From the NCBI GenBank assembly GCA_947488175.1, contig CANKYO010000004.1:124001-188000 (forward strand): a DNA stretch of 64,000 nt. Reading direction: 5' to 3'. A program made the translations under genes and the position numbers. The stretch is from an uncultured Paracoccaceae bacterium. GTDB taxonomy: Bacteria > Pseudomonadota > Alphaproteobacteria > Rhodobacterales > Rhodobacteraceae. Below, piece by piece: positions 1 through 64,000 of this stretch. Below the pieces are notes generated by a model, which was given only the letters and a program-made list of their open reading frames with translations, made no database searches and was not told the DNA's origin. Position 1 is the first letter of the stretch; each line of letters begins with the position of its first letter.

Positions 1-488
1 GCATCCGAGAACAGAAATGAAATGAACATCGGCAACAACGCCAGCAGCGCCCCCGCCGGTGCAGGCACCCCCACGAAATACCGTTTATCGCCACCCACGG
101 TCTCGGCCTTGTTTTGCACATTAAAACGCGCCAGCCTCATCACGCAGCAAATCGCAAAGAACAGCACGGCAATCCATCCGGCACTGCGCATTTCGTCCAA
201 TGCAAAAAGGTATAATAGCAGCGGTGCGGCAACCCCGAAATTCAGAAAATCGGCAAGCGAATCCAGCTCGGCACCGGTTTTGCTTTCGGATTTCAAAAGA
301 CGGGCCAGTCGCCCATCAACCGCATCCAGAAACCCCGCCAGCAGGATCAACAGAACGGCACGTTCGTAATCGCCATGAAACCCGAAACGGATCGCCGTCA
401 ATCCAGCGCAAATCGCCGCCAGCGTAACAGCGTTGGGCAACAATGCGATCACCGGCAATTCGGATCGTGTCGGAATACCGCGCGCCAT
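1..488 (-). CDS. pssA: CDP-diacylglycerol-serine O-phosphatidyltransferase (partial)
   Basis: Makes phosphatidylserine from CDP-diacylglycerol and serine at the inner membrane. Reading the minus strand from the ATG at 488 gives about 162 residues that run off the left edge, so the C-terminus is missing. The CDP-alcohol phosphotransferase signature is complete: D-x2-D-G-x2-A-R, then G-x3-D-x3-D, within DAVDGRLARLLKSESK and the following residues. Hydrophobic helices flank it. The start lies only 3 nt downstream of the psd stop, so psd and pssA form one transcription unit that makes phosphatidylethanolamine in two steps. Identification is secure from the signature plus the partner. Confidence 0.93.
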   Translation of the reverse strand, partial: MARGIPTRSELPVIALLPNAVTLAAICAGLTAIRFGFHGDYERAVLLILLAGFLDAVDGRLARLLKSESKTGAELDSLADFLNFGVAAPLLLYLFALDEMRSAGWIAVLFFAICCVMRLARFNVQNKAETVGGDKRYFVGVPAPAGALLALLPMFISFLFSD

Positions 489-491
489 TCC

Positions 492-1184
492 TTAAGCTGT
501 CCGCCCGGTCCGCGGCGCTTCGGTCGATGTCAGATCGGCCAGCACAGTCTCACCTGCGATCATGCCTTGGCCAACCGCAACCAGCGGCGCAACACCATCA
601 GGCAGATACACATCCACCCGCGACCCAAACCGGATCAGGCCGAACCGTTCGCCCGTCTGCAGGGTCGCGTCTGGCGCCACAAAGCAGACAATGCGGCGTG
701 CGACCAGCCCGGCAATCTGCACCACAGCAATCTGGCGACCATCACCCATCTCGATACACAGCGAATTGCGCTCATTATCTACGCTGGCCTTGTCCAATGA
801 CGCATTAAAAAACTTGCCTGGGCGATAGGCCACTGCCGCGATCCGGCCAGTAATCGGCGCACGGTTCACATGGCAGTTGAAAACGTTCATGAACACGCTG
901 ACACGGGTCAATGGCGCATCGGCCATACCCAACTCAGGGGGCGGCACCGCCTTTTCGATCAGCGACACAATGCCATCCGCAGGGCTGATGATCAGCCCGT
1001 CCCGCTTAGGCGTGGTGCGCTTGGGATCTCGGAAAAAGTAGTAGCACCAGACCGTCAGACCGATCCCGATCCACCCCAGGAACGTGGACAGAAAAAACAG
1101 AGCCACCGAAATAGCCGCAAAGATGGCGACAAACCTGCGCCCCTCGGGATGCATTGGTTTGATGAAAGTGCCCAGCATCGTCAT
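492..1184 (-). CDS. psd: Phosphatidylserine decarboxylase proenzyme
   Basis: Pyruvoyl enzyme that decarboxylates phosphatidylserine to phosphatidylethanolamine. The 230-residue size matches the short (type II) family rather than the roughly 300-residue E. coli form. An N-terminal hydrophobic stretch (about residues 20-45) anchors it. Near the C-terminus the motif [11 protein letters not shown] contains the Gly-Ser pair at which the proenzyme self-cleaves into beta and alpha chains, Ser becoming the pyruvoyl group. The start could be Met1 or Met3. It is followed by pssA after 3 nt, an operon typical of alphaproteobacteria. Confidence 0.95.
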
Positions 1185-1270
1185 GTAAAATCGCTTCTTT
1201 CGTTTTTATTGATTGACCAGTTAACAAAAACGACACTCTACCCACTCATTCCGACACTACTGACAGAGGA

Positions 1271-1297
1271 AAAAGGGCGGCGCAAGACGCGCCGCCC
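1271..1297 (-). terminator. Rho-independent terminator after the TRAP operon
   Basis: A perfect 9-bp stem (GGGCGGCGC at 1275-1283 with GCGCCGCCC at 1289-1297, loop AAGAC). On the minus strand the stem is followed by a T-run (AAAA at 1271-1274 on the plus strand). It sits just beyond the stop of the large TRAP permease gene and ends that operon. Confidence 0.85.
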
Positions 1298-1322
1298 CTC
1301 ATTCAACGGAAACTTCCGTGTG

Positions 1323-3677
1323 TCAGTTCAACAGGTTCGGCACGATCGTGACAACGCCGGGGAACAGCCACAACAGCAGCAAACCAGCCACCTGAATGCC
1401 GATGAACGGCATCACCCCGCGATAGATTTGCCCGGTGGTAATCGACTTCGGCGCGACCCCACGCAGATAGAACAGCGCGAAACCGAATGGCGGGGTCAGG
1501 AACGATGTCTGCAGGTTCACGGCAATCATGATCGTCACCCATTTCGGGTCAAACGTGCCGCCATAAATGACCGGCCCCACAATCGGGATCACGATGTAAA
1601 TGATCTCAAGGAAATCAAGAACAAAACCCAGCACGAACAACACCAGCATGACCAGCAGGAACACCTGCAACTCGCTGTCAAAGGACCGCAGGAATTGCTG
1701 GATGTAATGCTCTCCCCCGAACGAAATCAGGACAAGGTTCAGCAACTGCGACCCGATCAGGATGGTAAACACCATCGACGTGACCTTAGCCGTCTCGCGC
1801 ACCGCAGGCGACAGGACACCCCCCGACAGCAGCACCCCGCATGACCAGATCAGCCCGAACATCGAGAACAGGAAACAGGCGAATGCAACGGCATAGGCCA
1901 CGCGGTTTTCAAACAGCACAACCTCTTGGCCCAACCGCATGTCGAAATTCACGCCGATGATCAGCATCAGGATGATCGCGCCAGAGGTCAGCAAGACCAT
2001 GCGACCCGACCGACCCTGCTCCTGCAGCTTCCGGTATGTCGCGAGCAAGATGGCACCACCGGCACCCAATGCGGCCGCAGGCGTCGGGTTGGTGATACCG
2101 CCCAGGATCGACCCCAGCACAGCCACGATCAGAACCAGCGGCGGGAACACCACCCGCAGGATCTCGTTGCTGGCCAGATAGGCCGCGGCGGGGCGCAAAC
2201 CGATATAGGCGATGATCAACGGGATCGCGATGATCAGCGTGGTCGCGCCCGGCGTGGTCAGCGGCCCGATAATCAACACATCGACTGCCAAAAGCAGTCC
2301 AACCCCCACAGCCCCGATGATCAGCGGTGTGCGATCCGCATACGGTGCCACACCACGCGCAATGACCAGCATCAAACCCAGAAGAAGGGCGGTTATGGCA
2401 ATGCCGGTTCCAATCGGCGCCGCCGCCGCAACACGGTCCAGCACAAGCGCTGCACGCTCTTCTTCGGACAGGGCACGGGCCTGCTCAACGCCGCCAGCTT
2501 CATCAATCGCTGTTTGCTGGGCCACCGCAGCTGCCCACGCCTCTTCGCCATGCAACTCAATCATGGACGCCTGACATTCGGCACTCACATTGGTCCGCAA
2601 AGATGCCGTCTGGCCTGCATCAGTAAAGCTGTCGACGATCACGGATTGATTGCCGACAAGGCCCACCTGCCCCAGACCGATGGTAAAGCCGATCAGGGCC
2701 ACAGGCACCGCAAGGAACCATGTGAATGCGTGGCCGCCAGGTGCGGCTTGCTTGTCCTTGCCACCCTCAAACTGAACGGCAGGCGCCTTGGACGGATTGA
2801 TCAGGGCAAAACCAAACGCATAGGCCGCATAGAGCACCGCCAGCAGGATACCCGGCAACAGGGCCGCCTGGAACAAGGTCCCGACCGATACCACCGCGGG
2901 CTCACCCAGATAGGTCAGCGCGTCGGAACAGCCAGCAAGACGGGCACGGTCCTCTTGCGCGGCGGAATACAGATCGCCCGCCAGAGTGCCCAACAGAACA
3001 ATCACGATAGACGGCGGAATGATCTGTCCAAGCGTGCCCGACGCGGCAATCACACCGGTGGACAGTTCCGGCGAATAGCCGTTCTTCAACATGGTCGGCA
3101 GCGCCAGCAGACCCATCGTCACAACCGTCGCCCCGACAATCCCGGTCGACGCGGCCAGAAACGCGCCAACAAGCACGATAGACACCGCCAGACCACCGGG
3201 CAGCGGCCCGAATACCTTCGCCATCGTGGTCAGCAATTCCTCAGCGATGCGGGACCGCTCCAGGATGATCCCCATCATCACGAACATCAGCACAGCCAAC
3301 AGGGTCTCAATCGACTGGCCCGCCAGCACACGCTCGTTCATCCGGTTGACTAAGAAGCCAACGTTACGATCCAGCGCCACTTCCCAGCCTTGCGGGAACA
3401 ACGCGTCCTCGTATCGCGGCAAATCAGGGTATCGGAAGACCGATATCGCATCCGGTCTGACGCCCTCGGCAATCAGGGCCGCATATTCCGGCGAATTCTG
3501 GTCCACAGCGGCATGGATCAGCAAGCCTGAACTGTCCATCGCGGCGATAATCGCAAACGAAATCACGGCAGAACCGCTGATCGCAAACGCAACGGGGAAG
3601 CCCGACAGGATACCGGCAAACAACGTCAGAAAGACGATGATGATGCCGATCTCAATGCCATCAAGTCCAAAAAGCAT
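1323..3677 (-). CDS. dctM: TRAP transporter large permease (DctM family, enlarged)
   Basis: Ion-coupled inner-membrane permease of a tripartite ATP-independent transporter. It starts with a typical DctM helix pair and carries the conserved blocks SIVLVGAFLAASTGIVGATV and GQIIPPSIVIVLLG. At 784 residues it is far longer than the usual 425-440. Extra material includes a polar loop around residues 50-110 and a large central insert (about 230-540) that contains an Ala/Glu-rich soluble stretch with one Cys plus additional hydrophobic helices. The C-terminal part returns to the family pattern (LQTSFLTPPFGFALFYLRG). It follows dctQ after 18 nt. Enlarged DctM proteins are known in Roseobacter relatives; the substrate is not evident from this subunit. 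Confidence 0.92.
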   Translation of the reverse strand: MLFGLDGIEIGIIIVFLTLFAGILSGFPVAFAISGSAVISFAIIAAMDSSGLLIHAAVDQNSPEYAALIAEGVRPDAISVFRYPDLPRYEDALFPQGWEVALDRNVGFLVNRMNERVLAGQSIETLLAVLMFVMMGIILERSRIAEELLTTMAKVFGPLPGGLAVSIVLVGAFLAASTGIVGATVVTMGLLALPTMLKNGYSPELSTGVIAASGTLGQIIPPSIVIVLLGTLAGDLYSAAQEDRARLAGCSDALTYLGEPAVVSVGTLFQAALLPGILLAVLYAAYAFGFALINPSKAPAVQFEGGKDKQAAPGGHAFTWFLAVPVALIGFTIGLGQVGLVGNQSVIVDSFTDAGQTASLRTNVSAECQASMIELHGEEAWAAAVAQQTAIDEAGGVEQARALSEEERAALVLDRVAAAAPIGTGIAITALLLGLMLVIARGVAPYADRTPLIIGAVGVGLLLAVDVLIIGPLTTPGATTLIIAIPLIIAYIGLRPAAAYLASNEILRVVFPPLVLIVAVLGSILGGITNPTPAAALGAGGAILLATYRKLQEQGRSGRMVLLTSGAIILMLIIGVNFDMRLGQEVVLFENRVAYAVAFACFLFSMFGLIWSCGVLLSGGVLSPAVRETAKVTSMVFTILIGSQLLNLVLISFGGEHYIQQFLRSFDSELQVFLLVMLVLFVLGFVLDFLEIIYIVIPIVGPVIYGGTFDPKWVTIMIAVNLQTSFLTPPFGFALFYLRGVAPKSITTGQIYRGVMPFIGIQVAGLLLLWLFPGVVTIVPNLLN

Positions 3678-3695
3678 GATCTTACCGCCCCAATC

Positions 3696-4706
3696 CTAGT
3701 GAATTTTTGCGACCAGTTCGGCGGTCGGATCGCCGATGGGGTCCTTGTCAAGATACTTGCCTTCGCTGGCGGGCCCTTCCCTGAACTCCAAGAGTGAGCG
3801 ATAGAAGAACGCGACCGCCTGCAACATGACCATCGCCGTAAAGATGATCAGCAGCACCTTGAACAGGATGTAGGCGTCAAACCCGTTGGGCGAGAAGCCG
3901 ATGGTCTCCACATTCCACTTCAATGCACGGGCCTTGTTCAGCAACCTGTCCAGCCCATCCGACGCCGATGTCGGGGGCGTCACCAGACTGCGCCACATAA
4001 AGAACCAGCCGAACAACCATGTCAGCACGGCAGCAGGGATCATGAAGACAATGCTGCCAAACATGTCGATCACCCGTTTGGCGCGGTAACTGACACCGGA
4101 ATAGACCAGGTCAACGCGCACATGGCCGCCCTGCACAAACGTGTAGGCAGCGCACATACACACGATGATCGCGTTATAAAGCTTCAGCTCTTCAGACCAC
4201 CAACTGACATCCTTGGTGAAACTGACACCCAGACCCAGCGATATCTCGGACACCGCGAACACACGCTGCATGAAGATGATGATGATTTGCTGCAGCACCA
4301 TCAAAAGCCCGGCCCAGGCGGCAATCCGGCCCACCACATTGGCAAAGCCTTCAAGGCCGCGGACACAGCTCCACATGAAACGGTTGCTGATGAGGCCGAT
4401 GATCGTCGTGACCAGAAACACCCACAGCACGACAAAGAACAACTCGACCGAGGCGCCGTAGTAGATAAAGCGCATCAGCGACTGGCCGGCTTCAGTATCT
4501 GAAATCCGATCGCGCAATGAGATATGGCTGATCCAGCCCAGCCATGAACTGGGGTTCAGCAGCGCGTCGAACAGATTGTAAGGGGCTTCCAAAAGGTTGC
4601 CGAAAAAGAACTGAACCGGTCCTCCCGCCTCAAAGGCATCCAGACAACTGATCGTGTCCTCAACCTCCGCACGGAAAAACCCTGTGCAAGCGATCTCTTC
4701 TTCCAT
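3696..4706 (-). CDS. dctQ: TRAP transporter small permease (DctQ family, enlarged)
   Basis: Small membrane subunit that pairs with DctM. At 336 residues it is about twice the usual 160-200. The first 60-70 residues are polar, with two Cys (C7, C21), then several hydrophobic helices. The recognisable DctQ core (helix, GGHVRVDLVYSGVSYRAKRVIDMFG, helix) lies at about 190-260, so the extra part is N-terminal. It stands between dctP and dctM on the same strand, and its enlargement matches the enlarged DctM, suggesting the two co-evolved as a subtype. Confidence 0.88.
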   Translation of the reverse strand: MEEEIACTGFFRAEVEDTISCLDAFEAGGPVQFFFGNLLEAPYNLFDALLNPSSWLGWISHISLRDRISDTEAGQSLMRFIYYGASVELFFVVLWVFLVTTIIGLISNRFMWSCVRGLEGFANVVGRIAAWAGLLMVLQQIIIIFMQRVFAVSEISLGLGVSFTKDVSWWSEELKLYNAIIVCMCAAYTFVQGGHVRVDLVYSGVSYRAKRVIDMFGSIVFMIPAAVLTWLFGWFFMWRSLVTPPTSASDGLDRLLNKARALKWNVETIGFSPNGFDAYILFKVLLIIFTAMVMLQAVAFFYRSLLEFREGPASEGKYLDKDPIGDPTAELVAKIH

Positions 4707-4775
4707 CGAAGCTCCCCCACCTCACGCGGGGACCACCGCAAAGGGTCCGCACCGCGCCAGAAAATCCTTGTGAAA

Positions 4776-4798
4776 GGGCCCGCAATACCAGCGGGCCC
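4776..4798 (-). terminator. Stem-loop between dctP and dctQ
   Basis: GGGCCCGC (4776-4783) pairs perfectly with GCGGGCCC (4791-4798) around a 7-nt loop. There is no clear U-run in the minus-strand transcript. In the dctP-dctQ-dctM order this fits a 3' stabiliser or partial attenuator that lets the binding-protein gene be expressed more strongly than the membrane subunits; that role is inferred. Confidence 0.6.
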
Positions 4799-4823
4799 GA
4801 TCCATTCATTCAGTCGTCTGGGC

Positions 4824-5906
4824 TTAGCCCATCACGCGGTCACGCTGGTTGCGATACGCACCTTCGGACTGTGTGATCCAGCCGGACGACGACCGCATCG
4901 ACGCTTCATAGCTGGCGCGCATACGGTCATACAGCTCATCACCGTTATACTGGTCCATCGTCTCCTTGGCGGCGGTACCCATGGCATCCCAAACGCTGTC
5001 AGGGAATTCCAGAACCTTGACGCCACCGGCCTGCAGACGCTGCAGCGCTGCACCGTTGTTGTTCATGAACTGGGCCAGGTTCCACTGGTGTGCTTCGCCA
5101 GACGCGATCTCGATGATCTTCTGGTGCTCAGGGTTCAGGCTCTCCCACACGTCGAGGTTTGTGGCCAGTGACAGGGCCGCACCCGGCTCATGCATACCGG
5201 CGGTATAGTAGAACTTGGTGATTTCCTGGAAACCGGCCTTTTCGTCGGCCCATGGGCCGATCCATTCGGTCCCATCGATGGCACCGGATGCCAGCGCCTG
5301 GTACACTTCTGCACCTGGCAGGTTCTGCACAGATGCACCCATCTTGCCCAGCGCTTCGCCACCCAGACCGGGCATACGGAACTTCAGACCCTGGAAATCC
5401 TCGGGACCTGCGATTTCCTTGGCGAACCAGCCACCGGCCTGTGGGCCCGTGTTACCGGCAAGGAACGACTTCAGACCAAAGATGCTGCCCAGTTCATCAT
5501 GGAAGGCCTGACCTTCACCCTGATAATACCAGTTGCTGATCTCTTGCGGCGTCATACCGAACGGTACGGACGTAAAGAACGCATAGCCCGGATGCTGACC
5601 GACAAAGTAGTAGTCGGCACCGTGGTACATGTCCGCCTGACCAGAGGTCACAGCGTCAAACACCTCGAACGCACCGACAAGCTCACCAGCCGCCTTCAGG
5701 TCGATCGTCAGCGATCCACCAGAAAGCGCTGTAATTGTGTCAGCGGCACGCTGTGCTGCGTCATGCACACCGGCAAGGCCGCGGCCCCAGGTCGTGACAA
5801 GTGTCAGCGTCCGGTTGCCCTGCGCATATGCAGGCGCAGCCAGTGCGGTTGCCGCTGCCGCGCCACCACCAAGTGCTGAATTTTTTAGAAAAGAACGACG
5901 ATCCAT
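4824..5906 (-). CDS. dctP: TRAP transporter substrate-binding protein, Tat-exported (2-oxoacid/TakP-like)
   Basis: Periplasmic receptor of the TRAP system. The ATG at 5906 is chosen over the one at 5921 because GGAGG lies 7 nt upstream of it and it begins directly with a twin-arginine signal (MDRRSFLKNS, hydrophobic Ala-rich stretch, cut near AYAQG). The mature part (total 360 residues) has the family arginine region LKFRMPGLGGEALGKMG and the block YQALASGAIDGTEWIGPW, which resembles TakP-like binding proteins for 2-oxo acids or lactate. The substrate is an inference from this resemblance. It is the first gene of dctP-dctQ-dctM and is divergent from a two-component system. Confidence 0.92.
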   Translation of the reverse strand: MDRRSFLKNSALGGGAAAATALAAPAYAQGNRTLTLVTTWGRGLAGVHDAAQRAADTITALSGGSLTIDLKAAGELVGAFEVFDAVTSGQADMYHGADYYFVGQHPGYAFFTSVPFGMTPQEISNWYYQGEGQAFHDELGSIFGLKSFLAGNTGPQAGGWFAKEIAGPEDFQGLKFRMPGLGGEALGKMGASVQNLPGAEVYQALASGAIDGTEWIGPWADEKAGFQEITKFYYTAGMHEPGAALSLATNLDVWESLNPEHQKIIEIASGEAHQWNLAQFMNNNGAALQRLQAGGVKVLEFPDSVWDAMGTAAKETMDQYNGDELYDRMRASYEASMRSSSGWITQSEGAYRNQRDRVMG

Positions 5907-6008
5907 TAAGTAGCCTCCCAATTATTAGTCCCCCCACCCCGCAGAAAACCGGGCGAAGACAGATCGATTTCGTTCGCGCAGACTAGCCTGCGCACCCATA
6001 TCGGAAAA

Positions 6009-6024
6009 TACGTAGTACTGCGTA
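6009..6024. promoter_or_regulatory. 16-bp near-palindrome between dctP and the sensor kinase gene
   Basis: TACGTAGTACTGCGTA reads almost the same on both strands; only the fifth base pair from each end breaks the symmetry. It lies in the 248-bp divergent region, 103 bp before the dctP start and 131 bp before the kinase start. The neighbouring NarL-type regulator is the obvious candidate binder; this is inferred from position. Confidence 0.5.
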
Positions 6025-6154
6025 GAAAACACAAATTTGTCACATTTTTTTACCAATTGCGACGGGTGTTTATACGCTAACACTCATTAAACCCCCTCTC
6101 ACAAGACGCGGTTGGCGTTTGATTCGCAACTGATTCCCGCGTATCGGATTTGTC

Positions 6155-7579
6155 ATGGCAGGGTTTCTTGCGCGATTGCGCGACATGGTCAGTATGAGTT
6201 ACGGACAGAAGGTGTTTCTTCTGGCAACCCTGCCTCTTGTCGTGGCGGTTTTCCTGATCTTTCTGGTGGTGACATCGCAATCACGGCAACTGGCCGAGCG
6301 TGAGATTCAGGCGCTTGAAACCCAGCTGATTGAAACCAAACGGGCCGAGCTCAAAAACTACCTGTCCATCGCGCGCACCGCATTCGTCAACACCTACGGG
6401 CGCGCCGCGCCCGACGATGAAGACGCAAAACTGTCGGTCACCCGCGAACTGGCCGCCATGCTTTACGGGCAAGACGGTTATTTCTTTGTCTTTGACTATG
6501 ACGGAAACAACCTTGTCGCCCCCCGGCAAACCTATCTGATCGGCAAGAACTGGAGCGGGCTGGAAGACCTTAACGGCACGCCCATCACCGATGAGTTGAT
6601 CCGCATTGCCCGCACCGGCGGCGGCTATCACAGCTTTGACTGGCCCAAGCCCTCGACAGGCGCCAATGAACGCATGATCGTCTATGTCAACGGCCTGCAG
6701 GACTGGCGCTGGGCCATCGGGACGGGTGTGTTCATCGACGATGTGCTCGAAAACGTCGCTGCCGCCCGCGCGGACGTTGAAACACGGATCACCCGCACCT
6801 CCTATTACATCGTGGCGATCACAGTGGCGGCGTTGATGGGCGTTTTCACGACCGGCATGTTCCTCAACATCCGCGAACGGCGTTTGGCAGATGCCAAGCT
6901 CAAGGATCTCACCCAGCGGATCATCGACACGCAAGAAGAAGAACGCGGGCGGGTCGCGCGCGAACTCCATGACGGGATCAGCCAGATGCTTGTCGGCGTC
7001 CGCTACGCGCTCGAACTGGCGCGGCGCAAGATGGGCGAAAACGGCGTAATCCTGAACAAGGGGATCGACGGGCTGGGTCAGGCCATTCAAGAGGTGCGGC
7101 GGATCAGCCGCGACCTGCGACCCGGCGTGCTGGATGATCTGGGGCTCGGCCCCGCCCTGCAGGCACTCACCGACGATTTCAGCAAACGCACCGGCACCGA
7201 AACCGAATTCGAAACCGTCGTCTTCCGCAACCGGCTGGACGAAGAGGCGCGGATCGCCCTTTACCGCATTGCGCAAGAGGCGCTGACAAACATCGAACGG
7301 CATGCCGAGGCGACCCGCGTGCACATATCGCTCAAGGGGCATCGCAAGGGCGCGCTGCTGCGGATCACCGACAACGGCAAGGGCATGACATGGCCGCAAC
7401 CGAACCGTCGGGCAATCAGCGGTCTGGGCATGCGCAACATGCAGGAACGCATCGAACAGCTTGGCGGCACGCTGCGCGTGCTCTCATCCAACTCCGGCAC
7501 CGTGATCGAGGCCGAAGTGCCCCTGACCCACATGCTCAGCCCACAGAAAAAGACCCAAGACACAAAGGAAAGCGCATGA
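6155..7579 (+). CDS. Sensor histidine kinase, Cache domain + HisKA_3
   Basis: Membrane sensor kinase of 474 residues. Order: cytoplasmic start, membrane helix about 20-42, periplasmic Cache-like sensor about 43-205 (with YGQDGYFFVFDYDGNNLVAP), second helix about 212-232, then HisKA_3 with the phosphoacceptor His272 in RELHDGISQML, and a HATPase_c domain with the N box NIERHAEA and the DNGKGM and GLGMRNM motifs. It overlaps the next gene by 4 nt (ATGA), so the two are translationally coupled. The divergent TRAP operon suggests it senses the TRAP substrate or a related small organic acid. A start at Met10 is possible. Confidence 0.93.
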   Translation: MAGFLARLRDMVSMSYGQKVFLLATLPLVVAVFLIFLVVTSQSRQLAEREIQALETQLIETKRAELKNYLSIARTAFVNTYGRAAPDDEDAKLSVTRELAAMLYGQDGYFFVFDYDGNNLVAPRQTYLIGKNWSGLEDLNGTPITDELIRIARTGGGYHSFDWPKPSTGANERMIVYVNGLQDWRWAIGTGVFIDDVLENVAAARADVETRITRTSYYIVAITVAALMGVFTTGMFLNIRERRLADAKLKDLTQRIIDTQEEERGRVARELHDGISQMLVGVRYALELARRKMGENGVILNKGIDGLGQAIQEVRRISRDLRPGVLDDLGLGPALQALTDDFSKRTGTETEFETVVFRNRLDEEARIALYRIAQEALTNIERHAEATRVHISLKGHRKGALLRITDNGKGMTWPQPNRRAISGLGMRNMQERIEQLGGTLRVLSSNSGTVIEAEVPLTHMLSPQKKTQDTKESA

Positions 7580-8208
7580 CGATCCGCATCTTGATCGTAG
7601 ACGACCACCCCATGGTGACCGAAGGCATCCAGGCCATTCTTGAAACCTATGACGACATCAGCGTCGTTGGCACGCTTGGAAACGGACAGGACGCTGTGAT
7701 CCGGGTCAACGAACTGCAACCCGATGTCATCCTGCTTGACCTGAACATGCCCGGCCTGTCGGGGCTGAACGCCACCGAAATGATCCTCGAAGAACGGCCC
7801 GACACCCGTATCCTGATCCTGTCGATGCATGACAGTCCCGAATACATCTCGACCGCACTCAGCCACGGTGCCAAGGGCTATATCCTCAAAGACGTGCCCA
7901 CCGATGAAATCCGGACCGCCATCGACACCGTGATGCGCGGCGAGGAATACCTCTGCACCGGGGCCAAAGGGTCACTGCAACCCAAGATCAGCGACGGGCG
8001 CGAAACGCTGACAAGCCGGGAACAGACCATCCTGCTGGAATTGGCGCAGGGGCACTCCAACAAAGAGGTGGCAAACAGCCTCAACATCTCTGTCCGAACC
8101 GTCGAAACCCACCGTAACAACATCAAGCGGAAACTGGGAATCAGTTCAACCGCAGGGCTTACTCGCTACGCATTGGAACATGGGGTTCTGCAGGGCACGA
8201 GCATCTAA
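7576..8208 (+). CDS. Response regulator, NarL/FixJ (LuxR-HTH) family
   Basis: 210-residue regulator. Receiver domain residues 1-120 with acidic pair D9-D10, phosphoacceptor Asp55 in VILLDLNMPG, Ser and Lys of the switch region (LSMHD, ILKDV). LuxR-type helix-turn-helix at about 145-205 (SNKEVANSLNISVRTVETHR). The ATG at 7576 overlaps the kinase stop as ATGA; an upstream in-frame ATG at 7390 lies inside the kinase and would add an unrelated N-terminus. Likely regulates the divergent dctPQM operon. Confidence 0.95.
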   Translation: MTIRILIVDDHPMVTEGIQAILETYDDISVVGTLGNGQDAVIRVNELQPDVILLDLNMPGLSGLNATEMILEERPDTRILILSMHDSPEYISTALSHGAKGYILKDVPTDEIRTAIDTVMRGEEYLCTGAKGSLQPKISDGRETLTSREQTILLELAQGHSNKEVANSLNISVRTVETHRNNIKRKLGISSTAGLTRYALEHGVLQGTSI

Positions 8209-8347
8209 TCGCGTCAATTGCGTCGCGATCATCTAAACCAAGGTTATACTGGACGCTCCGATCAGTGACTTTAGTACACGTGCTACATAAATACATTGCG
8301 TTGGCGTAATATTTCATGCAACGACAGGTTTACGGGGGCGTTATCGA

Positions 8348-10120
8348 GTGGACACAATTATGGTTTTGCACAAGGCTGCATCCCGATCACGCGTATTGCG
8401 AAACGGAACTTTCCTGACAACGACATTTCTAGCGCTCCAAACCGTCGCCACGGGCGCGATGGCGGACGAGGTCACGCTCACATCCAACGACGGCAGCATC
8501 GAAATCACCGGTGAGATTGTCGAGGTCGAAGAAGAGACCGTAGTCGTCAACACCGACCTGGGGCAACTCAGGCTGCAATTGGGGGCATTCAGATGCGTCG
8601 GCGAAGACTGCGCATTGCTAGAAGATGACGACGATGATGATGATGATGATGATGACGACGATGACGACATCGCCGAGATTGATTTCACCTTCGAAATGAT
8701 CGCCTCTGCGGGCATCGCCGATCAGCTTCTGCCGGTCGTCGCACAGGGCCTCGCCGAACGGTTCGACGCGACTGTGATCACCACCGATGGGCTTGGCCAA
8801 CCCTTGCCCGATGACATCGGGCGCCCTCGTCCCGGTGGACCAGAAGATGATGACGACGATGACGATGATGACGACGACGCCCGGGACGATGACGACGACG
8901 ATGATGATGACGGTCCAATCGACCTGATCGACATCCGTCTGCGCCAGGATGACGGCGACTATGTACGCCGCTACGGTGTCGTGATCGAGGAAGAAGAGGA
9001 AGCGATCGAAGCCCTCTCCGAAGGCGAGGTCGAAATCATCTTCCTCGACGAACCGGCAGAAGAGGATGACATCGAAGAAGTCGCCGAAGGCGGTGGAGGG
9101 ATCATCACCGATCCCGGCCAGGAACGTGTTCTGGCAGTCGAAGGGCTTGTCGTGGCGGTCTCCCCCAGCAACAACTTGCCGAAAATCAACGTGGCTGACG
9201 TGCCGCGTATCTTCTCGGGCGAAATCGACAACTGGTCACAGATCGGCGGACCGAACGCCCCCATCAATGTCTACTCCTTTGATGAGGCAAACGCCGCCAT
9301 CCACTATGTCGACGAACTTGTTCTCGAACCGGCTGATGCTGAACTCGGCGATGATATCAACGTCATCCAGACCATGAGCGAGATGACAAACAAGATCGCA
9401 GCCGATCCGTTCGGCATTGGTGTTGTCCCCTTCGCGAACCTGCGTGACACACGGGCGGTACCGGTCGAATCCACCTGCGGCATCGTCAACACGCCCTCTG
9501 TCTTCTCGATCAAGACCGAAGAATACATCATGCAGCGCCGGTTCTATGCCTATAACCGGGCCTCCGTTTCGACAGAGGCGCGCGAATTTCTCGACTTCCT
9601 TGATGAAGACGGGCTTGATGATCTGGTGCGCAAGGCCGGGTTTATTGACTTGGGCGTGATTGTCGAACCGCAGACCGTGAATGCCCAGCGCATCCAGGAG
9701 GCGATGTTCGAAACCGACGATCCGTTCGAACTGCGCAGGTTGCGTGATCTGCTGCGCGATCTGCAGACAACACAGCGGCTTTCGACGAACTTCCGCTTTG
9801 CGCTGGGGTCCAGTCGGCTTGACGTCCGGGCAATCGCCGACATCCGGCGCGTGGTGGATTACATCATCGAAGAACGGCCAAGCGAGGTCATCTTCGCAGG
9901 CTTCACCGACTCCATCGGGTCTTTCAGCTCCAATGATGTGCTGTCACAAAACCGGTCGGCCACAGTGCGCGAAACAGTGCTGGCACAATTGCCTGCTGAA
10001 GTGCGCAACAGCGTGCAGATCGTATCCACCGGCTACGGCGAACTTGAACCGGCCGCCTGCAACGAACTCAGCAGCGGTCGGCGCGTGAACCGGCGGGTCG
10101 AGGTTTGGGTGCGCCCCTAA
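8348..10120 (+). CDS. Secreted PstS-like binding domain + OmpA C-terminal domain, with poly-Asp tracts
   Basis: 590 residues from a GTG at 8348, or 586 from the ATG at 8360; both have weak purine-rich sites. Signal peptide ends near AMADE. A short N-terminal region (VTLTSNDGSIEITGEIVEVE) is followed by 15 consecutive Asp (8624-8668). A phosphate-binding-protein-like domain follows, interrupted by 11 Asp, Ala-Arg and 9 Asp (8846-8911), and containing VAVSPSNNLPKINVADVPRI. The C-terminal 110 residues form an OmpA-type peptidoglycan-binding domain (GFTDSIGSFSSNDVLSQNRS, GRRVNRRVEVWV). The protein is probably periplasmic and wall-attached, binding a ligand or metal; function unknown. GAC and GAT alternate in the Asp runs. 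It faces the LysM protein gene. Confidence 0.85.
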   Translation: MDTIMVLHKAASRSRVLRNGTFLTTTFLALQTVATGAMADEVTLTSNDGSIEITGEIVEVEEETVVVNTDLGQLRLQLGAFRCVGEDCALLEDDDDDDDDDDDDDDDIAEIDFTFEMIASAGIADQLLPVVAQGLAERFDATVITTDGLGQPLPDDIGRPRPGGPEDDDDDDDDDDDARDDDDDDDDDGPIDLIDIRLRQDDGDYVRRYGVVIEEEEEAIEALSEGEVEIIFLDEPAEEDDIEEVAEGGGGIITDPGQERVLAVEGLVVAVSPSNNLPKINVADVPRIFSGEIDNWSQIGGPNAPINVYSFDEANAAIHYVDELVLEPADAELGDDINVIQTMSEMTNKIAADPFGIGVVPFANLRDTRAVPVESTCGIVNTPSVFSIKTEEYIMQRRFYAYNRASVSTEAREFLDFLDEDGLDDLVRKAGFIDLGVIVEPQTVNAQRIQEAMFETDDPFELRRLRDLLRDLQTTQRLSTNFRFALGSSRLDVRAIADIRRVVDYIIEERPSEVIFAGFTDSIGSFSSNDVLSQNRSATVRETVLAQLPAEVRNSVQIVSTGYGELEPAACNELSSGRRVNRRVEVWVRP

Positions 10121-10133
10121 GACACTAGCCGAT

Positions 10134-10158
10134 GTGGGGCAGATACAGTCTGCCCCAC
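10134..10158. terminator. Bidirectional hairpin between convergent genes
   Basis: A perfect 10-bp stem, GTGGGGCAGA with TCTGCCCCAC, closed by the loop TACAG. It lies between the stops of the OmpA-domain gene and the LysM gene and can serve both strands; neither side has a long U-run. Confidence 0.65.
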
Positions 10159-10171
10159 GTCATCAACAGGT

Positions 10172-11287
10172 TCAGTTTTCGACGGTTTCCTGAATCTGGC
10201 TGCGAACGATCTCAAACCACTCACCTGACAGACGCAACTGCTCAAGCCCGGCATTGACCGTTTCCAGATAGGCCTTGCCGTTCGGATTGTCCTTGGGTGT
10301 AAACACATGCAAGGTCACGCTGGAAGCAAGGGCCGGTATGTCCGTGATCTGATCAGCAATGCCCAGTTCGGTGTAATCCTCCTCGGCAGGCAGCGCGTCA
10401 TAGGTGATCACATCCACCTCACCCGCCTGCAGCATCTCCCAACACGCCTCTTCCGATCTGGCAAAGACCATCTCCACATTCGGTGGTGTCAGACCCTCAC
10501 CTTCAAGATCAAAGGAAAACCAGCCATCAGGCCGGCACAGCGTCGCACCGAATAGCTGATCATATTCCGTCATGGCGGCAAATGGGCTGCCATTCAATGT
10601 GTACCAGCCCACAGCCGCCTCATAGAAAGGCTCGGATGCATCAAAGAACGTACAGCGCCGCGCATTCGGCTCCGACAACAGATCGACCTTGGTGCAATCA
10701 GGCAGGAACCACGGGAACCCCATGTCAAACGCCCCGCTGGGCAGTAATTCGGTCAGATGCGATCCCCAGTCATTGACGAACACAACGCGAAATTCCTGAT
10801 CGGGGTTGCCCAATTCCATCGACCGCGTGATCATCTGCGTGATCATCCCACCTTCCGGCAGGTCTTCATCCGTAAACGGGGCATAGCCGCTTGCGGTGAC
10901 AAATGTGGCCGGGCGGTTGGTCGCGGTTGTCGTCACCGGCGTGGCAATCGACACAACCGATGCCGCCGCACCGGGCAGCGACCCGTCCGCGCAGGGAATG
11001 GCAATCACCTGCCCCACTTCAAGAATATTGGGGCTGCTCAACACACCCGCATTTGCGCTGAACAACAACTGGAAACCACCTTGAACGCCCGCCGTCCTGG
11101 CAATGCCGCTCAACGTGTCGCCTCTGACAATCGTGTATTCGGAACAAAGCGATTGCGCTTCTGCCTGCGTCGGGGCAATGGCCGACATCCCAACTGTCAA
11201 AGCAGCAACTGCTGCAAAACTCGTTACACCAACCAGATTCTGCTCGCATTTCACGGAATGACGAGAATGGTTCGTGTGCCCTGTCAT
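10172..11287 (-). CDS. LysM domain + solute-binding (SBP_bac_3-like) periplasmic protein
   Basis: 371 residues. Long N-terminal signal (cut near QAEAQS), then a LysM peptidoglycan-binding motif at about 50-99 (YTIVRGDTLSGIA to ILEVGQVIAIPC, bracketed by Cys48 and Cys99), an Ala/Thr linker, and a C-terminal family-3-type solute-binding domain (from about 128: FVTASGYAPFTDEDLPEGG to the C-terminus) with extra Cys pairs. Such a protein should bind the cell wall while holding a small ligand. There is no ABC permease or ATPase beside it, so a sensory or scavenging role is as likely as transport. Convergent with the OmpA/PstS-like gene, which has the same two-part logic. Confidence 0.85.
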   Translation of the reverse strand: MTGHTNHSRHSVKCEQNLVGVTSFAAVAALTVGMSAIAPTQAEAQSLCSEYTIVRGDTLSGIARTAGVQGGFQLLFSANAGVLSSPNILEVGQVIAIPCADGSLPGAAASVVSIATPVTTTATNRPATFVTASGYAPFTDEDLPEGGMITQMITRSMELGNPDQEFRVVFVNDWGSHLTELLPSGAFDMGFPWFLPDCTKVDLLSEPNARRCTFFDASEPFYEAAVGWYTLNGSPFAAMTEYDQLFGATLCRPDGWFSFDLEGEGLTPPNVEMVFARSEEACWEMLQAGEVDVITYDALPAEEDYTELGIADQITDIPALASSVTLHVFTPKDNPNGKAYLETVNAGLEQLRLSGEWFEIVRSQIQETVEN

Positions 11288-11498
11288 AATGATTTACCTT
11301 TTCTTAAAGTTTCCACTTGCGACACTATCGCCCAGAATAAGGCAAAATGTTGAACATTTCGGAAAAATCCTGCGCCCATGATCAAACGATAGGTGACCAA
11401 GCACGCACAATCAGCATGCATGCACAAACACATAACCCGCTGGCACTCCTGACATCGGCGCTTTATCCATGCCAAAACACTGATCAGGAGCGCCCGCA

Positions 11499-12362
11499 AT
11501 GACCGCATACACACCCCCCAAAGTCTGGACATGGGACGCCGAAAGCGGGGGCAAATTCGCCAGTATCAACCGGCCCATCGCCGGGGCCACCCATGACAAG
11601 GACCTGCCGGTCGGCAAGCACCCGCTCCAGCTGCATTCGCTGGCTACCCCAAACGGGGTCAAGGTCACCGTCATGCTCGAAGAACTGCTCGACGCAGGCC
11701 ATGATGCAGAATACGATGCGTGGCTGATCAACATTCAGGAAGGCGATCAGTTCGGCAGCGGCTTTGTGGGCATCAACCCCAACTCCAAAATCCCCGCCCT
11801 TCTCGACCGCAGCAGCGATACGCGCGTCTTCGAAAGCGGAAATATCCTGCTTTATCTCGCCGACAAATTCGGGGCCTTCCTGCCATCCGACACCAAAGGA
11901 CGGACAGAAACGCTGAACTGGCTCTTCTGGCTGCAAGGATCAGCGCCTTATCTGGGCGGCGGCTTCGGCCATTTTTACGCCTACGCCCCTGAACCGATGG
12001 AATACCCCATCAACCGGTTCGCGATGGAGGCCAAGCGGCAACTCGACGTGCTGGACCGGCAACTGGCCGACCACGCCTTTATCGCCGGGGCGGATTACAC
12101 CATCGCCGACATGGCCATCGCCCCATGGTACGGCGCACTGGTACGCGGCGACATCTATGGAGAGGCAGCCACCTTCCTCGACACCGCCTCCTACAGCCAT
12201 GTGAACCGCTGGGTGGATGCTGTCTATAACCGCCCCGCTTTCCAACGCGGTAAAATGGTCAACAAGGCCTGGGGCGAGGAAAGTGAACAACTGCGCGAAC
12301 GACACGCCGCATCCGATTTCGAAACCCAAACCTGGGACAAGATCAAACCGGCCGACGAATAA
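11499..12362 (+). CDS. yghU: Glutathione S-transferase family disulfide-bond oxidoreductase
   Basis: 287 residues. The N-terminal YghU signature (YTPPKVWTWDAESGGKFASI, then NRPIAGATHDKDLPVGKHPLQLHS) precedes a thioredoxin-like GST domain (about 45-130, NPNSKIPALLD) and an all-helical C-terminal domain. YghU-type enzymes reduce disulfides such as 2-hydroxyethyl disulfide with two bound glutathiones and lack the usual catalytic Cys/Ser. A good Shine-Dalgarno site (AGGAG) precedes the ATG. The 211-bp gap upstream is divergent from the LysM gene and presumably holds both promoters; nothing else is evident in it. Confidence 0.93.
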   Translation: MTAYTPPKVWTWDAESGGKFASINRPIAGATHDKDLPVGKHPLQLHSLATPNGVKVTVMLEELLDAGHDAEYDAWLINIQEGDQFGSGFVGINPNSKIPALLDRSSDTRVFESGNILLYLADKFGAFLPSDTKGRTETLNWLFWLQGSAPYLGGGFGHFYAYAPEPMEYPINRFAMEAKRQLDVLDRQLADHAFIAGADYTIADMAIAPWYGALVRGDIYGEAATFLDTASYSHVNRWVDAVYNRPAFQRGKMVNKAWGEESEQLRERHAASDFETQTWDKIKPADE

Positions 12363-12383
12363 TTCTTGACCAATACCCCGTTA

Positions 12384-12411
12384 CCGCTCACCATCACGCA
12401 GTCGTGAGCGG
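12384..12411. terminator. Hairpin between yghU and the desaturase gene
   Basis: CCGCTCAC (12384-12391) pairs with GTGAGCGG (12404-12411) over a 12-nt loop, 22 bp after the yghU stop. No U-run follows, so termination may be partial. Confidence 0.45.
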
Positions 12412-12453
12412 GACAGCCCGCGCGATTCCCTGACATAAGAGGAAAGGCCGGTT

Positions 12454-13368
12454 TTGCAGACGGGTGCATTGCGTACAGAATGGGGCACATTGGCCCTGAT
12501 CATCGGATGCTACGGGCTCTGGCTCATCGCCGGGCTACTCTGGACAACCCCGCTTTGGTTCCTCGGGCTCATCGCCCTGCCCGTCCTCGCCGCCTTCCAT
12601 ACCTCGCTGCAGCACGAAACCATCCACGGACACCCCACCCGCTGGCCACGCGTGAACGAGGCACTGGTCAGCCTGCCCCTTGCCGTCGTCTTTCCCTATC
12701 AGCGCTACCGGGACCTGCACCTGAACCATCACCGGGACGAACACCTGACCGACCCGTTCGAGGACCCTGAAAGCTATTTCTGGTGCGAAAGCGATGTGCG
12801 GCAGATGAATGATTTCCAGCGGCATATCTTCGCGCTCAACAACACGTTTGTGGGGCGGCTGATCATCGGGCCGACCCTGACCATGATTGGTTTCGCCCGG
12901 ACAGAGATTTGGCGGCTGCGACAAAACCAGCCCGGCGTCCGCATGGCCTGGGGCCTGCATGCTCTGGGCATGATCGCAATGGCGTTCATCATCCTGACAG
13001 TCTTTCAGATGCCGCTATGGGTCTATTTCATCTTCGTGGTCTACCCCGCCCTGTCACTGACCGCGATGCGCGCCTATGCGGAACATCAGGCAGCCGAAAA
13101 CGTCGGCGCGCGGTCGGCCGTGGTCGAGGCGCACCCGGCGCTGGCCCTGCTCTATCTCAACAACAACCTGCATATCGTGCACCACGCCAGCCCGCGCACC
13201 CCATGGTATGATCTACCCAAGCTTTATACCGAACGGCGCCAGCAATACCTGACGGCCAACGAAAACACCCTGTTCCTCGGATACAGCGATATTGCCAAAC
13301 GGTTCGCCTTTGCGGTCAAGCAGCCGGTCGAACATCCGTTCGCGGGACGAGACAGACAACAACCCTGA
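12454..13368 (+). CDS. Fatty acid desaturase family membrane enzyme
   Basis: 304 residues, di-iron membrane oxygenase. Three His clusters are visible: H54-E-T-I-H58-G-H60 (box 1), HLNHH near residues 90-94 (box 2) and HIVHH near the C-terminal third (box 3). Hydrophobic helices occur at about 12-48 and 150-195. The start is a TTG at 12454 preceded by AGAGGAAAGG at good spacing. Whether it acts on acyl lipids or a carotenoid-like substrate cannot be told from the sequence. Confidence 0.88.
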   Translation: MQTGALRTEWGTLALIIGCYGLWLIAGLLWTTPLWFLGLIALPVLAAFHTSLQHETIHGHPTRWPRVNEALVSLPLAVVFPYQRYRDLHLNHHRDEHLTDPFEDPESYFWCESDVRQMNDFQRHIFALNNTFVGRLIIGPTLTMIGFARTEIWRLRQNQPGVRMAWGLHALGMIAMAFIILTVFQMPLWVYFIFVVYPALSLTAMRAYAEHQAAENVGARSAVVEAHPALALLYLNNNLHIVHHASPRTPWYDLPKLYTERRQQYLTANENTLFLGYSDIAKRFAFAVKQPVEHPFAGRDRQQP

Positions 13369-13537
13369 AACGCGACACGCGGCACATTTCCGCCGAATAC
13401 CGGGGGCCACTGTCAGATCAGTTGAAAATGCAAGTGCGGTCGGCACTTATAGTCAGGCAAGGCATCCAGATATGCTGCGCACCGAATACTAACATCGTCG
13501 GATTGCGGGGGCGGTCCGACGTCATGCAAAGACTGAC

Positions 13538-14173
13538 ATGAACCTGACTGACGTTGCCCTCGCGCTTTCCAGCGATCCCCAACAAATGATGCGCAGCGTG
13601 TTGCGGATTTTCCACTTCATCGGCCTCGCACTCGGGCTTGGGGCGGCCATGCTGCTCGACATGATGATCCTGCGGTTCTTTCTGGGGCGGGTGCTGACAC
13701 AGCAATCCTGCGACATCTTCGAATTCTGCGCCGATATCGTGGCCGTAGGGCTGAAACTACTCTGGGTCACAGGGATCGGTTTCCTGATCTACTATTGGGC
13801 CTACGAGCCAATCAAACTGAGCAATGAAAAGATCTGGGCGAAGATGGTCATCGTGGCGATCCTGACCGCCAATGGGGTTTATATCCACCGGACCATCCTG
13901 CCCTTCCTGCAGCAACAGGTCGGTGGGACCATGCTGGAAGGCACGACACAACTGCGCCAGCATGTCTTTGTCAGCTGTGGGATCCTCTCATTTGTCTCGT
14001 GGTACGGGCCACTCATCATCGCAAACCTGCCGCACCTGAATTTCAAGGTACCGATGATCCAGATCCTCGGGGTCTACGCCATTGTGCTGATCGGCGTGTT
14101 CACGATCGCGCATTTTATCCTGCTGGCGACATCGACGCGGGCGCATATCAGCCGCAAACTGCGGCGCGCCTGA
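13538..14173 (+). CDS. Unknown multi-helix inner-membrane protein
   Basis: 211 residues with five or so hydrophobic helices: about 20-48 (IFHFIGLALGLGAAMLL), 60-85, 105-125, 140-165 and 175-200. His26 and His119 sit inside or next to helices and could be haem ligands, as in small membrane cytochromes, but no accepted haem signature was recognised. A basic tail (HISRKLRRA) ends it. I do not recognise the family. It stands alone between the desaturase gene and the ilv leader; the 169-bp gap before it shows no clear signal. Confidence 0.75.
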   Translation: MNLTDVALALSSDPQQMMRSVLRIFHFIGLALGLGAAMLLDMMILRFFLGRVLTQQSCDIFEFCADIVAVGLKLLWVTGIGFLIYYWAYEPIKLSNEKIWAKMVIVAILTANGVYIHRTILPFLQQQVGGTMLEGTTQLRQHVFVSCGILSFVSWYGPLIIANLPHLNFKVPMIQILGVYAIVLIGVFTIAHFILLATSTRAHISRKLRRA

Positions 14174-14235
14174 CGTGGCCAGAAAGAAAGTTGCGACAAA
14201 CTGCCGGTTTGCGACACTTTCTCTAATTTCTGCTG

Positions 14236-14264
14236 TTGACCGCCTTTGCGGGTGCCACTAATGT
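14236..14264 (+). promoter_or_regulatory. Sigma-70-type promoter of the ilv operon
   Basis: TTGACC (14236-14241) and TAATGT (14259-14264) are separated by 17 bp, giving a predicted start near 14271, just before the leader-peptide ribosome site. Upstream, TTGCGACA occurs twice (14191 and 14209), 18 bp apart, which might be a regulator site. Confidence 0.7.
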
Positions 14265-14287
14265 CCACGCACACGAAAGGAACCCCG

Positions 14288-14335
14288 ATGAATATCGTCG
14301 TACTAGTGGTGAGAAATGCGCGCATGGGCCGGTAA
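14288..14335 (+). CDS. ilv leader peptide (attenuation), 15 residues
   Basis: ATG at 14288 with AAAGGAA upstream at proper spacing encodes MNIVVLVVRNARMGR and a TAA stop. Six consecutive codons (Ile-Val-Val-Leu-Val-Val) call for exactly the three branched-chain amino acids that the downstream enzyme helps make. The frame is followed by a strong terminator before ilvB. This is the classical arrangement for translation-coupled attenuation: scarcity of charged branched-chain tRNAs stalls the ribosome and favours read-through. Confidence 0.85.
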   Translation: MNIVVLVVRNARMGR

Positions 14336-14388
14336 CGGTAAACCCATAACGATCCCATGCGCCCCCGAATAACCTCGGGGGTTTTTTT
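14320..14388 (+). terminator. Attenuator terminator upstream of ilvB
   Basis: CCCCCGA (14362-14368) pairs with TCGGGGG (14375-14381), loop ATAACC, followed by seven T. A second stem is available upstream: GCGCATGGG (14320-14328) with CCCATGCGC (14354-14362), which starts inside the leader-peptide frame and shares one base with the terminator. A ribosome finishing the leader would cover the left arm. How strongly the two stems exclude each other cannot be judged by eye. Confidence 0.85.
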
Positions 14389-14426
14389 GTGACTGATGAA
14401 ACCAAAACGCGAAGGACGCGAGGAAA

Positions 14427-16181
14427 ATGACAAAAGCCATGACGGGCGCAAAAATGGTCGTACAAGCTCTGATAGATCAGGGCGTGGACGTCGTCTTTGG
14501 TTACCCCGGTGGCGCCGTCCTACCGATCTATGACGAGATTTTTCAGCAAAACCACATCCAGCATGTTCTGGTGCGCCATGAACAGGGCGCGGTGCATGCC
14601 GCCGAAGGCTATGCGCGCGCCACCGGCAAACCCGGAGTGGCACTGGTCACCTCCGGCCCTGGTGCCACAAACGCTGTGACCGGCCTGACCGACGCCCTGA
14701 TGGACTCGATCCCGATCATCGTGCTGACCGGTCAGGTGCCCACCTTCATGATCGGCTCCGACGCGTTTCAAGAGGCCGACACCGTCGGCATCACCCGCCC
14801 CTGCACCAAACATAACTGGCTGGTGAAAGAGACGGACAAACTGGCTGCCGTCATGCACGAGGCGTTTCATATCGCCACATCAGGCCGTCCCGGCCCGGTT
14901 GTGGTCGACATCCCCAAAGATGTGCAATTCGCCACCGGCACCTATACCGAGGCGCGGCAGGTCGAAACGCACTACAACCCGCAAACCAAGGGTGATCTTG
15001 AGATGATCACCGAACTGGCAAAGGCAATGGAAACCGCCAAGCGGCCCATTTTCTATACAGGCGGCGGGGTCATCAACTCAGGCCCAGCCGCCAGCCAGCT
15101 GCTGCGTGAACTGGTCGCCGCCACCGGCTTTCCCATCACGTCGACCCTGATGGGGCTGGGCTGCTATCCGGCCTCCGGCGAAAACTGGATCGGTATGCTG
15201 GGCATGCACGGACTCTACGAGGCCAACATGGCCATGCATGACTGCGACCTGATGATCAACATAGGCGCCCGCTTCGACGACCGGATCACCGGGCGGATCG
15301 ACGCCTTCAGCCCCAAATCACGCAAAGCGCATATCGACATCGACCCGTCCTCGATCAACAAGGTGATCCATGTCGATATCCCGATCCTGGGCGACGTGGC
15401 CCATGTGCTTGAAGATCTGTTGAATGTCTGGAAATCCCGCGGCCGCAAAACCGACAAGGAAAATGTCAGCAAATGGTGGCACCAGATCAACGAATGGAAA
15501 AAAATCGACTGCCTGAAATTCGAACAAAAAGGCAAGGTGATCAAACCCCAATACGCCCTGTCGCGGCTTGAGGAACTGACCAAAAAGCACGACCGCTACA
15601 TCTGCACCGAAGTGGGCCAGCACCAGATGTGGGCCGCCCAATATCTGGGGTTCGAGGATCCCAACCGCTGGATGACCTCCGGCGGACTGGGCACGATGGG
15701 CTACGGCTTCCCGGCCTCCATCGGCGTGCAGATGGCCCATCCCGATGCGCTCGTGATCAACGTGGCCGGCGAAGCCTCCTGGCTGATGAACATGCAGGAA
15801 CTGGGCACGGCCATGCAATACCGCCTGCCCGTCAAGCAGTTCATCCTGAACAACGAACGCTTGGGCATGGTGCGGCAATGGCAGGAACTGCTGCACGGGG
15901 AACGCTATTCGTCCAGCTGGTCTGAATCCCTGCCCGATTTCGTAAAACTGGCCGAGGCCTTCGGGGCCAAGGGCATCCTCTGCGACAACCCGGATGATCT
16001 GGACGACGCGATCATGGAAATGCTGAACCATGACGGTCCCGTCCTGTTCGACTGTCTGGTCGAAAAGCACGAAAACTGCTTCCCCATGATCCCATCCGGC
16101 AAACCGCATAACGAAATGATCCTCGGCGAAAACGCGGACACCGCAAACGCAATCAAGGCCGACGGCGCGGTGATGGTCTGA
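14427..16181 (+). CDS. ilvB: Acetolactate synthase large (catalytic) subunit
   Basis: 584 residues; condenses two pyruvates, or pyruvate and 2-oxobutyrate, in valine/leucine/isoleucine synthesis with ThDP, FAD and Mg. N-terminal ThDP-pyrimidine domain with catalytic Glu52 in VRHEQGAVHAAEGYA, central FAD domain, and C-terminal ThDP-pyrophosphate domain. The metal-binding motif, usually GDG or GDA followed by an NN about 27 residues on, reads GEAS...NN here, a Glu in place of the Asp ligand. AGGA precedes the ATG. Regulated by the attenuator upstream. Confidence 0.96.
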   Translation: MTKAMTGAKMVVQALIDQGVDVVFGYPGGAVLPIYDEIFQQNHIQHVLVRHEQGAVHAAEGYARATGKPGVALVTSGPGATNAVTGLTDALMDSIPIIVLTGQVPTFMIGSDAFQEADTVGITRPCTKHNWLVKETDKLAAVMHEAFHIATSGRPGPVVVDIPKDVQFATGTYTEARQVETHYNPQTKGDLEMITELAKAMETAKRPIFYTGGGVINSGPAASQLLRELVAATGFPITSTLMGLGCYPASGENWIGMLGMHGLYEANMAMHDCDLMINIGARFDDRITGRIDAFSPKSRKAHIDIDPSSINKVIHVDIPILGDVAHVLEDLLNVWKSRGRKTDKENVSKWWHQINEWKKIDCLKFEQKGKVIKPQYALSRLEELTKKHDRYICTEVGQHQMWAAQYLGFEDPNRWMTSGGLGTMGYGFPASIGVQMAHPDALVINVAGEASWLMNMQELGTAMQYRLPVKQFILNNERLGMVRQWQELLHGERYSSSWSESLPDFVKLAEAFGAKGILCDNPDDLDDAIMEMLNHDGPVLFDCLVEKHENCFPMIPSGKPHNEMILGENADTANAIKADGAVMV

Positions 16182-16253
16182 CAACATTGATAACCGTCAG
16201 AGCGTGCAAGCAGAACACGATAGCCTGCGCCTCGCCAGAAACGAAAGGTTGCT

Positions 16254-16676
16254 ATGATGCCAGACACGATCTTCTTCAAATCTGATCGATTTCCTCCAAC
16301 ACAGGAGGAGATCGAGTATGGTCGCAAAGAAGGCTACGAAAACACGGTCTTTGCCAAGCGACTGGCCGACTTTCTGGTATCAGAGTTGGGCGCGCGCGGA
16401 TATGTAGCGCGCGCCATGAACCCGGATGTCACGAGCCTCTACGGCGAAAACTGCGAATACTTATCGATCGAACACCAAGAACCGTTCGATCTTGGTATGT
16501 TTTGTGGAAACTATGACGACGGGCATCTCCTCATGATACTCCCCGAAGGCAAATATGCATGGAAACGCTTTCGACGGCATCATGCAGAGCCTACGACACA
16601 GGCACTACAACAAACGCTCCTTGATACTCTGAGCGCGGCAGATGGAATTACAGATGTCGTTCTGGGTTATGAATAA
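16254..16676 (+). CDS. Unknown 140-residue soluble protein between ilvB and ilvN
   Basis: 140 residues (139 from the second ATG), mixed charged composition without a signal peptide or membrane helix; contains SIEHQEPFDLGMFCGNYDD. GAAAGG lies before the start. No family recognised. The codon use is less GC-biased than in the neighbouring ilv genes, so it may have been inserted between ilvB and ilvN, which are usually adjacent. It is followed by the 11-bp repeat array and then ilvN. Confidence 0.6.
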   Translation: MMPDTIFFKSDRFPPTQEEIEYGRKEGYENTVFAKRLADFLVSELGARGYVARAMNPDVTSLYGENCEYLSIEHQEPFDLGMFCGNYDDGHLLMILPEGKYAWKRFRRHHAEPTTQALQQTLLDTLSAADGITDVVLGYE

Positions 16677-16702
16677 TCAATCAACACCCCGCCCGTTGGG
16701 GT

Positions 16703-16743
16703 CCGACGTTTTGCCGACGCAAGTCCGACGCAAATCCGACAGC
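16703..16743 (+). repeat. 11-bp-phased CCGAC repeat array, copy 1
   Basis: Four units start with CCGAC every 11 bp (16703, 16714, 16725, 16736); the spacer pentamers are TTTTG, CAAGT and CAAAT. The array is preceded by TTGGGGT, as in copy 3 (63011-63086), and ends in CCGACAGC as in copy 2 (28237-28294). It lies 19 bp before the ilvN start. Confidence 0.85.
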
Positions 16744-16761
16744 TAAAATCAAAGGTTTCCC

Positions 16762-17328
16762 ATGTCCCCCCTCAAAATCAAAAAAGGCTCCACCAGCCAC
16801 TCTGCCTACGACCTCCGACCCACATTCTCGGACAAGGAAGAACAGCACACGCTGGCGGTTCTGGTGGAAAACGAACCCGGCGTGCTGGCCCGTGTCATCG
16901 GGCTGTTCTCCGGGCGCGGCTACAACATCGACAGCCTGACCGTCGCCGAGGTGGATCATCTGGGCCACCGGTCCCGGATCACCATCGTGACCACCGGAAC
17001 GCCGCAAATCATCAACCAGATCAAGGCGCAGCTGGGTCGGATCGTGGATGTGCACAAGGTCAACGACCTGACCGTCGAAGGCAAATCAGTCGAACGGGAA
17101 CTGGCGCTTTTCAAAGTGGTGGGAACAGGCGATCAGCGGATCGAGGCTATTCGGCTTGCCGATATCTTCAGGGCAAATGTGGTCGATAGCACCTTGGAAT
17201 CATTTGTTTTTGAGATCACAGGCACATCCGAAAAAATCGACGCTTTCGCCGATCTCATGCAGCCGCTCGGGTTAGAAGAAATCGCCCGAACCGGCGTTGC
17301 GGCGCTGTCGCGCGGCGCCAAGACCTGA
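16762..17328 (+). CDS. ilvN: Acetolactate synthase small (regulatory) subunit
   Basis: 188 residues; binds valine through an N-terminal ACT domain (about 25-100: LAVLVENEPGVLARVIGLFSG) and stimulates and feedback-inhibits IlvB. The C-terminal domain (about 105-180) interacts with the catalytic subunit. The first 24 residues are a polar extension common in alphaproteobacteria. An AAAGG site precedes the ATG. It is the last gene of the ilvB-orf-ilvN unit and is followed by two strong hairpins. The ilvH name is equally used for this subunit. Confidence 0.95.
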   Translation: MSPLKIKKGSTSHSAYDLRPTFSDKEEQHTLAVLVENEPGVLARVIGLFSGRGYNIDSLTVAEVDHLGHRSRITIVTTGTPQIINQIKAQLGRIVDVHKVNDLTVEGKSVERELALFKVVGTGDQRIEAIRLADIFRANVVDSTLESFVFEITGTSEKIDAFADLMQPLGLEEIARTGVAALSRGAKT

Positions 17329-17376
17329 CGGGAAAACGTCCGCCCGAAGGGAGGCGACGAACGAACGCTTCTGCAG

Positions 17377-17440
17377 CCCCCCGCGCCCGATTGGGGCATG
17401 GCGCGGGGGGCGCGGGGTTGCCGATCAGAGGGCTGATCGG
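17377..17440 (+). terminator. Double hairpin after ilvN
   Basis: First stem: CCCCCCGCGCC (17377-17387) with GGCGCGGGGGG (17400-17410), 11 bp. Second stem: CCGATCAG (17421-17428) with CTGATCGG (17433-17440), loop AGGG. The opposite-strand EF-hand gene ends at 17455, so these can act for both. Confidence 0.75.
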
Positions 17441-17454
17441 ACGGGACCCTTTCG

Positions 17455-17697
17455 TTAGGACGGCAGCAGGCCGGCCTCAACACCTACAGAAATCTCGTCA
17501 GCATCCAGCAGGCCATCGCCTGTTGAATCGAGCGCTGTGAATTCATCTTCAGTCATCTCAGGCATCACTGCCTGCAACTCAGGAAAGCTGTACATCCCAT
17601 CGCCGTTCACGTCGATCGCGGCGTCCTGTGCAAAAGCTGGAACAGCCAGCGCAGTCAGTACAGCAATAGGTGTCAGCAGCTTCATAGTACGGGTCAT
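17455..17697 (-). CDS. Small secreted EF-hand protein
   Basis: 80 residues from the ATG at 17697, which has AAAGGAGA upstream; a longer frame to 17745 lacks one. Signal peptide MTRTMKLLTPIAVLTALAV, cut near AFAQ. The mature part has two EF-hand loops, DVNGDGMYSFPEL and DSTGDGLLDADEI, each with the calcium-coordinating acidic residues and Gly at loop position 6. Likely a periplasmic calcium-binding protein; partner unknown. Confidence 0.88.
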   Translation of the reverse strand: MTRTMKLLTPIAVLTALAVPAFAQDAAIDVNGDGMYSFPELQAVMPEMTEDEFTALDSTGDGLLDADEISVGVEAGLLPS

Positions 17698-17794
17698 TTT
17701 CGTTCTCCTTTGAGGACATATAAGAAGGCTTTGTACCTTCGCCAAGAGACATGGCGGTCCTGATCGCTACTTACCATAGGTCCCTGAAAAATGG

Positions 17795-17950
17795 CAAAAA
17801 AGCGGCGCAGCGCCGCCAAATTAGAAACAATAATGCGCAATACGGCGCTGATGTTTCCAGATCGGCAATGGGTGTCCTATGATTGTATCCGCAATTGGCA
17901 AAGTTTGGCCGCTGGGACACCCTTTTACGATTTTGCAGATGACATTTCTT
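17795..17950 (-). ncRNA. Candidate minus-strand small RNA with intrinsic terminator
   Basis: In the 335-bp gap between the EF-hand and nucleoside hydrolase genes, the minus strand has a terminator (GCGGCGC at 17802-17808, GCGCCGC at 17810-17816, then a U-run from the A-run ending at 17801), although no minus-strand gene lies upstream. A further stem, GGGTGTCC (17870-17877) with GGACACCC (17915-17922), lies upstream of it in that transcript. The 5' end is a guess and no convincing promoter was found. Confidence 0.35.
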
Positions 17951-18032
17951 GATTTCCGGCAACCGCCTAACGGCCCTTGCCCCTGCCGCACGGACGCGAC
18001 ACTCTGCGCCTGACACCACAAGGGACAGTGCC

Positions 18033-18974
18033 ATGGCGCCGCGCAAGATCATCATTGATACCGACCCCGGACAGGACGACGCCGTCGCTATCCTGCTGGC
18101 GCTCGCCTCGCCTGAAGATGTTGATCTTCTGGGGATCACAGCAGTGGCAGGCAATGTTCCCCTGCCGTTGACCCAGAAAAACGCGCGGATCGTCTGCGAA
18201 CTGGCGGGATACACCGATACGAAGGTATTCGCCGGGTGCGACGCCCCGTTGGCACGCAAACTGGTCACCGCCGAGCATGTTCACGGCAAAACCGGGCTGG
18301 ACGGGCCACAGATGGATGACCCAACCATGCCGCTTCAGGATGAGCATGGTGTTGATTTCATTATCGAAACACTGCGCAGGGAACCGGCAGGCACGGTCAC
18401 GATCTGCCCAATTGGCCCCTTGACCAACATCGCAACCGCCTTTCAGCGCGCGCCTGACATTATCGCGCGCGTGCAGGAAATCGTCCTGATGGGTGGCGCT
18501 TATTTCGAAGTCGGCAACATCACACCCTCAGCCGAATTCAATATCTATGTGGACCCGGAAGCCGCCAAGCTGGTGTTCGGCGCCGGTGTACCGCTGACCA
18601 TGATGCCGCTGGACGTCACACATAAGGCGCTGACGACACGACCGCGCATCGACGCTTTCCGCTCAATGGGCACGAAAGTGGGCGACATGGTCGCCGCCTG
18701 GACCGATTTTTTCGAACGGTTCGATATGGAAAAATACGGCTCCGAAGGTGCTCCGCTGCATGATCCCTGCACAATCGCCTATCTGATCAATCCTGATCTG
18801 TTTCAGGGTCGGCATATCAATGTTGAGGTTGAAACCGGCTCCGACCTGACGCTCGGCATGACCGTTGCGGATTGGTGGCGGGTGACGGATAGGCCCGCAA
18901 ACGCCGTTTTCATGAAAGATATCAATGCCGAAGGGTTCTATGCGCTGCTGGCCGAACGGCTCGCCAGACTGTAA
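18033..18974 (+). CDS. Nucleoside hydrolase (inosine-uridine preferring type)
   Basis: 313 residues; hydrolyses the N-glycosidic bond of ribonucleosides for base salvage. N-terminal calcium-binding signature IIIDTDPGQDDA with the clustered Asp residues, then GPLTNIA and the NIYVDPEAA block of the active site; a further conserved Asp/His region HDPCTIAYL near the C-terminus. The ATG at 18033 with AGGGA upstream is preferred over an earlier ATG at 17949, which would add a Pro/Ala/Arg-rich non-homologous leader. Single gene. Confidence 0.94.
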   Translation: MAPRKIIIDTDPGQDDAVAILLALASPEDVDLLGITAVAGNVPLPLTQKNARIVCELAGYTDTKVFAGCDAPLARKLVTAEHVHGKTGLDGPQMDDPTMPLQDEHGVDFIIETLRREPAGTVTICPIGPLTNIATAFQRAPDIIARVQEIVLMGGAYFEVGNITPSAEFNIYVDPEAAKLVFGAGVPLTMMPLDVTHKALTTRPRIDAFRSMGTKVGDMVAAWTDFFERFDMEKYGSEGAPLHDPCTIAYLINPDLFQGRHINVEVETGSDLTLGMTVADWWRVTDRPANAVFMKDINAEGFYALLAERLARL

Positions 18975-19117
18975 ACCAGCACCCCTTAAACAGAGCATCA
19001 GACCCGACCGATCAACCAATCCGCGAAAGCGGCATTGGCACCCGATTAGACTCCAGAGGCCTTTTGGGGTATACTCAAGCTATTATTAACAAGTCTTTTT
19101 ATTGATCGGACATTCAA

Positions 19118-19321
19118 ATGCGTCGTTTACCAGTGTGCCTTCTTGGCATTTTTATCGTTTCTTTTGCACCCCTTCTGATCGCTGAAGGCGAGCTTCCCCC
19201 ACATGCACCCGGCACGATCTGCATCACCCCAAAGGGCTGGTGTTTCGTGGATCAGGGCACAGTCGGCACCCCATGCGGTTGCGGAACCCCCGATGGCTAT
19301 ATCGAGGGCACCCATGGATAA
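19118..19321 (+). CDS. Small secreted Cys-containing protein
   Basis: 67 residues. Signal peptide MRRLPVCLLGIFIVSFAPLL, then a short mature part with four Cys arranged as C-x6-C, then C-x-C in GTPCGCG, likely two disulfides. Similar tiny secreted proteins occur in Rhodobacteraceae; function unknown. Its stop overlaps the start of the next gene by 8 nt, indicating coupled translation. A possible promoter with TATACT (19070-19075) lies upstream. Confidence 0.65.
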   Translation: MRRLPVCLLGIFIVSFAPLLIAEGELPPHAPGTICITPKGWCFVDQGTVGTPCGCGTPDGYIEGTHG

Positions 19322-20714
19322 GCGGATTGATATCGAAGCATTGGACGCGAACCGCGAAATTGATGAAGCCTACATTGATGATCTGATCACCGATGCCCGG
19401 CTTTATGCGACGTATGGGCGCTATGCAGGGTCGTTCAAGGACGAAAGGTTGTTTCAAACCATCGCCTCCAGCCTGCGACAGCGGCCGATCAGCCATCAGC
19501 TTGTTGTGGAATTGCAGCAGATTTTGAACGACACAGCCCGCGATATCCCGTTTTCGACCGTGGCCGCGCTGAAGGCCGGCTGGACACCGGGGCGGGCACC
19601 ACTTCTGACCAAATGCATCACCTTCGGCCTTGTGATTGCTTCAATCATCCTGATGGTCGTCGTCGCGCGGCTGACCCTGGTCCATAACGAAGGCACCGGG
19701 CTGATCGCGCAAGCCGAAGAGCTGATGGCCGACAAACCCCAGCAATCCATTGACCGGCTGGTGCGCGAACACGTACTGGCCCGCCTCCAGATGGAAGAAC
19801 GGGCCTCCACCGACCCAACCGGCCTGCCGCTCAACGACACAGTGTCGCTGTCACTTCTCGAAGCGAACGAGGCTGAACTGGGCGAGATCACGCGTCGCAT
19901 GTCAAACCTGCGCGGCGAGATCGGCAATTACATCGCGGTCAGGGCCGTATTCCCATTGATCGGCATGAAAGAGATTTACTGCTTCAGCGGCCAATACTTC
20001 TACGACGCCTCGCAGTCCTACCGCAGCCACTGCCCGGATGCCTCCATTGTCGCAGCGGCGCAAAGCCAGCAATTGCAACAACTGGCAACAGATGCGCCGT
20101 GCAGAGAGGCGCTTTTGCCCGACACCGCAGACCCAGACGGAACCGCCTTCACCCGCTGGCGCGAAATGCTGGATGCGGAAAAGAAATCGCTCGCCTGCAA
20201 CGGGGTCATCGCCTCCACCGATTTCCGGGGCGTGCAGTTTGCCAAGAATGTCGAACAGTTGCGCTGGCATGTGGGCTATTACGCGCTCTGGATCCTGCCC
20301 GCGCTTTACGGCGCCATGGGGGCGGTGATGTATCACATGCGTTATGTGCTCGATCCGCTGATGCCGCACCCGTCCCTGATCCGCCTGCTGCACCGGGTCG
20401 TTCTGGCGTCACTGGCCGGGATCGTGCTGGGCTGGTTCTACGCCCCCGGATCGGCCATCGAACAGGCGGCGACCAGTGTGGGCTTCTCGCTCTTTGTGGT
20501 GTCGTTCCTCTTCGGGTTCAGTCTGGATATCTTCTTTGCCATGCTCGACCGTTTCGTGGCCTTCTCTGAACGGGCCGTGCGCGACGCGACCAAGCGCACT
20601 GATCATAGCACGCTGGCCTTTGCACGGCGCAAGCTGCCACTGGACGATACCCAAACGGCGATCACCAAACCGGGGCCAAAGGCAGCGCCGGAGGCAAAAC
20701 CATCGGGGGTGTGA
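19314..20714 (+). CDS. Unknown membrane protein with large extracytoplasmic domain
   Basis: 466 residues from the ATG at 19314. Soluble N-terminal part about 1-95, membrane helix about 100-125 (FGLVIASIILMVVVA), a roughly 210-residue domain on the other side of the membrane with several Cys (CFSGQYFYDASQSYRSHC, APCREALL, LACNGVIAS), then three helices between about 318 and 415, and a short polar tail. No family recognised. Starts inside the end of the small secreted gene, so the two probably work together. Confidence 0.78.
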   Translation: MDKRIDIEALDANREIDEAYIDDLITDARLYATYGRYAGSFKDERLFQTIASSLRQRPISHQLVVELQQILNDTARDIPFSTVAALKAGWTPGRAPLLTKCITFGLVIASIILMVVVARLTLVHNEGTGLIAQAEELMADKPQQSIDRLVREHVLARLQMEERASTDPTGLPLNDTVSLSLLEANEAELGEITRRMSNLRGEIGNYIAVRAVFPLIGMKEIYCFSGQYFYDASQSYRSHCPDASIVAAAQSQQLQQLATDAPCREALLPDTADPDGTAFTRWREMLDAEKKSLACNGVIASTDFRGVQFAKNVEQLRWHVGYYALWILPALYGAMGAVMYHMRYVLDPLMPHPSLIRLLHRVVLASLAGIVLGWFYAPGSAIEQAATSVGFSLFVVSFLFGFSLDIFFAMLDRFVAFSERAVRDATKRTDHSTLAFARRKLPLDDTQTAITKPGPKAAPEAKPSGV

Positions 20715-20744
20715 TCTTGGGCGGCATGGCTTATATCCAATGGT

Positions 20745-22151
20745 ATGAGCCAGCCAATCCCCTTCGATAACAGCTATGCCCGCCTGCCCGGGCATATGTT
20801 CACGTCCCTGCAGCCGACCCCGGTCAAGGCGCCCGAAGTCATCGAGACCAATGCCGATCTGGCGGCGATGCTGGGCATTGATCTGGGCGCCATTGACGCC
20901 GCACAAGTCTTTGGCGGCAACAGCGTCCCCGACGGTGCCGCCCCTCTGGCACAGGCCTATGCCGGCCACCAATTCGGCAACTGGAACCCACAACTGGGTG
21001 ACGGGCGGGCGATCCTGCTGGGCGAAGTTGTGGGCAGCGACGGCATCCGCCGTGATATCCAACTGAAAGGGGCCGGTCCCACCCCCTATTCGCGCAACGG
21101 CGACGGACGCGCATGGCTCGGTCCCGTGATGCGCGAATATCTGGTGAGCGAGGCGATGCATGCAATGGGCGTCCCCACAACCCGCGCATTGGCCGCAGTC
21201 AGCACGGGTGAGCCGGTCTTCCGCGAAGACGCCCTGCCCGGCGCCATCATCACCCGCGTCGCCCAAAGCCATATCCGCGTCGGCACGTTCCAGTTCTTCG
21301 CGGCGCGCGGCGACATGGGCGCGCTGCAAGCGCTTACCGACCACGTGATCGCCCGGCACTACCCCGATGCGGCTGGCCCGGCAGACCTCCTCGATCTGGT
21401 CATCGCGCGCTATGCCCGACTGATCGCCAAATGGATGGGGCTGGGGTTCATCCACGGGGTCATGAATACTGATAACGTCTCAATCGCTGGCGAAACCATC
21501 GACTATGGGCCCTGTGCCTTTATCGACGATTTCCACCCCGATTCCGTCTTCAGCGCTATCGACCAGTTCGGGCGCTACGCCTATTCCAACCAACCCGGCA
21601 TCGGGGCCTGGAACATGGCGCAATTCGCCACCGCCCTGATCCCGCTTATGGATGATAGGGAGAAGGCGATCACGGATTTCACCTCCGCCGTCCACCGCTT
21701 CCCCCCGCTTTACGAAGCCGCCTGGCTGTCCACTTTCGGGGCAAAACTCGGCATCGCCGAGCCAACACCGGAGGACGCACAACTGATCACGGACCTGCTG
21801 GATCTGATGGCAAAGGACAGCGCGGACTTCACCAACACATTCGCGAACCTCGGTTCGGCAAATGCACGCGATCAGTTCCTCGACCGCGACGCGTTCGACG
21901 TCTGGGCGCAGCGCTGGCAAAACCGCGCACCGGACCCCGTGCTGATGGCCGCCAGCAACCCCAAAATCATCCCCCGCAATCACCGGGTGGAAGAGGTCAT
22001 CACTGCCGGGCGCAGCGGCGACCTCGCCCCATTTCACACCCTGCTTGACGCGGTGATCCAGCCCTTCGCCGACCTGACGGACGATACCGCACCCTTCGCC
22101 CGGCCACCCACCACGGATGAACGGGTCACACGGACATTCTGCGGGACCTGA
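20745..22151 (+). CDS. selO: Protein adenylyltransferase SelO (YdiU/UPF0061)
   Basis: 468 residues; pseudokinase-fold enzyme that transfers AMP to Ser/Thr/Tyr of target proteins, linked to redox stress. Seen: N-terminal SYARLPGHMFTSLQPTPV, the nucleotide site QLKGAGPTPYSRNGDGRA, and the metal-binding block HGVMNTDNVSIAGETIDYGP. The common C-terminal Cys-rich or selenocysteine tail is not present: it ends ERVTRTFCGT with one Cys. The 3' end overlaps the converging EamA gene by 26 bp. Confidence 0.93.
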   Translation: MSQPIPFDNSYARLPGHMFTSLQPTPVKAPEVIETNADLAAMLGIDLGAIDAAQVFGGNSVPDGAAPLAQAYAGHQFGNWNPQLGDGRAILLGEVVGSDGIRRDIQLKGAGPTPYSRNGDGRAWLGPVMREYLVSEAMHAMGVPTTRALAAVSTGEPVFREDALPGAIITRVAQSHIRVGTFQFFAARGDMGALQALTDHVIARHYPDAAGPADLLDLVIARYARLIAKWMGLGFIHGVMNTDNVSIAGETIDYGPCAFIDDFHPDSVFSAIDQFGRYAYSNQPGIGAWNMAQFATALIPLMDDREKAITDFTSAVHRFPPLYEAAWLSTFGAKLGIAEPTPEDAQLITDLLDLMAKDSADFTNTFANLGSANARDQFLDRDAFDVWAQRWQNRAPDPVLMAASNPKIIPRNHRVEEVITAGRSGDLAPFHTLLDAVIQPFADLTDDTAPFARPPTTDERVTRTFCGT

Positions 22152-23025
22152 CAGGGCGATTGATCAACACCAGCCCAATCGCCACCAGAACCAACGCGCC
22201 AATCAGGTCCGGCCCGATCTCTTCCCCCAGCAACAACCAGCCCAGCGCGACCGCCAGCACTGGGGTCAAAAAGCTGAACGAGGCAACGCCGGATGCCGGA
22301 TAGATCGACAACAGCCAAAGCCAGAAGATGAACCCGGCACTGACGACGATCACAATCTGAAACACCAAACCGGCAATATGAATTGGTGCAAGATCACGAA
22401 TAAACGGGCCAAAAAAGAACGCCGCCAGCAGCAAGATCGGGGCAGACACGGCTACCTGCCAGAAAAGCTGAATCTCGGGCCGAACCCGCGCCAGTGGCGA
22501 CGCCTTGGCAAGCAACGCGGTCAATGCCCATCCCCAGGCCGCTGCAAGTGCCGCCAGATCACCCCAGAAATTCCCGTCCCCTTCGGCGCGGCGCAGGATC
22601 GCCAGACAAACGCCGGCAAAGGCCAGTGTCAGCCCAACCGCCTTGGTCGGGGTCAAACGGTCATCGGGGATCACGAAATGGGTTATAATCGCCAGCCACA
22701 CGGGCATCGAATAAAAGATGACAGCGGACCGGCTGACCGTCGTCAGATCAAGTGCAATGAACATGCACAAAAACTCGAACGCAAAGGTCAGGCCAATCGC
22801 CCAACCGGCCAGCAACGTACCCTTTTCAAAACGCAGCGGAATGCCCCGCCACTTCATCCACAGCCAGATGCACAGAACCGCACCAGCCGACCGGACACCG
22901 GCGAAAAACACGGGCTGCAGACCATCATTGGTGACCTTGATCACCACCTGATTGAACGCCAGCAGCATTGAAAAGCCAGTCAGGGCAACCGCACCAAAAA
23001 GATCGATCTGGGATTTACGTTCCAT
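22126..23025 (-). CDS. EamA/DMT-family membrane exporter
   Basis: 299 residues from the ATG at 23025 (MERKSQIDLFG); an in-frame ATG at 23046 would add seven residues and neither has a strong ribosome site. Ten hydrophobic helices in two EamA repeats, the second beginning near residue 150 (GDLAALAAAWGWALTALLAK). A conserved Glu (LLLGEEIGPDLIGALVLVAIG) precedes the last helix as in the family. Substrate unknown; probably metabolite or amino-acid efflux. Confidence 0.9.
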   Translation of the reverse strand: MERKSQIDLFGAVALTGFSMLLAFNQVVIKVTNDGLQPVFFAGVRSAGAVLCIWLWMKWRGIPLRFEKGTLLAGWAIGLTFAFEFLCMFIALDLTTVSRSAVIFYSMPVWLAIITHFVIPDDRLTPTKAVGLTLAFAGVCLAILRRAEGDGNFWGDLAALAAAWGWALTALLAKASPLARVRPEIQLFWQVAVSAPILLLAAFFFGPFIRDLAPIHIAGLVFQIVIVVSAGFIFWLWLLSIYPASGVASFSFLTPVLAVALGWLLLGEEIGPDLIGALVLVAIGLVLINRPVRSRRMSV

Positions 23026-23067
23026 CCGCGCACCAGACGGGCGCATATGAGCGAAGTCAAGCCGCTG

Positions 23068-24033
23068 TCAGTCGCCCAGCATCCATTCACCCTCCGGCCA
23101 GAACGCATGGAACGCAAAAGCAAACATCACGTCATGGGCCAGGTCATTGCCCGCGGCATCCATCACTCGGACATTGCCAACCTCTTTGCCCGCGCCCAAC
23201 CGCCCGGTATCCAGCGCGGATGCCTGCCCTTCGGCCCAGCGCAACGTCACACCCGCCTCGGTCACGCGGCCCGCATCAGCCAAGCGGGTCAGTGGCCAGG
23301 CCCTGTCGCCGACACGCACAACGCGGGCAAGCGCCGGAATGTCATGCGGCGGCAACTCACCCGAATAAAGAAACGGACGCTCCGAACTATCGTAACGCAC
23401 ATAGGGATTGGCACCGTAATTGCGCCGGAACTCCGGTTGCGCCATCACCAACCCGTCAGGATTACGGCTGATAAAGGCATCCCAGCTTTCGATCCAGCTT
23501 GGCAGGCTCTGCAGCTCCGTGCCGGTCAACGCGCCCACAATCGCCTCACCAACGGCTTGCTGCCACCAGCTTTCGGTCTGCCGGTCATACATGATCATAT
23601 CGGAGTTGCGCAGCTTGCCCGACACACCAAAGCTCAACACGCCTGCATCCGTACGCCGGTCAAAGGTGATACCCGAATTACAAAGCGGACAGAATGTGAC
23701 GGCCACGGGAATACCGCCCACCTCATCATTCACGATCTCATGCCATGTCAGATAACGGATCGGATAGGCGCGCGGCACCTCGCCTTCGATCTCAAGCGTG
23801 ATGACAGGTTCGCGGGGGGTCAGCCGGTTTTCTTCGGACGCGGGAATAAAGGCCGGATCATCAAGCGCCGGTATCCCATCCTTGGGCGGCCCGCCCGACA
23901 TGATTTCGATCCAGTTCTCTACACTGGTATTCGCAAAATCCGTATTGGGCCATTCGCGCGACCAGACTTCCGGGCTGGCCACGGCCATACCGGCAGCAAG
24001 ACAAAATGAAAGGACAAGGGTAATCAGGCGCAT
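23068..24033 (-). CDS. DUF3179-domain exported protein
   Basis: 321 residues with a signal peptide (MRLITLVLSFCLAAGMAVAS). The DUF3179 hallmark is present: YPIRYLTWHEIVND followed by VTFCPLCNSGITFDRR, where the CPLCNS cysteines may bind a metal or form a disulfide. The rest is mainly beta. Molecular function is unknown for the family. GGAGAG precedes the start. A hairpin separates it from the cyclophilin gene upstream. Confidence 0.88.
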   Translation of the reverse strand: MRLITLVLSFCLAAGMAVASPEVWSREWPNTDFANTSVENWIEIMSGGPPKDGIPALDDPAFIPASEENRLTPREPVITLEIEGEVPRAYPIRYLTWHEIVNDEVGGIPVAVTFCPLCNSGITFDRRTDAGVLSFGVSGKLRNSDMIMYDRQTESWWQQAVGEAIVGALTGTELQSLPSWIESWDAFISRNPDGLVMAQPEFRRNYGANPYVRYDSSERPFLYSGELPPHDIPALARVVRVGDRAWPLTRLADAGRVTEAGVTLRWAEGQASALDTGRLGAGKEVGNVRVMDAAGNDLAHDVMFAFAFHAFWPEGEWMLGD

Positions 24034-24085
24034 GGCACTCTCCGCATCGTTTCATGCAGACTGGCCGATGGGCATCACGTGGCAT

Positions 24086-24113
24086 AGCCCCCTCGCAGCA
24101 AAGTGAGGGGGCT
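24086..24113 (-). terminator. Hairpin after the cyclophilin pair
   Basis: AGCCCCCTC (24086-24094) pairs with GAGGGGGCT (24105-24113) over 10 nt, just after the stop of the periplasmic cyclophilin gene on the minus strand. No U-run, but stem strength and position fit a terminator. Confidence 0.6.
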
Positions 24114-24124
24114 GGCCTGTTTCG

Positions 24125-24670
24125 TTACTCGGTCACGCGAACCTCGGTCATCACGTCCGGTTTGCCGATGACAGCACCATTGGGTCCGGTCCCGCGCTTG
24201 ATCGCGTCGACAATCTCCATGCCGGATGTGACCTCACCCACGACGGTATATTGCCCGTTCAGGAAATAACCGGGCTCGAACATGATAAAGAACTGGCTGT
24301 TGGCCGAATTGGGATTCTGCGCCCGGGCCATGCCAATAATCCCACGCTCAAACGGACGGTCCGAAAACTCTGCCGGAATGTCGCCAAACTGCGACCCACC
24401 CGTACCCGCACGGGACAGATCGCCGCCCAGAACACCGTTCTGTACATCACCCGTCTGCGCCATGAAGCCATCAATCACCCGGTGAAAGACGACACCGTTG
24501 TAATCGCCAGCCTCCGCAATCGCCGTGATCTGGGCGGCATGCAGCGGTGCGATATCCTCGAACAGGTCGATGACAATCGTGCCATTCGCCTCGCCTTCGA
24601 CATCAATCTCCAGCCCTGCGCTGAACGCAGGCGCGGCCATCACGGCCAGTAGGGCTGCCAGCTTATACAT
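24125..24670 (-). CDS. Peptidyl-prolyl cis-trans isomerase, periplasmic cyclophilin
   Basis: 181 residues. Signal peptide MYKLAALLAVMAAPAFSAG directs it to the periplasm, where it would speed proline isomerisation in folding proteins. Cyclophilin core: FHRVIDGFMAQTGDV with the catalytic Arg, GMARAQNPNSANSQFFIMF and QYTVVGEV. Starts 8 nt inside the end of the cytoplasmic paralogue, so it is translated from the same message. It lacks the Trp of cyclosporin-sensitive forms. Confidence 0.94.
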   Translation of the reverse strand: MYKLAALLAVMAAPAFSAGLEIDVEGEANGTIVIDLFEDIAPLHAAQITAIAEAGDYNGVVFHRVIDGFMAQTGDVQNGVLGGDLSRAGTGGSQFGDIPAEFSDRPFERGIIGMARAQNPNSANSQFFIMFEPGYFLNGQYTVVGEVTSGMEIVDAIKRGTGPNGAVIGKPDVMTEVRVTE

Positions 24671-25169
24671 CTGCGGCCACCTTGACGCTGATCATGCGGT
24701 CAGGGTTCATCGGCGGCTCGCCCCGGTTGATGGCATCCACATGCTCCATCCCGGACACGACCTGCCCATAGACGGTATACTGACCATTCAGGAAATCATT
24801 GTCCTTGAAGTTGATAAAGAACTGGCTGTTGGCCGAATTGGGGTTCTGCGACCGGGCCGCGCCCAGGCTACCGCGGGCATGCGGGATCTTCGAAAACTCG
24901 GCCGGCAGATCAGGCAGATCAGACCCACCCGTGCCCGCACGGCCAATATTGAAATCCTTCTCCATGTTGCCATTGGCCACATCACCGGTCTGCGCCATGA
25001 ACCCGTCAATCACCCGGTGAAAACACACATTGTCATAGGCACCCGCACGGGCCAGTTCCTTCATCCGGGCGGTATGCTGCGGGGCCACATCGGGCAGCAG
25101 CTCAATAGTCACATCGCCGCCCTTCAGGGTCATGATGATCGTGTTTTCGGGGTCTTTGATATCGGCCAT
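24663..25169 (-). CDS. Peptidyl-prolyl cis-trans isomerase, cytoplasmic cyclophilin
   Basis: 168 residues without a signal peptide, so cytoplasmic. Same core as its downstream neighbour (FHRVIDGFMAQTGDV, GAARSQNPNSANSQFFINF, LNGQYTVYGQVV). AAGGAG precedes the ATG. The two genes are a tandem duplication specialised to two compartments and share an operon. Divergent from pgk. Confidence 0.94.
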   Translation of the reverse strand: MADIKDPENTIIMTLKGGDVTIELLPDVAPQHTARMKELARAGAYDNVCFHRVIDGFMAQTGDVANGNMEKDFNIGRAGTGGSDLPDLPAEFSKIPHARGSLGAARSQNPNSANSQFFINFKDNDFLNGQYTVYGQVVSGMEHVDAINRGEPPMNPDRMISVKVAADV

Positions 25170-25300
25170 GGGTCACTCCTTACCTCTGCGTTGCGCATTG
25201 ACATATGGCTTGCGCGCGTGATTGCCAACCCGCCCCTGTTGACGCGGGCAGCGCATTGCCGCAACAAGCCTCGTGAAACCGCATCATGGGGGAATGAACG

Positions 25301-26476
25301 ATGGGCTGGAAAACACTCGACGATATGGATTTCGCAGGAAAGCGCGCGCTGGTGCGGGTCGATATCAACGTCCCCGTCGAAGACGGGACCGTCACCGACA
25401 CCACAAGGATCGAACGGATCGTGCCCACGGTCGAAGATATCCAAGACAAAGGCGGCAAGGTCATTCTGATGGCCCATTTCGGGCGGCCTAAAGGCAAGGT
25501 CGTGCCAGAGATGTCGCTGGAAATCATCGCCCCTGCCGTGGCCGATGTGCTGGGCCTGCCGGTGACATGGGTCAATTCCGACTACGCTGATGCGGTGTCC
25601 GAAATGCAGGGGGACGAAGTTCTGCTGCTGGAAAACCTGCGCTTCAACCCCGGCGAGGAAAAGAATGACGAAGGTTTCGCCAAACGGCTCGCCTCGCTCG
25701 GGGATATCTATGTCAACGATGCGTTTTCCGCCGCCCACCGCGCCCATGCCAGCACCGAGGCGATTGCGCGGCTCTTGCCCGCCTGTGCCGGGCGTCTGAT
25801 GGCCGAAGAACTCGGCGCGCTGGAAAATGCGCTTGGCCATCCCGAAAGGCCAGTCGTCGCCGTCGTCGGTGGGGCCAAGGTATCGACCAAACTCGACCTG
25901 CTTGGCAATCTGGTGGGCAAAGTCGATCATCTGGTGATCGGGGGTGGCATGGCCAATACTTTCTTAGCCGCGCAAGGGATCAACGTCGGCAAATCGCTTT
26001 GCGAACATGATCTGGCGGACACTGCCCGCGACATCCTGAAAAAGGCCGAAGCCGCAGGATGCGAGATCATCCTGCCCCGCGATATCGTCGTGGCACGCGA
26101 ATTCCGGGCCGGTGCCGCCAACGAAACGCTCGCCCCTGACGCCTGCCCCGACGATGCGATGATCCTTGATGCGGGGCCCGCAACTGTCGCCTATGTCAGC
26201 GAAGTGTTGGAGCAGGCCAAGACACTGGTCTGGAACGGCCCGCTGGGGGCGTTCGAAATCGAACCCTTTGACGCAGCCACAAATGCGGCTGCCAAAAAGG
26301 CCGCCGCATTGTCCAAGGCCGGGCGGCTCACCTCTGTCGCCGGTGGCGGGGATACGGTCGCGGCCCTGAACCAGGCCGGTGCGGCAGATGATTTCACCTA
26401 TATCTCCACCGCTGGCGGGGCGTTCCTTGAATGGATGGAAGGTAAGACCCTGCCGGGTGTCGCGGCCCTCGGGTAA
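25301..26476 (+). CDS. pgk: Phosphoglycerate kinase
   Basis: 391 residues, normal bacterial length. Interconverts 1,3-bisphosphoglycerate + ADP and 3-phosphoglycerate + ATP. N-terminal substrate domain with [22 protein letters not shown] and [14 protein letters not shown]-terminal nucleotide domain with [14 protein letters not shown] and [19 protein letters not shown]. Located with a class I aldolase gene 2 kb on, giving a small glycolysis/gluconeogenesis neighbourhood. Confidence 0.97.
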
Positions 26477-26514
26477 ACACCCCTAACGTAGCGTCACAAA
26501 GAACTCCCTTGAAA

Positions 26515-26549
26515 TTGAACGCCGTTCAAATAATATGAACGTCGTTCAC
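26515..26549. promoter_or_regulatory. Tandem palindromic operator before the secreted-protein gene
   Basis: Two near-perfect palindromes of the form TGAACG-Y-CGTTCA lie at 26516-26528 and 26536-26548 with centres 20 bp apart, about two helical turns. Flanks extend the first to TTGAA...TTCAA. The second abuts the ribosome site (AAGGAG at 26550) of the gene at 26562. The form suits a dimeric TetR-type repressor; no such regulator gene is in the window. Confidence 0.75.
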
Positions 26550-26561
26550 AAGGAGTGCATC

Positions 26562-28169
26562 ATGACCTATAAATCCCTCACCGCCTGCGCGACCATCGCC
26601 CTGATGGTCGCAACACCCACCTTCGCCCAGGATCGCGACCCCCAGGCCACCTTGGGCGAATTCTTCTCGCCCGACCGCATCGCGATGGCCATCGCCAATA
26701 CCGGCATCTCGGCCATCCGCACACGGATGGAACTGCAATACGACCACATGTCAGCAGACCCGATGCGCGGCATCGTTTCCATCTCCGGCATCGTCGCCCG
26801 GCCCCTCCTGCCCTACGATCAGGCGCGCCAATGCGAAATCACGATTGAACGCGCCACACTCAGTAGCGACTTCGCCCAGCCCTTCCAGACAGCGGCAGAA
26901 ATCAACCTCAACCTGATCGGCGCGCGCGCCAGCCTCGCCTGTGTGGAACGCGACATCGCCTTGGCCCTGCGCACCGCAGGCTACAAGGACGTGCCGCTGG
27001 ACCAGTTCAAAATACGGGCCAGCTATGAATACACAACCGGCGAAACCGCTTTGGACAGCACTGTGGCCATCAACGGCTTTGGCATTCTGGATTATTCGGC
27101 CAGCGGCACTATCCTGCCCCGGCTCAGCGATTACGGATATCCCGGTGACCCGGCGATCCGTGTTTCGCGCGCCGTTGTCACGCTCAAGGATGATGGCGGC
27201 TGGGCGGCCATGTCTGCCGTGCTGCCCGAAAATCTGCGCGACCCGGTGACCATCCGCGAACTGGGGACCGAATTCGTCTCACAAGCGCTCAGCGAAGGCG
27301 GATTGCGCCCGCTTGGCGCGGTGGAACGCAATTTCATCGGTGAACTGATGACAGAGGTCGAGGCTTTCGTGACCGACCCTGGCGAAATCACCATTCAGGC
27401 CGATCTGCCGCCCGGCGGCATCGTGATCGAACCCGATCTCTACGACACACCACAAACGCTGATCGCCGCTTTGGGCCTGCAGGCACGCAGCACACCGCTG
27501 GCGCGCAGCCAGATCCTGACCACCGCCGATCTGGCCGCCCTGCAAACGCCTGACAACCTGTCGGCCACACAGCGGATCAGTCTTGCGACTGCATTGCTCG
27601 ACGGTACGGGCGTACCCCGCAGCGGCGCGCTGGTGCCTGACTTGCTGACACCATTGCTGGATGACCCGGACAATGCGGGTCGCGCTGCCGCACTACTGGC
27701 CCGCGCCACCGAAAACAGCGATATTCCCGCCGCCTACGGCTATGCACTGATTGCTGCCGCAGACAACATGCCCGGCGCCGTCGCGCAGCTTGACCGGCTG
27801 GAGGCGCGGATGACAACGCAGGCGGTGCTGGCCGCGCAAGCGGACTACCTGACGACGACACAGGCACCCGCAGCCATCACCCTTGTCTCAGGCGATAACC
27901 CCCGCGATCTGCGGACGCTGGCGCTCAATTACTTCGCCGGAACCGGCGAGGCGCGGTCCTACGCCCGCGCCTATTACTATGCGCTTCTGGCCGAGGCCGC
28001 AGGCGATATCGCCGCAACCTCCCTGCGCGAAGAGATCGAGGCGCGGTTCGGCGCACGCGGACCAGAGGTGGCACAGGTCTGGCGTGGTATCGCTGCCGAA
28101 ATGCAGCAGCGTGCGATCACCGACTGGATTAACGGCGATCTGCCAGCACAATATCTGACCAGTAACTAA
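26562..28169 (+). CDS. Large secreted protein of unknown function
   Basis: 535 residues from the ATG at 26562, which has AAGGAG 7 nt upstream; an in-frame ATG at 26535 lies inside the operator. Signal peptide MTYKSLTACATIALMVATPTFA. The N-terminal half (to about 260) is beta-rich and resembles lipid-contact or DUF2125-like repeats only vaguely; the C-terminal half is Ala/Leu-rich and helical with about 35-residue periodicity (DIPAAYGYALIAAADN, RSYARAYYYALLAEAAG), like Sel1/TPR-type solenoids. No family assigned. Controlled by the operator just upstream; strong terminator follows. Confidence 0.8.
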   Translation: MTYKSLTACATIALMVATPTFAQDRDPQATLGEFFSPDRIAMAIANTGISAIRTRMELQYDHMSADPMRGIVSISGIVARPLLPYDQARQCEITIERATLSSDFAQPFQTAAEINLNLIGARASLACVERDIALALRTAGYKDVPLDQFKIRASYEYTTGETALDSTVAINGFGILDYSASGTILPRLSDYGYPGDPAIRVSRAVVTLKDDGGWAAMSAVLPENLRDPVTIRELGTEFVSQALSEGGLRPLGAVERNFIGELMTEVEAFVTDPGEITIQADLPPGGIVIEPDLYDTPQTLIAALGLQARSTPLARSQILTTADLAALQTPDNLSATQRISLATALLDGTGVPRSGALVPDLLTPLLDDPDNAGRAAALLARATENSDIPAAYGYALIAAADNMPGAVAQLDRLEARMTTQAVLAAQADYLTTTQAPAAITLVSGDNPRDLRTLALNYFAGTGEARSYARAYYYALLAEAAGDIAATSLREEIEARFGARGPEVAQVWRGIAAEMQQRAITDWINGDLPAQYLTSN

Positions 28170-28180
28170 CAAATCGCATG

Positions 28181-28214
28181 GGCACCGGGCGGGGCATTTA
28201 TCCCGCCCGGTGCC
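28181..28214 (+). terminator. Strong stem-loop after the secreted-protein gene
   Basis: A perfect 13-bp stem, GGCACCGGGCGGG (28181-28193) with CCCGCCCGGTGCC (28202-28214), loop of 8 nt, starting 12 bp after the stop. No U-run follows. Confidence 0.7.
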
Positions 28215-28236
28215 TGCAAAACTGCCATACGCTTTG

Positions 28237-28294
28237 CCGACGCAAATCCGACGCGATGCCGACAGCACATTTCCCAGCAAAAATTGGCGTTAAC
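28237..28294 (+). repeat. 11-bp-phased CCGAC repeat array, copy 2
   Basis: Units at 28237, 28248 and 28259 (spacers CAAAT and CGATG), ending CCGACAGC; then, exactly 23 nt after CCGACAG, GTTAAC (28289-28294). Copy 3 has the same GTTAAC at the same distance. It lies in the 312-bp gap before the aldolase gene; the remaining part of that gap (28295-28481) shows no clear feature besides the start region of the aldolase gene. Confidence 0.85.
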
Positions 28295-28481
28295 CATTGA
28301 TTCGCGGCTTTGTCGCAAAATCACCGTTCGGTGGGGGGTCACGCAACACCTGTCACGGCCCGCCAATCTTCCTGCAATCTGTTAGCGCCACCACAATTGC
28401 AACAGCCAAACCCGTCGCTTAGAACGTTCCTTAACGGGCCTCGGGCCTGCCCTTCGTCTCATTGTTTAAGGTGAATTTCTC

Positions 28482-29375
28482 ATGTCAAATCAGGAACAAG
28501 CAGCGCAAATCCGCAGCGCCGACGGCTTCATCGCCGCACTGGATCAAAGCGGCGGATCAACTCCCAAGGCGCTCGCCGCCTACGGCATCGACGCAGACAC
28601 CTATTCCAATGACGACGAAATGTTCGACCTGATCCACGCCATGCGCAGCCGGATCGTGAACGCGCCCGCCTTCACCGGCGACAAGATCATCGGCGCGATC
28701 CTGTTCGAAATGACTATGGATCGCGAGATCGGTGGCAAACCCTCCGCGCAATACCTTTGGGAAGACCGCCATGTCGTCCCTTTTCTCAAGATTGACAAAG
28801 GGTTAGAGGCTGAAAGCGACGGCGTACAGCTGATGAAACCAATGGATCAGCTTGACACACTCCTGCCCCGTGCAGCCGCCGCCGGCATCTTTGGCACCAA
28901 AATGCGGTCGGTCATCAACGCCGCCTCCGCCAGCGGGATCGCGGCCAACGTCGCCCAGCAATTCGAAGTCGGCAAACAGGTACTGGCCCACGGCCTCGTC
29001 CCGATCCTCGAGCCCGAGATCAACATCAAGATGACCGACAAGGCCAAAGCCGAAGAATTGCTGCGCGACGAAATCCTCGCCCATCTGACCAAACTCGGAC
29101 CCGATCAGCACATCATGCTGAAACTGACCCTGCCAGAGCAGCCTAACATCTATCAGCCGCTTGTCGATCATCCCAACGTCATGCGGGTCGTGGCCTTGTC
29201 CGGCGGCTACAGCCGCGATGAAGCGAACGCGCGTCTGTCCAAGAACAAAGGTGTCGTCGCCAGCTTCTCACGCGCCCTGACCGAAGGTCTGTCCGCCCAG
29301 CAAAGCGACGATGCGTTCAATGAAACGCTCGGCCAAACCATCGACGAAATCTTCACCGCCTCCGTCGCCGGCTAA
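28482..29375 (+). CDS. Fructose-bisphosphate aldolase, class I (Staphylococcus type)
   Basis: 297 residues; cleaves or forms fructose 1,6-bisphosphate through a Schiff-base lysine. The opening GFIAALDQSGGSTPKALAAYGID is the class I signature; VPFLKIDKGLE and EPEINIK contain the conserved Lys/Glu of the active site. The size matches the short Staphylococcus-type fda rather than the eukaryote-like or DhnA forms. Monocistronic, in a glycolysis neighbourhood with pgk. Confidence 0.93.
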   Translation: MSNQEQAAQIRSADGFIAALDQSGGSTPKALAAYGIDADTYSNDDEMFDLIHAMRSRIVNAPAFTGDKIIGAILFEMTMDREIGGKPSAQYLWEDRHVVPFLKIDKGLEAESDGVQLMKPMDQLDTLLPRAAAAGIFGTKMRSVINAASASGIAANVAQQFEVGKQVLAHGLVPILEPEINIKMTDKAKAEELLRDEILAHLTKLGPDQHIMLKLTLPEQPNIYQPLVDHPNVMRVVALSGGYSRDEANARLSKNKGVVASFSRALTEGLSAQQSDDAFNETLGQTIDEIFTASVAG

Positions 29376-29493
29376 CTTGCGGAAACATCAGCGAAAAGAG
29401 TGACTTCCGTCATTTAGGGGATTCACATTGCGCGGCGTTTGTGCGATTCTTATCCAAAGTCGCCCGTCAGAGGCGATGTGATGAGGCAAGCCG

Positions 29494-29793
29494 ATGTTAC
29501 GACGCAACCGTCCCCCGCTGGGCACAGTTTTCTATTTTCTGGGCGCGCTGATGCTGGGCCTCTACTTCACCTTTGCCGCTGTGCAGGGCGATTACGGTCT
29601 GTTCAAACGCATTGAATTCAAAGCCGAAGGTCAAGCGTTGGAAGTTGAACTTGCAGGCCTTGAAGCCGAAGTCGCCAGGATGGAAAACCTGACGACCCGG
29701 CTGTCGGATACCTATCTTGACCTGGACCTGCTGGACGAACAGGCGCGCGACGTGCTTGGCCTGATCCGCGCGGACGAAATCGTCATTCGCTAG
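29494..29793 (+). CDS. FtsB/DivIC-type septum formation protein
   Basis: 99 residues: short basic N-terminus, one membrane helix (about 11-29), then a coiled coil (about 38-70, EGQALEVELAGLEAEVARMEN) and the conserved end DLDLLDEQARDVLGLIRADEIVIR. Bitopic divisome proteins of this family link FtsL and FtsQ. It sits immediately upstream of the pdh operon, as in many alphaproteobacteria. Confidence 0.9.
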   Translation: MLRRNRPPLGTVFYFLGALMLGLYFTFAAVQGDYGLFKRIEFKAEGQALEVELAGLEAEVARMENLTTRLSDTYLDLDLLDEQARDVLGLIRADEIVIR

Positions 29794-29871
29794 GTGCAAT
29801 CCGGCTATGATCGCGGCTGGTGACGATACGTCACTTTGCCCCTCGCAATTCTTCCGAACATGCTCTAAAAG

Positions 29872-29891
29872 ATAGTTTAACGCTAAACTAT
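29872..29891. promoter_or_regulatory. Perfect palindrome before pdhA
   Basis: ATAGTTTA and TAAACTAT, perfect 8-bp arms around ACGC, 26 bp before the pdhA start and just upstream of its GGAGG ribosome site. TATATT (29889-29894) overlaps the right arm and could be a -10 element, so a bound regulator would block initiation. Position and symmetry suggest the operator of the pdh operon. Confidence 0.6.
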
Positions 29892-29917
29892 ATTGCACAA
29901 GCGCCGGAGGATAGCAC

Positions 29918-30931
29918 ATGCCGCCTAAAAAGAAGGCCGCCGCGAAACCCAACGTCTCAGCCGAGGAATTGCTAGGACATTACCGTGAAATGCTGCTGAT
30001 CCGCAGGTTCGAGGAAAAGGCGGGCCAACTTTACGGCATGGGCCTCATTGGTGGCTTCTGTCACCTCTATATCGGACAGGAAGCGGTTGTTGTGGGCCTA
30101 GAGGCCGCAGCAGAGGAAGGCGACAAGCGCGTCACATCCTACCGCGACCACGGCCACATGCTGGCCTGCGGCATGGACCCAAAAGGGATCATGGCCGAGC
30201 TGACCGGGCGCGAGGGCGGCTTTTCCAAAGGTAAAGGCGGCTCCATGCACATGTTCTCGAAAGAGAAGGATTTCTATGGCGGGCACGGGATTGTCGCGGC
30301 ACAGGTCCCGCTGGGTGCCGGCTTGGCCTTTGCCGATAAGTATAAGGGCAATGACCGCGTGACATTCACCTATTTTGGTGATGGGGCCGCAAACCAAGGT
30401 CAGGTTTATGAGACCTACAACATGGCGGAACTCTGGGATCTGCCGGTGGTTTTTGTCATTGAAAACAACCAGTACGCCATGGGGACATCGGTCAAACGCT
30501 CAACCAAGTCACCGTCGCTGTGGGAGCGCGGAGCCGCTTACGGCATTCCCGGCGAAGAGGTAGACGGCATGAACGTTTTGGCCGTCAAAGAGGCCGGTGA
30601 ACGCGCCGTCGCCCACTGCCGGGCAGGCAAAGGCCCGTACATTCTGGAAGTGAAAACCTATCGTTATCGCGGCCACTCCATGTCCGATCCGGCCAAATAC
30701 CGGACCCGCGAAGAAGTCCAGAAGATGCGCGATGAGCGGGACCCAATCGAACAGGTCCGCGAGATGTTGCTGACAGGCAAACATGCATCCGAAGACGACC
30801 TGAAGGCGATCGACAAAGAGATCAAGGGCATCGTCAACGAAGCTGCGGAATTCTCCAAGGAAAGCCCGGAGCCCGCGCTGGAGGAGCTTTGGACCGATAT
30901 CTACGCAACTGAAATCCCGCAGGAGGCTTGA
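29918..30931 (+). CDS. pdhA: Pyruvate dehydrogenase E1 component, alpha subunit
   Basis: 337 residues. With PdhB forms the E1 heterotetramer that decarboxylates pyruvate on ThDP. Seen: MLLIRRFEEKAGQLYGMG, the Gly-rich block KGKGGSMHMFS, the ThDP motif FGDGAANQGQ followed by ENNQYAMGTS, and the phosphorylation-loop-like region YRYRGHSMSDPAKYR. GGAGG precedes the start. First gene of pdhA-pdhB-orf-pdhC, with pdhB starting 3 nt after its stop. Confidence 0.97.
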   Translation: MPPKKKAAAKPNVSAEELLGHYREMLLIRRFEEKAGQLYGMGLIGGFCHLYIGQEAVVVGLEAAAEEGDKRVTSYRDHGHMLACGMDPKGIMAELTGREGGFSKGKGGSMHMFSKEKDFYGGHGIVAAQVPLGAGLAFADKYKGNDRVTFTYFGDGAANQGQVYETYNMAELWDLPVVFVIENNQYAMGTSVKRSTKSPSLWERGAAYGIPGEEVDGMNVLAVKEAGERAVAHCRAGKGPYILEVKTYRYRGHSMSDPAKYRTREEVQKMRDERDPIEQVREMLLTGKHASEDDLKAIDKEIKGIVNEAAEFSKESPEPALEELWTDIYATEIPQEA

Positions 30932-30934
30932 GCC

Positions 30935-32314
30935 ATGGCAACTGAAATTCTTATGCCCGCCCTGTCCCCTACCATGGAAGAAGGCACGCTGGCCAAATGG
31001 CTAGTCAAGGAAGGCGACACCGTGTCGTCAGGCGACATCATGGCCGAGATCGAGACAGACAAAGCCACGATGGAGTTCGAGGCCGTAGACGAAGGTGTGG
31101 TCGGCAAGATCCTGATTGAGGAAGGCACCGAGAACGTCAAAGTGAATACGCCCATCGCCATTCTGGTGGAAGAGGGTGAAGACGTACCGGAAGCCGGCTC
31201 ATCACCCGCTGCCGCGAAACCCGAAGAGCAGAAATCGGAAGCGTCCGAGGAAATGCCAGCAAAAGCGCCTGCCGTTGCGGCACCTGCGGCACCGGCCCCG
31301 GATGCCACGCCAGATTGGGATGAAAGTGTAGAGGTCAAGCAAACGACCGTCCGCGAGGCACTGCGCGACGCCATGGCCGAAGAGATGCGCCGCGATGACA
31401 ACGTGTTCCTGATGGGGGAAGAGGTTGCCGAGTATCAAGGTGCCTATAAGATCAGTCAGGGCCTACTGGACGAATTCGGTGCCAAACGGGTGATCGACAC
31501 CCCAATCACAGAGCACGGTTTTGCAGGGATCGGCGTGGGTGCAGCCTTTGGCGGGCTGAAGCCGATTGTTGAATTCATGACGTTCAACTTCGCCATGCAA
31601 GCTATTGACCAAATTATCAATTCTGCCGCCAAGACGCTTTACATGTCAGGTGGTCAGATGGGCGCACCAATGGTGTTTCGTGGCCCGAACGGTGCCGCCG
31701 CCCGTGTAGGCGCGCAACACTCACAGGACTATGCAGCATGGTACATGCAGGTGCCGGGCCTCAAGGTCTGCATGCCGTATTCCGCCGCTGACGCGAAGGG
31801 GTTGATGAAAACGGCAATCCGCGATCCCAACCCGGTGATCTTCCTTGAGAATGAAATTCTTTACGGTAAGTCATTTGATGTGCCGGTGATGGATGATTTC
31901 ACAATCCCGTTCGGCAAGGCCAAGATCGAACGCGCCGGGGATGATGTGACAATCGTCAGCTTTGGCATCGGGATGACCTACGCGCTGGAAGCGGCTGAGA
32001 AACTGGCCGAAGACGGTATCAATGCCGAGGTGATTAACCTGCGCACGCTACGCCCGATGGACACTGACACGATCCTCGCATCGGTCCGCAAGACCAACCG
32101 CTGTGTCACGGTCGAAGAAGGTTGGCCGCAAGGCAGCGTTGGTGGCTATATCAGCTCGGTCATTATGCAAGAGGCGTTTGACTATCTCGACGCCCCGGTG
32201 ATCACTTGCACGGGCAAGGATGTCCCGATGCCTTATGCCGCCAATCTTGAAAAGCACGCACTGGTGACGACAGATGAAGTGGTCGATGCCTGCAAGCAAG
32301 TGACCTACCGGTAG
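30935..32314 (+). CDS. pdhB: Pyruvate dehydrogenase E1 beta subunit with N-terminal lipoyl domain
   Basis: 459 residues, about 130 more than a plain E1-beta. Residues 1-78 are a lipoyl domain with the target Lys43 in [11 protein letters not shown], then an Ala/Pro/Glu-rich linker (about 85-130), then the E1-beta fold ([56 protein letters not shown]). A lipoylated E1-beta is characteristic of many alphaproteobacteria. The lipoyl segment closely matches that of pdhC in protein and DNA. Confidence 0.97.
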
Positions 32315-32322
32315 GTGCCCGG

Positions 32323-32568
32323 ATGAAACATAGCCCACTTTGCAGCCGGGACGGCGGGACCGAAATCATGTTTACGGCCAAGGACGGCGATACCAAGTAT
32401 CAATTCATTGTGCCGCGTGAATTGCTTGATGACGAATGTGGCGACGCGGCTACTGAGGTCGCGCGCAAGACTTGGGTAAACAACCATCTTTCCGAAATCC
32501 TAGCTGTCCGCACCGGTCTGGCTACTCAATCCCCATTCAACCGTGTCCGCGTCGAGGAGATAGCCTAA
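32323..32568 (+). CDS. Small conserved-looking protein between pdhB and pdhC
   Basis: 81 residues (or 66 from the inner Met at residue 16). Soluble, with FTAKDGDTKYQFIVPRELL and a mixed alpha/beta look; no family recognised with confidence. Its TAA overlaps the pdhC ATG as TAATG, and it starts 8 nt after the pdhB stop, so it is translated with the complex. A role tied to the dehydrogenase is likely from position only. Confidence 0.7.
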   Translation: MKHSPLCSRDGGTEIMFTAKDGDTKYQFIVPRELLDDECGDAATEVARKTWVNNHLSEILAVRTGLATQSPFNRVRVEEIA

Positions 32569-33899
32569 TGCCCACAGAAATCTTGATGCCCGCCCTGTCA
32601 CCTACCATGGAGGAAGGCACGCTGGCGAAATGGCACGTCAAGGAAGGCGATACCGTATCGTCTGGCGATGTCATGGCCGAGATCGAGACAGACAAGGCCA
32701 CGATGGAATTCGAGGCCGTGGATGAAGGCGTGATCGGCAAGATTGTCGTCCCCGAAGGCACCGAAGGCGTGAAAGTCAACGACGTCATCGCCGTCCTGCT
32801 GGAAGAGGGCGAAAGCGCCGATGACATCGGCACGGTGTCTGCAAAATCGGAAGATGCTTCATCGAATGCCGCCCCGGCAGAGGCAAGCGATAAGACTGCC
32901 CCGGCAAAGGGTCACGGGCGTGGCGAAACCGATGCGACACCCGCACCGGCCGCAACCAAGGGTGCCGATGGGAATCGTATCTTCGCCACCCCCCTCGCCC
33001 GGCGGATTGCAGCGGATAAGGGCCTTGATCTGGCAGACATCAAAGGCTCAGGCCCGCATGGCAGGATCATCAAGGCAGATGTTGAGAATGCTCAGCCCGG
33101 GGCGAAACCGGCCAAGGCCGATGCCCCAGCGGCCAAATCCGAAGCGCCGGCCGCTGCTATGGCTGCCGGACCAAGTACCGATGTGGTGCTGAAAACCTAC
33201 GAAGGCCGTCCGTTTGAAGAGGTCAAGCTGGACGGGATGCGCAAGACCATTGCCGCCCGCCTGACTGAAGCCAAGCAATCGGTGCCGCATTTCTATCTGC
33301 GTCGCGATATCCAGCTTGATGCTCTGATGAAATTCCGCAGCCAGTTGAACAAGCAACTTGAACCGCGTGGCGTCAAGCTGTCGGTCAACGACTTCATTAT
33401 CAAGGCCTGCGCCCTGGCGCTGCAGCAAGTGCCTGAGGCAAATGCTGTTTGGGCGGGCGACCGCACTTTGCAGTTTGAGAAATCGGACGTGGCCGTTGCT
33501 GTCGCTATCGAGGGAGGTTTGTTCACGCCTGTGCTGAAAGATGCGGACATGAAATCATTGTCTGCACTATCGGCCGAGATGAAGGATCTGGCCACTCGCG
33601 CCCGCGATCGCAAGCTGGCGCCACATGAATATCAGGGCGGCAGCTTCGCCATTTCGAACCTTGGCATGTTCGGCATCGACAACTTCGACGCCATCATCAA
33701 CCCACCGCACGCCGCCATTCTGGCCGTCGGTGCTGGCGTCAAGAAACCGATTGTGGGTGATGATGACGAATTGACTGTTGGGATCGTCATGTCGGTGACA
33801 TTGTCAGTCGACCACCGGGTAATCGACGGCGCATTGGGTGCGAACCTGCTGCAGGCTATCAAGGATAACCTTGAAAGCCCGATGACCATGTTGGCCTGA
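32568..33899 (+). CDS. pdhC: Dihydrolipoamide acetyltransferase (E2) of pyruvate dehydrogenase
   Basis: 443 residues from the ATG at 32568; an upstream in-frame start at 32472 lies inside the previous gene. One lipoyl domain (1-78, Lys43 in ETDKATMEF), Ala/Pro linker, peripheral-subunit-binding domain (about 137-173, FATPLARRIAADKGLDLADI), second linker, catalytic domain from about 210 to the end with the active-site DHRVIDGALGA. Builds the core of the complex. E3 (lpd) is not in the window. Confidence 0.97.
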   Translation: MPTEILMPALSPTMEEGTLAKWHVKEGDTVSSGDVMAEIETDKATMEFEAVDEGVIGKIVVPEGTEGVKVNDVIAVLLEEGESADDIGTVSAKSEDASSNAAPAEASDKTAPAKGHGRGETDATPAPAATKGADGNRIFATPLARRIAADKGLDLADIKGSGPHGRIIKADVENAQPGAKPAKADAPAAKSEAPAAAMAAGPSTDVVLKTYEGRPFEEVKLDGMRKTIAARLTEAKQSVPHFYLRRDIQLDALMKFRSQLNKQLEPRGVKLSVNDFIIKACALALQQVPEANAVWAGDRTLQFEKSDVAVAVAIEGGLFTPVLKDADMKSLSALSAEMKDLATRARDRKLAPHEYQGGSFAISNLGMFGIDNFDAIINPPHAAILAVGAGVKKPIVGDDDELTVGIVMSVTLSVDHRVIDGALGANLLQAIKDNLESPMTMLA

Positions 33900-33921
33900 C
33901 CTCAGGTTAAAAAATGAAAGA

Positions 33922-33949
33922 CGCGGACCTCATATGGGGCCCGCGTTTT
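33922..33949 (+). terminator. Terminator of the pdh operon
   Basis: CGCGGACC (33922-33929) pairs with the right arm ending CCGCG (33938-33945) with one A/C mismatch, followed by TTTT. It lies between the convergent pdhC and cysE genes. Confidence 0.75.
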
Positions 33950-33952
33950 GCG

Positions 33953-34762
33953 TTATTCGATTTGACCTAAAATCTGGTCCATTGATATCGACGGTTGTGA
34001 ACACCCGGCTTCACCGACGATTTTGGCGGGCACACCGGCGACAGTTTTCATCGGCGGCACCTCTGCCAGCACGACTGAACCTGCCGCGATCCGGCTGCAA
34101 TGGCCCACGGTGATGTTGCCCAGCACTTTGGCACCCGCCCCAATCAAGACACCATTGCCAATCTTCGGATGGCGATCATCGTCTTCCTTGCCGGTGCCGC
34201 CCAAGGTGACCGAATGCAGCATGGAAACATTGTCGCCCACAACGGCGGTTTCGCCGATCACGATAGAATGCGCATGGTCAATCATGATCCCCTTCCCGAT
34301 GCGCGCAGCAGGATGAATATCGACGCCAAAAATCTCACTGACCCGCATTTGTACGAAATAGGCAAGGTCGCGGCGCTTGGTTTCCCACAACCAATGCCCC
34401 AGCCTGTAGGACTGAACCGCCTGAAATCCCTTGAAGAACAGCAGGGGCTGCATGAAACGATGGCAGGCGGGATCACGGTCATAGATCGCCACAAGGTCGG
34501 CACGCGCTGCGGCTGCCAACTCAGGTGCGGCCACATAAGCTGCATCAGCAATCTCGCGTAAAATCTGCTCGGACATCTCAGGCGAAGCCAGTTTCATCGA
34601 AATCCGATAAGCCAGCGCATTCTCGAAGGTCTTGTGATGCAGCACACCCGCATGAATCAGGCCGCCCATCAAAGGCTCGTCAGCGATAGCCTGCTCAGCC
34701 TCTTCGCAGATCCGATGCCATACAGGATCAACCTCGGTCAGGGATGGTTTGAGATGCGCCAT
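33953..34762 (-). CDS. cysE: Serine O-acetyltransferase
   Basis: 269 residues; makes O-acetylserine, first step of cysteine synthesis. N-terminal helical SATase domain (about 1-140) and C-terminal left-handed beta-helix of hexapeptide repeats (about 150-245), with the catalytic region IDHAHSIVIGETAVVGDNV and GGTGKEDDDRHPKIGNGVLIGAGAKVLGNI. A short acidic/hydrophobic tail ends it (MDQILGQIE). The start is marked by AAGGAA, which lies within a hairpin. Confidence 0.96.
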   Translation of the reverse strand: MAHLKPSLTEVDPVWHRICEEAEQAIADEPLMGGLIHAGVLHHKTFENALAYRISMKLASPEMSEQILREIADAAYVAAPELAAAARADLVAIYDRDPACHRFMQPLLFFKGFQAVQSYRLGHWLWETKRRDLAYFVQMRVSEIFGVDIHPAARIGKGIMIDHAHSIVIGETAVVGDNVSMLHSVTLGGTGKEDDDRHPKIGNGVLIGAGAKVLGNITVGHCSRIAAGSVVLAEVPPMKTVAGVPAKIVGEAGCSQPSISMDQILGQIE

Positions 34763-34765
34763 GGC

Positions 34766-34788
34766 GAAGTTCCTTGTTCTGGAACTTC
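34766..34788 (-). promoter_or_regulatory. Hairpin over the cysE ribosome-binding site
   Basis: GAAGTTCC (34766-34773) and GGAACTTC (34781-34788) are perfect inverted arms with a 7-nt loop, ending 3 nt before the cysE ATG. In the mRNA the arm nearer the start contains the GGAA of the ribosome site, so folding would hide it. The same symmetry could instead be a protein operator. Confidence 0.5.
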
Positions 34789-34842
34789 TGGTTTAGTCCA
34801 ATCTTGGGCTCTTCGCCAAGAACAATCCTGTGATATGCTGGA

Positions 34843-35136
34843 TCAGGCGGCGTGATGCTTTGCTTTGTCAGACAGATGAGTTGCGATCAAAGCAATACAG
34901 TCAAGATATTCGGCGTTGCAGCGGTCGGGACGGTGCCCTTTACGATAGCGGCTGGCCGCAGACATCAAAGTCCCCGTGCCAAAAACCGGATGAGGCCGCC
35001 GTAACCGCTTTCGAAAGCGGTCCGCGGCATCAGAAACCTCGCATATCCTGGCAACCGTCCTGCGCCTCGCTTCATGTCGGACTGCCAGTAAAACAAGGGC
35101 GACAACCTCGATATCGGCCAATTGTACCGGACGCAT
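34843..35136 (-). CDS. GTA-linked small protein (DUF7742-like)
   Basis: 97 residues, Arg- and Ala-rich, helical, with a HPVFGTGTLMSAASRYRK block and CNAEYLDCIALI. It resembles small Rhodobacterales proteins that I recall as DUF7742; this assignment is from memory and tentative. Its ATG is 2 nt after the g15 stop, so it is probably co-translated with the GTA cluster. Function unknown. Confidence 0.7.
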   Translation of the reverse strand: MRPVQLADIEVVALVLLAVRHEARRRTVARICEVSDAADRFRKRLRRPHPVFGTGTLMSAASRYRKGHRPDRCNAEYLDCIALIATHLSDKAKHHAA

Positions 35137-35138
35137 GG

Positions 35139-38100
35139 CTATGAGGCTTGCATCACAAGCGTGGTGAAGGGACCGGCGCCATAGCGCGCAGAAACCTGTG
35201 CAACCTCAATGGCAAACGCGGATGTCCCGACCTCTGACACGATGTCGGTGGTGGCATAAGTCCACTGAGGCACGGCCAAGGCCTCCTGACGTCGTACCAG
35301 CCCATTCTGGACCACACGCAAAATATAGCTCTCAGTTTCTTCACCGAGGGGGATGTCCCCATCCGTCCAGATGTCGCCATCAATCCGACTACACCTGATC
35401 CATCTTGCCTCAAGCCCGTCTACCGATGGTGATGCGCGCAGATGGGCCACCGAATACGGGCGCAATCCATTGCCCTGAAACACATATGTCTCATACTTTA
35501 AGCTCGGCGCATTGATCGGGCTTTTCGCGGGGCCATACCGAAAATGCCGGGTATTTCCGCGCGATGCGGTTGGCTGGGCGATCTGCTCAGGCACACCATT
35601 CAACAGCACGACGCGGCTGCCCGCTGGCCAGACGTCAGGCATCAAACCGCGGCTTCCGGCTTGGCCTCTTAGCATTCCACGCAAGGCATACTGTCGCTCC
35701 GCCAGCGGGATCGCATCGCGAAACTGCACAATTTCCCAGAAGTCGGCGGTTCCATCACCAATCGCAAACGTGTTGGCGCCCGCCAATAAGGCCTCAACAC
35801 CAGTGGAGCTGAGCTCACCTGTCACCAACTCCACATTCAGCCCCGTCTGACGATCCCAGATCCCTGCAGGACCGCGCGCCAGATCGGATTGGGTGATCCC
35901 GATGGTCGCTGCATCCGATATCAGGTCCTGCAGGACATAATCACTGTCCTGTGCAGCACCATAAAGGGCAATCGTCCCGGGCCAGGGCTGGCCCGTCGCA
36001 GCAACATAAGGCGCCGTCGGCTGTTCATCACCGGTCAGCAAAGGCAAATCCATAAACAGCATTTCGACCGGCACCGGGCCAACAAAGGGCTGCAATATAA
36101 CTGCTTCGTCCACGGTTGTCTGTTGGCGATACACTTCAGCATCAATCCGCGTCGCTTCGACCAGCCGCAAACCGGCCTCGTCCACCCGGTCAATACGATA
36201 GGTGCCCCGGTGATCAAGCGTTTCAACGGACACAACATCACCAGCACCCACATCAATCTGCGACGGTGGCAACGCAAACTCAGCCGTATCACGGCCGACC
36301 CGCGCCTCTTGCAGCCAACGAGACACCGTATGGCGACCTTCGTTCCGGGTCAGCGCCAGCGGTACCTCCGTCCGGGCAACGCCAAAACTCACCTTGTCAG
36401 GATGAACCGCCTCGGTCGCAATCGCTTCATAATCGCCATCCGCACTCAGATAGGACAGCTGCACGCGGCCGGCAATTTCCGTCGCCGGTGCCCTTGTCAA
36501 AGAGATGGATCGATCTTTCTCAGCATCAATCGCCAGGGTGTCGTCGGTCACCACATGATCAACGCGGCCGTCCCGGTTCTGGAAAACCAGCACCCCGTCC
36601 CGTTCCATCACCTCAAAACCATATGCCATCATCAACGGTTGCAAAGCGGCACGCGCCGATCCGGTATCGCGGACGCCATAGCCGCGCACCACACCGTAAA
36701 GGCGTGAGACGTCAAATGATGTCACCCCCGACCGGGTACAAATCTCGGCCACAACGGACGCCAGCGACCTGTTGGTTGCGCGTCCGTTCAACCAATGCCC
36801 GCGCGCATAATTGTCCCCATCCGACCATAGGCTGCGATTGCCGGGGAAAAACGGATAGGGGCGCGCATCCCAGGCCCAGACATGCATGCGGTCGGTTTCG
36901 ACCATCCGGCCGTCATATTCGCTCGAAGTTGGATTATTGGCCTCATCCGAAAAATGGGCATAGACCGCGCGCAAATACTGCATCTGTATGAAGTCATCGC
37001 GATTGCCGTTTGAGTAATAGGGCAACTGCGATTCCGACGATTTGGGGTCGATGAACTTGTTGGGCTGATTGGCCCCCTTGTCGATGGCTACACAACCAAA
37101 TTCCGTAAACCAAATCGGCTTGCTCATCGGGACCCAAGGCGTGTTCGCTGCTTGCCGCACGCCATCAATACGGTTGTTGTGCTGATGGCTCCACCACCCT
37201 AGGAAGTCCTTATAGCGCCAGACCCACGGCTCCTCATCACCGTCTGTGATCGGTACTCGGCGCTGCGCATCACGCGCCTCGGGCGACGGATAATACCAGT
37301 CGTAGCCTTCTCCACCGGCCACATTGGCCCCAAGATAATCCAGATCATAGATCGACCCGGCCGACGCGTCAGCATGATCATCACCATCGCGCCAATCAGC
37401 GATCGGCATGTAGTTGTCGACCCCGATGAAATCGATATTCGGGTCGGCCCACAACGCATCCAGATGAAAGAATTTATCATTCGTTCCAACCGGCTGATAG
37501 CCATGATACTCCGACCAATCAGCGGCATAGCTGATCTTGCAATCGGGCCCCAGAATACCGCGCACCTCACCAGCCAGAATTCGCAGCGCCTCAACAGCAG
37601 GAAAACTGTTGGCTGCCCCGCGGATCTGTGTCAGCCCGCGCATCTCTGACCCAATACAAAAGGCCGAAACGCCACCAGCCGCTGCGCAGAGATGTGCGTA
37701 ATGCAGAATAAACCTGCGATAGCCCCATGCGCCTGGACCCGAATAGTTGACCTGTGTGCCGGAGATCGAAAAGTCGCCAACCGCCGCCGTTCCCATAAAC
37801 GCGGCAACCTCTGCTTCGGCGGCGGCGGTGCCATCAGACGTGCCGGTCTGTGTCGGGGCCAGCGACGTCGTGATACGGCCGCGCCAGGGCAAGGCGGGCT
37901 GTCCGACCTGTCCGGTCCAAGGATCCGGCAGACTGTTATCAGCCAGTTGTTCCATCAAGATAAACGGATAGAAAACCGGCTCCAATCCGCGCGCTTTCAT
38001 GTCCCTGATGGCTTCAACAACCGATGCATCGGTCGGTGTTCCGCCGTAAACCGGCTCGTCTTCCAGCAAGGGAACCGAAGCAGCAGTGCTGCGCGTTTGT

Positions 38101-39056
38101 CCGGCCACACGCCAAGGCATTGCAGCGGCGTCGGCCTGTTTTTGCTCCACCTTCGGCTGAACGCTGCAATTGGCGCATCGCAGGTCATCGCCAAACCAAG
38201 ACACCACCATGACAACCGATTTGCAAGACGGCAGCTCCTCTTGCAGCCCATCCATGGACACCGAAAAGTCGGTACCGCCCAATGGCGAGTTTGTGTTGAT
38301 GGCAAGCTGCTGGCCATACGCCGCGGACAGATAGATCGGGGACGTTGCCAAAGCGTATTCCCCCGTGCCCGGGATCAGGGCAACGCCCCCGACCAGATCA
38401 TGCAAATCCTGCAATTCATCCGGCGCGTCCGCCGGACCAGGCCGCATGACCTCGAATGAAAATTGGGGGATACGATTACCAAATTGCTCCAGCTGCAAAT
38501 CCTCAAAGACGACATAGGCCGTCCCACGATACGCTGGCGTATTCTCGACACCTTCGACGGCGGCAATCTTGGGGTCAGGCAGTTGATCGGACGTGCCGCG
38601 ATACAGACGCATATTCAGATCGTCACGCGACACTTCAACACCATCAGCCCAGATACGTCCCACGCGGCAAATGGTCCCCTCACAAAGGGCGACCGCCATA
38701 CTGACTGAATAGGAATACTTGGTTATCTTGGGCTGGGGTGAGGACCCCTTCCCGCCTCCGCCGCTGGTCTGGCTTGTTTCGCGAAACTGCGTAGCCCAGA
38801 TCACCTGCCCAGACACCCGCATCCGCCCATAGATCTGCTGCAGGTCCGCGCCCTCACCGGCGGCCGTGAGGCGAAACCGGTCAACCCGGCCCGTCTCAAT
38901 CGGTTCACTACCGGAACCCAGAAGCTGCTGATCAATGCGGCGCCCGATGGCCGCACCCGCCGCGCGTCCAATCGTTGCCATCGACAACCCCAGAACAGAG
39001 CCCCCGATGGAGCCACCAACAGCCATACCCGCAGCGGAAAGAGCGATTGTTGCCAT
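35139..39056 (-). CDS. GTA g15: tail-tip 'megatron' host-contact protein
   Basis: 1305 residues from the ATG at 39056 (MATIALSAAG); an upstream frame to 39107 overlaps g14. N-terminus is Gly/Ala-rich and hydrophobic (SIGGSVLGLSMATIGRAAGAAIG). Residues about 400-760 form the GTA TIM-barrel glycoside-hydrolase-like domain (CIGSEMRGLTQIRG, SYAADWSEYHGYQP, FIGVDNYMPIADWRDG, PIWFTEFGC), then a phage-tail_3-type domain. In RcGTA this protein makes the baseplate centre that contacts the host. Last structural gene, 5 nt after g14. Confidence 0.95.
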   Translation of the reverse strand: MATIALSAAGMAVGGSIGGSVLGLSMATIGRAAGAAIGRRIDQQLLGSGSEPIETGRVDRFRLTAAGEGADLQQIYGRMRVSGQVIWATQFRETSQTSGGGGKGSSPQPKITKYSYSVSMAVALCEGTICRVGRIWADGVEVSRDDLNMRLYRGTSDQLPDPKIAAVEGVENTPAYRGTAYVVFEDLQLEQFGNRIPQFSFEVMRPGPADAPDELQDLHDLVGGVALIPGTGEYALATSPIYLSAAYGQQLAINTNSPLGGTDFSVSMDGLQEELPSCKSVVMVVSWFGDDLRCANCSVQPKVEQKQADAAAMPWRVAGQTRSTAASVPLLEDEPVYGGTPTDASVVEAIRDMKARGLEPVFYPFILMEQLADNSLPDPWTGQVGQPALPWRGRITTSLAPTQTGTSDGTAAAEAEVAAFMGTAAVGDFSISGTQVNYSGPGAWGYRRFILHYAHLCAAAGGVSAFCIGSEMRGLTQIRGAANSFPAVEALRILAGEVRGILGPDCKISYAADWSEYHGYQPVGTNDKFFHLDALWADPNIDFIGVDNYMPIADWRDGDDHADASAGSIYDLDYLGANVAGGEGYDWYYPSPEARDAQRRVPITDGDEEPWVWRYKDFLGWWSHQHNNRIDGVRQAANTPWVPMSKPIWFTEFGCVAIDKGANQPNKFIDPKSSESQLPYYSNGNRDDFIQMQYLRAVYAHFSDEANNPTSSEYDGRMVETDRMHVWAWDARPYPFFPGNRSLWSDGDNYARGHWLNGRATNRSLASVVAEICTRSGVTSFDVSRLYGVVRGYGVRDTGSARAALQPLMMAYGFEVMERDGVLVFQNRDGRVDHVVTDDTLAIDAEKDRSISLTRAPATEIAGRVQLSYLSADGDYEAIATEAVHPDKVSFGVARTEVPLALTRNEGRHTVSRWLQEARVGRDTAEFALPPSQIDVGAGDVVSVETLDHRGTYRIDRVDEAGLRLVEATRIDAEVYRQQTTVDEAVILQPFVGPVPVEMLFMDLPLLTGDEQPTAPYVAATGQPWPGTIALYGAAQDSDYVLQDLISDAATIGITQSDLARGPAGIWDRQTGLNVELVTGELSSTGVEALLAGANTFAIGDGTADFWEIVQFRDAIPLAERQYALRGMLRGQAGSRGLMPDVWPAGSRVVLLNGVPEQIAQPTASRGNTRHFRYGPAKSPINAPSLKYETYVFQGNGLRPYSVAHLRASPSVDGLEARWIRCSRIDGDIWTDGDIPLGEETESYILRVVQNGLVRRQEALAVPQWTYATTDIVSEVGTSAFAIEVAQVSARYGAGPFTTLVMQAS

Positions 39057-39061
39057 AAGTC

Positions 39062-39490
39062 TTATCCTTGTGAAACGGCGAAACGCGCAGCGATGCGCCG
39101 ACGCCATGGGTCGGACAACGGGCTTTCGACCACCCCGTGTCCGGTATAGGCATGAATGAAATGCGGAGCTGGCCGGACCTGCGAAAGAATACCCAGATGC
39201 TTCGCCACAGCATCGGCCCGCATCCGAAACAACAGAACCTGGCCAATCTCCATCTCACCCTCAACGCGGTGCATATGACGCGAGGCTGCTGCCAACAGTC
39301 TTTCATCACCCTGCGGCTCGGACCAGTCAGCGGTGTAGGCGGGCACCTTCTCCGGCTCTTCACCGAAAACCTCGCGCCACACCCCACGGATCAGCCCCAG
39401 GCAATCACAACCAACGCCCTCAATCGACGCCTGATGCAGATAGGGCGTACCAATCCATGATCTGGCTGATTGAACGAAAACTTCGCTCAT
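39062..39490 (-). CDS. GTA g14: NlpC/P60-type cell-wall peptidase
   Basis: 142 residues. NlpC/P60 fold with catalytic Cys in GVGCDCLGLIRG and His in AVAKHLGIL; start ARSWIGTPYLHQ is typical of phage NlpC peptidases. In RcGTA the homologue cleaves peptidoglycan as DNA enters a recipient. It overlaps g13 by 4 nt. Confidence 0.94.
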   Translation of the reverse strand: MSEVFVQSARSWIGTPYLHQASIEGVGCDCLGLIRGVWREVFGEEPEKVPAYTADWSEPQGDERLLAAASRHMHRVEGEMEIGQVLLFRMRADAVAKHLGILSQVRPAPHFIHAYTGHGVVESPLSDPWRRRIAARFAVSQG

Positions 39491-40371
39491 CTGGTCAGGC
39501 TTTCGCCAGAATTGCCACCGTCAGAGCGTGGAACGCTGACCAGCCAGTCATCGCCCGGAATGTCAGGGAAACCCTGAAAGTTGATCAGGTTGGCAAACTT
39601 TTCGCGACAGGTTTCGGCACGTTTGTCACACCCGGCGATCAGGCGCACCTTGTCACCGACAGCAACGCTGGCCCGGATAGGCTGCCAAAGCGTGATGGCC
39701 CGCGTTCCCTGCCCGACCTGATCCAGCTTGATCACAGCCTGAAGACCCTTGCCGGCACCAGTCAGGACCTCCAGCACGCCACCCTCGAACCAGCGATCAT
39801 TAAGAGCCCTGAGACCGGCAAACCGAAACACCTGCGCTTCAGCGACCGCATCCACAGCAATCTCAACAGAAAACGCAGGATCCGTCAGATCAAGGCGGCA
39901 GCGCGCATCACCCAACACTGCACTACACCCGGTCAGATACGAACGGCCCTGCGGCTGGTTCAACGCATCTGTCAAGCCCCGAAGCTCGGCCTGAAAGCCG
40001 CCAGAATTGCGTGTGATCTCACCAAGTGTGCCGGCAAACCGGATCTGTCGCGCATCCGGATTGTCCCACTGAACAAGCCATGTCGTGACCTGCGCGCCGT
40101 CATACCGGCCCGCTTCAATATCCGCCTCTGTGATCGCATCGGACTGCAGCACGCCCAATGCCTCGGTATTGTTAACCGAAAGGCCGGTTGTGCTTGCCAG
40201 CGCGCGGGCAGAAAGACCACGTTCAGGCATGAATTCCAGGCCCTCAAACCGAATGAGCCGGTCATGATCGGTAAATCCAAATGTTACACCGTCACGCCGC
40301 ACCAAAGCCCAGCAATGGCAGACATGCGTGGCACCAGTGGCCAGATGAGCCTGCAGATCGGCGGCACTCAT
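39487..40371 (-). CDS. GTA g13: tail hub protein (DUF2163 / phage BR0599 family)
   Basis: 294 residues. Typical start (HLATGATHVCHCWALVRRDG, FGFTDHDR) and Cys-containing C-terminal block (GCSAVLGDARCRLDL, AGCDKRAETCREKFANLINFQGFP) of the DUF2163/BR0599 family; the Cys positions suit iron-sulfur or metal binding as seen in GTA and phage tail hubs. Overlaps g12 by 4 nt, g14 by 4 nt. Confidence 0.94.
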   Translation of the reverse strand: MSAADLQAHLATGATHVCHCWALVRRDGVTFGFTDHDRLIRFEGLEFMPERGLSARALASTTGLSVNNTEALGVLQSDAITEADIEAGRYDGAQVTTWLVQWDNPDARQIRFAGTLGEITRNSGGFQAELRGLTDALNQPQGRSYLTGCSAVLGDARCRLDLTDPAFSVEIAVDAVAEAQVFRFAGLRALNDRWFEGGVLEVLTGAGKGLQAVIKLDQVGQGTRAITLWQPIRASVAVGDKVRLIAGCDKRAETCREKFANLINFQGFPDIPGDDWLVSVPRSDGGNSGESLTR

Positions 40372-41000
40372 ACCCTGATCTCCACGACCGGCACATTTGG
40401 TGCCTCACCGGCCTGAAAGCTCGATAGCGACGTCAGGATGGCATCGGTATCGAAACGCACCGGCACATCGAACTCAAAACCGGCCCGCACTTCAGCCGCC
40501 AGATCAGGCGGATGATCAAACGAAATGGCCCCTGTCTCATGATCGACGGTGTAGTCCACGCCCTCCTGCAAGGGGTCGCCACCAACCGAGACGCGCACCG
40601 ACCCGGCAACAGGTTTGGATATAGGGCGATCATATGTTGTCTCACCAGACCGATAGGTCTTGATCAGCTGAAAACGATCCGTCACTTCATCGCCGACAGC
40701 AATCAGCTGATCTAACGCGCCGACGTCCTGCGAGGGCGGGCAGGATTTGTAGTCACTCCAATCCTTCCAGCGAAAGCCGATCAACTGGCCCTGACGCGCC
40801 TCGAAGAACGCGATCAGCGCTTCGACATCATCCAGTGACCGCAAGCCAAACCCAGCATCGTACCGTCTGCGCGAGTGCGCCCAGGGCGTGTTCCGCTCCT
40901 CAAACCCGTTCGCCAAAGTTACAATATCCGTGCGCCGCTCCGGTCCCCCGACCGAGCCGAAGCTCAGTGAAGCAGGAAATCTTACCTCGTGAAATGCCAT
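40368..41000 (-). CDS. GTA g12: distal tail protein (DUF2460 family)
   Basis: 210 residues; start FHEVRFPASLSFGSVGGPERRTDIV and the block FEERNTPWAHSRRRYDAG are diagnostic of DUF2460 (TIGR02217) proteins. In RcGTA it forms the distal-tail ring between the tube and the hub. It begins 11 nt after g11. Confidence 0.94.
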   Translation of the reverse strand: MAFHEVRFPASLSFGSVGGPERRTDIVTLANGFEERNTPWAHSRRRYDAGFGLRSLDDVEALIAFFEARQGQLIGFRWKDWSDYKSCPPSQDVGALDQLIAVGDEVTDRFQLIKTYRSGETTYDRPISKPVAGSVRVSVGGDPLQEGVDYTVDHETGAISFDHPPDLAAEVRAGFEFDVPVRFDTDAILTSLSSFQAGEAPNVPVVEIRV

Positions 41001-41011
41001 CTGCCGCTCCC

Positions 41012-41671
41012 TTACCGATTACGCTGACTGCGGCCCAAGGCGCGCGCCATCTGTGTGGCTATCTGCCCCTGACTGCGCTGAAATCCGTGGGCATCCGGGG
41101 TTGATATGTTCATGTTGACCGTGACCGATCCGCTGCCTTGGTTGCGCACACCCAAACGCCCGTCGGCCCCGCGCGACAACGGCATGATCGCTTCCGGGCC
41201 CGCCTCACCCATCAGTCCCGTGCCGCCTTGCATCGGAAAAGTCATCGGACCGCTGACAACACCGCCTTTGGCAAAGGGCATGACACGCCCTTGCGAAAAT
41301 GGGGCACCATCAGCAAACGGCATCATGCTCGACACAGCCGCATTCAGACCATCGGCCAGCACACCGCCAAAATGATCCATAACGGGTCGGGTCGCGGCAG
41401 AGTAAGCAGTGTCGATCATGGATGTGGCCAGACCACTCAACACATCCGACAGGTTCTTGCCATCAAGCACCAGACCATCGAAGGCGCGACGCAGGCCGTT
41501 CGAAAATCCACGTTCCAGATTACCCAGATCACGTGTCGTTTCGTTCAATGCGCCCTGCATCCCGCGCAACTGATCGTCGAAGGCAGCGGTCATGGCCGCC
41601 GTATCTCCCAGCGTCCGCTCCAACGCGCTGACATCGCTTTCCAGCGCATCAAGCTTGTCCAAATCATCCAT
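41012..41671 (-). CDS. GTA g11: tail tape-measure protein
   Basis: 219 residues: a coiled-coil N-terminal part (LDALESDVSALERTLGDTAAM, LRGMQGALNETTRDLGNLERG) and a Gly/Met-rich, phage-like C-terminal half (FAKGGVVSGPMTFPMQGGTGLMGEAGPEAIMPL). Tape measures set tail length; the short protein fits the short GTA tail. It overlaps g10.1 by 8 nt. Confidence 0.92.
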   Translation of the reverse strand: MDDLDKLDALESDVSALERTLGDTAAMTAAFDDQLRGMQGALNETTRDLGNLERGFSNGLRRAFDGLVLDGKNLSDVLSGLATSMIDTAYSAATRPVMDHFGGVLADGLNAAVSSMMPFADGAPFSQGRVMPFAKGGVVSGPMTFPMQGGTGLMGEAGPEAIMPLSRGADGRLGVRNQGSGSVTVNMNISTPDAHGFQRSQGQIATQMARALGRSQRNR

Positions 41672-41867
41672 TTTTCACATCCTTTGGTGTGTCAGGGAAT
41701 CGCGCCTGCAATTCATCAAGACGGCTACGGCCCATGGCGACTTGCGCCTTACTCAGGCCCAGCATCAGTTGCAGCTCCGCAGGGGTCAGCGCCCAGAACT
41801 CGGCCGGGGTCAGACGCAGGCCATACAACCCGGCACGCATCAGACCCGGCCAATCCAGACCGATCAT
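41664..41867 (-). CDS. GTA g10.1: tail assembly chaperone (TIGR02216-like)
   Basis: 67 residues from the ATG at 41867 (MIGLDWPGLMRAGLYGLRLTP), which overlaps the g10 stop as ATGA. A longer in-frame reading to 41933 would start in g10 and is not supported. The core TPAEFWALTPAELQLMLG is the family mark. Together with g10 it matches the two-gene chaperone arrangement of tailed phages and GTAs. Confidence 0.9.
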   Translation of the reverse strand: MIGLDWPGLMRAGLYGLRLTPAEFWALTPAELQLMLGLSKAQVAMGRSRLDELQARFPDTPKDVKNG

Positions 41868-42178
41868 GCTGGCGGGGCAAACGCACGGGCCAGCAAGATC
41901 GCAGCGGCCTTGGCCGCGCCCACCGGCCCGCATTCGATCTCGGCTGCAATCAAATCTGACGTTGTCCCAATCCAGCCACCACCTCGCAAACCGGCAACAA
42001 TGACCGCCATTACATCGCGCCCCGAAAATGCCCCCCCCTCAAAACGACGGATCAGTTCAACAAGAGAGCCTTCGCCAAGGCTGCCTTCCAACTCGGCAAG
42101 CGCACCCAACGTCAGCTTGCAGACGCATGGCTTGCCATCAATCTGCACCGTCACCTCGCCCGTCCAAGGGTTCGCCAT
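41864..42178 (-). CDS. GTA g10: tail assembly chaperone (GTA-gp10 family)
   Basis: 104 residues; starts MANPWTGEVTVQIDGKPCV, with the family block LGALAELEGSLGEGSLVELIRRFE. Small alpha/beta protein that accompanies the tail-tube gene. Overlaps g9 by 1 nt and g10.1 by 4 nt. Confidence 0.93.
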   Translation of the reverse strand: MANPWTGEVTVQIDGKPCVCKLTLGALAELEGSLGEGSLVELIRRFEGGAFSGRDVMAVIVAGLRGGGWIGTTSDLIAAEIECGPVGAAKAAAILLARAFAPPA

Positions 42179-42594
42179 CAGATCAACGCCGTGAACGTCA
42201 ATGCACCCGCCGACGCCAGCGCCAGCTCATACGTGGCCTCGCCATTATGCGAACCCGCATATTCAATCGACGTGATCTGGAAAGGCCCCTCAACAGTCCC
42301 GAAATCCGGGATGATGACCTGAAAGTCCGGCACTTCACCGTCAAAGAATATCTGGCGCGCCCGCTCATCGGTGGATTCGTCCTTGAACACACCAGAGCCC
42401 GAGATCGAGGCCGTCTTGACGCCGGCACCGCCCAGCAATTCACGCCAGCCGCCAGAGCTTTCGAGACTGGTCACATCCACGCTTTCCGCATTAAAACTGA
42501 TGCGGGTTGCACGTAGCCCTGCCGCCGTTTCAAATAGTCCGTCACCTGTCATATCGATCTTGATCAGCAGGTCTTTTCCGTTCTGGGCCACCAT
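42178..42594 (-). CDS. GTA g9: major tail tube protein (TP901-1 family)
   Basis: 138 residues; start MVAQNGKDLLIKIDMTGDG and RISFNAESVDVTSLESSGGWRELL are diagnostic for the TP901-1-type major tail protein of GTAs. Forms the stacked hexamer rings of the tail tube. Separated from g8 by 26 nt. Confidence 0.95.
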   Translation of the reverse strand: MVAQNGKDLLIKIDMTGDGLFETAAGLRATRISFNAESVDVTSLESSGGWRELLGGAGVKTASISGSGVFKDESTDERARQIFFDGEVPDFQVIIPDFGTVEGPFQITSIEYAGSHNGEATYELALASAGALTFTALI

Positions 42595-42620
42595 CGGCGT
42601 TACTCCTTCAAAGGTCTCGG

Positions 42621-43034
42621 TTACGTGTCATCCGCCACGCGGGCACGAAAAATCAGGTTGATCTGGCGGACATCACCCGTGCCAACACGGGCGGCCTTCG
42701 CCTTGTAGAAATTCAGGGACACCAACGCGCCGCGCGACAACACCAGATCGGCGTTGACAAGCGCGTCAGACACCGCCGCAGCGGCCACCTTGGCAGAGGC
42801 GAAACCGGCACTCTCGGTCACGATTGTGACGGTGAACTCGTGCAAGGCACCACCGCCCGTTTTGTCTGATGCGTCTCGCGCATCCTCGGACCCCAATACA
42901 ATGTAAAGGGGCGGCAGGGTGCCGGATGGCAGAGCGTCAAAGATCGATGTGCCGACCAAAGCCGCCAGACCGGGATCAGTGGACAGCGTTTGATAAATCG
43001 CGGTCTGCAATGCCGCTGCAACGCCATAGCTCAT
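42621..43034 (-). CDS. GTA g8: tail terminator (DUF3168 family)
   Basis: 137 residues; DUF3168 marks LQTAIYQTLSTDPGLAALVG and PLYIVLGSEDARDASDKTGGG, then EFTVTIVTES. Caps the tail tube and joins it to the head. Its ATG overlaps the g7 stop by 4 nt. Confidence 0.94.
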   Translation of the reverse strand: MSYGVAAALQTAIYQTLSTDPGLAALVGTSIFDALPSGTLPPLYIVLGSEDARDASDKTGGGALHEFTVTIVTESAGFASAKVAAAAVSDALVNADLVLSRGALVSLNFYKAKAARVGTGDVRQINLIFRARVADDT

Positions 43035-43369
43035 GACGCCACCTCCTCTTCAGCAAAGCAGGTCAGATAGCGGGTATTCGCGTCCTTCTCCGCCACAGCA
43101 TTGATATGATACAGGCGGTCGCCCTCGCGAAACCGCTGCCCGGCTACCGGACGTGACGGGGTGCCATAGGGTGCGGCTCTGACGACGATCTTCAATGGCA
43201 CCCGAGAAACCGTCGCGGCAAAGGCCGCTGCCTCCTTGCCCGATCCTGGCTTGACCTGCGCCCACAGCACACCGAGCGGCTGCCAATCGCGTGTAAAGCC
43301 GCCCGCGCCATCCGATATGCGCATCGGCGCCTCCAGAACCAGCGATCTGTTCAGATGCGGGCTGCTCAT
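43031..43369 (-). CDS. GTA g7: head-tail stopper/adaptor protein
   Basis: 112 residues, small beta-rich phage head-closure type: LEAPMRISDGAGGFTRDWQPLGVLWAQVKP and GQRFREGDRLYHINAVAEKD. In RcGTA it is the stopper below the portal/adaptor. Overlaps g6 and g8 by 4 nt each. Confidence 0.92.
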   Translation of the reverse strand: MSSPHLNRSLVLEAPMRISDGAGGFTRDWQPLGVLWAQVKPGSGKEAAAFAATVSRVPLKIVVRAAPYGTPSRPVAGQRFREGDRLYHINAVAEKDANTRYLTCFAEEEVAS

Positions 43370-43965
43370 ACCCGGCCACCCATGAACAACCGCACCGTAC
43401 GATAGCGCTCGATCAGCGACGAAACACCAAAGGGCATAGCGGGTGTGCCATGGGATACATCATGACGATACTCATAATAGTGGGCGGCCAGCATCATCAC
43501 AGCCTGACCAAGATCTGCAGGCAGATCACCCCATTCAGGGCCAAACCCCGCCAGCATCCCAATACGGACCGAGCCATTCACTGGCACTGCTGGCAAACAG
43601 GCTACCGCTGCCTTGACGGCGGGGCGCTGACTGTCCGGCTCCAGGTACCACGTATCACCATCCGCAAAGGTCTCGTCACCATTCATGTCGATCAGCATAA
43701 GCGCTGTAATCGCATTCACCGGCGCGACCGGCAGCGGCTGACGGCGATCATCGCGCCAGGCGGTCAATGTCCAGCTGAACTCACGTTCGATCAGGATCTT
43801 TCCGGTCCGGGCCTCGATCGCCGCCATGCTCGCGCGCAGATAGCTTTCCAGAACCGGATCTTGCACTCCATCATCGGCGAAGCCCGAACCAAGGCGCATA
43901 TGGTCTTTGAATTGTGCGACCGGCAGCGCCAATTGCGGCACGGTGGTCTCTTCGACTAACATCAT
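43366..43965 (-). CDS. GTA g6: head-tail connector (adaptor) protein
   Basis: 199 residues from the ATG at 43965 with GGAG 8 nt upstream; a longer reading to 44094 would run through the structured intergenic RNA and lacks homology. Helical gp6-like connector: QLALPVAQFKDHMRLG, LESYLRASMAAIEARTGKILI, and AVMMLAAHYYEYRHD. Forms the adaptor ring below the portal. Confidence 0.93.
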   Translation of the reverse strand: MMLVEETTVPQLALPVAQFKDHMRLGSGFADDGVQDPVLESYLRASMAAIEARTGKILIEREFSWTLTAWRDDRRQPLPVAPVNAITALMLIDMNGDETFADGDTWYLEPDSQRPAVKAAVACLPAVPVNGSVRIGMLAGFGPEWGDLPADLGQAVMMLAAHYYEYRHDVSHGTPAMPFGVSSLIERYRTVRLFMGGRV

Positions 43966-44001
43966 GGAACTACTCCGAAAATCACTGTTCGTCCTTGGGT
44001 T

Positions 44002-44085
44002 CCCCGGGCGCAAAACGCCCCCCGCATTGCTCGGACGGAAGGGAGCAGCTAGACAATGCGGGGATTGCCTGACATACGCCCGGGG
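44002..44085 (-). other. Nested RNA stem structure between GTA capsid and connector genes
   Basis: Outer arms CCCCGGGCG (44002-44010) and CGCCCGGGG (44077-44085), 9 bp perfect; inside them CCCCGCATTG (44020-44029) and CAATGCGGGG (44054-44063), 10 bp perfect. A small alternative hairpin, GGGCG-CAAAA-CGCCC, at 44006-44020 competes with the outer stem. It fills the 158-bp gap after the capsid stop and has no U-run. Probably a transcript-processing or stabilising element, or partial terminator, that raises capsid mRNA over downstream genes. Confidence 0.7.
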
Positions 44086-44123
44086 TTGGACCACCGGTCA
44101 AGGCGGCCCCATCACGGTCAGGG

Positions 44124-45305
44124 TTAGCTGACCGCGAATTTCAACAGCTTGATCGCAGCAAAGTCACTCACCGCACCGCCGACACGTTTGGTGGCATAGA
44201 ACAGCACATGCGGCTTGGCCGAGAACGGATCGCGCAGGACACGCAGATCAGGGCGCTCGGCAACGGTGTAGCCGGCGGTAAAATCACCAAAGGCAATGCC
44301 CATCGTATCGGTGTCGATATTCGGCATGTCTTCGGAAATCAGAACGCGATAGCCCATCAGACGGGCCGGTTCACCAACGGCCAGGCCATCGACCCAGACA
44401 AAGCGACCGTCATTGTCCTTCAGCTTGCGGACATGACCAGCGGTCTTGGAATTCATCACAAACGTGGCGTTGGCGCGGTATTCAGCACCCAGCGCATAGA
44501 CCAGATCAACAATCGCATCAGCGCGCGTGATACCGCCCGCGGCCCCCGACGGCACATACCCAAGACTGCCCCAGGCCCAGCTTTCGTCATCTACGGTGGG
44601 ATAAGTCAGAATACCGGTTGGCTTATCAACGCCATCACCATTGATGAAAGCATTGGCCTCAGAGCGCGCGAACTTATCCGCGATCCGGCCAGCCAACCAA
44701 CCCTCGATGTCAAAGGCGCTGTCATCCAGCAGCCGCTGCGACGCTTTGGGCAAGGCCGACAGCTCATGCAGCGGGATCGAAATCCGCTCGATCTGCGGGG
44801 TATCTGTTTCAGCAACAGCACTCGCTTCAGTGGCCCAACCGGCACCCAGCTCGGAATGATCAACCAACACGTCAAAGGATGTCGCATCAACATTTACCAC
44901 ATTGGCAATCGCACGGATCGACGCGGTCGAACTCAGCGTGCTCTGGATGCGGTCCGCCGTCTGCGGGTCCACGAGATAACCGCCATCCGCGGCAACAGCC
45001 GTGCTCAGCGCCTTGCCTTCCAGATCAAGACCACGCAGCGCATCGTCATCGCCTGACCGCAGATAGGCGGCAAAGGCCTTCTGATGCGGCGCGTCCTCAG
45101 CGGCGGCAGCGGCCAGCGCAGGGCGGGCATTCATCATCGTCTTTCGATCCAGCTTATTCATCCGGTCATCCTGTTTTTGAAGTTTGGCATTCACGCCGTG
45201 GGAAAAGTCTTTGAATTCACTCATGAACCCGGTAATCGCCGCGCTCAGTTCCTGGGCAGGAGACACATCTTCCCCGGCCCGAGACTTGGTCTCAGTCTTG
45301 GTCAT
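44124..45305 (-). CDS. GTA g5: HK97-fold major capsid protein
   Basis: 393 residues from the ATG at 45305 with AAAGGA upstream. N-terminal scaffold-like helix (about 10-100: GFMSEFKDFSHGVNAKLQKQDD), removed by the g4 protease in RcGTA; then the HK97 fold starting near AVAADGGYLVDPQTADRIQ, with VDHSELGAGWATEA, ANAFINGDGVDKPTGIL, and FVMNSKTAGHVRKLKDNDGR. Next upstream is g4. Confidence 0.97.
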   Translation of the reverse strand: MTKTETKSRAGEDVSPAQELSAAITGFMSEFKDFSHGVNAKLQKQDDRMNKLDRKTMMNARPALAAAAAEDAPHQKAFAAYLRSGDDDALRGLDLEGKALSTAVAADGGYLVDPQTADRIQSTLSSTASIRAIANVVNVDATSFDVLVDHSELGAGWATEASAVAETDTPQIERISIPLHELSALPKASQRLLDDSAFDIEGWLAGRIADKFARSEANAFINGDGVDKPTGILTYPTVDDESWAWGSLGYVPSGAAGGITRADAIVDLVYALGAEYRANATFVMNSKTAGHVRKLKDNDGRFVWVDGLAVGEPARLMGYRVLISEDMPNIDTDTMGIAFGDFTAGYTVAERPDLRVLRDPFSAKPHVLFYATKRVGGAVSDFAAIKLLKFAVS

Positions 45306-45337
45306 CAATCGATCCTTTGATTGTGGTCTGGCGGGGG

Positions 45338-45868
45338 TTAGTCCCGTGCCATCATCTGCCGTGCATTCTCAAATGCGGCGGCCAGGTCACGCATCGTGGT
45401 CTCCGCCGGGTCATCCCCCTTGGCCCCCACGCGCGCATCAGGAAGCATCGGAAACGTCACCAGCGACACTTCCCAAAGCTCCAGCTCTGACAAAAGGCGT
45501 CCGCCCTTGTCGTCCTTACGGGCCTTCACCGTGCGGTAACCTATGGACAAGCCATCAATCGCCCCTGCCCCTATCAGCGATGCCGCCTCGCGGCCCTTGG
45601 CGACATCGGTCAGCAACCGGCCCTTGACCCACAGGCCCTTGGCATCCTCGCGCACCTCATCCCAGACACCAATCGGTTGGGCCGGATCATGCTGCCAAAG
45701 CATTTTGACCTGGCGGCCATTGGCCAGCGACGCTTCATAGGCACCGGGCTCTACGATATCACCGCCTTGGTCCGACTTGCCGAACAGTGACGCATAACCA
45801 CTGATGATCGTGCCATCCGTCACCGTGACATCCGCACCGAGCTGGCAAAACTTGTGTTCCAAATTCAT
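45338..45868 (-). CDS. GTA g4: prohead protease (HK97 family)
   Basis: 176 residues from the ATG at 45868 (MNLEHKFCQLG). Core ISGYASLFGKSDQGGDIVEPGAY, the catalytic His in MLWQHDPAQPIG and Ser in DGLSIGYRTVKA. Matures the capsid by removing the N-terminal segment of g5. Overlaps g3.5 by 4 nt. Confidence 0.94.
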   Translation of the reverse strand: MNLEHKFCQLGADVTVTDGTIISGYASLFGKSDQGGDIVEPGAYEASLANGRQVKMLWQHDPAQPIGVWDEVREDAKGLWVKGRLLTDVAKGREAASLIGAGAIDGLSIGYRTVKARKDDKGGRLLSELELWEVSLVTFPMLPDARVGAKGDDPAETTMRDLAAAFENARQMMARD

Positions 45869-46077
45869 AGGGGTCTCCCGCTTAGCGCTTTGACAATCTC
45901 GAAAACCAACAGGCCGGCGCAGCCACAAACGATGAGCCAGATCTGCCACTCCAACCGCGACACCATGAACTCGATCCGTCCCAATCGCACATCCACTTGG
46001 GCAAACCAGAAATCAGACACCGGGGGTTGCGTCGGTTGACGCGGCTGGCCCTTCAAATCAACAACCTTGTTATCCAT
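45865..46077 (-). CDS. GTA g3.5: small membrane protein
   Basis: 70 residues from the ATG at 46077 (MDNKVVDLKG), overlapping the portal gene by 8 nt. A polar Pro/Gln-rich N-terminus, then VRLGRIEFMVSRLEWQIWLIVCGCAGLLVFEIVKAL with one membrane helix. Matches the g3.5 position in RcGTA; role unknown. Confidence 0.85.
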   Translation of the reverse strand: MDNKVVDLKGQPRQPTQPPVSDFWFAQVDVRLGRIEFMVSRLEWQIWLIVCGCAGLLVFEIVKALSGRPL

Positions 46078-47248
46078 CGCCAACCTCCAGCGCGGGCAGG
46101 CCCAGCAAACTGCGCTTTTCTGCATCTGTCAGGAATGACGCCTCACTCACGCGCCGCCATTGGGCATCACGTTCAGCTGACAGTGCAGGGATTTGGTCCA
46201 GATCAGGCCGCAACTCAATGCGTTCACCGCTGAAATCCGACAACCAGTCGGCCAATGCACTCATCACCCGTGTGGCCAGCGGCAAAACCGTCAGGCGATA
46301 GAAGGCACGGTTCGCCTCCTGATAATTGGCATAGGTCGCGTCGCCCGGAATACCCAGAAGCATCGGCGGGACACCAAAAGCAATGGCAATCTCACGCGCC
46401 GCCGCCTCCTTGGTCTTCTGAAACTCCATGTCAGAGGGTGAAAAACCCATCGGCTTCCAATCCAGCCCCCCTTCCAGCAACATCGGGCGGCCGGCATTCC
46501 GGGCGCCTTGGTGCTGGGTCTCCATTTCGCCCAGCAGGCGGTCATACTGATCGGCACTCAGCGAAGCCTGGCCATCCGCCCCGCGATAGACAATCGCACC
46601 AGACGGACGGGCGGCGTTATCCAGCAACGCCTTTGACCACCGCGATGCGGCATTGTGGACGTCAATCGCACTTGCCGCCGCCTGTAATGCCGAAAACCCG
46701 TAATGATCATCCTGTGGATGAAAACTCTTGATATGGCAAATCGGGCTCAACCCATCCGCCACCGCAAACCGGTGCTTGCGGCCATTGACATGATATTCGT
46801 AACCCACAGGCCAACCATCAGGACCGGGCACAACCTGCATCCGGTCTGACCGCAAAACATGCATCTCAACCGGCAGCGCATCATCTGCAACAGCCTCGAC
46901 ATAGCCGTTGCCGGTCAGCAGAACCTGACCGAACAGGGTTTCCAGCAGTTCCGCCCGGCCCTGTCCTCCATTCGGGCGTGCCAACAATGCTTGCACCGGA
47001 TGGGTGTCATAGCGTCGCTCAGCATCCTGCAACACAACTGGCAACGCGGCGGCCGCTTCTGCAATCAACTTGACAGCGCGAAACCCAATCGGATTGCCGA
47101 TGAATCCGGCCCGGGTCAGTGACACCACATCACGCGGGGACCAGGCCACACGACCGGCACCGGACATCGCCAGCACGCGACCCGTGGCCGAGGCTTTCAC
47201 CTCGGTCGGTGCCTCGTCCGGCTTCGCGCGGCTCAAAAAATCAAACAT
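46070..47248 (-). CDS. GTA g3: portal protein (HK97 family)
   Basis: 392 residues from the ATG at 47248 with GAGGAG upstream; the frame to 47350 lacks homology. Features: GFIGNPIGFRAVKLIAEAAAALP, LLARPNGGQGRAELLETLFGQVLLTGNGYVE and AAAREIAIAFGVPPMLLGIPGDATYANYQEA, all typical of HK97 portals. Twelve copies form the DNA channel. 126 bp separate it from g2, and that gap holds the palindrome CGGTCATGACCG (47283-47294) but no gene. Confidence 0.95.
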   Translation of the reverse strand: MFDFLSRAKPDEAPTEVKASATGRVLAMSGAGRVAWSPRDVVSLTRAGFIGNPIGFRAVKLIAEAAAALPVVLQDAERRYDTHPVQALLARPNGGQGRAELLETLFGQVLLTGNGYVEAVADDALPVEMHVLRSDRMQVVPGPDGWPVGYEYHVNGRKHRFAVADGLSPICHIKSFHPQDDHYGFSALQAAASAIDVHNAASRWSKALLDNAARPSGAIVYRGADGQASLSADQYDRLLGEMETQHQGARNAGRPMLLEGGLDWKPMGFSPSDMEFQKTKEAAAREIAIAFGVPPMLLGIPGDATYANYQEANRAFYRLTVLPLATRVMSALADWLSDFSGERIELRPDLDQIPALSAERDAQWRRVSEASFLTDAEKRSLLGLPALEVGDG

Positions 47249-47374
47249 CCAAAACTCCTCGGTGCCAGTCGCTTGGGCCAGTCGGTCATGACCGTCTGCG
47301 ATCCATGAAAAACAATTTGCATCCAAATGATTACGAAGCCGGAACAGCACCGCACGGTGCCCTCCGCAACACCG

Positions 47375-48745
47375 TCAAAGCCCGCGTATACTGGGGTTAC
47401 GCCATTTCACAGCCGGTTCAATCATCAGATCATGCAACGCCCAGACCAATGCATCGACGCGGTCTGGTGAACCTTTTCCATCGAATCCCCGGGTAGTCAT
47501 CTGGCACATCTGGTCCTCCAGCGCGCCCAATCCACGCGCGTGGAAAATGCGACCTTGCTCATAAAGGGCGGCGATGGGTTCAGCCCGCGCCGACTTCCCC
47601 TGTGAGGCATGAACAGATCGATAGGACACCAGCGGATCAATCTGCCTGACGACAGCCTCCACCATATCGCCGCCCTGGTTCACCTCCGCGACCAACCGGT
47701 CGGCATCATAATGGTCCATTGCATCAATGGCAGCTTGCGCCCAGTCCGTCGGGCTTGCTGCGCTGCGTGTCAGATCTGCCAGAACATAGGCGCGCCAGTC
47801 CTGAACAGGACCCGCCATCGTAACCCCCGCCACAACGATACCGCAATCATCCGAACCCGCATGCGATGTTCCCGGCGGATCAATGGCGACGACCACGCGA
47901 TCAAGGGTCGGAAAGTCCGCCAACTGACAATCCGCCAATTGTCGCGCCCGCCACAACGCACCTTCGACATCCTCAATCAAAGCACCCTCAATCTCCTGAC
48001 GACCAAGCGAGGTGCCGCTGTAACGCGCCTCGATCTCTGTCAGAAAGCTTTCTGCTAAATTGGCACGATTGGCCTGAGTCGGGGCATGGGTCACCACCGT
48101 GGATGGCCGCGCCAACACATCACGCAAGGCCCCATTTCGGCGGGGTGTTGTGGTCACGCAAGCACGCGGGTCATCCCCCAACCGCAGTCCAAACTGCAGC
48201 ATATCCCATGTCTCTGCCCCACGCCGCCACTTGGCCAACTCATCAACCCAGGCGGCGTCAAATTGCGGGCCGCGCAGGCTTTCCGGCTCATGTGCCGAAA
48301 ACAACTGCGCGGTCGCACCATTCGGCCAGATCAACATCCGGCGGCCCGGCACCCATTCGGGCCGGCGACCCGGTGGTGATACAGCCATGATGCCACTTTC
48401 GCCAAACACCATGACCTCGCGCGCCTGCTCAATCGTCTCAGCGATCAGCGCGACACGGTGCGCCGCGCCGGGGACCGCCGGACGGGGTCCTTCAACCATG
48501 CTCCGCACCCACTCGGCCCCGGCACGGGTCTTACCAGCACCACGCCCACCCAGGATCACCCATGTACGCCAGTCGCCCTCAGGTGGCACCTGATGCGGCA
48601 TCGCCCAGAAATCAAACAAATATGGCAGCGCGGCAAGCTGCTCAGAGGTCAGTGTCGCCAGAAAGCTTTTCTGCCTCGATGGCTGCGCGGAGGCGATCAA
48701 GCTGGCCCCCGATCTCAACGCGAACTGCTTCGAAATCAGTGTCAT
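47375..48745 (-). CDS. GTA g2: large terminase
   Basis: About 456 residues from the ATG at 48745; the start is uncertain (ATG at 48790 or TTG at 48700 also possible). All options overlap g1. ATPase domain: Walker A GGRGAGKTRAG, Walker B with AAWVDELAKW; nuclease domain: VVAIDPPGTSHAGSDDCGI and LVAEVNQGGDMVEA. Packages DNA by a headful mechanism in GTAs, without a phage-specific cutting site. Confidence 0.93.
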   Translation of the reverse strand: MTLISKQFALRSGASLIASAQPSRQKSFLATLTSEQLAALPYLFDFWAMPHQVPPEGDWRTWVILGGRGAGKTRAGAEWVRSMVEGPRPAVPGAAHRVALIAETIEQAREVMVFGESGIMAVSPPGRRPEWVPGRRMLIWPNGATAQLFSAHEPESLRGPQFDAAWVDELAKWRRGAETWDMLQFGLRLGDDPRACVTTTPRRNGALRDVLARPSTVVTHAPTQANRANLAESFLTEIEARYSGTSLGRQEIEGALIEDVEGALWRARQLADCQLADFPTLDRVVVAIDPPGTSHAGSDDCGIVVAGVTMAGPVQDWRAYVLADLTRSAASPTDWAQAAIDAMDHYDADRLVAEVNQGGDMVEAVVRQIDPLVSYRSVHASQGKSARAEPIAALYEQGRIFHARGLGALEDQMCQMTTRGFDGKGSPDRVDALVWALHDLMIEPAVKWRNPSIRGL

Positions 48746-48992
48746 CGACGCCGACAGGTTTTCCTTGGTAAGCATGAATTGCCTCCTCAATCGCCGCCAC
48801 CCTGCGATGCGCAGCCTCTAATTCATTCAATTTGGCAATAGCGGCCTGCGAATTCTCGCCGCCCGAATCTTCAAAAGTCGCAATCGCCTGATCAAGGGCA
48901 CCGTGAATACTGGCAAACAACCGGGAAACCTCAGTCAAACGCTCAAGCGTCTCATCTGGGCCTGCAACGGCCCGTACGTTCAATTTATTCAT
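48642..48992 (-). CDS. GTA g1: small terminase
   Basis: 116 residues, highly helical and charged: LERLTEVSRLFASIHGALDQAIATFEDSG and LNELEAAHRRVAAIEEAIHAY. Matches the first RcGTA gene by position, size and coiled-coil nature; the RcGTA homologue is a TerS that aids packaging without sequence specificity. It overlaps the g2 frame by 59-149 nt depending on the g2 start. Confidence 0.85.
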   Translation of the reverse strand: MNKLNVRAVAGPDETLERLTEVSRLFASIHGALDQAIATFEDSGGENSQAAIAKLNELEAAHRRVAAIEEAIHAYQGKPVGVDDTDFEAVRVEIGGQLDRLRAAIEAEKLSGDTDL

Positions 48993-49073
48993 GATTTAGT
49001 GGCCTGTAAGGATGCTTCCGTTACAGTCGAGAGCCGTAGCCGCAAAAGCCTGCAAAACCACGTCTTCTAGCCG

Positions 49074-49107
49074 GGCGAAACTACGACTTCGCCACATATA
49101 AAGTCAA
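49074..49107 (-). promoter_or_regulatory. Candidate GTA promoter with inverted repeat
   Basis: On the minus strand TTGACT (49107-49102) and TAGTTT (49083-49078), 18 bp apart, point at g1. The inverted repeat GGCGAA (49074-49079) / TTCGCC (49088-49093), spacer 8 bp, overlaps the -10. GTA transcription in the order depends on CtrA and the activator GafA, so this repeat is a candidate activator or repressor site. The elements are imperfect. Confidence 0.4.
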
Positions 49108-49165
49108 TCAATCTGGGGTTGTGAGCGCGACGGTGGCTTCAGAAACTGCTAACTTTTACCAAAAC

Positions 49166-50323
49166 TTAACCGTCGCTTGCGCGTTCGGCCTCGATCTCGC
49201 GCCAGCGCGCGACATTGCGATTGTGATCGTCAAGATTGGTCGCAAACGCATGGCCACCGGTCCCGTCGGCAACAAAGAAAATGTAATCCGTTGTGTCGGG
49301 ATTCAGGGCCGCCTCAATGCTGGCCCGGCCCGGGTTGGCAATCGGCGTTGGCGGCAAGCCTTCGATCACATAGGTATTCCAAGGTGTCGCAGCGCGCAGC
49401 TCACTCTGGCGTAATCCGCGCCCCAGAACACCTTCGCCTTGGGTAATGCCATAGATCACCGTTGGGTCAGTCTGCAGCCGCATCCCGCGGTTCAGGCGGT
49501 TCACAAAGACGCTCGCCACCTGACGGCGCTCCTCGGCGACACCGGTTTCCTTTTCAACAATACTGGCTAGGATCAGCGCCTCTTCCGGTGTCGAAATTGG
49601 CAGATTATCGGCGCGCGACGCCCACGCCTCTGCCAGAATCTCTTCCTGCGCGGACTGCATCTGATCAAGGATTGACGAAACCGCCTCACCTTCACGCAAG
49701 TCATAACTGCCAGGGGCCAGGAAACCTTCCGGCGGGGTCTCGGTGACATCGGTGCGCAGAACATCCAACTCGCCCAAGGCATAGGCCACCTGCCAACTCG
49801 TCACGCCTTCCGCCACAGTCACACGATAGGTCGTATCAGCAGATTGGCGTATCTCCGCATATTGGGCAGGCACTTCGAGATCTTCCGCGTTAAAACTCAC
49901 GATCTCGACAAAGCGGTTCGTGGCTGGATCCAACTCGCGGACATCCACAAGCGTTCGGTTCACACCAACCCGGTAAATTACTTCCGTCCCGCAGGTATTG
50001 CGCCCACCCTTGGTGACGATATCGACAATATCCTCCATGGAGGCATTCTCAGGAACCCGAAAACTCCCAGCCTTCAACAAACGGGATTTGTCGGAATAAT
50101 CGGCACCCATCCGAAATATCACCGGTGAGGTGACGGCGCCCTTTTCCTCCAATTGCGCGGCAAGCGACCGCATATTCGACCCGGATGGAACCTGCAGGCA
50201 CATCGCCTGCTCCAACGGCCCGGCGCTCCGATACTGGCTTGTGCCCCAGCTAACGGCCCCGACCAACAGGAACAGGGCGACAATCAGAAAGGTCAACGCG
50301 TTGGCCGCGATATGGCGCCACAT
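49166..50323 (-). CDS. mltG: Endolytic murein transglycosylase MltG
   Basis: 385 residues: one N-terminal membrane helix (about 6-28), then LysM-like and catalytic YceG domains. The catalytic Glu lies in LILASIVEKETGVAEERRQVASVF, followed by VFVNRLNRGMRLQTDPTVIYG and the C-terminal YFVAD-like block FFVADGTGGHAFATNLDDHN. Cleaves nascent peptidoglycan strands and so sets glycan length. Start overlaps the fabF stop by 1 nt. This gene normally stands just upstream of GTA g1 in Rhodobacterales. Confidence 0.95.
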   Translation of the reverse strand: MWRHIAANALTFLIVALFLLVGAVSWGTSQYRSAGPLEQAMCLQVPSGSNMRSLAAQLEEKGAVTSPVIFRMGADYSDKSRLLKAGSFRVPENASMEDIVDIVTKGGRNTCGTEVIYRVGVNRTLVDVRELDPATNRFVEIVSFNAEDLEVPAQYAEIRQSADTTYRVTVAEGVTSWQVAYALGELDVLRTDVTETPPEGFLAPGSYDLREGEAVSSILDQMQSAQEEILAEAWASRADNLPISTPEEALILASIVEKETGVAEERRQVASVFVNRLNRGMRLQTDPTVIYGITQGEGVLGRGLRQSELRAATPWNTYVIEGLPPTPIANPGRASIEAALNPDTTDYIFFVADGTGGHAFATNLDDHNRNVARWREIEAERASDG

Positions 50324-51585
50324 CAGTCAACTTTCCCAAAGACGACGCTGGCATTCGTGCCACCAAAGCCAAAGGAATTTGACAAGGCGACATCAATCCG
50401 GCGCTCACGCTTGGCATTAGCGCATAGATCAACCTCGGTCTCGACATCAGGGTTATCCAGATTGATCGTTGGCGGGGCAACCTGATCGCGAATAGCGAGG
50501 ATCGAAAATATGGCCTCAATCGCGCCCGCAGCGCCCAACAGGTGGCCCGTGGCGGATTTCGTCGAAGACATTGTCAGTTTTGCGGCGGCCTCGGGTCCGA
50601 CCAGCCGTTCGACAGCACCCAACTCAATCGTGTCGGCCATGGTCGATGTGCCATGGGCATTCACGTAATCAATCTGGCTGGGCTCAATACCGGCATTGCG
50701 GCAGGCGGCACGCATAGCGCGCTCAGCGCCTTCATGATCAGGTGGCGGTGCGGTGATGTGATAGGCGTCACCGCTCAGGCCGTAACCCAGCACCTCGGCA
50801 TAAATCCGGGCACCGCGCGCCTTGGCGTGTTCATATTCCTCCAACACGACAATACCCGCACCCTCTCCCATGACAAACCCGTCACGGTCCTTGTCCCATG
50901 GTCGGCTGGCCTTGGTCGGATCATCGTTATGTTCCGTGCTCAGCGCCTTGCAGGCATTGAACCCGGCAATCCCGATCTCGCAAATGGCAGCTTCCGCACC
51001 CCCGGCGATCATCACATCTGCATCGCCATGCTGGATCAACCGGGACGCATCGCCAATCGCATGGGCACCGGTCGAACACGCGGTGACAACAGCGTGATTG
51101 GGGCCACGGAAGCCGTATTTGATCGACACCTGACCGGAAATCAGGTTGATCAGCGCGCCCGGCACAAAGAACGGGGAAACACGGCGCGGGCCCTTCTCTG
51201 CCATCATCACAGCGGTATTGGCGATGGAATTCAAACCACCGATACCCGACCCGATCATGACCCCGGTCCGCTCAAGGCTCTCACGGTCGTCAGGGCCCCA
51301 ACCCGCATCGGTAATCGCCTGCTCAGCAGCGGCCATGCCGAACAGGATAAAGGTATCAACCTTACGCTGCTCCTTGGGCTCCAGATACTTGTCAGCATTG
51401 AAAGTTCCGTCAGTTCCGTCGCCCAACGGGACCTCGCAGGCATATTGTGTTGTCAGACGGCTGGGATCGAATCCCGTGATACGCCCTGCCCCGGACTGCC
51501 CGTCCAGTATCCGCTCCCAACTCGCATCCACCCCATCCGCAAGGGGTGTCACCAGTCCAAGGCCTGTTACTACTACGCGACGCAT
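50323..51585 (-). CDS. fabF: 3-oxoacyl-ACP synthase II
   Basis: 420 residues; condenses malonyl-ACP with acyl-ACP. Catalytic Cys170 in VVTACSTGAHA, the two His in VNAHGTSTMAD and SATGHLLGAAGAIEAI, and FGFGGTNASVVF near the end. Normally directly after acpP; here a plus-strand PilZ gene separates them, so fabF-mltG must have its own promoter in the region 51586-51749. Confidence 0.97.
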   Translation of the reverse strand: MRRVVVTGLGLVTPLADGVDASWERILDGQSGAGRITGFDPSRLTTQYACEVPLGDGTDGTFNADKYLEPKEQRKVDTFILFGMAAAEQAITDAGWGPDDRESLERTGVMIGSGIGGLNSIANTAVMMAEKGPRRVSPFFVPGALINLISGQVSIKYGFRGPNHAVVTACSTGAHAIGDASRLIQHGDADVMIAGGAEAAICEIGIAGFNACKALSTEHNDDPTKASRPWDKDRDGFVMGEGAGIVVLEEYEHAKARGARIYAEVLGYGLSGDAYHITAPPPDHEGAERAMRAACRNAGIEPSQIDYVNAHGTSTMADTIELGAVERLVGPEAAAKLTMSSTKSATGHLLGAAGAIEAIFSILAIRDQVAPPTINLDNPDVETEVDLCANAKRERRIDVALSNSFGFGGTNASVVFGKVD

Positions 51586-51749
51586 ATTCTGCCCTCACCT
51601 CTTGGCGTATTTGGCACCACTGATACCCCAGCCTGCGGCTAAGGGGCAAGGGCGGGCGGATCATTCCAGCCAGTCACCGCCTGCAGCGTTTCACCGGCCA
51701 TTAACGCTTGGCGTTTAACTCGGAAACCAATACCGGCCCGGAGACGAAG

Positions 51750-52673
51750 ATGCGATCACTAACCGCCTTTCTGACTGTCGTGATATGCCTGTGCAGCATG
51801 GCGAACATGGCACGGGCGAACTGCGCCGTCATTGATGCGGTCGATAATCTACACGCAGTCCAAAGCAGGCTTGCACGCGATACACTCTCTCCAATGTACG
51901 TATCTGACATACGCTTCTTGCGCGCCCAACTCAGTGTGATTGCCGACCGGCAGGTGGAAACCGCAGTAGGGGCAGGTCCGCTGACTGGCAAGGGAGCAAC
52001 ATTCGCCCGATTCATGCGAAACACACGGGCACTGGTGCAGCGCGCGAGCATTGATGACTCATTGCAAGTCCGGGTCTTCTTCAACAACCCGGAGGTCCAG
52101 GCGGACTTGCAGGCGGTCGGAATATTCCTCGGCGATATGCGCTGCACTGAAAGCCAGATCGCAGCCGATGCCGCAACAGCACGGCCAGACAGCGATGATA
52201 GCGCGGCAGAGGTTCTTCGTAACGCCGCCAAAGAGGTTCTTGACCCAACCAATATCCTTGTCGTCTCAACCATCATCATAGCTGGCATCGCGGGGACCAA
52301 GGTGATTTCGGCATGGATTGCGCTGCGACGCCGCCGGACCAAGCGGCATCCGGCGAAATTCGAAACGACGTATATGATCAACGATCAAACAAAATACGGC
52401 GTGCTTCACGACATCAGCGGATATGGGGCCAAGCTTGCACAAGACACCGCGACACCGCTTACAGAAAAAAGCGCGATCAGCATTCTGATATTTGATGAAT
52501 GGATTGCAGGAACCGTACAGTGGAGCAATTCACACTATTCCGGCATCAATTTCAAAACTACATTGAAGCAGAACATCGTACGCAAGGTCTCAAAGAATGT
52601 CACCGCACGCGAAACCGGCAAGACACAAAAAAACGGCGCCCGCAGGGGACGCCGCTCTGAAACGATCGTCTAG
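51750..52673 (+). CDS. Secreted/membrane PilZ-domain protein
   Basis: 307 residues from the ATG at 51750 (GGAG 6 nt upstream; 51708 is an alternative). Signal peptide MRSLTAFLTVVICLCSMANMARA; an extracytoplasmic helical region about 24-170; one membrane helix about 181-203; then a cytoplasmic PilZ-like domain from about 215 (RRRTKRHPAKFETTY, HDISGYGAKL), which would bind cyclic-di-GMP. The RxxxR part is RRTKR/RHPAK-like. The basic C-terminus is encoded within the acpP terminator. Inserted between acpP and fabF on the opposite strand. Confidence 0.82.
   Translation: MRSLTAFLTVVICLCSMANMARANCAVIDAVDNLHAVQSRLARDTLSPMYVSDIRFLRAQLSVIADRQVETAVGAGPLTGKGATFARFMRNTRALVQRASIDDSLQVRVFFNNPEVQADLQAVGIFLGDMRCTESQIAADAATARPDSDDSAAEVLRNAAKEVLDPTNILVVSTIIIAGIAGTKVISAWIALRRRRTKRHPAKFETTYMINDQTKYGVLHDISGYGAKLAQDTATPLTEKSAISILIFDEWIAGTVQWSNSHYSGINFKTTLKQNIVRKVSKNVTARETGKTQKNGARRGRRSETIV
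52627..52654 (-). terminator. acpP terminator inside the PilZ coding sequence
   Basis: On the minus strand the stem from CGGCG (52654-52650) to its partner ending at 52634 is followed by seven U (A-run 52627-52633 on the plus strand). It lies within the last 50 bp of the PilZ gene, 22 bp beyond the acpP stop. Confidence 0.75.
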
Positions 52674-52676
52674 CGC

Positions 52677-52910
52677 TTACTGGGCGCCGTTGATGAACTT
52701 CACCGCATCACCAAATGTCTGGATGGTCTCGGCAGCATCATCAGGGATTTCAATGCCGAATTCTTCTTCAAAGGCCATGACCAGTTCGACTGTGTCCAGG
52801 CTGTCAGCACCAAGATCATCAATGAAGGACGCAGATTCCGTCACTTTGTCTTCTTCAACACCAAGATGTTCTACAACGATCTTGCGCACGCGGTCAGCAA
52901 CGTCGCTCAT
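52677..52910 (-). CDS. acpP: Acyl carrier protein
   Basis: 77 residues from the ATG at 52910 (AGGAA upstream); longer in-frame readings run into non-coding DNA. Acidic four-helix protein with the phosphopantetheine site Ser37 in [12 protein letters not shown]. Central acyl shuttle of fatty acid synthesis, together with fabD, fabG and fabF here. Confidence 0.98.
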
Positions 52911-53053
52911 GTCAATTCCTCTTGTCTTTCTGGGTTTGCACCCGTTTTTACCTTTGGGCGTCAGCCCGTCTTCTTGCCCCACAAGGGGCTTCACCAATCT
53001 GCGCATTCACTGACTGACGTGAGATACATGCACCTTTCGGCAAATCTGCGTGG

Positions 53054-53081
53054 CCTATATCAGAGAATTCCGCTCAGGCAA
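53054..53081 (-). promoter_or_regulatory. Sigma-70-type promoter of acpP
   Basis: TTGCCT (53081-53076) and TATAGG (53059-53054) on the minus strand, 16 bp apart, in the 190-bp gap between fabG and acpP. It would give acpP its own strong transcript. Confidence 0.6.
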
Positions 53082-53100
53082 ACGGTTTCGCGCCGCCCGG

Positions 53101-53838
53101 TCAGAACATGGCCATGCCACCGTTCACATGCAAGGTGGTACCGGTGACATAAGCTGCTTCAGGGCTTGAAAGATACAGTACGGCAGCCGCAATCTCGTCG
53201 GCGTCACCCATCCGTCCAGCGGGAACTTGCGCAAGAATTCCGGACTTCTGATCGTCGGTTAACTTGTCGGTCATGGCCGTTGTAATAAAGCCCGGCGCCA
53301 CACAATTGACGGTAATACCTCGGCTGGCGACCTCATAGGCGATGGATTTCGACATTCCCACCATCCCTGCCTTGGACGCGGCATAATTCGCCTGCCCGGG
53401 GTTGCCTGTGGCACCGACAACGGACGAAATATTCACGATCCGACCCCAGCGCGACTTCATCATGCCGCGGATCACGCCCTTACAAAGGCGCATGGTCGAA
53501 GTCAGGTTGACCTCCAGCACCGATGCCCATTCCTCATCCGACATCCGCATGAAGACATTGTCGCGGGTGATGCCAGCATTATTCACCAGAATATCAACCG
53601 ACCCCATCGCATCAGCGGCCTGTTTCGGCAGGGCATTTACAGCTTCGGCATCGCTCAGGTTGCACGGCAACACATGGGCGCGCTCGCCCAATTCTGCGGC
53701 CAACGCTTCCAGCGGATCAACCCGTGTACCAGACAGCGCGACCGTGGCGCCAGCAGCGTGCAGGCCCTTGGCAATCGCCGCACCGATACCGCCCGACGCA
53801 CCGGTAACCAGCGCATTCTTTCCTTTCAAATCAAACAT
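53101..53838 (-). CDS. fabG: 3-oxoacyl-ACP reductase
   Basis: 245 residues; NADPH-dependent reduction of 3-oxoacyl-ACP. SDR fold: TGASGGIG cofactor motif (12-19), NNAG (86-89), and the catalytic Ser139-Tyr152-Lys156 (NYAASKAG). Starts 14 nt after the fabD stop. Confidence 0.97.
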   Translation of the reverse strand: MFDLKGKNALVTGASGGIGAAIAKGLHAAGATVALSGTRVDPLEALAAELGERAHVLPCNLSDAEAVNALPKQAADAMGSVDILVNNAGITRDNVFMRMSDEEWASVLEVNLTSTMRLCKGVIRGMMKSRWGRIVNISSVVGATGNPGQANYAASKAGMVGMSKSIAYEVASRGITVNCVAPGFITTAMTDKLTDDQKSGILAQVPAGRMGDADEIAAAVLYLSSPEAAYVTGTTLHVNGGMAMF

Positions 53839-53852
53839 ATATGACCCCTTCT

Positions 53853-54791
53853 TTATGCATTTATGGCGGCGACTGCGGCGACAACGTCTTCCGGCGTGCC
53901 AACCGCGCTTGCCGTGACGGCGCGATCAATCCGCTTTACCATCCCGGAAAGCGCCTTGCCTGCCCCAATCTCGTAAATCTCGGTCACACCTTCCGCAGCC
54001 ATATAGGCCACACTTTCACGCCAACGCACCGAACCTGTGACCTGTTTGATCAGCAGCGTCCGGATCTCTGCCGGATCGGTCACCGCTTCGGCGGACACAT
54101 TGGCCACCAGCGGCACCTGCGGGGCCACGATCTGAACGTCTTCCAATGCTTGCGACATCACGTCAGCAGCCGGGGCCATCAGGCTGCAATGGAAAGGTGC
54201 GCTGACCGGCAGCAGAACCGCGCGCCTGGCCCCCTTTTCCTTGGCAATCTCAACGGCACGTTCCACCGCCGCCTTGTGGCCGGATACAACCACCTGCGCG
54301 GGATCATTGTCGTTGGCCGCCTCACACACCTCGCCCTGTGCAGCTTCTTCGGCCACGGCGCGGGCTGTCTCAAAATCCAGGCCCAGCAGAGCAGCCATAG
54401 CCCCGACACCCACCGGAACAGCCTCTTGCATGGCTGTTCCGCGGGTCCGCAACAGTTTGGCGGTGTCCGCCACACTCAACGCGCCAGCAGCGGCAAGGGC
54501 GGAATACTCACCCAGCGAATGACCCGCCACAAAGGATGCTGCAGTATTCGAAACACCCTCAGCGTCCAGCGCGCGCATCACTGCCAACGAGGTCGCCATC
54601 AACGCGGGCTGGGCATTGCGTGTCAGGGTCAAATCGGCAATATCGCCTTCCCAGATCATGCCAGACAAATCTTGGCCTAGCGCGTCATCAACTTCATCAA
54701 ACACGGCCCTGGCCGCAGGATAGGCATCAGCCAACGCCTTGCCCATGCCAATCGCCTGCGCCCCCTGGCCCGGAAATACGAATGCCCGCAT
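53853..54791 (-). CDS. fabD: Malonyl-CoA-ACP transacylase
   Basis: 312 residues from the ATG at 54791 with AGGAGG upstream; the frame to 54917 lacks homology. Start MRAFVFPGQGAQAIGMG, catalytic Ser92 in GHSLGEYSALAAAG, and PFHCSLM with the catalytic His. Loads malonyl groups on ACP. First gene of the fabD-fabG-acpP block. Confidence 0.97.
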   Translation of the reverse strand: MRAFVFPGQGAQAIGMGKALADAYPAARAVFDEVDDALGQDLSGMIWEGDIADLTLTRNAQPALMATSLAVMRALDAEGVSNTAASFVAGHSLGEYSALAAAGALSVADTAKLLRTRGTAMQEAVPVGVGAMAALLGLDFETARAVAEEAAQGEVCEAANDNDPAQVVVSGHKAAVERAVEIAKEKGARRAVLLPVSAPFHCSLMAPAADVMSQALEDVQIVAPQVPLVANVSAEAVTDPAEIRTLLIKQVTGSVRWRESVAYMAAEGVTEIYEIGAGKALSGMVKRIDRAVTASAVGTPEDVVAAVAAINA

Positions 54792-54960
54792 GGGCCCCCT
54801 CCTGTCATTCTTGTTTCTTGTCCTTGGCTTACCCTGCTCGCGACCGCCGCACAAGCGAACTGCAAACTGATCAGCGGCGCACAGGCCATGCGCAAAACAG
54901 GGTACTAGGCCCGCCACAACGACAGTGTTAGCGTCCGGTCAACCAGTATGGGAGAAAACG

Positions 54961-56157
54961 ATGCCAGCGACAAACAGCCAAACGACCTATGGAACCGTGA
55001 CCAAGATATTCCATTGGCTGACAGCCTTGCTGATTCTGACGGTGATCCCGCTTGGTGCGATTGCCAACCGGCTGCCTTATGAAACAAACGAACAGCTGGC
55101 GCTCAAGGCGCAGCTCTTTTCCTTTCACAAAACGCTTGGGGTGATCATCTTCGTTGTGGCGCTTGGCCGGATCCTTTGGGCGCTGACCCAAACCAAACCC
55201 GGTGGGCTGCATCCGGATCGCAAAGGCGAAACAATGCTGGCCGAGCTGGTCCACTGGCTGCTTTACCTGTCACTCGTGGCCGTGCCGCTGACCGGCTGGA
55301 TACACCACGCCGCGACCAGCGGATTCGCCCCGCTCCTGCTGCCCATTGGTCAGGATTTGCCGCTGGTCCCGAAAGACGAAAGCGTGTCGGAACTCTTTGC
55401 ATCACTGCACTGGATTTGGAGCAAGATCATGGTCGGCGCGGTCCTGCTGCATATAGCGGGCGCCCTCAAACACCAGATCGTTGATAAGGACGCCACGCTG
55501 CGCCGCATGTGGTTCGGCCAACGCGAAACGCCAGCCGTACAGGCACATGCGGGCAGCCTGTTTGCGCCCATCACCGCCATCGTCATTTTCGGCCTCGCAA
55601 CAGGCGCAGGGGCCGCCGCCGGCCTATTCACTCATGAGGAAGGCAGCACCGGCCCCGAGCTGGCAGAGGTTGCCTCTGAATGGACCGTAACAGACGGCAC
55701 CCTGGCAATCACCGTCACGCAACTGGGAAGCGCGGTTCAGGGCAGTTTCGGCGACTGGACCGCAGCGATCAGCTTTGATCCGGACGGCACCGGCGTTCTG
55801 GGCGATGTGACCACAACCGTCGCAATTACGTCCCTGACCCTCGGCTCGGTCACCAATCAAGCGATGGGGGCTGACTTCTTCAACGCGGAAACCTTTCCGA
55901 CCGCAACGTTTCAGGCCGATATCACAGCAGCTGAAACTGGCTACGTGGCCGATGGGACGCTGACGATCAAAGACAATACCATACCCGTCGCCCTGCCCTT
56001 CACGCTGGATATCGCGGATGATACCGCCACGATGACCGGCCAACTTGCCCTTGACCGGCGTGACTTCGGCATCGGGCAAAGCATGAATGATGAAACCAAT
56101 CTGGGCTTCCCGGTAATCGTCGATATCAACCTGACAGCCACCCGGGGTGCCGAATAA
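54961..56157 (+). CDS. Cytochrome b561 fused to YceI-like domain
   Basis: 398 residues. Residues about 10-180 form a four-helix cytochrome b561 with haem-ligand His in KIFHWLTALL, FSFHKTLGV, GWIHHAATS and LLHIAGALKHQ. A further hydrophobic segment about 205-228 leads to a C-terminal YceI lipocalin-like domain (about 238-396; NAMGADFFNAETFPTATF, DRRDFGIGQSMNDE). YceI proteins bind isoprenoid quinone-like molecules, so the fusion may pass electrons to or from a bound quinone. It faces a separate YceI gene. Confidence 0.92.
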   Translation: MPATNSQTTYGTVTKIFHWLTALLILTVIPLGAIANRLPYETNEQLALKAQLFSFHKTLGVIIFVVALGRILWALTQTKPGGLHPDRKGETMLAELVHWLLYLSLVAVPLTGWIHHAATSGFAPLLLPIGQDLPLVPKDESVSELFASLHWIWSKIMVGAVLLHIAGALKHQIVDKDATLRRMWFGQRETPAVQAHAGSLFAPITAIVIFGLATGAGAAAGLFTHEEGSTGPELAEVASEWTVTDGTLAITVTQLGSAVQGSFGDWTAAISFDPDGTGVLGDVTTTVAITSLTLGSVTNQAMGADFFNAETFPTATFQADITAAETGYVADGTLTIKDNTIPVALPFTLDIADDTATMTGQLALDRRDFGIGQSMNDETNLGFPVIVDINLTATRGAE

Positions 56158-56160
56158 AAA

Positions 56161-56188
56161 AGGCCGCGCAGGTGATACTGCGCGGCCT
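56161..56188. terminator. Bidirectional terminator between the two YceI genes
   Basis: A perfect 11-bp stem, AGGCCGCGCAG with CTGCGCGGCCT, loop GTGATA. A run of A before it (56155-56160) gives a U-run on the minus strand, serving the yceI gene; the plus-strand gene ends just before it. Confidence 0.85.
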
Positions 56189-56210
56189 CTCATCTTCTAT
56201 TCGTCAGGGT

Positions 56211-56789
56211 TTATTCGGCTTTCATCGCCTCAACGGAAATCATCACCTCAACCTCGTCGCTGACGAAGGGGGCAAAACTTCCCACCTCAAAATCGGATCG
56301 GACCAGCGTGGTAGTTGCATCAAAACCGGCCCATTCTTTTTCGGCCATCGGGTGCATGCCTGTCTGATTCAACTTGGCATCCAGCACGATTGATTTGGTG
56401 ATCCCGTTCAGCGTCAGATCACCTGTGATCATGGCAGTGTCATCGCCGGTCACTTCGATATTGGTGGATGTGAATGTGACCATCTCGTCCTCGCCGGCGC
56501 CAAAGAAATCCTCGCCCATGAAATGGTCAAACCGTGCTTCCCAGCCGGTGAACATGCTGCGCACGGGGAACGACACGCTGACAGAAGAAGCGCCAGGGTC
56601 TTCCTGATCGAACGAAATGGTACCCTCAAATCCCGAGAACATGCCCCAGGTTGTCGAATAGCCAAGGTGATCATAGCTGAACAGGATCTGGCTGTGGCTT
56701 GCATCCAGCACGTAATCCTCAGCAGAGGCAAAAGCCGGGGCGGCAAAGCTGGTTGCAAAAAGTGTCGCGGCAGTGAGCATCGTTTTCAT
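56211..56789 (-). CDS. Periplasmic YceI-family protein
   Basis: 192 residues from the ATG at 56789 (AGGAG-like GGAGATA upstream). Signal peptide MKTMLTAATLFATSFAAPAFA, then the complete YceI lipocalin fold (YVLDASHSQILFSYDHLGYS, FDHFMGEDFFGAGE, LTLNGITKSIVLDA, RSDFEVGSFAPFVSDEVEV). Likely binds a polyisoprenoid or quinone in the periplasm. Convergent with the cytochrome b561-YceI fusion, which probably acts with it. Confidence 0.94.
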   Translation of the reverse strand: MKTMLTAATLFATSFAAPAFASAEDYVLDASHSQILFSYDHLGYSTTWGMFSGFEGTISFDQEDPGASSVSVSFPVRSMFTGWEARFDHFMGEDFFGAGEDEMVTFTSTNIEVTGDDTAMITGDLTLNGITKSIVLDAKLNQTGMHPMAEKEWAGFDATTTLVRSDFEVGSFAPFVSDEVEVMISVEAMKAE

Positions 56790-56888
56790 CGCATATCTCC
56801 AAAGGTGAGCGTTATGGCCCTTAGAGATAGCGTTGCCTGCAACAAGGCAATCCTGCAATTTCGAACAAATTGTGTTCGGCAGACCGTA

Positions 56889-57479
56889 TCAGGCTGCCAT
56901 TTCGCGCAGTGTCTGCGGAACTACCATCAGATCATGCCCCAAACGGTCGCGCAAGCCGATCAGTTGCGCCTCGCTTCCTTCGGCCACGGGGACCGTCTGC
57001 GTGGTGTTACGATAGCGCAGCACCAGATTGCTCATGCCTGTATCTTCGTTGTAGTCCAGAAACACGCCGCCGATGCTGTCAAAACCATAGCATCCAACGG
57101 TCGTCGGGTTGCCTGCCCGGTTGCAGATCACCTCGCGGATTTCACCAACGCTGTTGTCGACATGCAGTTCCGTCCGGGTGCCGCGGCTGGCAAACCACAA
57201 AAGATAGGCGGCAACCGCACCAAACAAGGTCGCCGTGCCCACGCGAAACACGCCCAGGTCGCCGTCAAACATCATGGTTGGCATGATCAGAATACCGAAA
57301 CCGGCCGTCAGAAAACAGGCGCCGAAAAAGAATGACAGCACTTGCGACAGCATCACGCCCAGGGAGGGACCACGACCGGATCGCACGATATATCCCCAAT
57401 AGGTGTCTTCGACTTCGAAGGTGGACGGCCGTGCCAGCCGTTGGTGCTTTTTCTGTACTGAGACGTTCGTATTGCTCAT
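56889..57479 (-). CDS. Unknown membrane protein
   Basis: 196 residues from the ATG at 57479 (GGAGCG upstream). N-terminal basic soluble part (about 1-38), two hydrophobic helices (about 45-65 and 78-98: QVLSFFFGACFLTAGFGIL, LGVFRVGTATLFGAVAAYLLW) and a C-terminal soluble domain (about 105-190, TELHVDNSVGEIREVICN, CYGFDSIGGVFLDYNED). No family recognised; possibly a membrane-tethered regulator. Divergent from rpsF. Confidence 0.75.
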   Translation of the reverse strand: MSNTNVSVQKKHQRLARPSTFEVEDTYWGYIVRSGRGPSLGVMLSQVLSFFFGACFLTAGFGILIMPTMMFDGDLGVFRVGTATLFGAVAAYLLWFASRGTRTELHVDNSVGEIREVICNRAGNPTTVGCYGFDSIGGVFLDYNEDTGMSNLVLRYRNTTQTVPVAEGSEAQLIGLRDRLGHDLMVVPQTLREMAA

Positions 57480-57600
57480 CCCGGCGCTCCTTGCCCGCTT
57501 CCAGACTATTTGATGGTCGGCAATCACGGCCATAAATGGGCAAGGTCAAGGCATCGTTAAGAAATCTGCGATTGTTACCGCAACGCCACGAATACAAGGG

Positions 57601-57628
57601 TTGCATGGCCGAAAATGGGCTGTATAAG
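57601..57628 (+). promoter_or_regulatory. Promoter of the rpsF operon
   Basis: TTGCAT (57601-57606) and TATAAG (57623-57628), 16 bp apart. The predicted leader of about 100 nt contains a perfect 10-bp palindrome ACTGCGCAGT; an S6/S18 autoregulatory leader is plausible but its known structure was not clearly matched. Confidence 0.6.
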
Positions 57629-57738
57629 GCCGCATCCTTCTGCGAACGTTATGAACTGCGCAGTCTCTCGTGGGTGGGGTGCAGAAGGTTTCACTGCCCC
57701 TCTCTTTGAAATGCGCCGATATATGAACTGGAGTAAGC

Positions 57739-58092
57739 ATGCCGCTATACGAGCATGTCATGATTGCGCGTCAGGATCTTTCCAACACGCAAGCTGAAAG
57801 CCTCATCGAACATTTCGGAACCGTTCTTGCCGACAACGGCGGCAAGCTCTTGGAAAACGAATATTGGGGCGTCAAGACGATGGCCTACAAGATCAATAAG
57901 AACCGCAAGGGGCATTATGCCTTTCTGCGCACCGATGCACCTGCCCCTGCCGTACAGGAAATGGAACGCCTGATGCGCCTGCATGAAGACGTCATGCGCG
58001 TCCTGACCATCAAGGTCGACGCCCACGAAGAAGGCCCCTCGGTACAGATGCAAAAGCGCGAAGAACGTGGCGACCGCCGCGAACGCCGCTGA
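57739..58092 (+). CDS. rpsF: 30S ribosomal protein S6
   Basis: 117 residues; starts MPLYEHVMIARQDL, with the family blocks ENEYWGVKTMAYKINKNRKGHYAFL and MEMERLMRLHEDVMRVL. C-terminal tail is basic. GGAG precedes the ATG. Binds 16S rRNA with S18 in the small subunit. First gene of rpsF-rpsR-rplI. Confidence 0.98.
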   Translation: MPLYEHVMIARQDLSNTQAESLIEHFGTVLADNGGKLLENEYWGVKTMAYKINKNRKGHYAFLRTDAPAPAVQEMERLMRLHEDVMRVLTIKVDAHEEGPSVQMQKREERGDRRERR

Positions 58093-58112
58093 TCAGGAAA
58101 GGACCATAAATC

Positions 58113-58340
58113 ATGGCAACAAAACCATTTTTCCGCCGTCGCAAGTCTGATCCGTTCGAGGGTGATAACGCCCCCAAGATCGACTACAAGGACACACGCC
58201 TGCTGCAGCGCTACATCTCTGAGCGTGGCAAGATCGTGCCCGCCCGTATCACCGCTGTCGGTGCCAAGAACCAGCGTCGTTTGGCTCAGGCCATCAAGCG
58301 TGCGCGTTTCTTGGCCCTGCTGCCCTACGCCGTAAAGTAA
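58113..58340 (+). CDS. rpsR: 30S ribosomal protein S18
   Basis: 75 residues, full length; contains the S18 signature [29 protein letters not shown] and ends in the basic [19 protein letters not shown]. Partner of S6 in the small subunit platform. Confidence 0.98.
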
Positions 58341-58350
58341 GGAACGCATC

Positions 58351-58983
58351 ATGGAAATCATTCTACTTGAGCGCGTCGCCAAGCTTGGCCAGATGGGCGA
58401 AGTTGTGTCCGTCAAGGAAGGCTATGCGCGCAACTACCTTCTGCCGCAGGGCAAGGCGCTGCGCGTGAATGCCGCCAACATGGCCCGGTTTGAGGCTGAA
58501 AAGGCCCAGATGGAAGCCCGCAACCTCGAAACCAAGAAAGAGGCCGATGCGTTGGCCGCAAAGCTGGACGGACAGAAGTTCATCGTCATCCGTTCCGCAT
58601 CCGACGCCGGTTCGCTTTATGGCTCTGTCACCACCCGTGACGCCGCCGAAGCCGCGACCGAGGCTGGTTTCAGCATCGACAAGAAACAGGTCGTGCTGTC
58701 CGGTGCGATCAAGGAACTGGGCCTGCATGACGTGGTCGTCCACCTGCACCCGGAAGTCGAGGCGACAATCACTCTGAACGTGGCCCGGTCCCCGGAAGAG
58801 GCCGAACTGCAGGAAGCCGGCAAATCTATCGCGGAACTCGCTGCCGAAGAAGAAGCTGCTGCCGAGTTCGAAATTCAGGAACTGTTCGACGATATCGGTG
58901 CTGCCGCATCCGACGACGAAGAACTGGCTGAAACTGCGGGCGTCGAGACCGAAGCACCTGCTGAAGAGACCGACGAAGACTAA
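58351..58983 (+). CDS. rplI: 50S ribosomal protein L9 with acidic C-terminal extension
   Basis: 210 residues versus the usual 149. The N-terminal rRNA-binding domain ([36 protein letters not shown]), connecting helix and C-terminal domain are normal. About 60 extra residues from residue 150 are rich in Glu, Ala and Asp ([24 protein letters not shown]-type end). Acidic tails on L9 are common in Rhodobacterales; their role is unknown. Confidence 0.97.
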
Positions 58984-59004
58984 GCGTCAAATAAATATAC
59001 TAAA

Positions 59005-59034
59005 AAGGCTGCTCTGTTTTGGGCGGCCTTTTTT
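59005..59034 (+). terminator. Rho-independent terminator of the rpsF-rpsR-rplI operon
   Basis: AAGGCTGCTC (59005-59014) pairs with GGGCGGCCTT (59021-59030) with two G-U pairs, loop TGTTTT, then a T-run to 59034. Confidence 0.85.
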
Positions 59035-59111
59035 CGTTTCGGCGTTAGAAAACCAAGGCAGTCGCGACAAAATGCTCGCACCCAAATCATTGTTTCAGAA
59101 ACGAAATTTGC

Positions 59112-59153
59112 TGGGCAAAACCTTGCCCACTCGATCCCTTTTCGGTTTGCCCA
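59112..59153 (+). promoter_or_regulatory. Alternative hairpins upstream of the lipoprotein gene
   Basis: TGGGCAAAACC (59112-59122) can pair with the adjacent TTGCCCA (59123-59129) as a short stem, or with GGTTTGCCCA (59144-59153) as a longer one with one bulge. The two are mutually exclusive, so a switch-like leader is possible, but no promoter could be placed firmly. Confidence 0.35.
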
Positions 59154-59269
59154 AAAGTTAACGTATCTTAAACGAACGTTGTGCGTGCGTAAGAGTATAC
59201 AAGGCAAGCTGAGGATTGCCGAGGTGTTGGCTGTTGAAATCAAGCACCACATCAACACAAAGGATAGAC

Positions 59270-60328
59270 ATGACAAGACTGAATTTATTTGCGGGCACTG
59301 CCGCCCTGCTCATGCTGGTTGCCTGCGGCTCATCCGGATCAGATTCGGACAATCCAACTCCAACAAATATGACACCACAGGCCTCCAGCGGATTTGCGGT
59401 TGCTGGTGAAACTTCTAGAGGGAATGTCACTTTCACAATCCGCAACGCTCCGTCATATGACCAAGTAGGTGATTTCTCACAGATCGTTGCAAACGGAGGT
59501 GACTTTGAAGATGCCGATGGCGAAGAAATTCCTTTCACATTGGATAGCTTTGAGCTTGGCTCACAAAACGTATCTATTGCGTTCAATGATGATGAAACTG
59601 AAGTCACGCTGACAATTAACGGAACTGACTACCAGCTGGAACGCGTCATCGATCCGGAAGAACCTGAAGCACTGCTTTACAGTTTTGAAAGTGACAGCGT
59701 CCTTGTCGGATTGAATATCGCTGCCCTGTCGAGCTTTTTTGATTTAGGGACTACTGAAGAGGTGGTTACAATTGTGGCGGCATCAGAGATAACGAACACT
59801 ACCGATACCTTCGTTCTTGATGTTTTTGGATTTGATACTGACCCGACATTAATTCAGGCAACGGTCGGGACAGCGACCTATACCGGAAATGCATTTATCT
59901 TCGGTACAAACATCAACGACTCCGGCCCAGATGACGGCATGGATACCGATCCCAATGCGCCTGCTGAAGGATTTGACGGTTTGGAAGGCACCATCAATTT
60001 GACTGCCGACTTCGACGACAGCAGCATTGGAGGTTTTGCAACATTCACAAATGACCCTTTGGACGATGAACCCCTGCTGACAGAAACAGTCACCTTCGAA
60101 GACACCGCAATCACGGGAAATGGTTTCTCTGGCTCGTTAACATCCGATGAGCAGTTCTTCGAAGAAGGTGTAACATTCGGCGACGTCACCTATGACGGTA
60201 ATTTCTATGGTGCAGAGGGTGAAAACATCGCCGGGGCGATATCAGGTGATCTTATTGTTGAGGGCGCTGGCGCACCTGTCTTGATGCTAGGTGTTTTCGG
60301 CGGAACAGCCAACGCAACAGATCCATAA
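59270..60328 (+). CDS. Surface lipoprotein, TbpB-like beta-barrel type
   Basis: 352 residues from the ATG at 59270 with AAAGGA upstream. Lipobox LVAC (Cys19) after MTRLNLFAGTAALLMLVAC; then a Ser/Asp/Pro linker and a long beta-rich acidic chain with repeated pattern (GTATYTGNAFIFGTN, LTADFDDSSIGGFATF, GSLTSDEQFFEEGVTFGDVTYDGNFYG), as in transferrin-binding-protein-B-like and Slam-exported surface lipoproteins. Clearly lower in GC than its neighbours, which suggests horizontal gain. Ligand unknown. Confidence 0.8.
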   Translation: MTRLNLFAGTAALLMLVACGSSGSDSDNPTPTNMTPQASSGFAVAGETSRGNVTFTIRNAPSYDQVGDFSQIVANGGDFEDADGEEIPFTLDSFELGSQNVSIAFNDDETEVTLTINGTDYQLERVIDPEEPEALLYSFESDSVLVGLNIAALSSFFDLGTTEEVVTIVAASEITNTTDTFVLDVFGFDTDPTLIQATVGTATYTGNAFIFGTNINDSGPDDGMDTDPNAPAEGFDGLEGTINLTADFDDSSIGGFATFTNDPLDDEPLLTETVTFEDTAITGNGFSGSLTSDEQFFEEGVTFGDVTYDGNFYGAEGENIAGAISGDLIVEGAGAPVLMLGVFGGTANATDP

Positions 60329-60361
60329 ACGGCTCAAACACTCACATTTGGCAAGGCCTTC

Positions 60362-60884
60362 TTACTTGGCCTTGCCACCCCCAAACGGCGCCTTTGGTGC
60401 CCCTTTCCGGGACGGCGCCAAATCCCCAAACAAGATTACCTTATCGCTGCCCCACTCCACCATCCAAGGGTTAACGGGCGCAAGAGCCGCCGCTCGCTTC
60501 CACTGAAAATATCCGCGTTCGTTGTTGACCGGGGTCGGATCGCACATCACGGCATCTTTCAGCACCAGCCCCATCTGCCCCTCGAACCATTCGCTGTCGC
60601 TTTTCGCAACAATATCAACCCAATAGACAGCGCCGATGATGGCACCGCGCACCAGAATTTCGGGGCGGGGACAGCTGACACCGTGTTGCTCCAGACGCCA
60701 TACGGCCCAATCATATTCGGCTTGCTTCATGCCGGTTGCTTGCATGTATCGCGGTCAGGCGGCTGGTCATGCGCCCTGCCCTGACTGACCCGGCTGACCT
60801 GTTTTCAATGGTCTTGTAACCGGCAACAATGGCCTAGGCCCACGGCTGCCGGGCCGACAGCACGATATCTGGTAAATCAATCAT
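60362..60884 (-). pseudogene. Broken ASCH-domain (PUA-like) protein gene
   Basis: Reading the minus strand from the ATG at 60884 gives [16 protein letters not shown], a TAG at 60836-60834 where ASCH proteins have Trp (QPWAWAI), then [13 protein letters not shown] and, further on, LTAIHAS. One extra base near 60737 shifts the frame; the following frame continues with TGMKQAEYDWAVWR, RGAIIGAVYWVDIV, SDSEWFEGQMGLVL and a Gly/Lys tail. The intact protein would have about 173 residues. ASCH proteins bind RNA or modified nucleosides. A 127-residue remnant frame (60362-60745) is open, but lacks the N-terminal half of the domain. Confidence 0.85.
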
Positions 60885-60988
60885 ACCAATGGCTTACGGC
60901 GGATCGCCACATCTTCAACCACCAACTGCTTGTTACAATGGCCAGACAGATGTCTACTGATGTCATATTCAACACTCTGGGGGTTATC

Positions 60989-62944
60989 ATGTCGCTACGT
61001 CTAAACCGTCGTCATTTCATCGCAGGATCGGCAGGTCTGATCGCGATGCATCCGTTTTCCGTCAACGCCGCAACCAATCAGGCGCATCTGCGTCTGATGG
61101 AAACGACCGACCTGCATGTCCATGTTTTTCCTTACGATTATTATGCAGACCGGCAGGTCGATACTGTCGGGCTGAGCCGCACGGCGAGCATCATTGAAGG
61201 GGTGCGCGCGGAGTCGACCAACTCCTTGCTGCTGGACAATGGCGACTTTCTGCAGGGCAACCCGATGGGCGATTACATCGCCTATGAAAGGGGCATGAAG
61301 GAAGGCGACATGCACCCTGTCATCACCGCGATGAACACGTTGGGGTTCGATGCCTCGACCCTTGGCAACCATGAGTTTAACTATGGCATCTCGTTCCTGA
61401 TGAAATCCGTGGCCGGCGCCGCCTTCCCCGTCGTTTCTGCCAATGTTGTCAAGGAGATGGGGGCATCACCCACCGCAGACACCACGCTGGTCCCGCCCTA
61501 CGTAATCCTTGACCGTGAAATTACGGATGGCGACGGCAACACCCACCCGATCAAGATCGGCCTGATCGGGTTCGTCCCGCCGCAGATCATGAACTGGGAC
61601 CGCAAGCATCTGGAAGGCAATGTGCAGGCCCGCGACATCATCGAAAGCGCGCGTGCCTATGTGCCACAGATGAAGGAGCAAGGTGCTGATATCATTGTCG
61701 CTTTGGCCCATTCCGGGATTGGTGCTGCCGATCATGAGGACGGGATGGAAAACGCCGCGATCCCGCTGGCCGCCGTTGACGGGATCGATGCGATCATGAC
61801 CGGGCATAGCCATCTGGTGTTCCCGTCCTCCAACTACGACGACTGGGCTGGCGTTGATGTCGGCGCAGGGACCATCGGCGGCAAACCCGGTGTGATGGGT
61901 GGCTTCTGGGGATCGCACATGGGGCTGGTCGACCTGTTGCTGGAACGCGACGGCGACAGCTGGCGCATCCTGTCCCACACGTCAGAGGCGCGGCCCATTT
62001 CCCGCCGCGAAGAGGATCGCAGCATCACAGCGCTGGTCGATGATTATCAGCCGGTTCTGGATTCGATCCAGGATATCCACGAAGAAACACTGACTTACGT
62101 GCGTACAGCCGTCGGCAAAACCGCCGCCCCGCTGCATTCCTACTTCGCTTTGGTCGCCGATGATCCATCGGTCCAGATCGTGTCCAACGCCCAACGCTGG
62201 TACATTGAGGAACAGATGGTCGGCACCGCATATGAGGGCCTGCCGATCCTGTCCGCTGCTGCGCCCTTCAAGGCCGGTGGTCGCGGCGGGCCTGAGTATT
62301 TCACCGATGTTCCCGTCGGCGATGTGGCGATCAAGAATGTCGCGGACCTTTATCTATATCCCAATACTGTACGGGCGGTTAAGGTCACGGGCGCGCAGGT
62401 CAAGGATTGGCTCGAACGCAGCGCAGGCATGTTCAATCAGGTTGATGCGGGTGCGCAGGATGCGGTCCTGCTGAACCCGGATTTCCCCAGCTACAATTTC
62501 GATGTGATGGACGGGGTGACCTACCAGATCGACCTGACCCAGCCGTCGAAATTCGACCGCGAGGGCGCGGTGATCAATCCCGATGCAAACCGGATCGTGA
62601 ACCTGCAGTTCAATGGCGAACCCATTGATCCCGATCAGGAATTTATCATTGCCACCAACAACTACCGCGCCTCTGGCGGCGGCAGTTTCCCCGGCACAGG
62701 CGACACGATAATCTTTGAAGGGCCCGACACGAACCGCGATGTGATCGTGCGCTACATCGTCGATCAGGGCACGATCGATCCCAAGGCCGATGCCAACTGG
62801 TCATTCAAACCGATGCCGGGCACCACGCTGATGTTCGAGACCGGACCTGCGGGTGCCGCCTATGCCGATGATGTGGCGGGCATGAAAATCGCGCCCGCTG
62901 GCACGTCTGACACAGGCTTTGCCCTGTTCCGGATCGAGATGTGA
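60989..62944 (+). CDS. cpdB: 2',3'-cyclic-nucleotide 2'-phosphodiesterase/3'-nucleotidase, Tat-exported
   Basis: 651 residues from the ATG at 60989. Twin-arginine signal ([16 protein letters not shown]). N-terminal metallophosphatase domain with [40 protein letters not shown] and MTGHSHLVF, the metal-binding motifs; C-terminal 5'-nucleotidase-type substrate domain (from about 370; [44 protein letters not shown]). Releases phosphate and nucleosides from cyclic and 3'-nucleotides in the periplasm. Single gene. Confidence 0.94.
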
Positions 62945-62952
62945 AGCAACGC

Positions 62953-62988
62953 GCGGTGGGTGCTGCGCATGGACGCAACACCCGCCGC
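62953..62988 (+). terminator. Long stem-loop after cpdB
   Basis: The 15-nt arm starting at 62953 and the arm 62974-62988 pair along their length with one G-U and one mismatch, loop of 6 nt, starting 8 bp after the cpdB stop. No U-run, yet it is the only terminator candidate there. Confidence 0.6.
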
Positions 62989-63010
62989 ACCCCATTCTTG
63001 CGAATCACCT

Positions 63011-63086
63011 GTTAACACAGGGGTTTTTGGCAAAATCACCTGTCGGCATCGCGTCGGCAAAACGTCGGACTTGCGTCGGACCCCAA
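63011..63086 (-). repeat. 11-bp-phased CCGAC repeat array, copy 3 (inverted)
   Basis: On the minus strand the units start every 11 bp (spacers CAAGT, TTTTG, CGATG), preceded by TTGGGGT as in copy 1 and ending CCGACAG; 23 nt later comes GTTAAC (63016-63011), exactly as in copy 2. It lies in the 402-bp gap between cpdB and the methanethiol-oxidase-like gene. The rest of that gap holds TGACTT/AAGTCA (63171-63185) and CCCCGGA/TCCGGGG (63192-63210) hairpins and no gene. Confidence 0.85.
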
Positions 63087-63346
63087 TCACCGAAACCCCG
63101 GGATTAACGCAGCGCCCGGTCGAATTCTGAACCGCCCGTTAAGGTTTCGCCACAACCCGCCCCGATCAAATGACTTGCCAAGTCACCCCTGCCCCGGACA
63201 GTATCCGGGGATTATCAGGCCGCCGGTCCGTGGTACATTTTGATGCGCCCAACTGTTTTTGATGTTGCCGTTGTTGATTGTGTCACACGTTGCGCGCCTG
63301 TTTTTCCGCCCGTCACGGGCGGCACTTACGCGAGGGGGGAAATCGC

Positions 63347-64000
63347 ATGAATTTGAGACCTGATCCAACATTCCATCCAACGGCCCGCATGGCCATGGAG
63401 GCCCCGGTTGAAACACTGGCCTTCACCCTGATGCTCAGCCCCGATGGTAGTCAGCCTGACGGTTTGGCCGTGGTGGATGTTGATCCAAGCTCCAAAACAT
63501 ATGGCCAGATCGTGCACAGCTTGTTCATGCCCAACAAGGGCGATGAATTTCACCATTTCGGCTGGAACGCCTGTTCATCGGCCCTGTCACCGCTGACCGG
63601 CCACGCCTTTCTGGAACGCCGCTATCTGATCATTCCCGGCATCCGGTCCAGCCGGATTTACGTGATTGATGTTAAAGAGCCGCTGAAGGCGAAGATTCAC
63701 AAGATCATCGAACCGGAAGAGTTGTTCGCCAAAACAGGCTATTCCCGCCCCCATACGATCCATTGCGGACCGGAAGGCATTTACGTCTCCACCCTTGGTG
63801 GCGGCGGCAAGGATGGCACCGACGGCCCGCCCGGCATCTTCATCATGGATTGCGAAACCTTCGAAATTCTGGGCCGGTACGAGATGGACCGTGGCATTCA
63901 GGACAAGCATTATGATTTCTGGTGGAACCTGCCCCGCGACTACATGGTCAGTTCCGAATGGGGCCTGCCGCCGCAATTCGAAAACGGGATCGTGGCAGAG
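63347..64000 (+). CDS. mtoX: Selenium-binding protein 56 family / methanethiol oxidase (partial)
   Basis: 218 residues from the ATG at 63347 (GGGGGGA upstream), cut by the right window edge, no stop. Matches the SBP56 family: GDEFHHFGWNACSSALSPL, LERRYLIIPGIRSSRIYVID, SRPHTIHCGPEGIYVSTLGG and MVSSEWGLPPQFENG. In marine and DMSP-degrading bacteria such proteins are copper-dependent methanethiol oxidases. The N-terminus lacks an obvious signal peptide; some homologues are exported. Whether this one is MtoX or another SBP56 member needs the downstream genes (SCO1/DUF-type maturation genes), which lie outside. Confidence 0.85.
   Translation, partial: MNLRPDPTFHPTARMAMEAPVETLAFTLMLSPDGSQPDGLAVVDVDPSSKTYGQIVHSLFMPNKGDEFHHFGWNACSSALSPLTGHAFLERRYLIIPGIRSSRIYVIDVKEPLKAKIHKIIEPEELFAKTGYSRPHTIHCGPEGIYVSTLGGGGKDGTDGPPGIFIMDCETFEILGRYEMDRGIQDKHYDFWWNLPRDYMVSSEWGLPPQFENGIVAE

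Follow-up and report, generated by a model that had tools for sequence, protein, structure and literature searches.

Sequence and comparative evidence for a probable ribosome-mediated attenuator before ilvB in Rhodobacterales, and related leaders before a Bcr/CflA-type MFS transporter

How is transcription into ilvB controlled in the Rhodobacterales? The question was raised by a 64,000-nt stretch of DNA from an uncultured Paracoccaceae bacterium (GenBank assembly GCA_947488175.1, contig CANKYO010000004.1, positions 124,001 to 188,000), here called the window. In this window, ilvB (14427–16181, plus strand) encodes the large subunit of acetolactate synthase (NCBIfam acetolactate synthase 3 large subunit, 1130.6 bits). 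The gene for the small subunit, ilvN/ilvH (16762–17328, plus strand), was identified by a firm family match and, judging from gene order and strand, probably belongs to the same operon. A 140-aa frame located between the two genes (16254–16676) had no NCBIfam or Pfam match at E 0.001. Directly upstream of ilvB, region 14236–14388 reads, in this order, as a promoter, a 15-codon leader open reading frame (ORF), a 9-bp stem (stem A) and an intrinsic terminator. This leader is very probably an attenuator through which a translating ribosome controls transcription of the ilvB operon.

All elements of the leader lie on the plus strand. The promoter consists of TTGACC (14236–14241) and TAATGT (14259–14264), separated by a 17-nt spacer; under the stricter rule of the promoter scan it was absent from the list, and the same scan does list the terminator. 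A Shine–Dalgarno-like AAAGGA (14276–14281) precedes the leader ORF (14288–14335), which runs from the ATG at 14288 to the TAA at 14333–14335 and encodes the 15-residue peptide MNIVVLVVRNARMGR. Codons 3–8 (14294–14311), ATC GTC GTA CTA GTG GTG, form a run of six consecutive Ile, Val or Leu codons. Among 2,723 small ORF starts (8–40 codons) in the window, only four held such a run and all four were starts of the leader frame, indicating that the leader ORF is no chance frame. The 5′ arm of stem A, GCGCATGGG (14320–14328), lies inside the ORF, from the third base of codon 11 to the second base of codon 14, and its 3′ arm is CCCATGCGC (14354–14362). Stem A encloses a small hairpin, CCG-GTAA-CGG (14329–14338), whose GTAA loop contains the stop codon. 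The terminator (14361–14388) is formed by (G)CCCCCGA (14361–14368) and TCGGGGG(T) (14375–14382), with seven T residues at 14382–14388; its core helix is CCCCCGA (14362–14368) paired with TCGGGGG (14375–14381). The RNA folded better than its own shuffles (z −2.35 for 14268–14392 and −2.58 for 14311–14392). The original prediction, made from the letters of the window, had placed a 15-codon Ile-Val-Val-Leu-Val-Val frame between a promoter and a terminator with seven T residues, directly 5′ of ilvB, and the sequence bears this out, the promoter included. It had also proposed a second stem starting within the leader frame. That stem is real; it ends at the terminator, with which it shares C14362 alone, or C14362 and G14361 if a G–U pair at the base of the terminator is counted.

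We compared this region at 110 ilvB loci (L001–L110), comprising 80 from named genomes and 30 same-genus loci, the window's own included. Codons and folding were counted at 88 of them, including the window (85 distinct element sequences). A covariance model, R1, was built from 53 non-redundant leaders of the 88. The 22 loci that were left out comprised one cut by a contig end (L006), seven matching R1 at E 7.1e-5 or better (L027, L030, L032, L050, L051, L052 and L059), and 14 with a weak match or none (L062, L063, L065, L066, L068, L069, L071, L073 and L075–L080), three of which are Paracoccus. At the 88 loci the position of the stop codon was identical throughout, and the start codon lay exactly 15 codons before it in 84 (78 ATG, 4 GTG and 2 TTG). 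The peptide end RMGR was conserved across these loci. A TTGAC box was located no more than 70 nt from the ORF start at 85 loci; at 76 loci a TAnnnT box came 16–18 nt after it, the distance being 17 nt at 71 of them.

In a tally that counted any R1 match at a cut-off of E 0.01, matches were present in 354 of the 390 genomes of the order and in 134 of its 139 genera. Because any match was accepted, match positions were checked: 64 of 65 lay directly before ilvB (34 of 34 strong matches, one of which is the window, 14 of 14 further matches and 16 of 17 weak ones), and the remaining match lay before a transporter (genome G398). The original prediction had been staked on conservation of the codon run and of both stems in near relatives. 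Both stem A and the terminator were kept, and codons 4–8 were almost all Val, Leu or Ile at the 88 loci. Among the 36 genomes of the order without a match, 12 of the 20 listed belong to a single genus (g155), which we guess to be Paracoccus. At L063, L065 and L066, which are named Paracoccus loci, ilvB had no R1 match up to E 1, and leader control therefore appears to have been lost or replaced there. The comparison thus provides a firm annotation for a leader that is nearly universal in the order yet falls below the Rfam threshold. Four of the other left-out loci (L075, L076, L077 and L079), which we take to be Hyphomicrobiales, showed by eye a different short ORF rich in Ile, Leu and Val and a terminator with a different stem before ilvB.

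The codon content of the leader points to the amino acids that the operon supplies. In the 53 non-redundant leaders, 252 of the 265 residues at codons 4–8 were Ile, Leu or Val (142 Val, 64 Leu and 46 Ile), compared with 21% in ilvB of the same genomes. Codon choice was also skewed: GTA accounted for 62 of the 142 Val codons (44%, versus 4.8% in ilvB), CTA for 27 of the 64 Leu codons (42% versus 1.7%) and ATT for 32 of the 46 Ile codons (70% versus 15%). Codon bias is a known theme in attenuation leaders. Here the bias toward rare codons extended to codon 9 (GGA in 23 of 30 Gly codons, AGA in 8 of 11 Arg codons), so part of it may serve to keep the RNA unstructured. A rival reading is a general sensor of stalled ribosomes, responding for example to translation inhibitors rather than to branched-chain amino acids: a stall anywhere on the ORF would leave stem A free, and homologous leaders are found before a transporter whose family takes its name from efflux (see below). 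We nevertheless regard such a sensor as very unlikely, given the nearly exclusive use of Ile, Leu and Val in the control block and the place of the leader before the first enzyme of branched-chain synthesis.

Downstream of the control block, it is the RNA rather than the peptide that seems to be selected. Codon 11 encoded many amino acids, but its third base was G at all 88 loci, as pairing in stem A demands; codon 12 was changed from CGC to TGC at four of the 88 loci and to CAC at one, with pairing kept in the aligned set (UG in three, AU in one). In the alignment of the 53 leaders (A1), the share of paired cells was 98.5% in stem A, 96.2% in the small hairpin and 100% in the terminator helix. 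Stem A and the terminator shared two columns (78 and 79) and had no spacer between them. Covariation in these 53 sequences was modest, with four pairs and seven cells changed on both sides, and was above that of shuffles (0 of 500 reached it). When the partner was slid by −1, the covariation score was 0.077, slightly higher than the 0.069 of the proposed register, and sequence conservation therefore carries most of the argument. On the strength of the sequence and this comparison, we regard the promoter, the ORF, the control codons, both hairpins, their fixed spacing and the place before ilvB as established.

These parts suggest the following mechanism. Transcription would start at about 14271, and a ribosome would enter the leader ORF at 14288. 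As long as the tRNAs for Val, Leu and Ile are amply charged, the ribosome would reach the stop codon at 14333 and cover the 5′ arm of stem A; the terminator (14362–14388) would then form and transcription would end before ilvB. When Val, Leu or Ile is short, the ribosome would be expected to stall on codons 3–8. A ribosome stalled at codon 8 would have its front edge at about 14321 (an estimate from ribosome footprint sizes), leaving the 5′ arm of stem A free, so that stem A could fold and relieve termination. Relief might come about by either of two routes: stem A may take over the two base pairs that close the terminator; alternatively, folded stem A may draw the stalled ribosome up to the terminator's foot, so that this hairpin could not close.

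Compared with the usual anatomy of an attenuator, the leader has, by its sequence, a translatable ORF after the promoter (start and stop codons, AAAGGA and promoter boxes), a run of codons for the amino acids that the operon produces, and an intrinsic terminator between the ORF and the first gene. By position, and given ribosome footprint sizes, stem A would be melted by a ribosome at the stop codon and free with a ribosome on the control codons. An antiterminator that excludes the terminator was the one element not found when the 88 loci were folded. Equilibrium folding gave no strong structure of this kind at these loci, and both hairpins were predicted together in the stalled states; as they share only two nucleotides and form together, a textbook antiterminator is absent. 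Stem A formed wherever its 5′ arm was free (0.997 with a stall at codon 5, 1.0 with a stall at codon 8). When the RNA left uncovered by the ribosome was folded, pairing of the closing G of the terminator was 1.0 (minimum, 0.997) at all 88 loci for a ribosome placed either at the stop codon or at codon 8; only a stall at codon 5 lowered it, to an average of 0.64 (minimum, 0.03). In the window, the two ways of dividing the shared bases were nearly equal in energy, at −26.5 kcal/mol for stem A plus a short terminator and −26.0 kcal/mol for a shortened stem A plus the complete terminator. A long-range antiterminator was considered as well. The ACCCCGA before the ATG in the window can pair with the G run of the terminator, but it is not a conserved partner, since in the ribosome-free leader, folded with the U tract omitted, the terminator core stayed at a mean of 0.80 over the 88 loci (below 0.5 in seven). 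The proposed attenuator is thus upheld in its ORF, codons and both stems, whereas the usual mutually exclusive antiterminator is not predicted. The absent antiterminator lowers the case for a textbook four-segment attenuator, not the case for a leader that works like an attenuator, and it raises the mechanistic question of how a stalled ribosome defeats the terminator.

One answer is that relief is purely steric. The attenuator would be the same, but stem A would act by shortening the path, so that the stalled ribosome stands against RNA polymerase and no room is left for the terminator hairpin. The joint prediction of both hairpins in the stalled states fits this reading, as does the estimate that a codon 8 stall would place the edge of the ribosome at stem A's foot. 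It also agrees with four loci of the Atu_C8 type (an Rfam family discussed below), in which stem A and the terminator do not overlap and terminator pairing was 1.0 in every modelled state. However, the junction shared without a spacer by both hairpins in the alignment of 53 ilvB leaders suggests a role for the overlap, and one leader before a transporter (L191) is predicted to form a true antiterminator at an early ribosome stall. We give purely steric relief a substantial chance, though somewhat short of an even one. A constitutive partial terminator without regulation would be in keeping with the strong terminator, which in most states is predicted to form; it would leave the conserved ORF, the control codons and stem A unaccounted for, and we find it scarcely credible.

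Homologs of the leader also stand before a second gene. Two R1 matches were found in 18 genomes of the order. Twelve of the second matches were placed on their genomes, and all of them lay directly before a Bcr/CflA-type MFS transporter with 57–68% identity to that of locus L187; the other six were weak (E 0.0028–0.0093). With the sole copy in genome G398, 13 genomes of the order (loci L249–L260 and L292) carry a copy of the leader before this transporter, usually with a Val-rich control block. Two genomes of the window's genus (G017 and G011) have transporter leaders encoding MTFNIVVAGKRCMVR and MTVKFVVVVSKRCMVR, respectively, each up to a stop codon. The genome that contains the window showed a single R1 match, and its transporter relative (L216, 43% identity) had, by eye, no such leader. 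Outside the order, six clear R1 matches (E 1.7e-5 or better; L187–L192) were found in other alpha-proteobacteria, all six before the transporter and none before ilvB. Ten weak matches outside the order (E 4e-4 to 0.0076) looked by eye like unrelated terminators and were dropped.

The transporter itself was present in 35 of the 390 genomes of the order (E 1e-115). At 30 transporter loci, R1 matched upstream at E 4.5e-6 or better in 13, weakly in one (E 0.14) and not at all in 16; the leader therefore goes with a subset of these transporters. Likewise, among the transporters of 289 genomes of the class, the 12 closest to that of genome G592 (48% identity or more, G592 included) had the leader, by eye, in seven cases. 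The control block of 23 transporter leaders contained 61 Val, 11 Ile and 4 Leu among 115 residues, when taken as the five positions back from the stop codon, a definition that is crude for the longer Atu_C8 type, and with near-duplicates included; the Leu share differed from that of the ilvB leaders (Fisher p, 4e-5). Two transporter leaders (L191 and L260) had lost most control codons or stem pairs. In an alignment of 16 sequences, the window included (A2), 91.5% of cells were paired and the top pair of stem A was unpaired in 10 of the 16. No measure of covariation in these transporter leaders was clearly above shuffles (93, 70, 156, 435 and 31 of 500 reached it).

These copies tie an uncharacterised transporter family to branched-chain amino-acid supply, and from their control codons the transporter is predicted to be under valine control. 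A broader reading would join the two genes in one module. A homologous leader with a mostly Val block stands before the transporter in at least 13 genomes of the order, with a related form in other alpha-proteobacteria; the transporter would be switched on at a shortage of Val, or of Val and Ile, pointing to a role in taking up a branched-chain amino acid or one of its precursors rather than in drug efflux; and the stalled ribosome itself, in place of a classical antiterminator, would be the obstacle to termination. We put this reading forward tentatively, as a whole rather closer to doubtful than to probable.

A further relative came from Rfam. The whole window had no Rfam match at the gathering score, but Atu_C8 (RF02502, “Rhizobiales sRNA”) matched it along the whole length of the model at 31.0 bits, below the gathering score of 50. 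The Atu_C8 consensus contains an ORF, MIILVVGPRMGRAV, closed by a stop codon, as well as a GCGCAUGGG stem and a terminator. The window leader resembles it in this anatomy of ORF, GCGCAUGGG stem and terminator; Atu_C8 differs in its terminator, in a spacer between stem and terminator, and in being classed as an sRNA. Within one family of the class, six of 36 genomes had matches above threshold. Five of these six were translated (L111, L122, L124, L125 and, in reversed orientation, L123), and each held a readable ORF rich in Val and Ile, together with the GCGCAUGGG stem and a terminator. For L111, the strong match whose downstream gene was identified, that gene encodes a Bcr/CflA-type MFS transporter and is not ilvB. 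R1 gave weak matches to the Atu_C8-type leaders (E values of 0.0017 to 0.3), which makes homology between the two types likely rather than proven. A literature search on Atu_C8 found nothing relevant. The comparison of leaders nonetheless explains what kind of RNA Atu_C8 probably is, namely, an attenuator leader.

The sRNA class of Atu_C8 bears on another reading, in which the cis switch matters little and the main action is in trans, by the leader peptide or by the short RNA left after termination. In S. meliloti, the trp leader products rnTrpL and peTrpL are both reported to act in this way, and the conserved RMGR end of the ilvB leader peptide would also be consistent with a selected product. 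The RMGR codons, however, coincide with stem A, and the changes at codon 12 alter the amino acid and keep the pairing. This argues for the RNA pairing described above, and we consider a main role in trans very unlikely.

Leader-peptide attenuators at ilvB/ilvIH of alpha-proteobacteria were reportedly described by Vitreschak et al. in 2004, and an attenuator of the Caulobacter ilvBN operon is said to have been described by Tarleton et al. in 1994. By description, the former are of the same class and precede the same gene, with a short ORF of branched-chain codons before the operon; the Caulobacter leader is likewise compared with the window leader by description. The element of the window, a leader with branched-chain codons before an acetolactate synthase operon, is a well-supported further case of the known alpha-proteobacterial ilvB attenuators, as judged by gene and codons. 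An ilvB leader peptide in alpha-proteobacteria was referred to as “previously described” by 2005, with Vitreschak et al. cited for it (Corbino et al. 2005, PMC1273637). The Caulobacter ilvBN attenuator is described as having tandem Ile and Val codons, a rho-independent terminator and read-through at low tRNA charging (PMC4117421). In the same order as the window, a ribosome-mediated attenuator was proposed for the uORFC-8-2 motif before cysS, which differs by its cysteine codons and its gene (PMC8632094). In Actinobacteria, ilvB leaders with an ORF rich in Ile, Val and Leu and a terminator before ilvB are described as having an unclear mode of regulation; there the ORF overlaps the terminator, whereas in the window leader stem A lies between the two (PMC1262725). 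Our literature search, with most subscription papers outside its scope, returned no Rhodobacterales ilvB attenuator and no leader before a Bcr/CflA transporter. The copies of the leader before the transporter are new here.

Upstream of the promoter, the window contains a repeated TTGCGACA (14190–14220). At 58 of 85 loci, CGACA was present 5′ of the −35 box, mostly 23–26 nt before it, where shuffles would lead one to expect 4.9. The CGACA motif and the repeated TTGCGACA may possibly represent a regulator site or an UP element.
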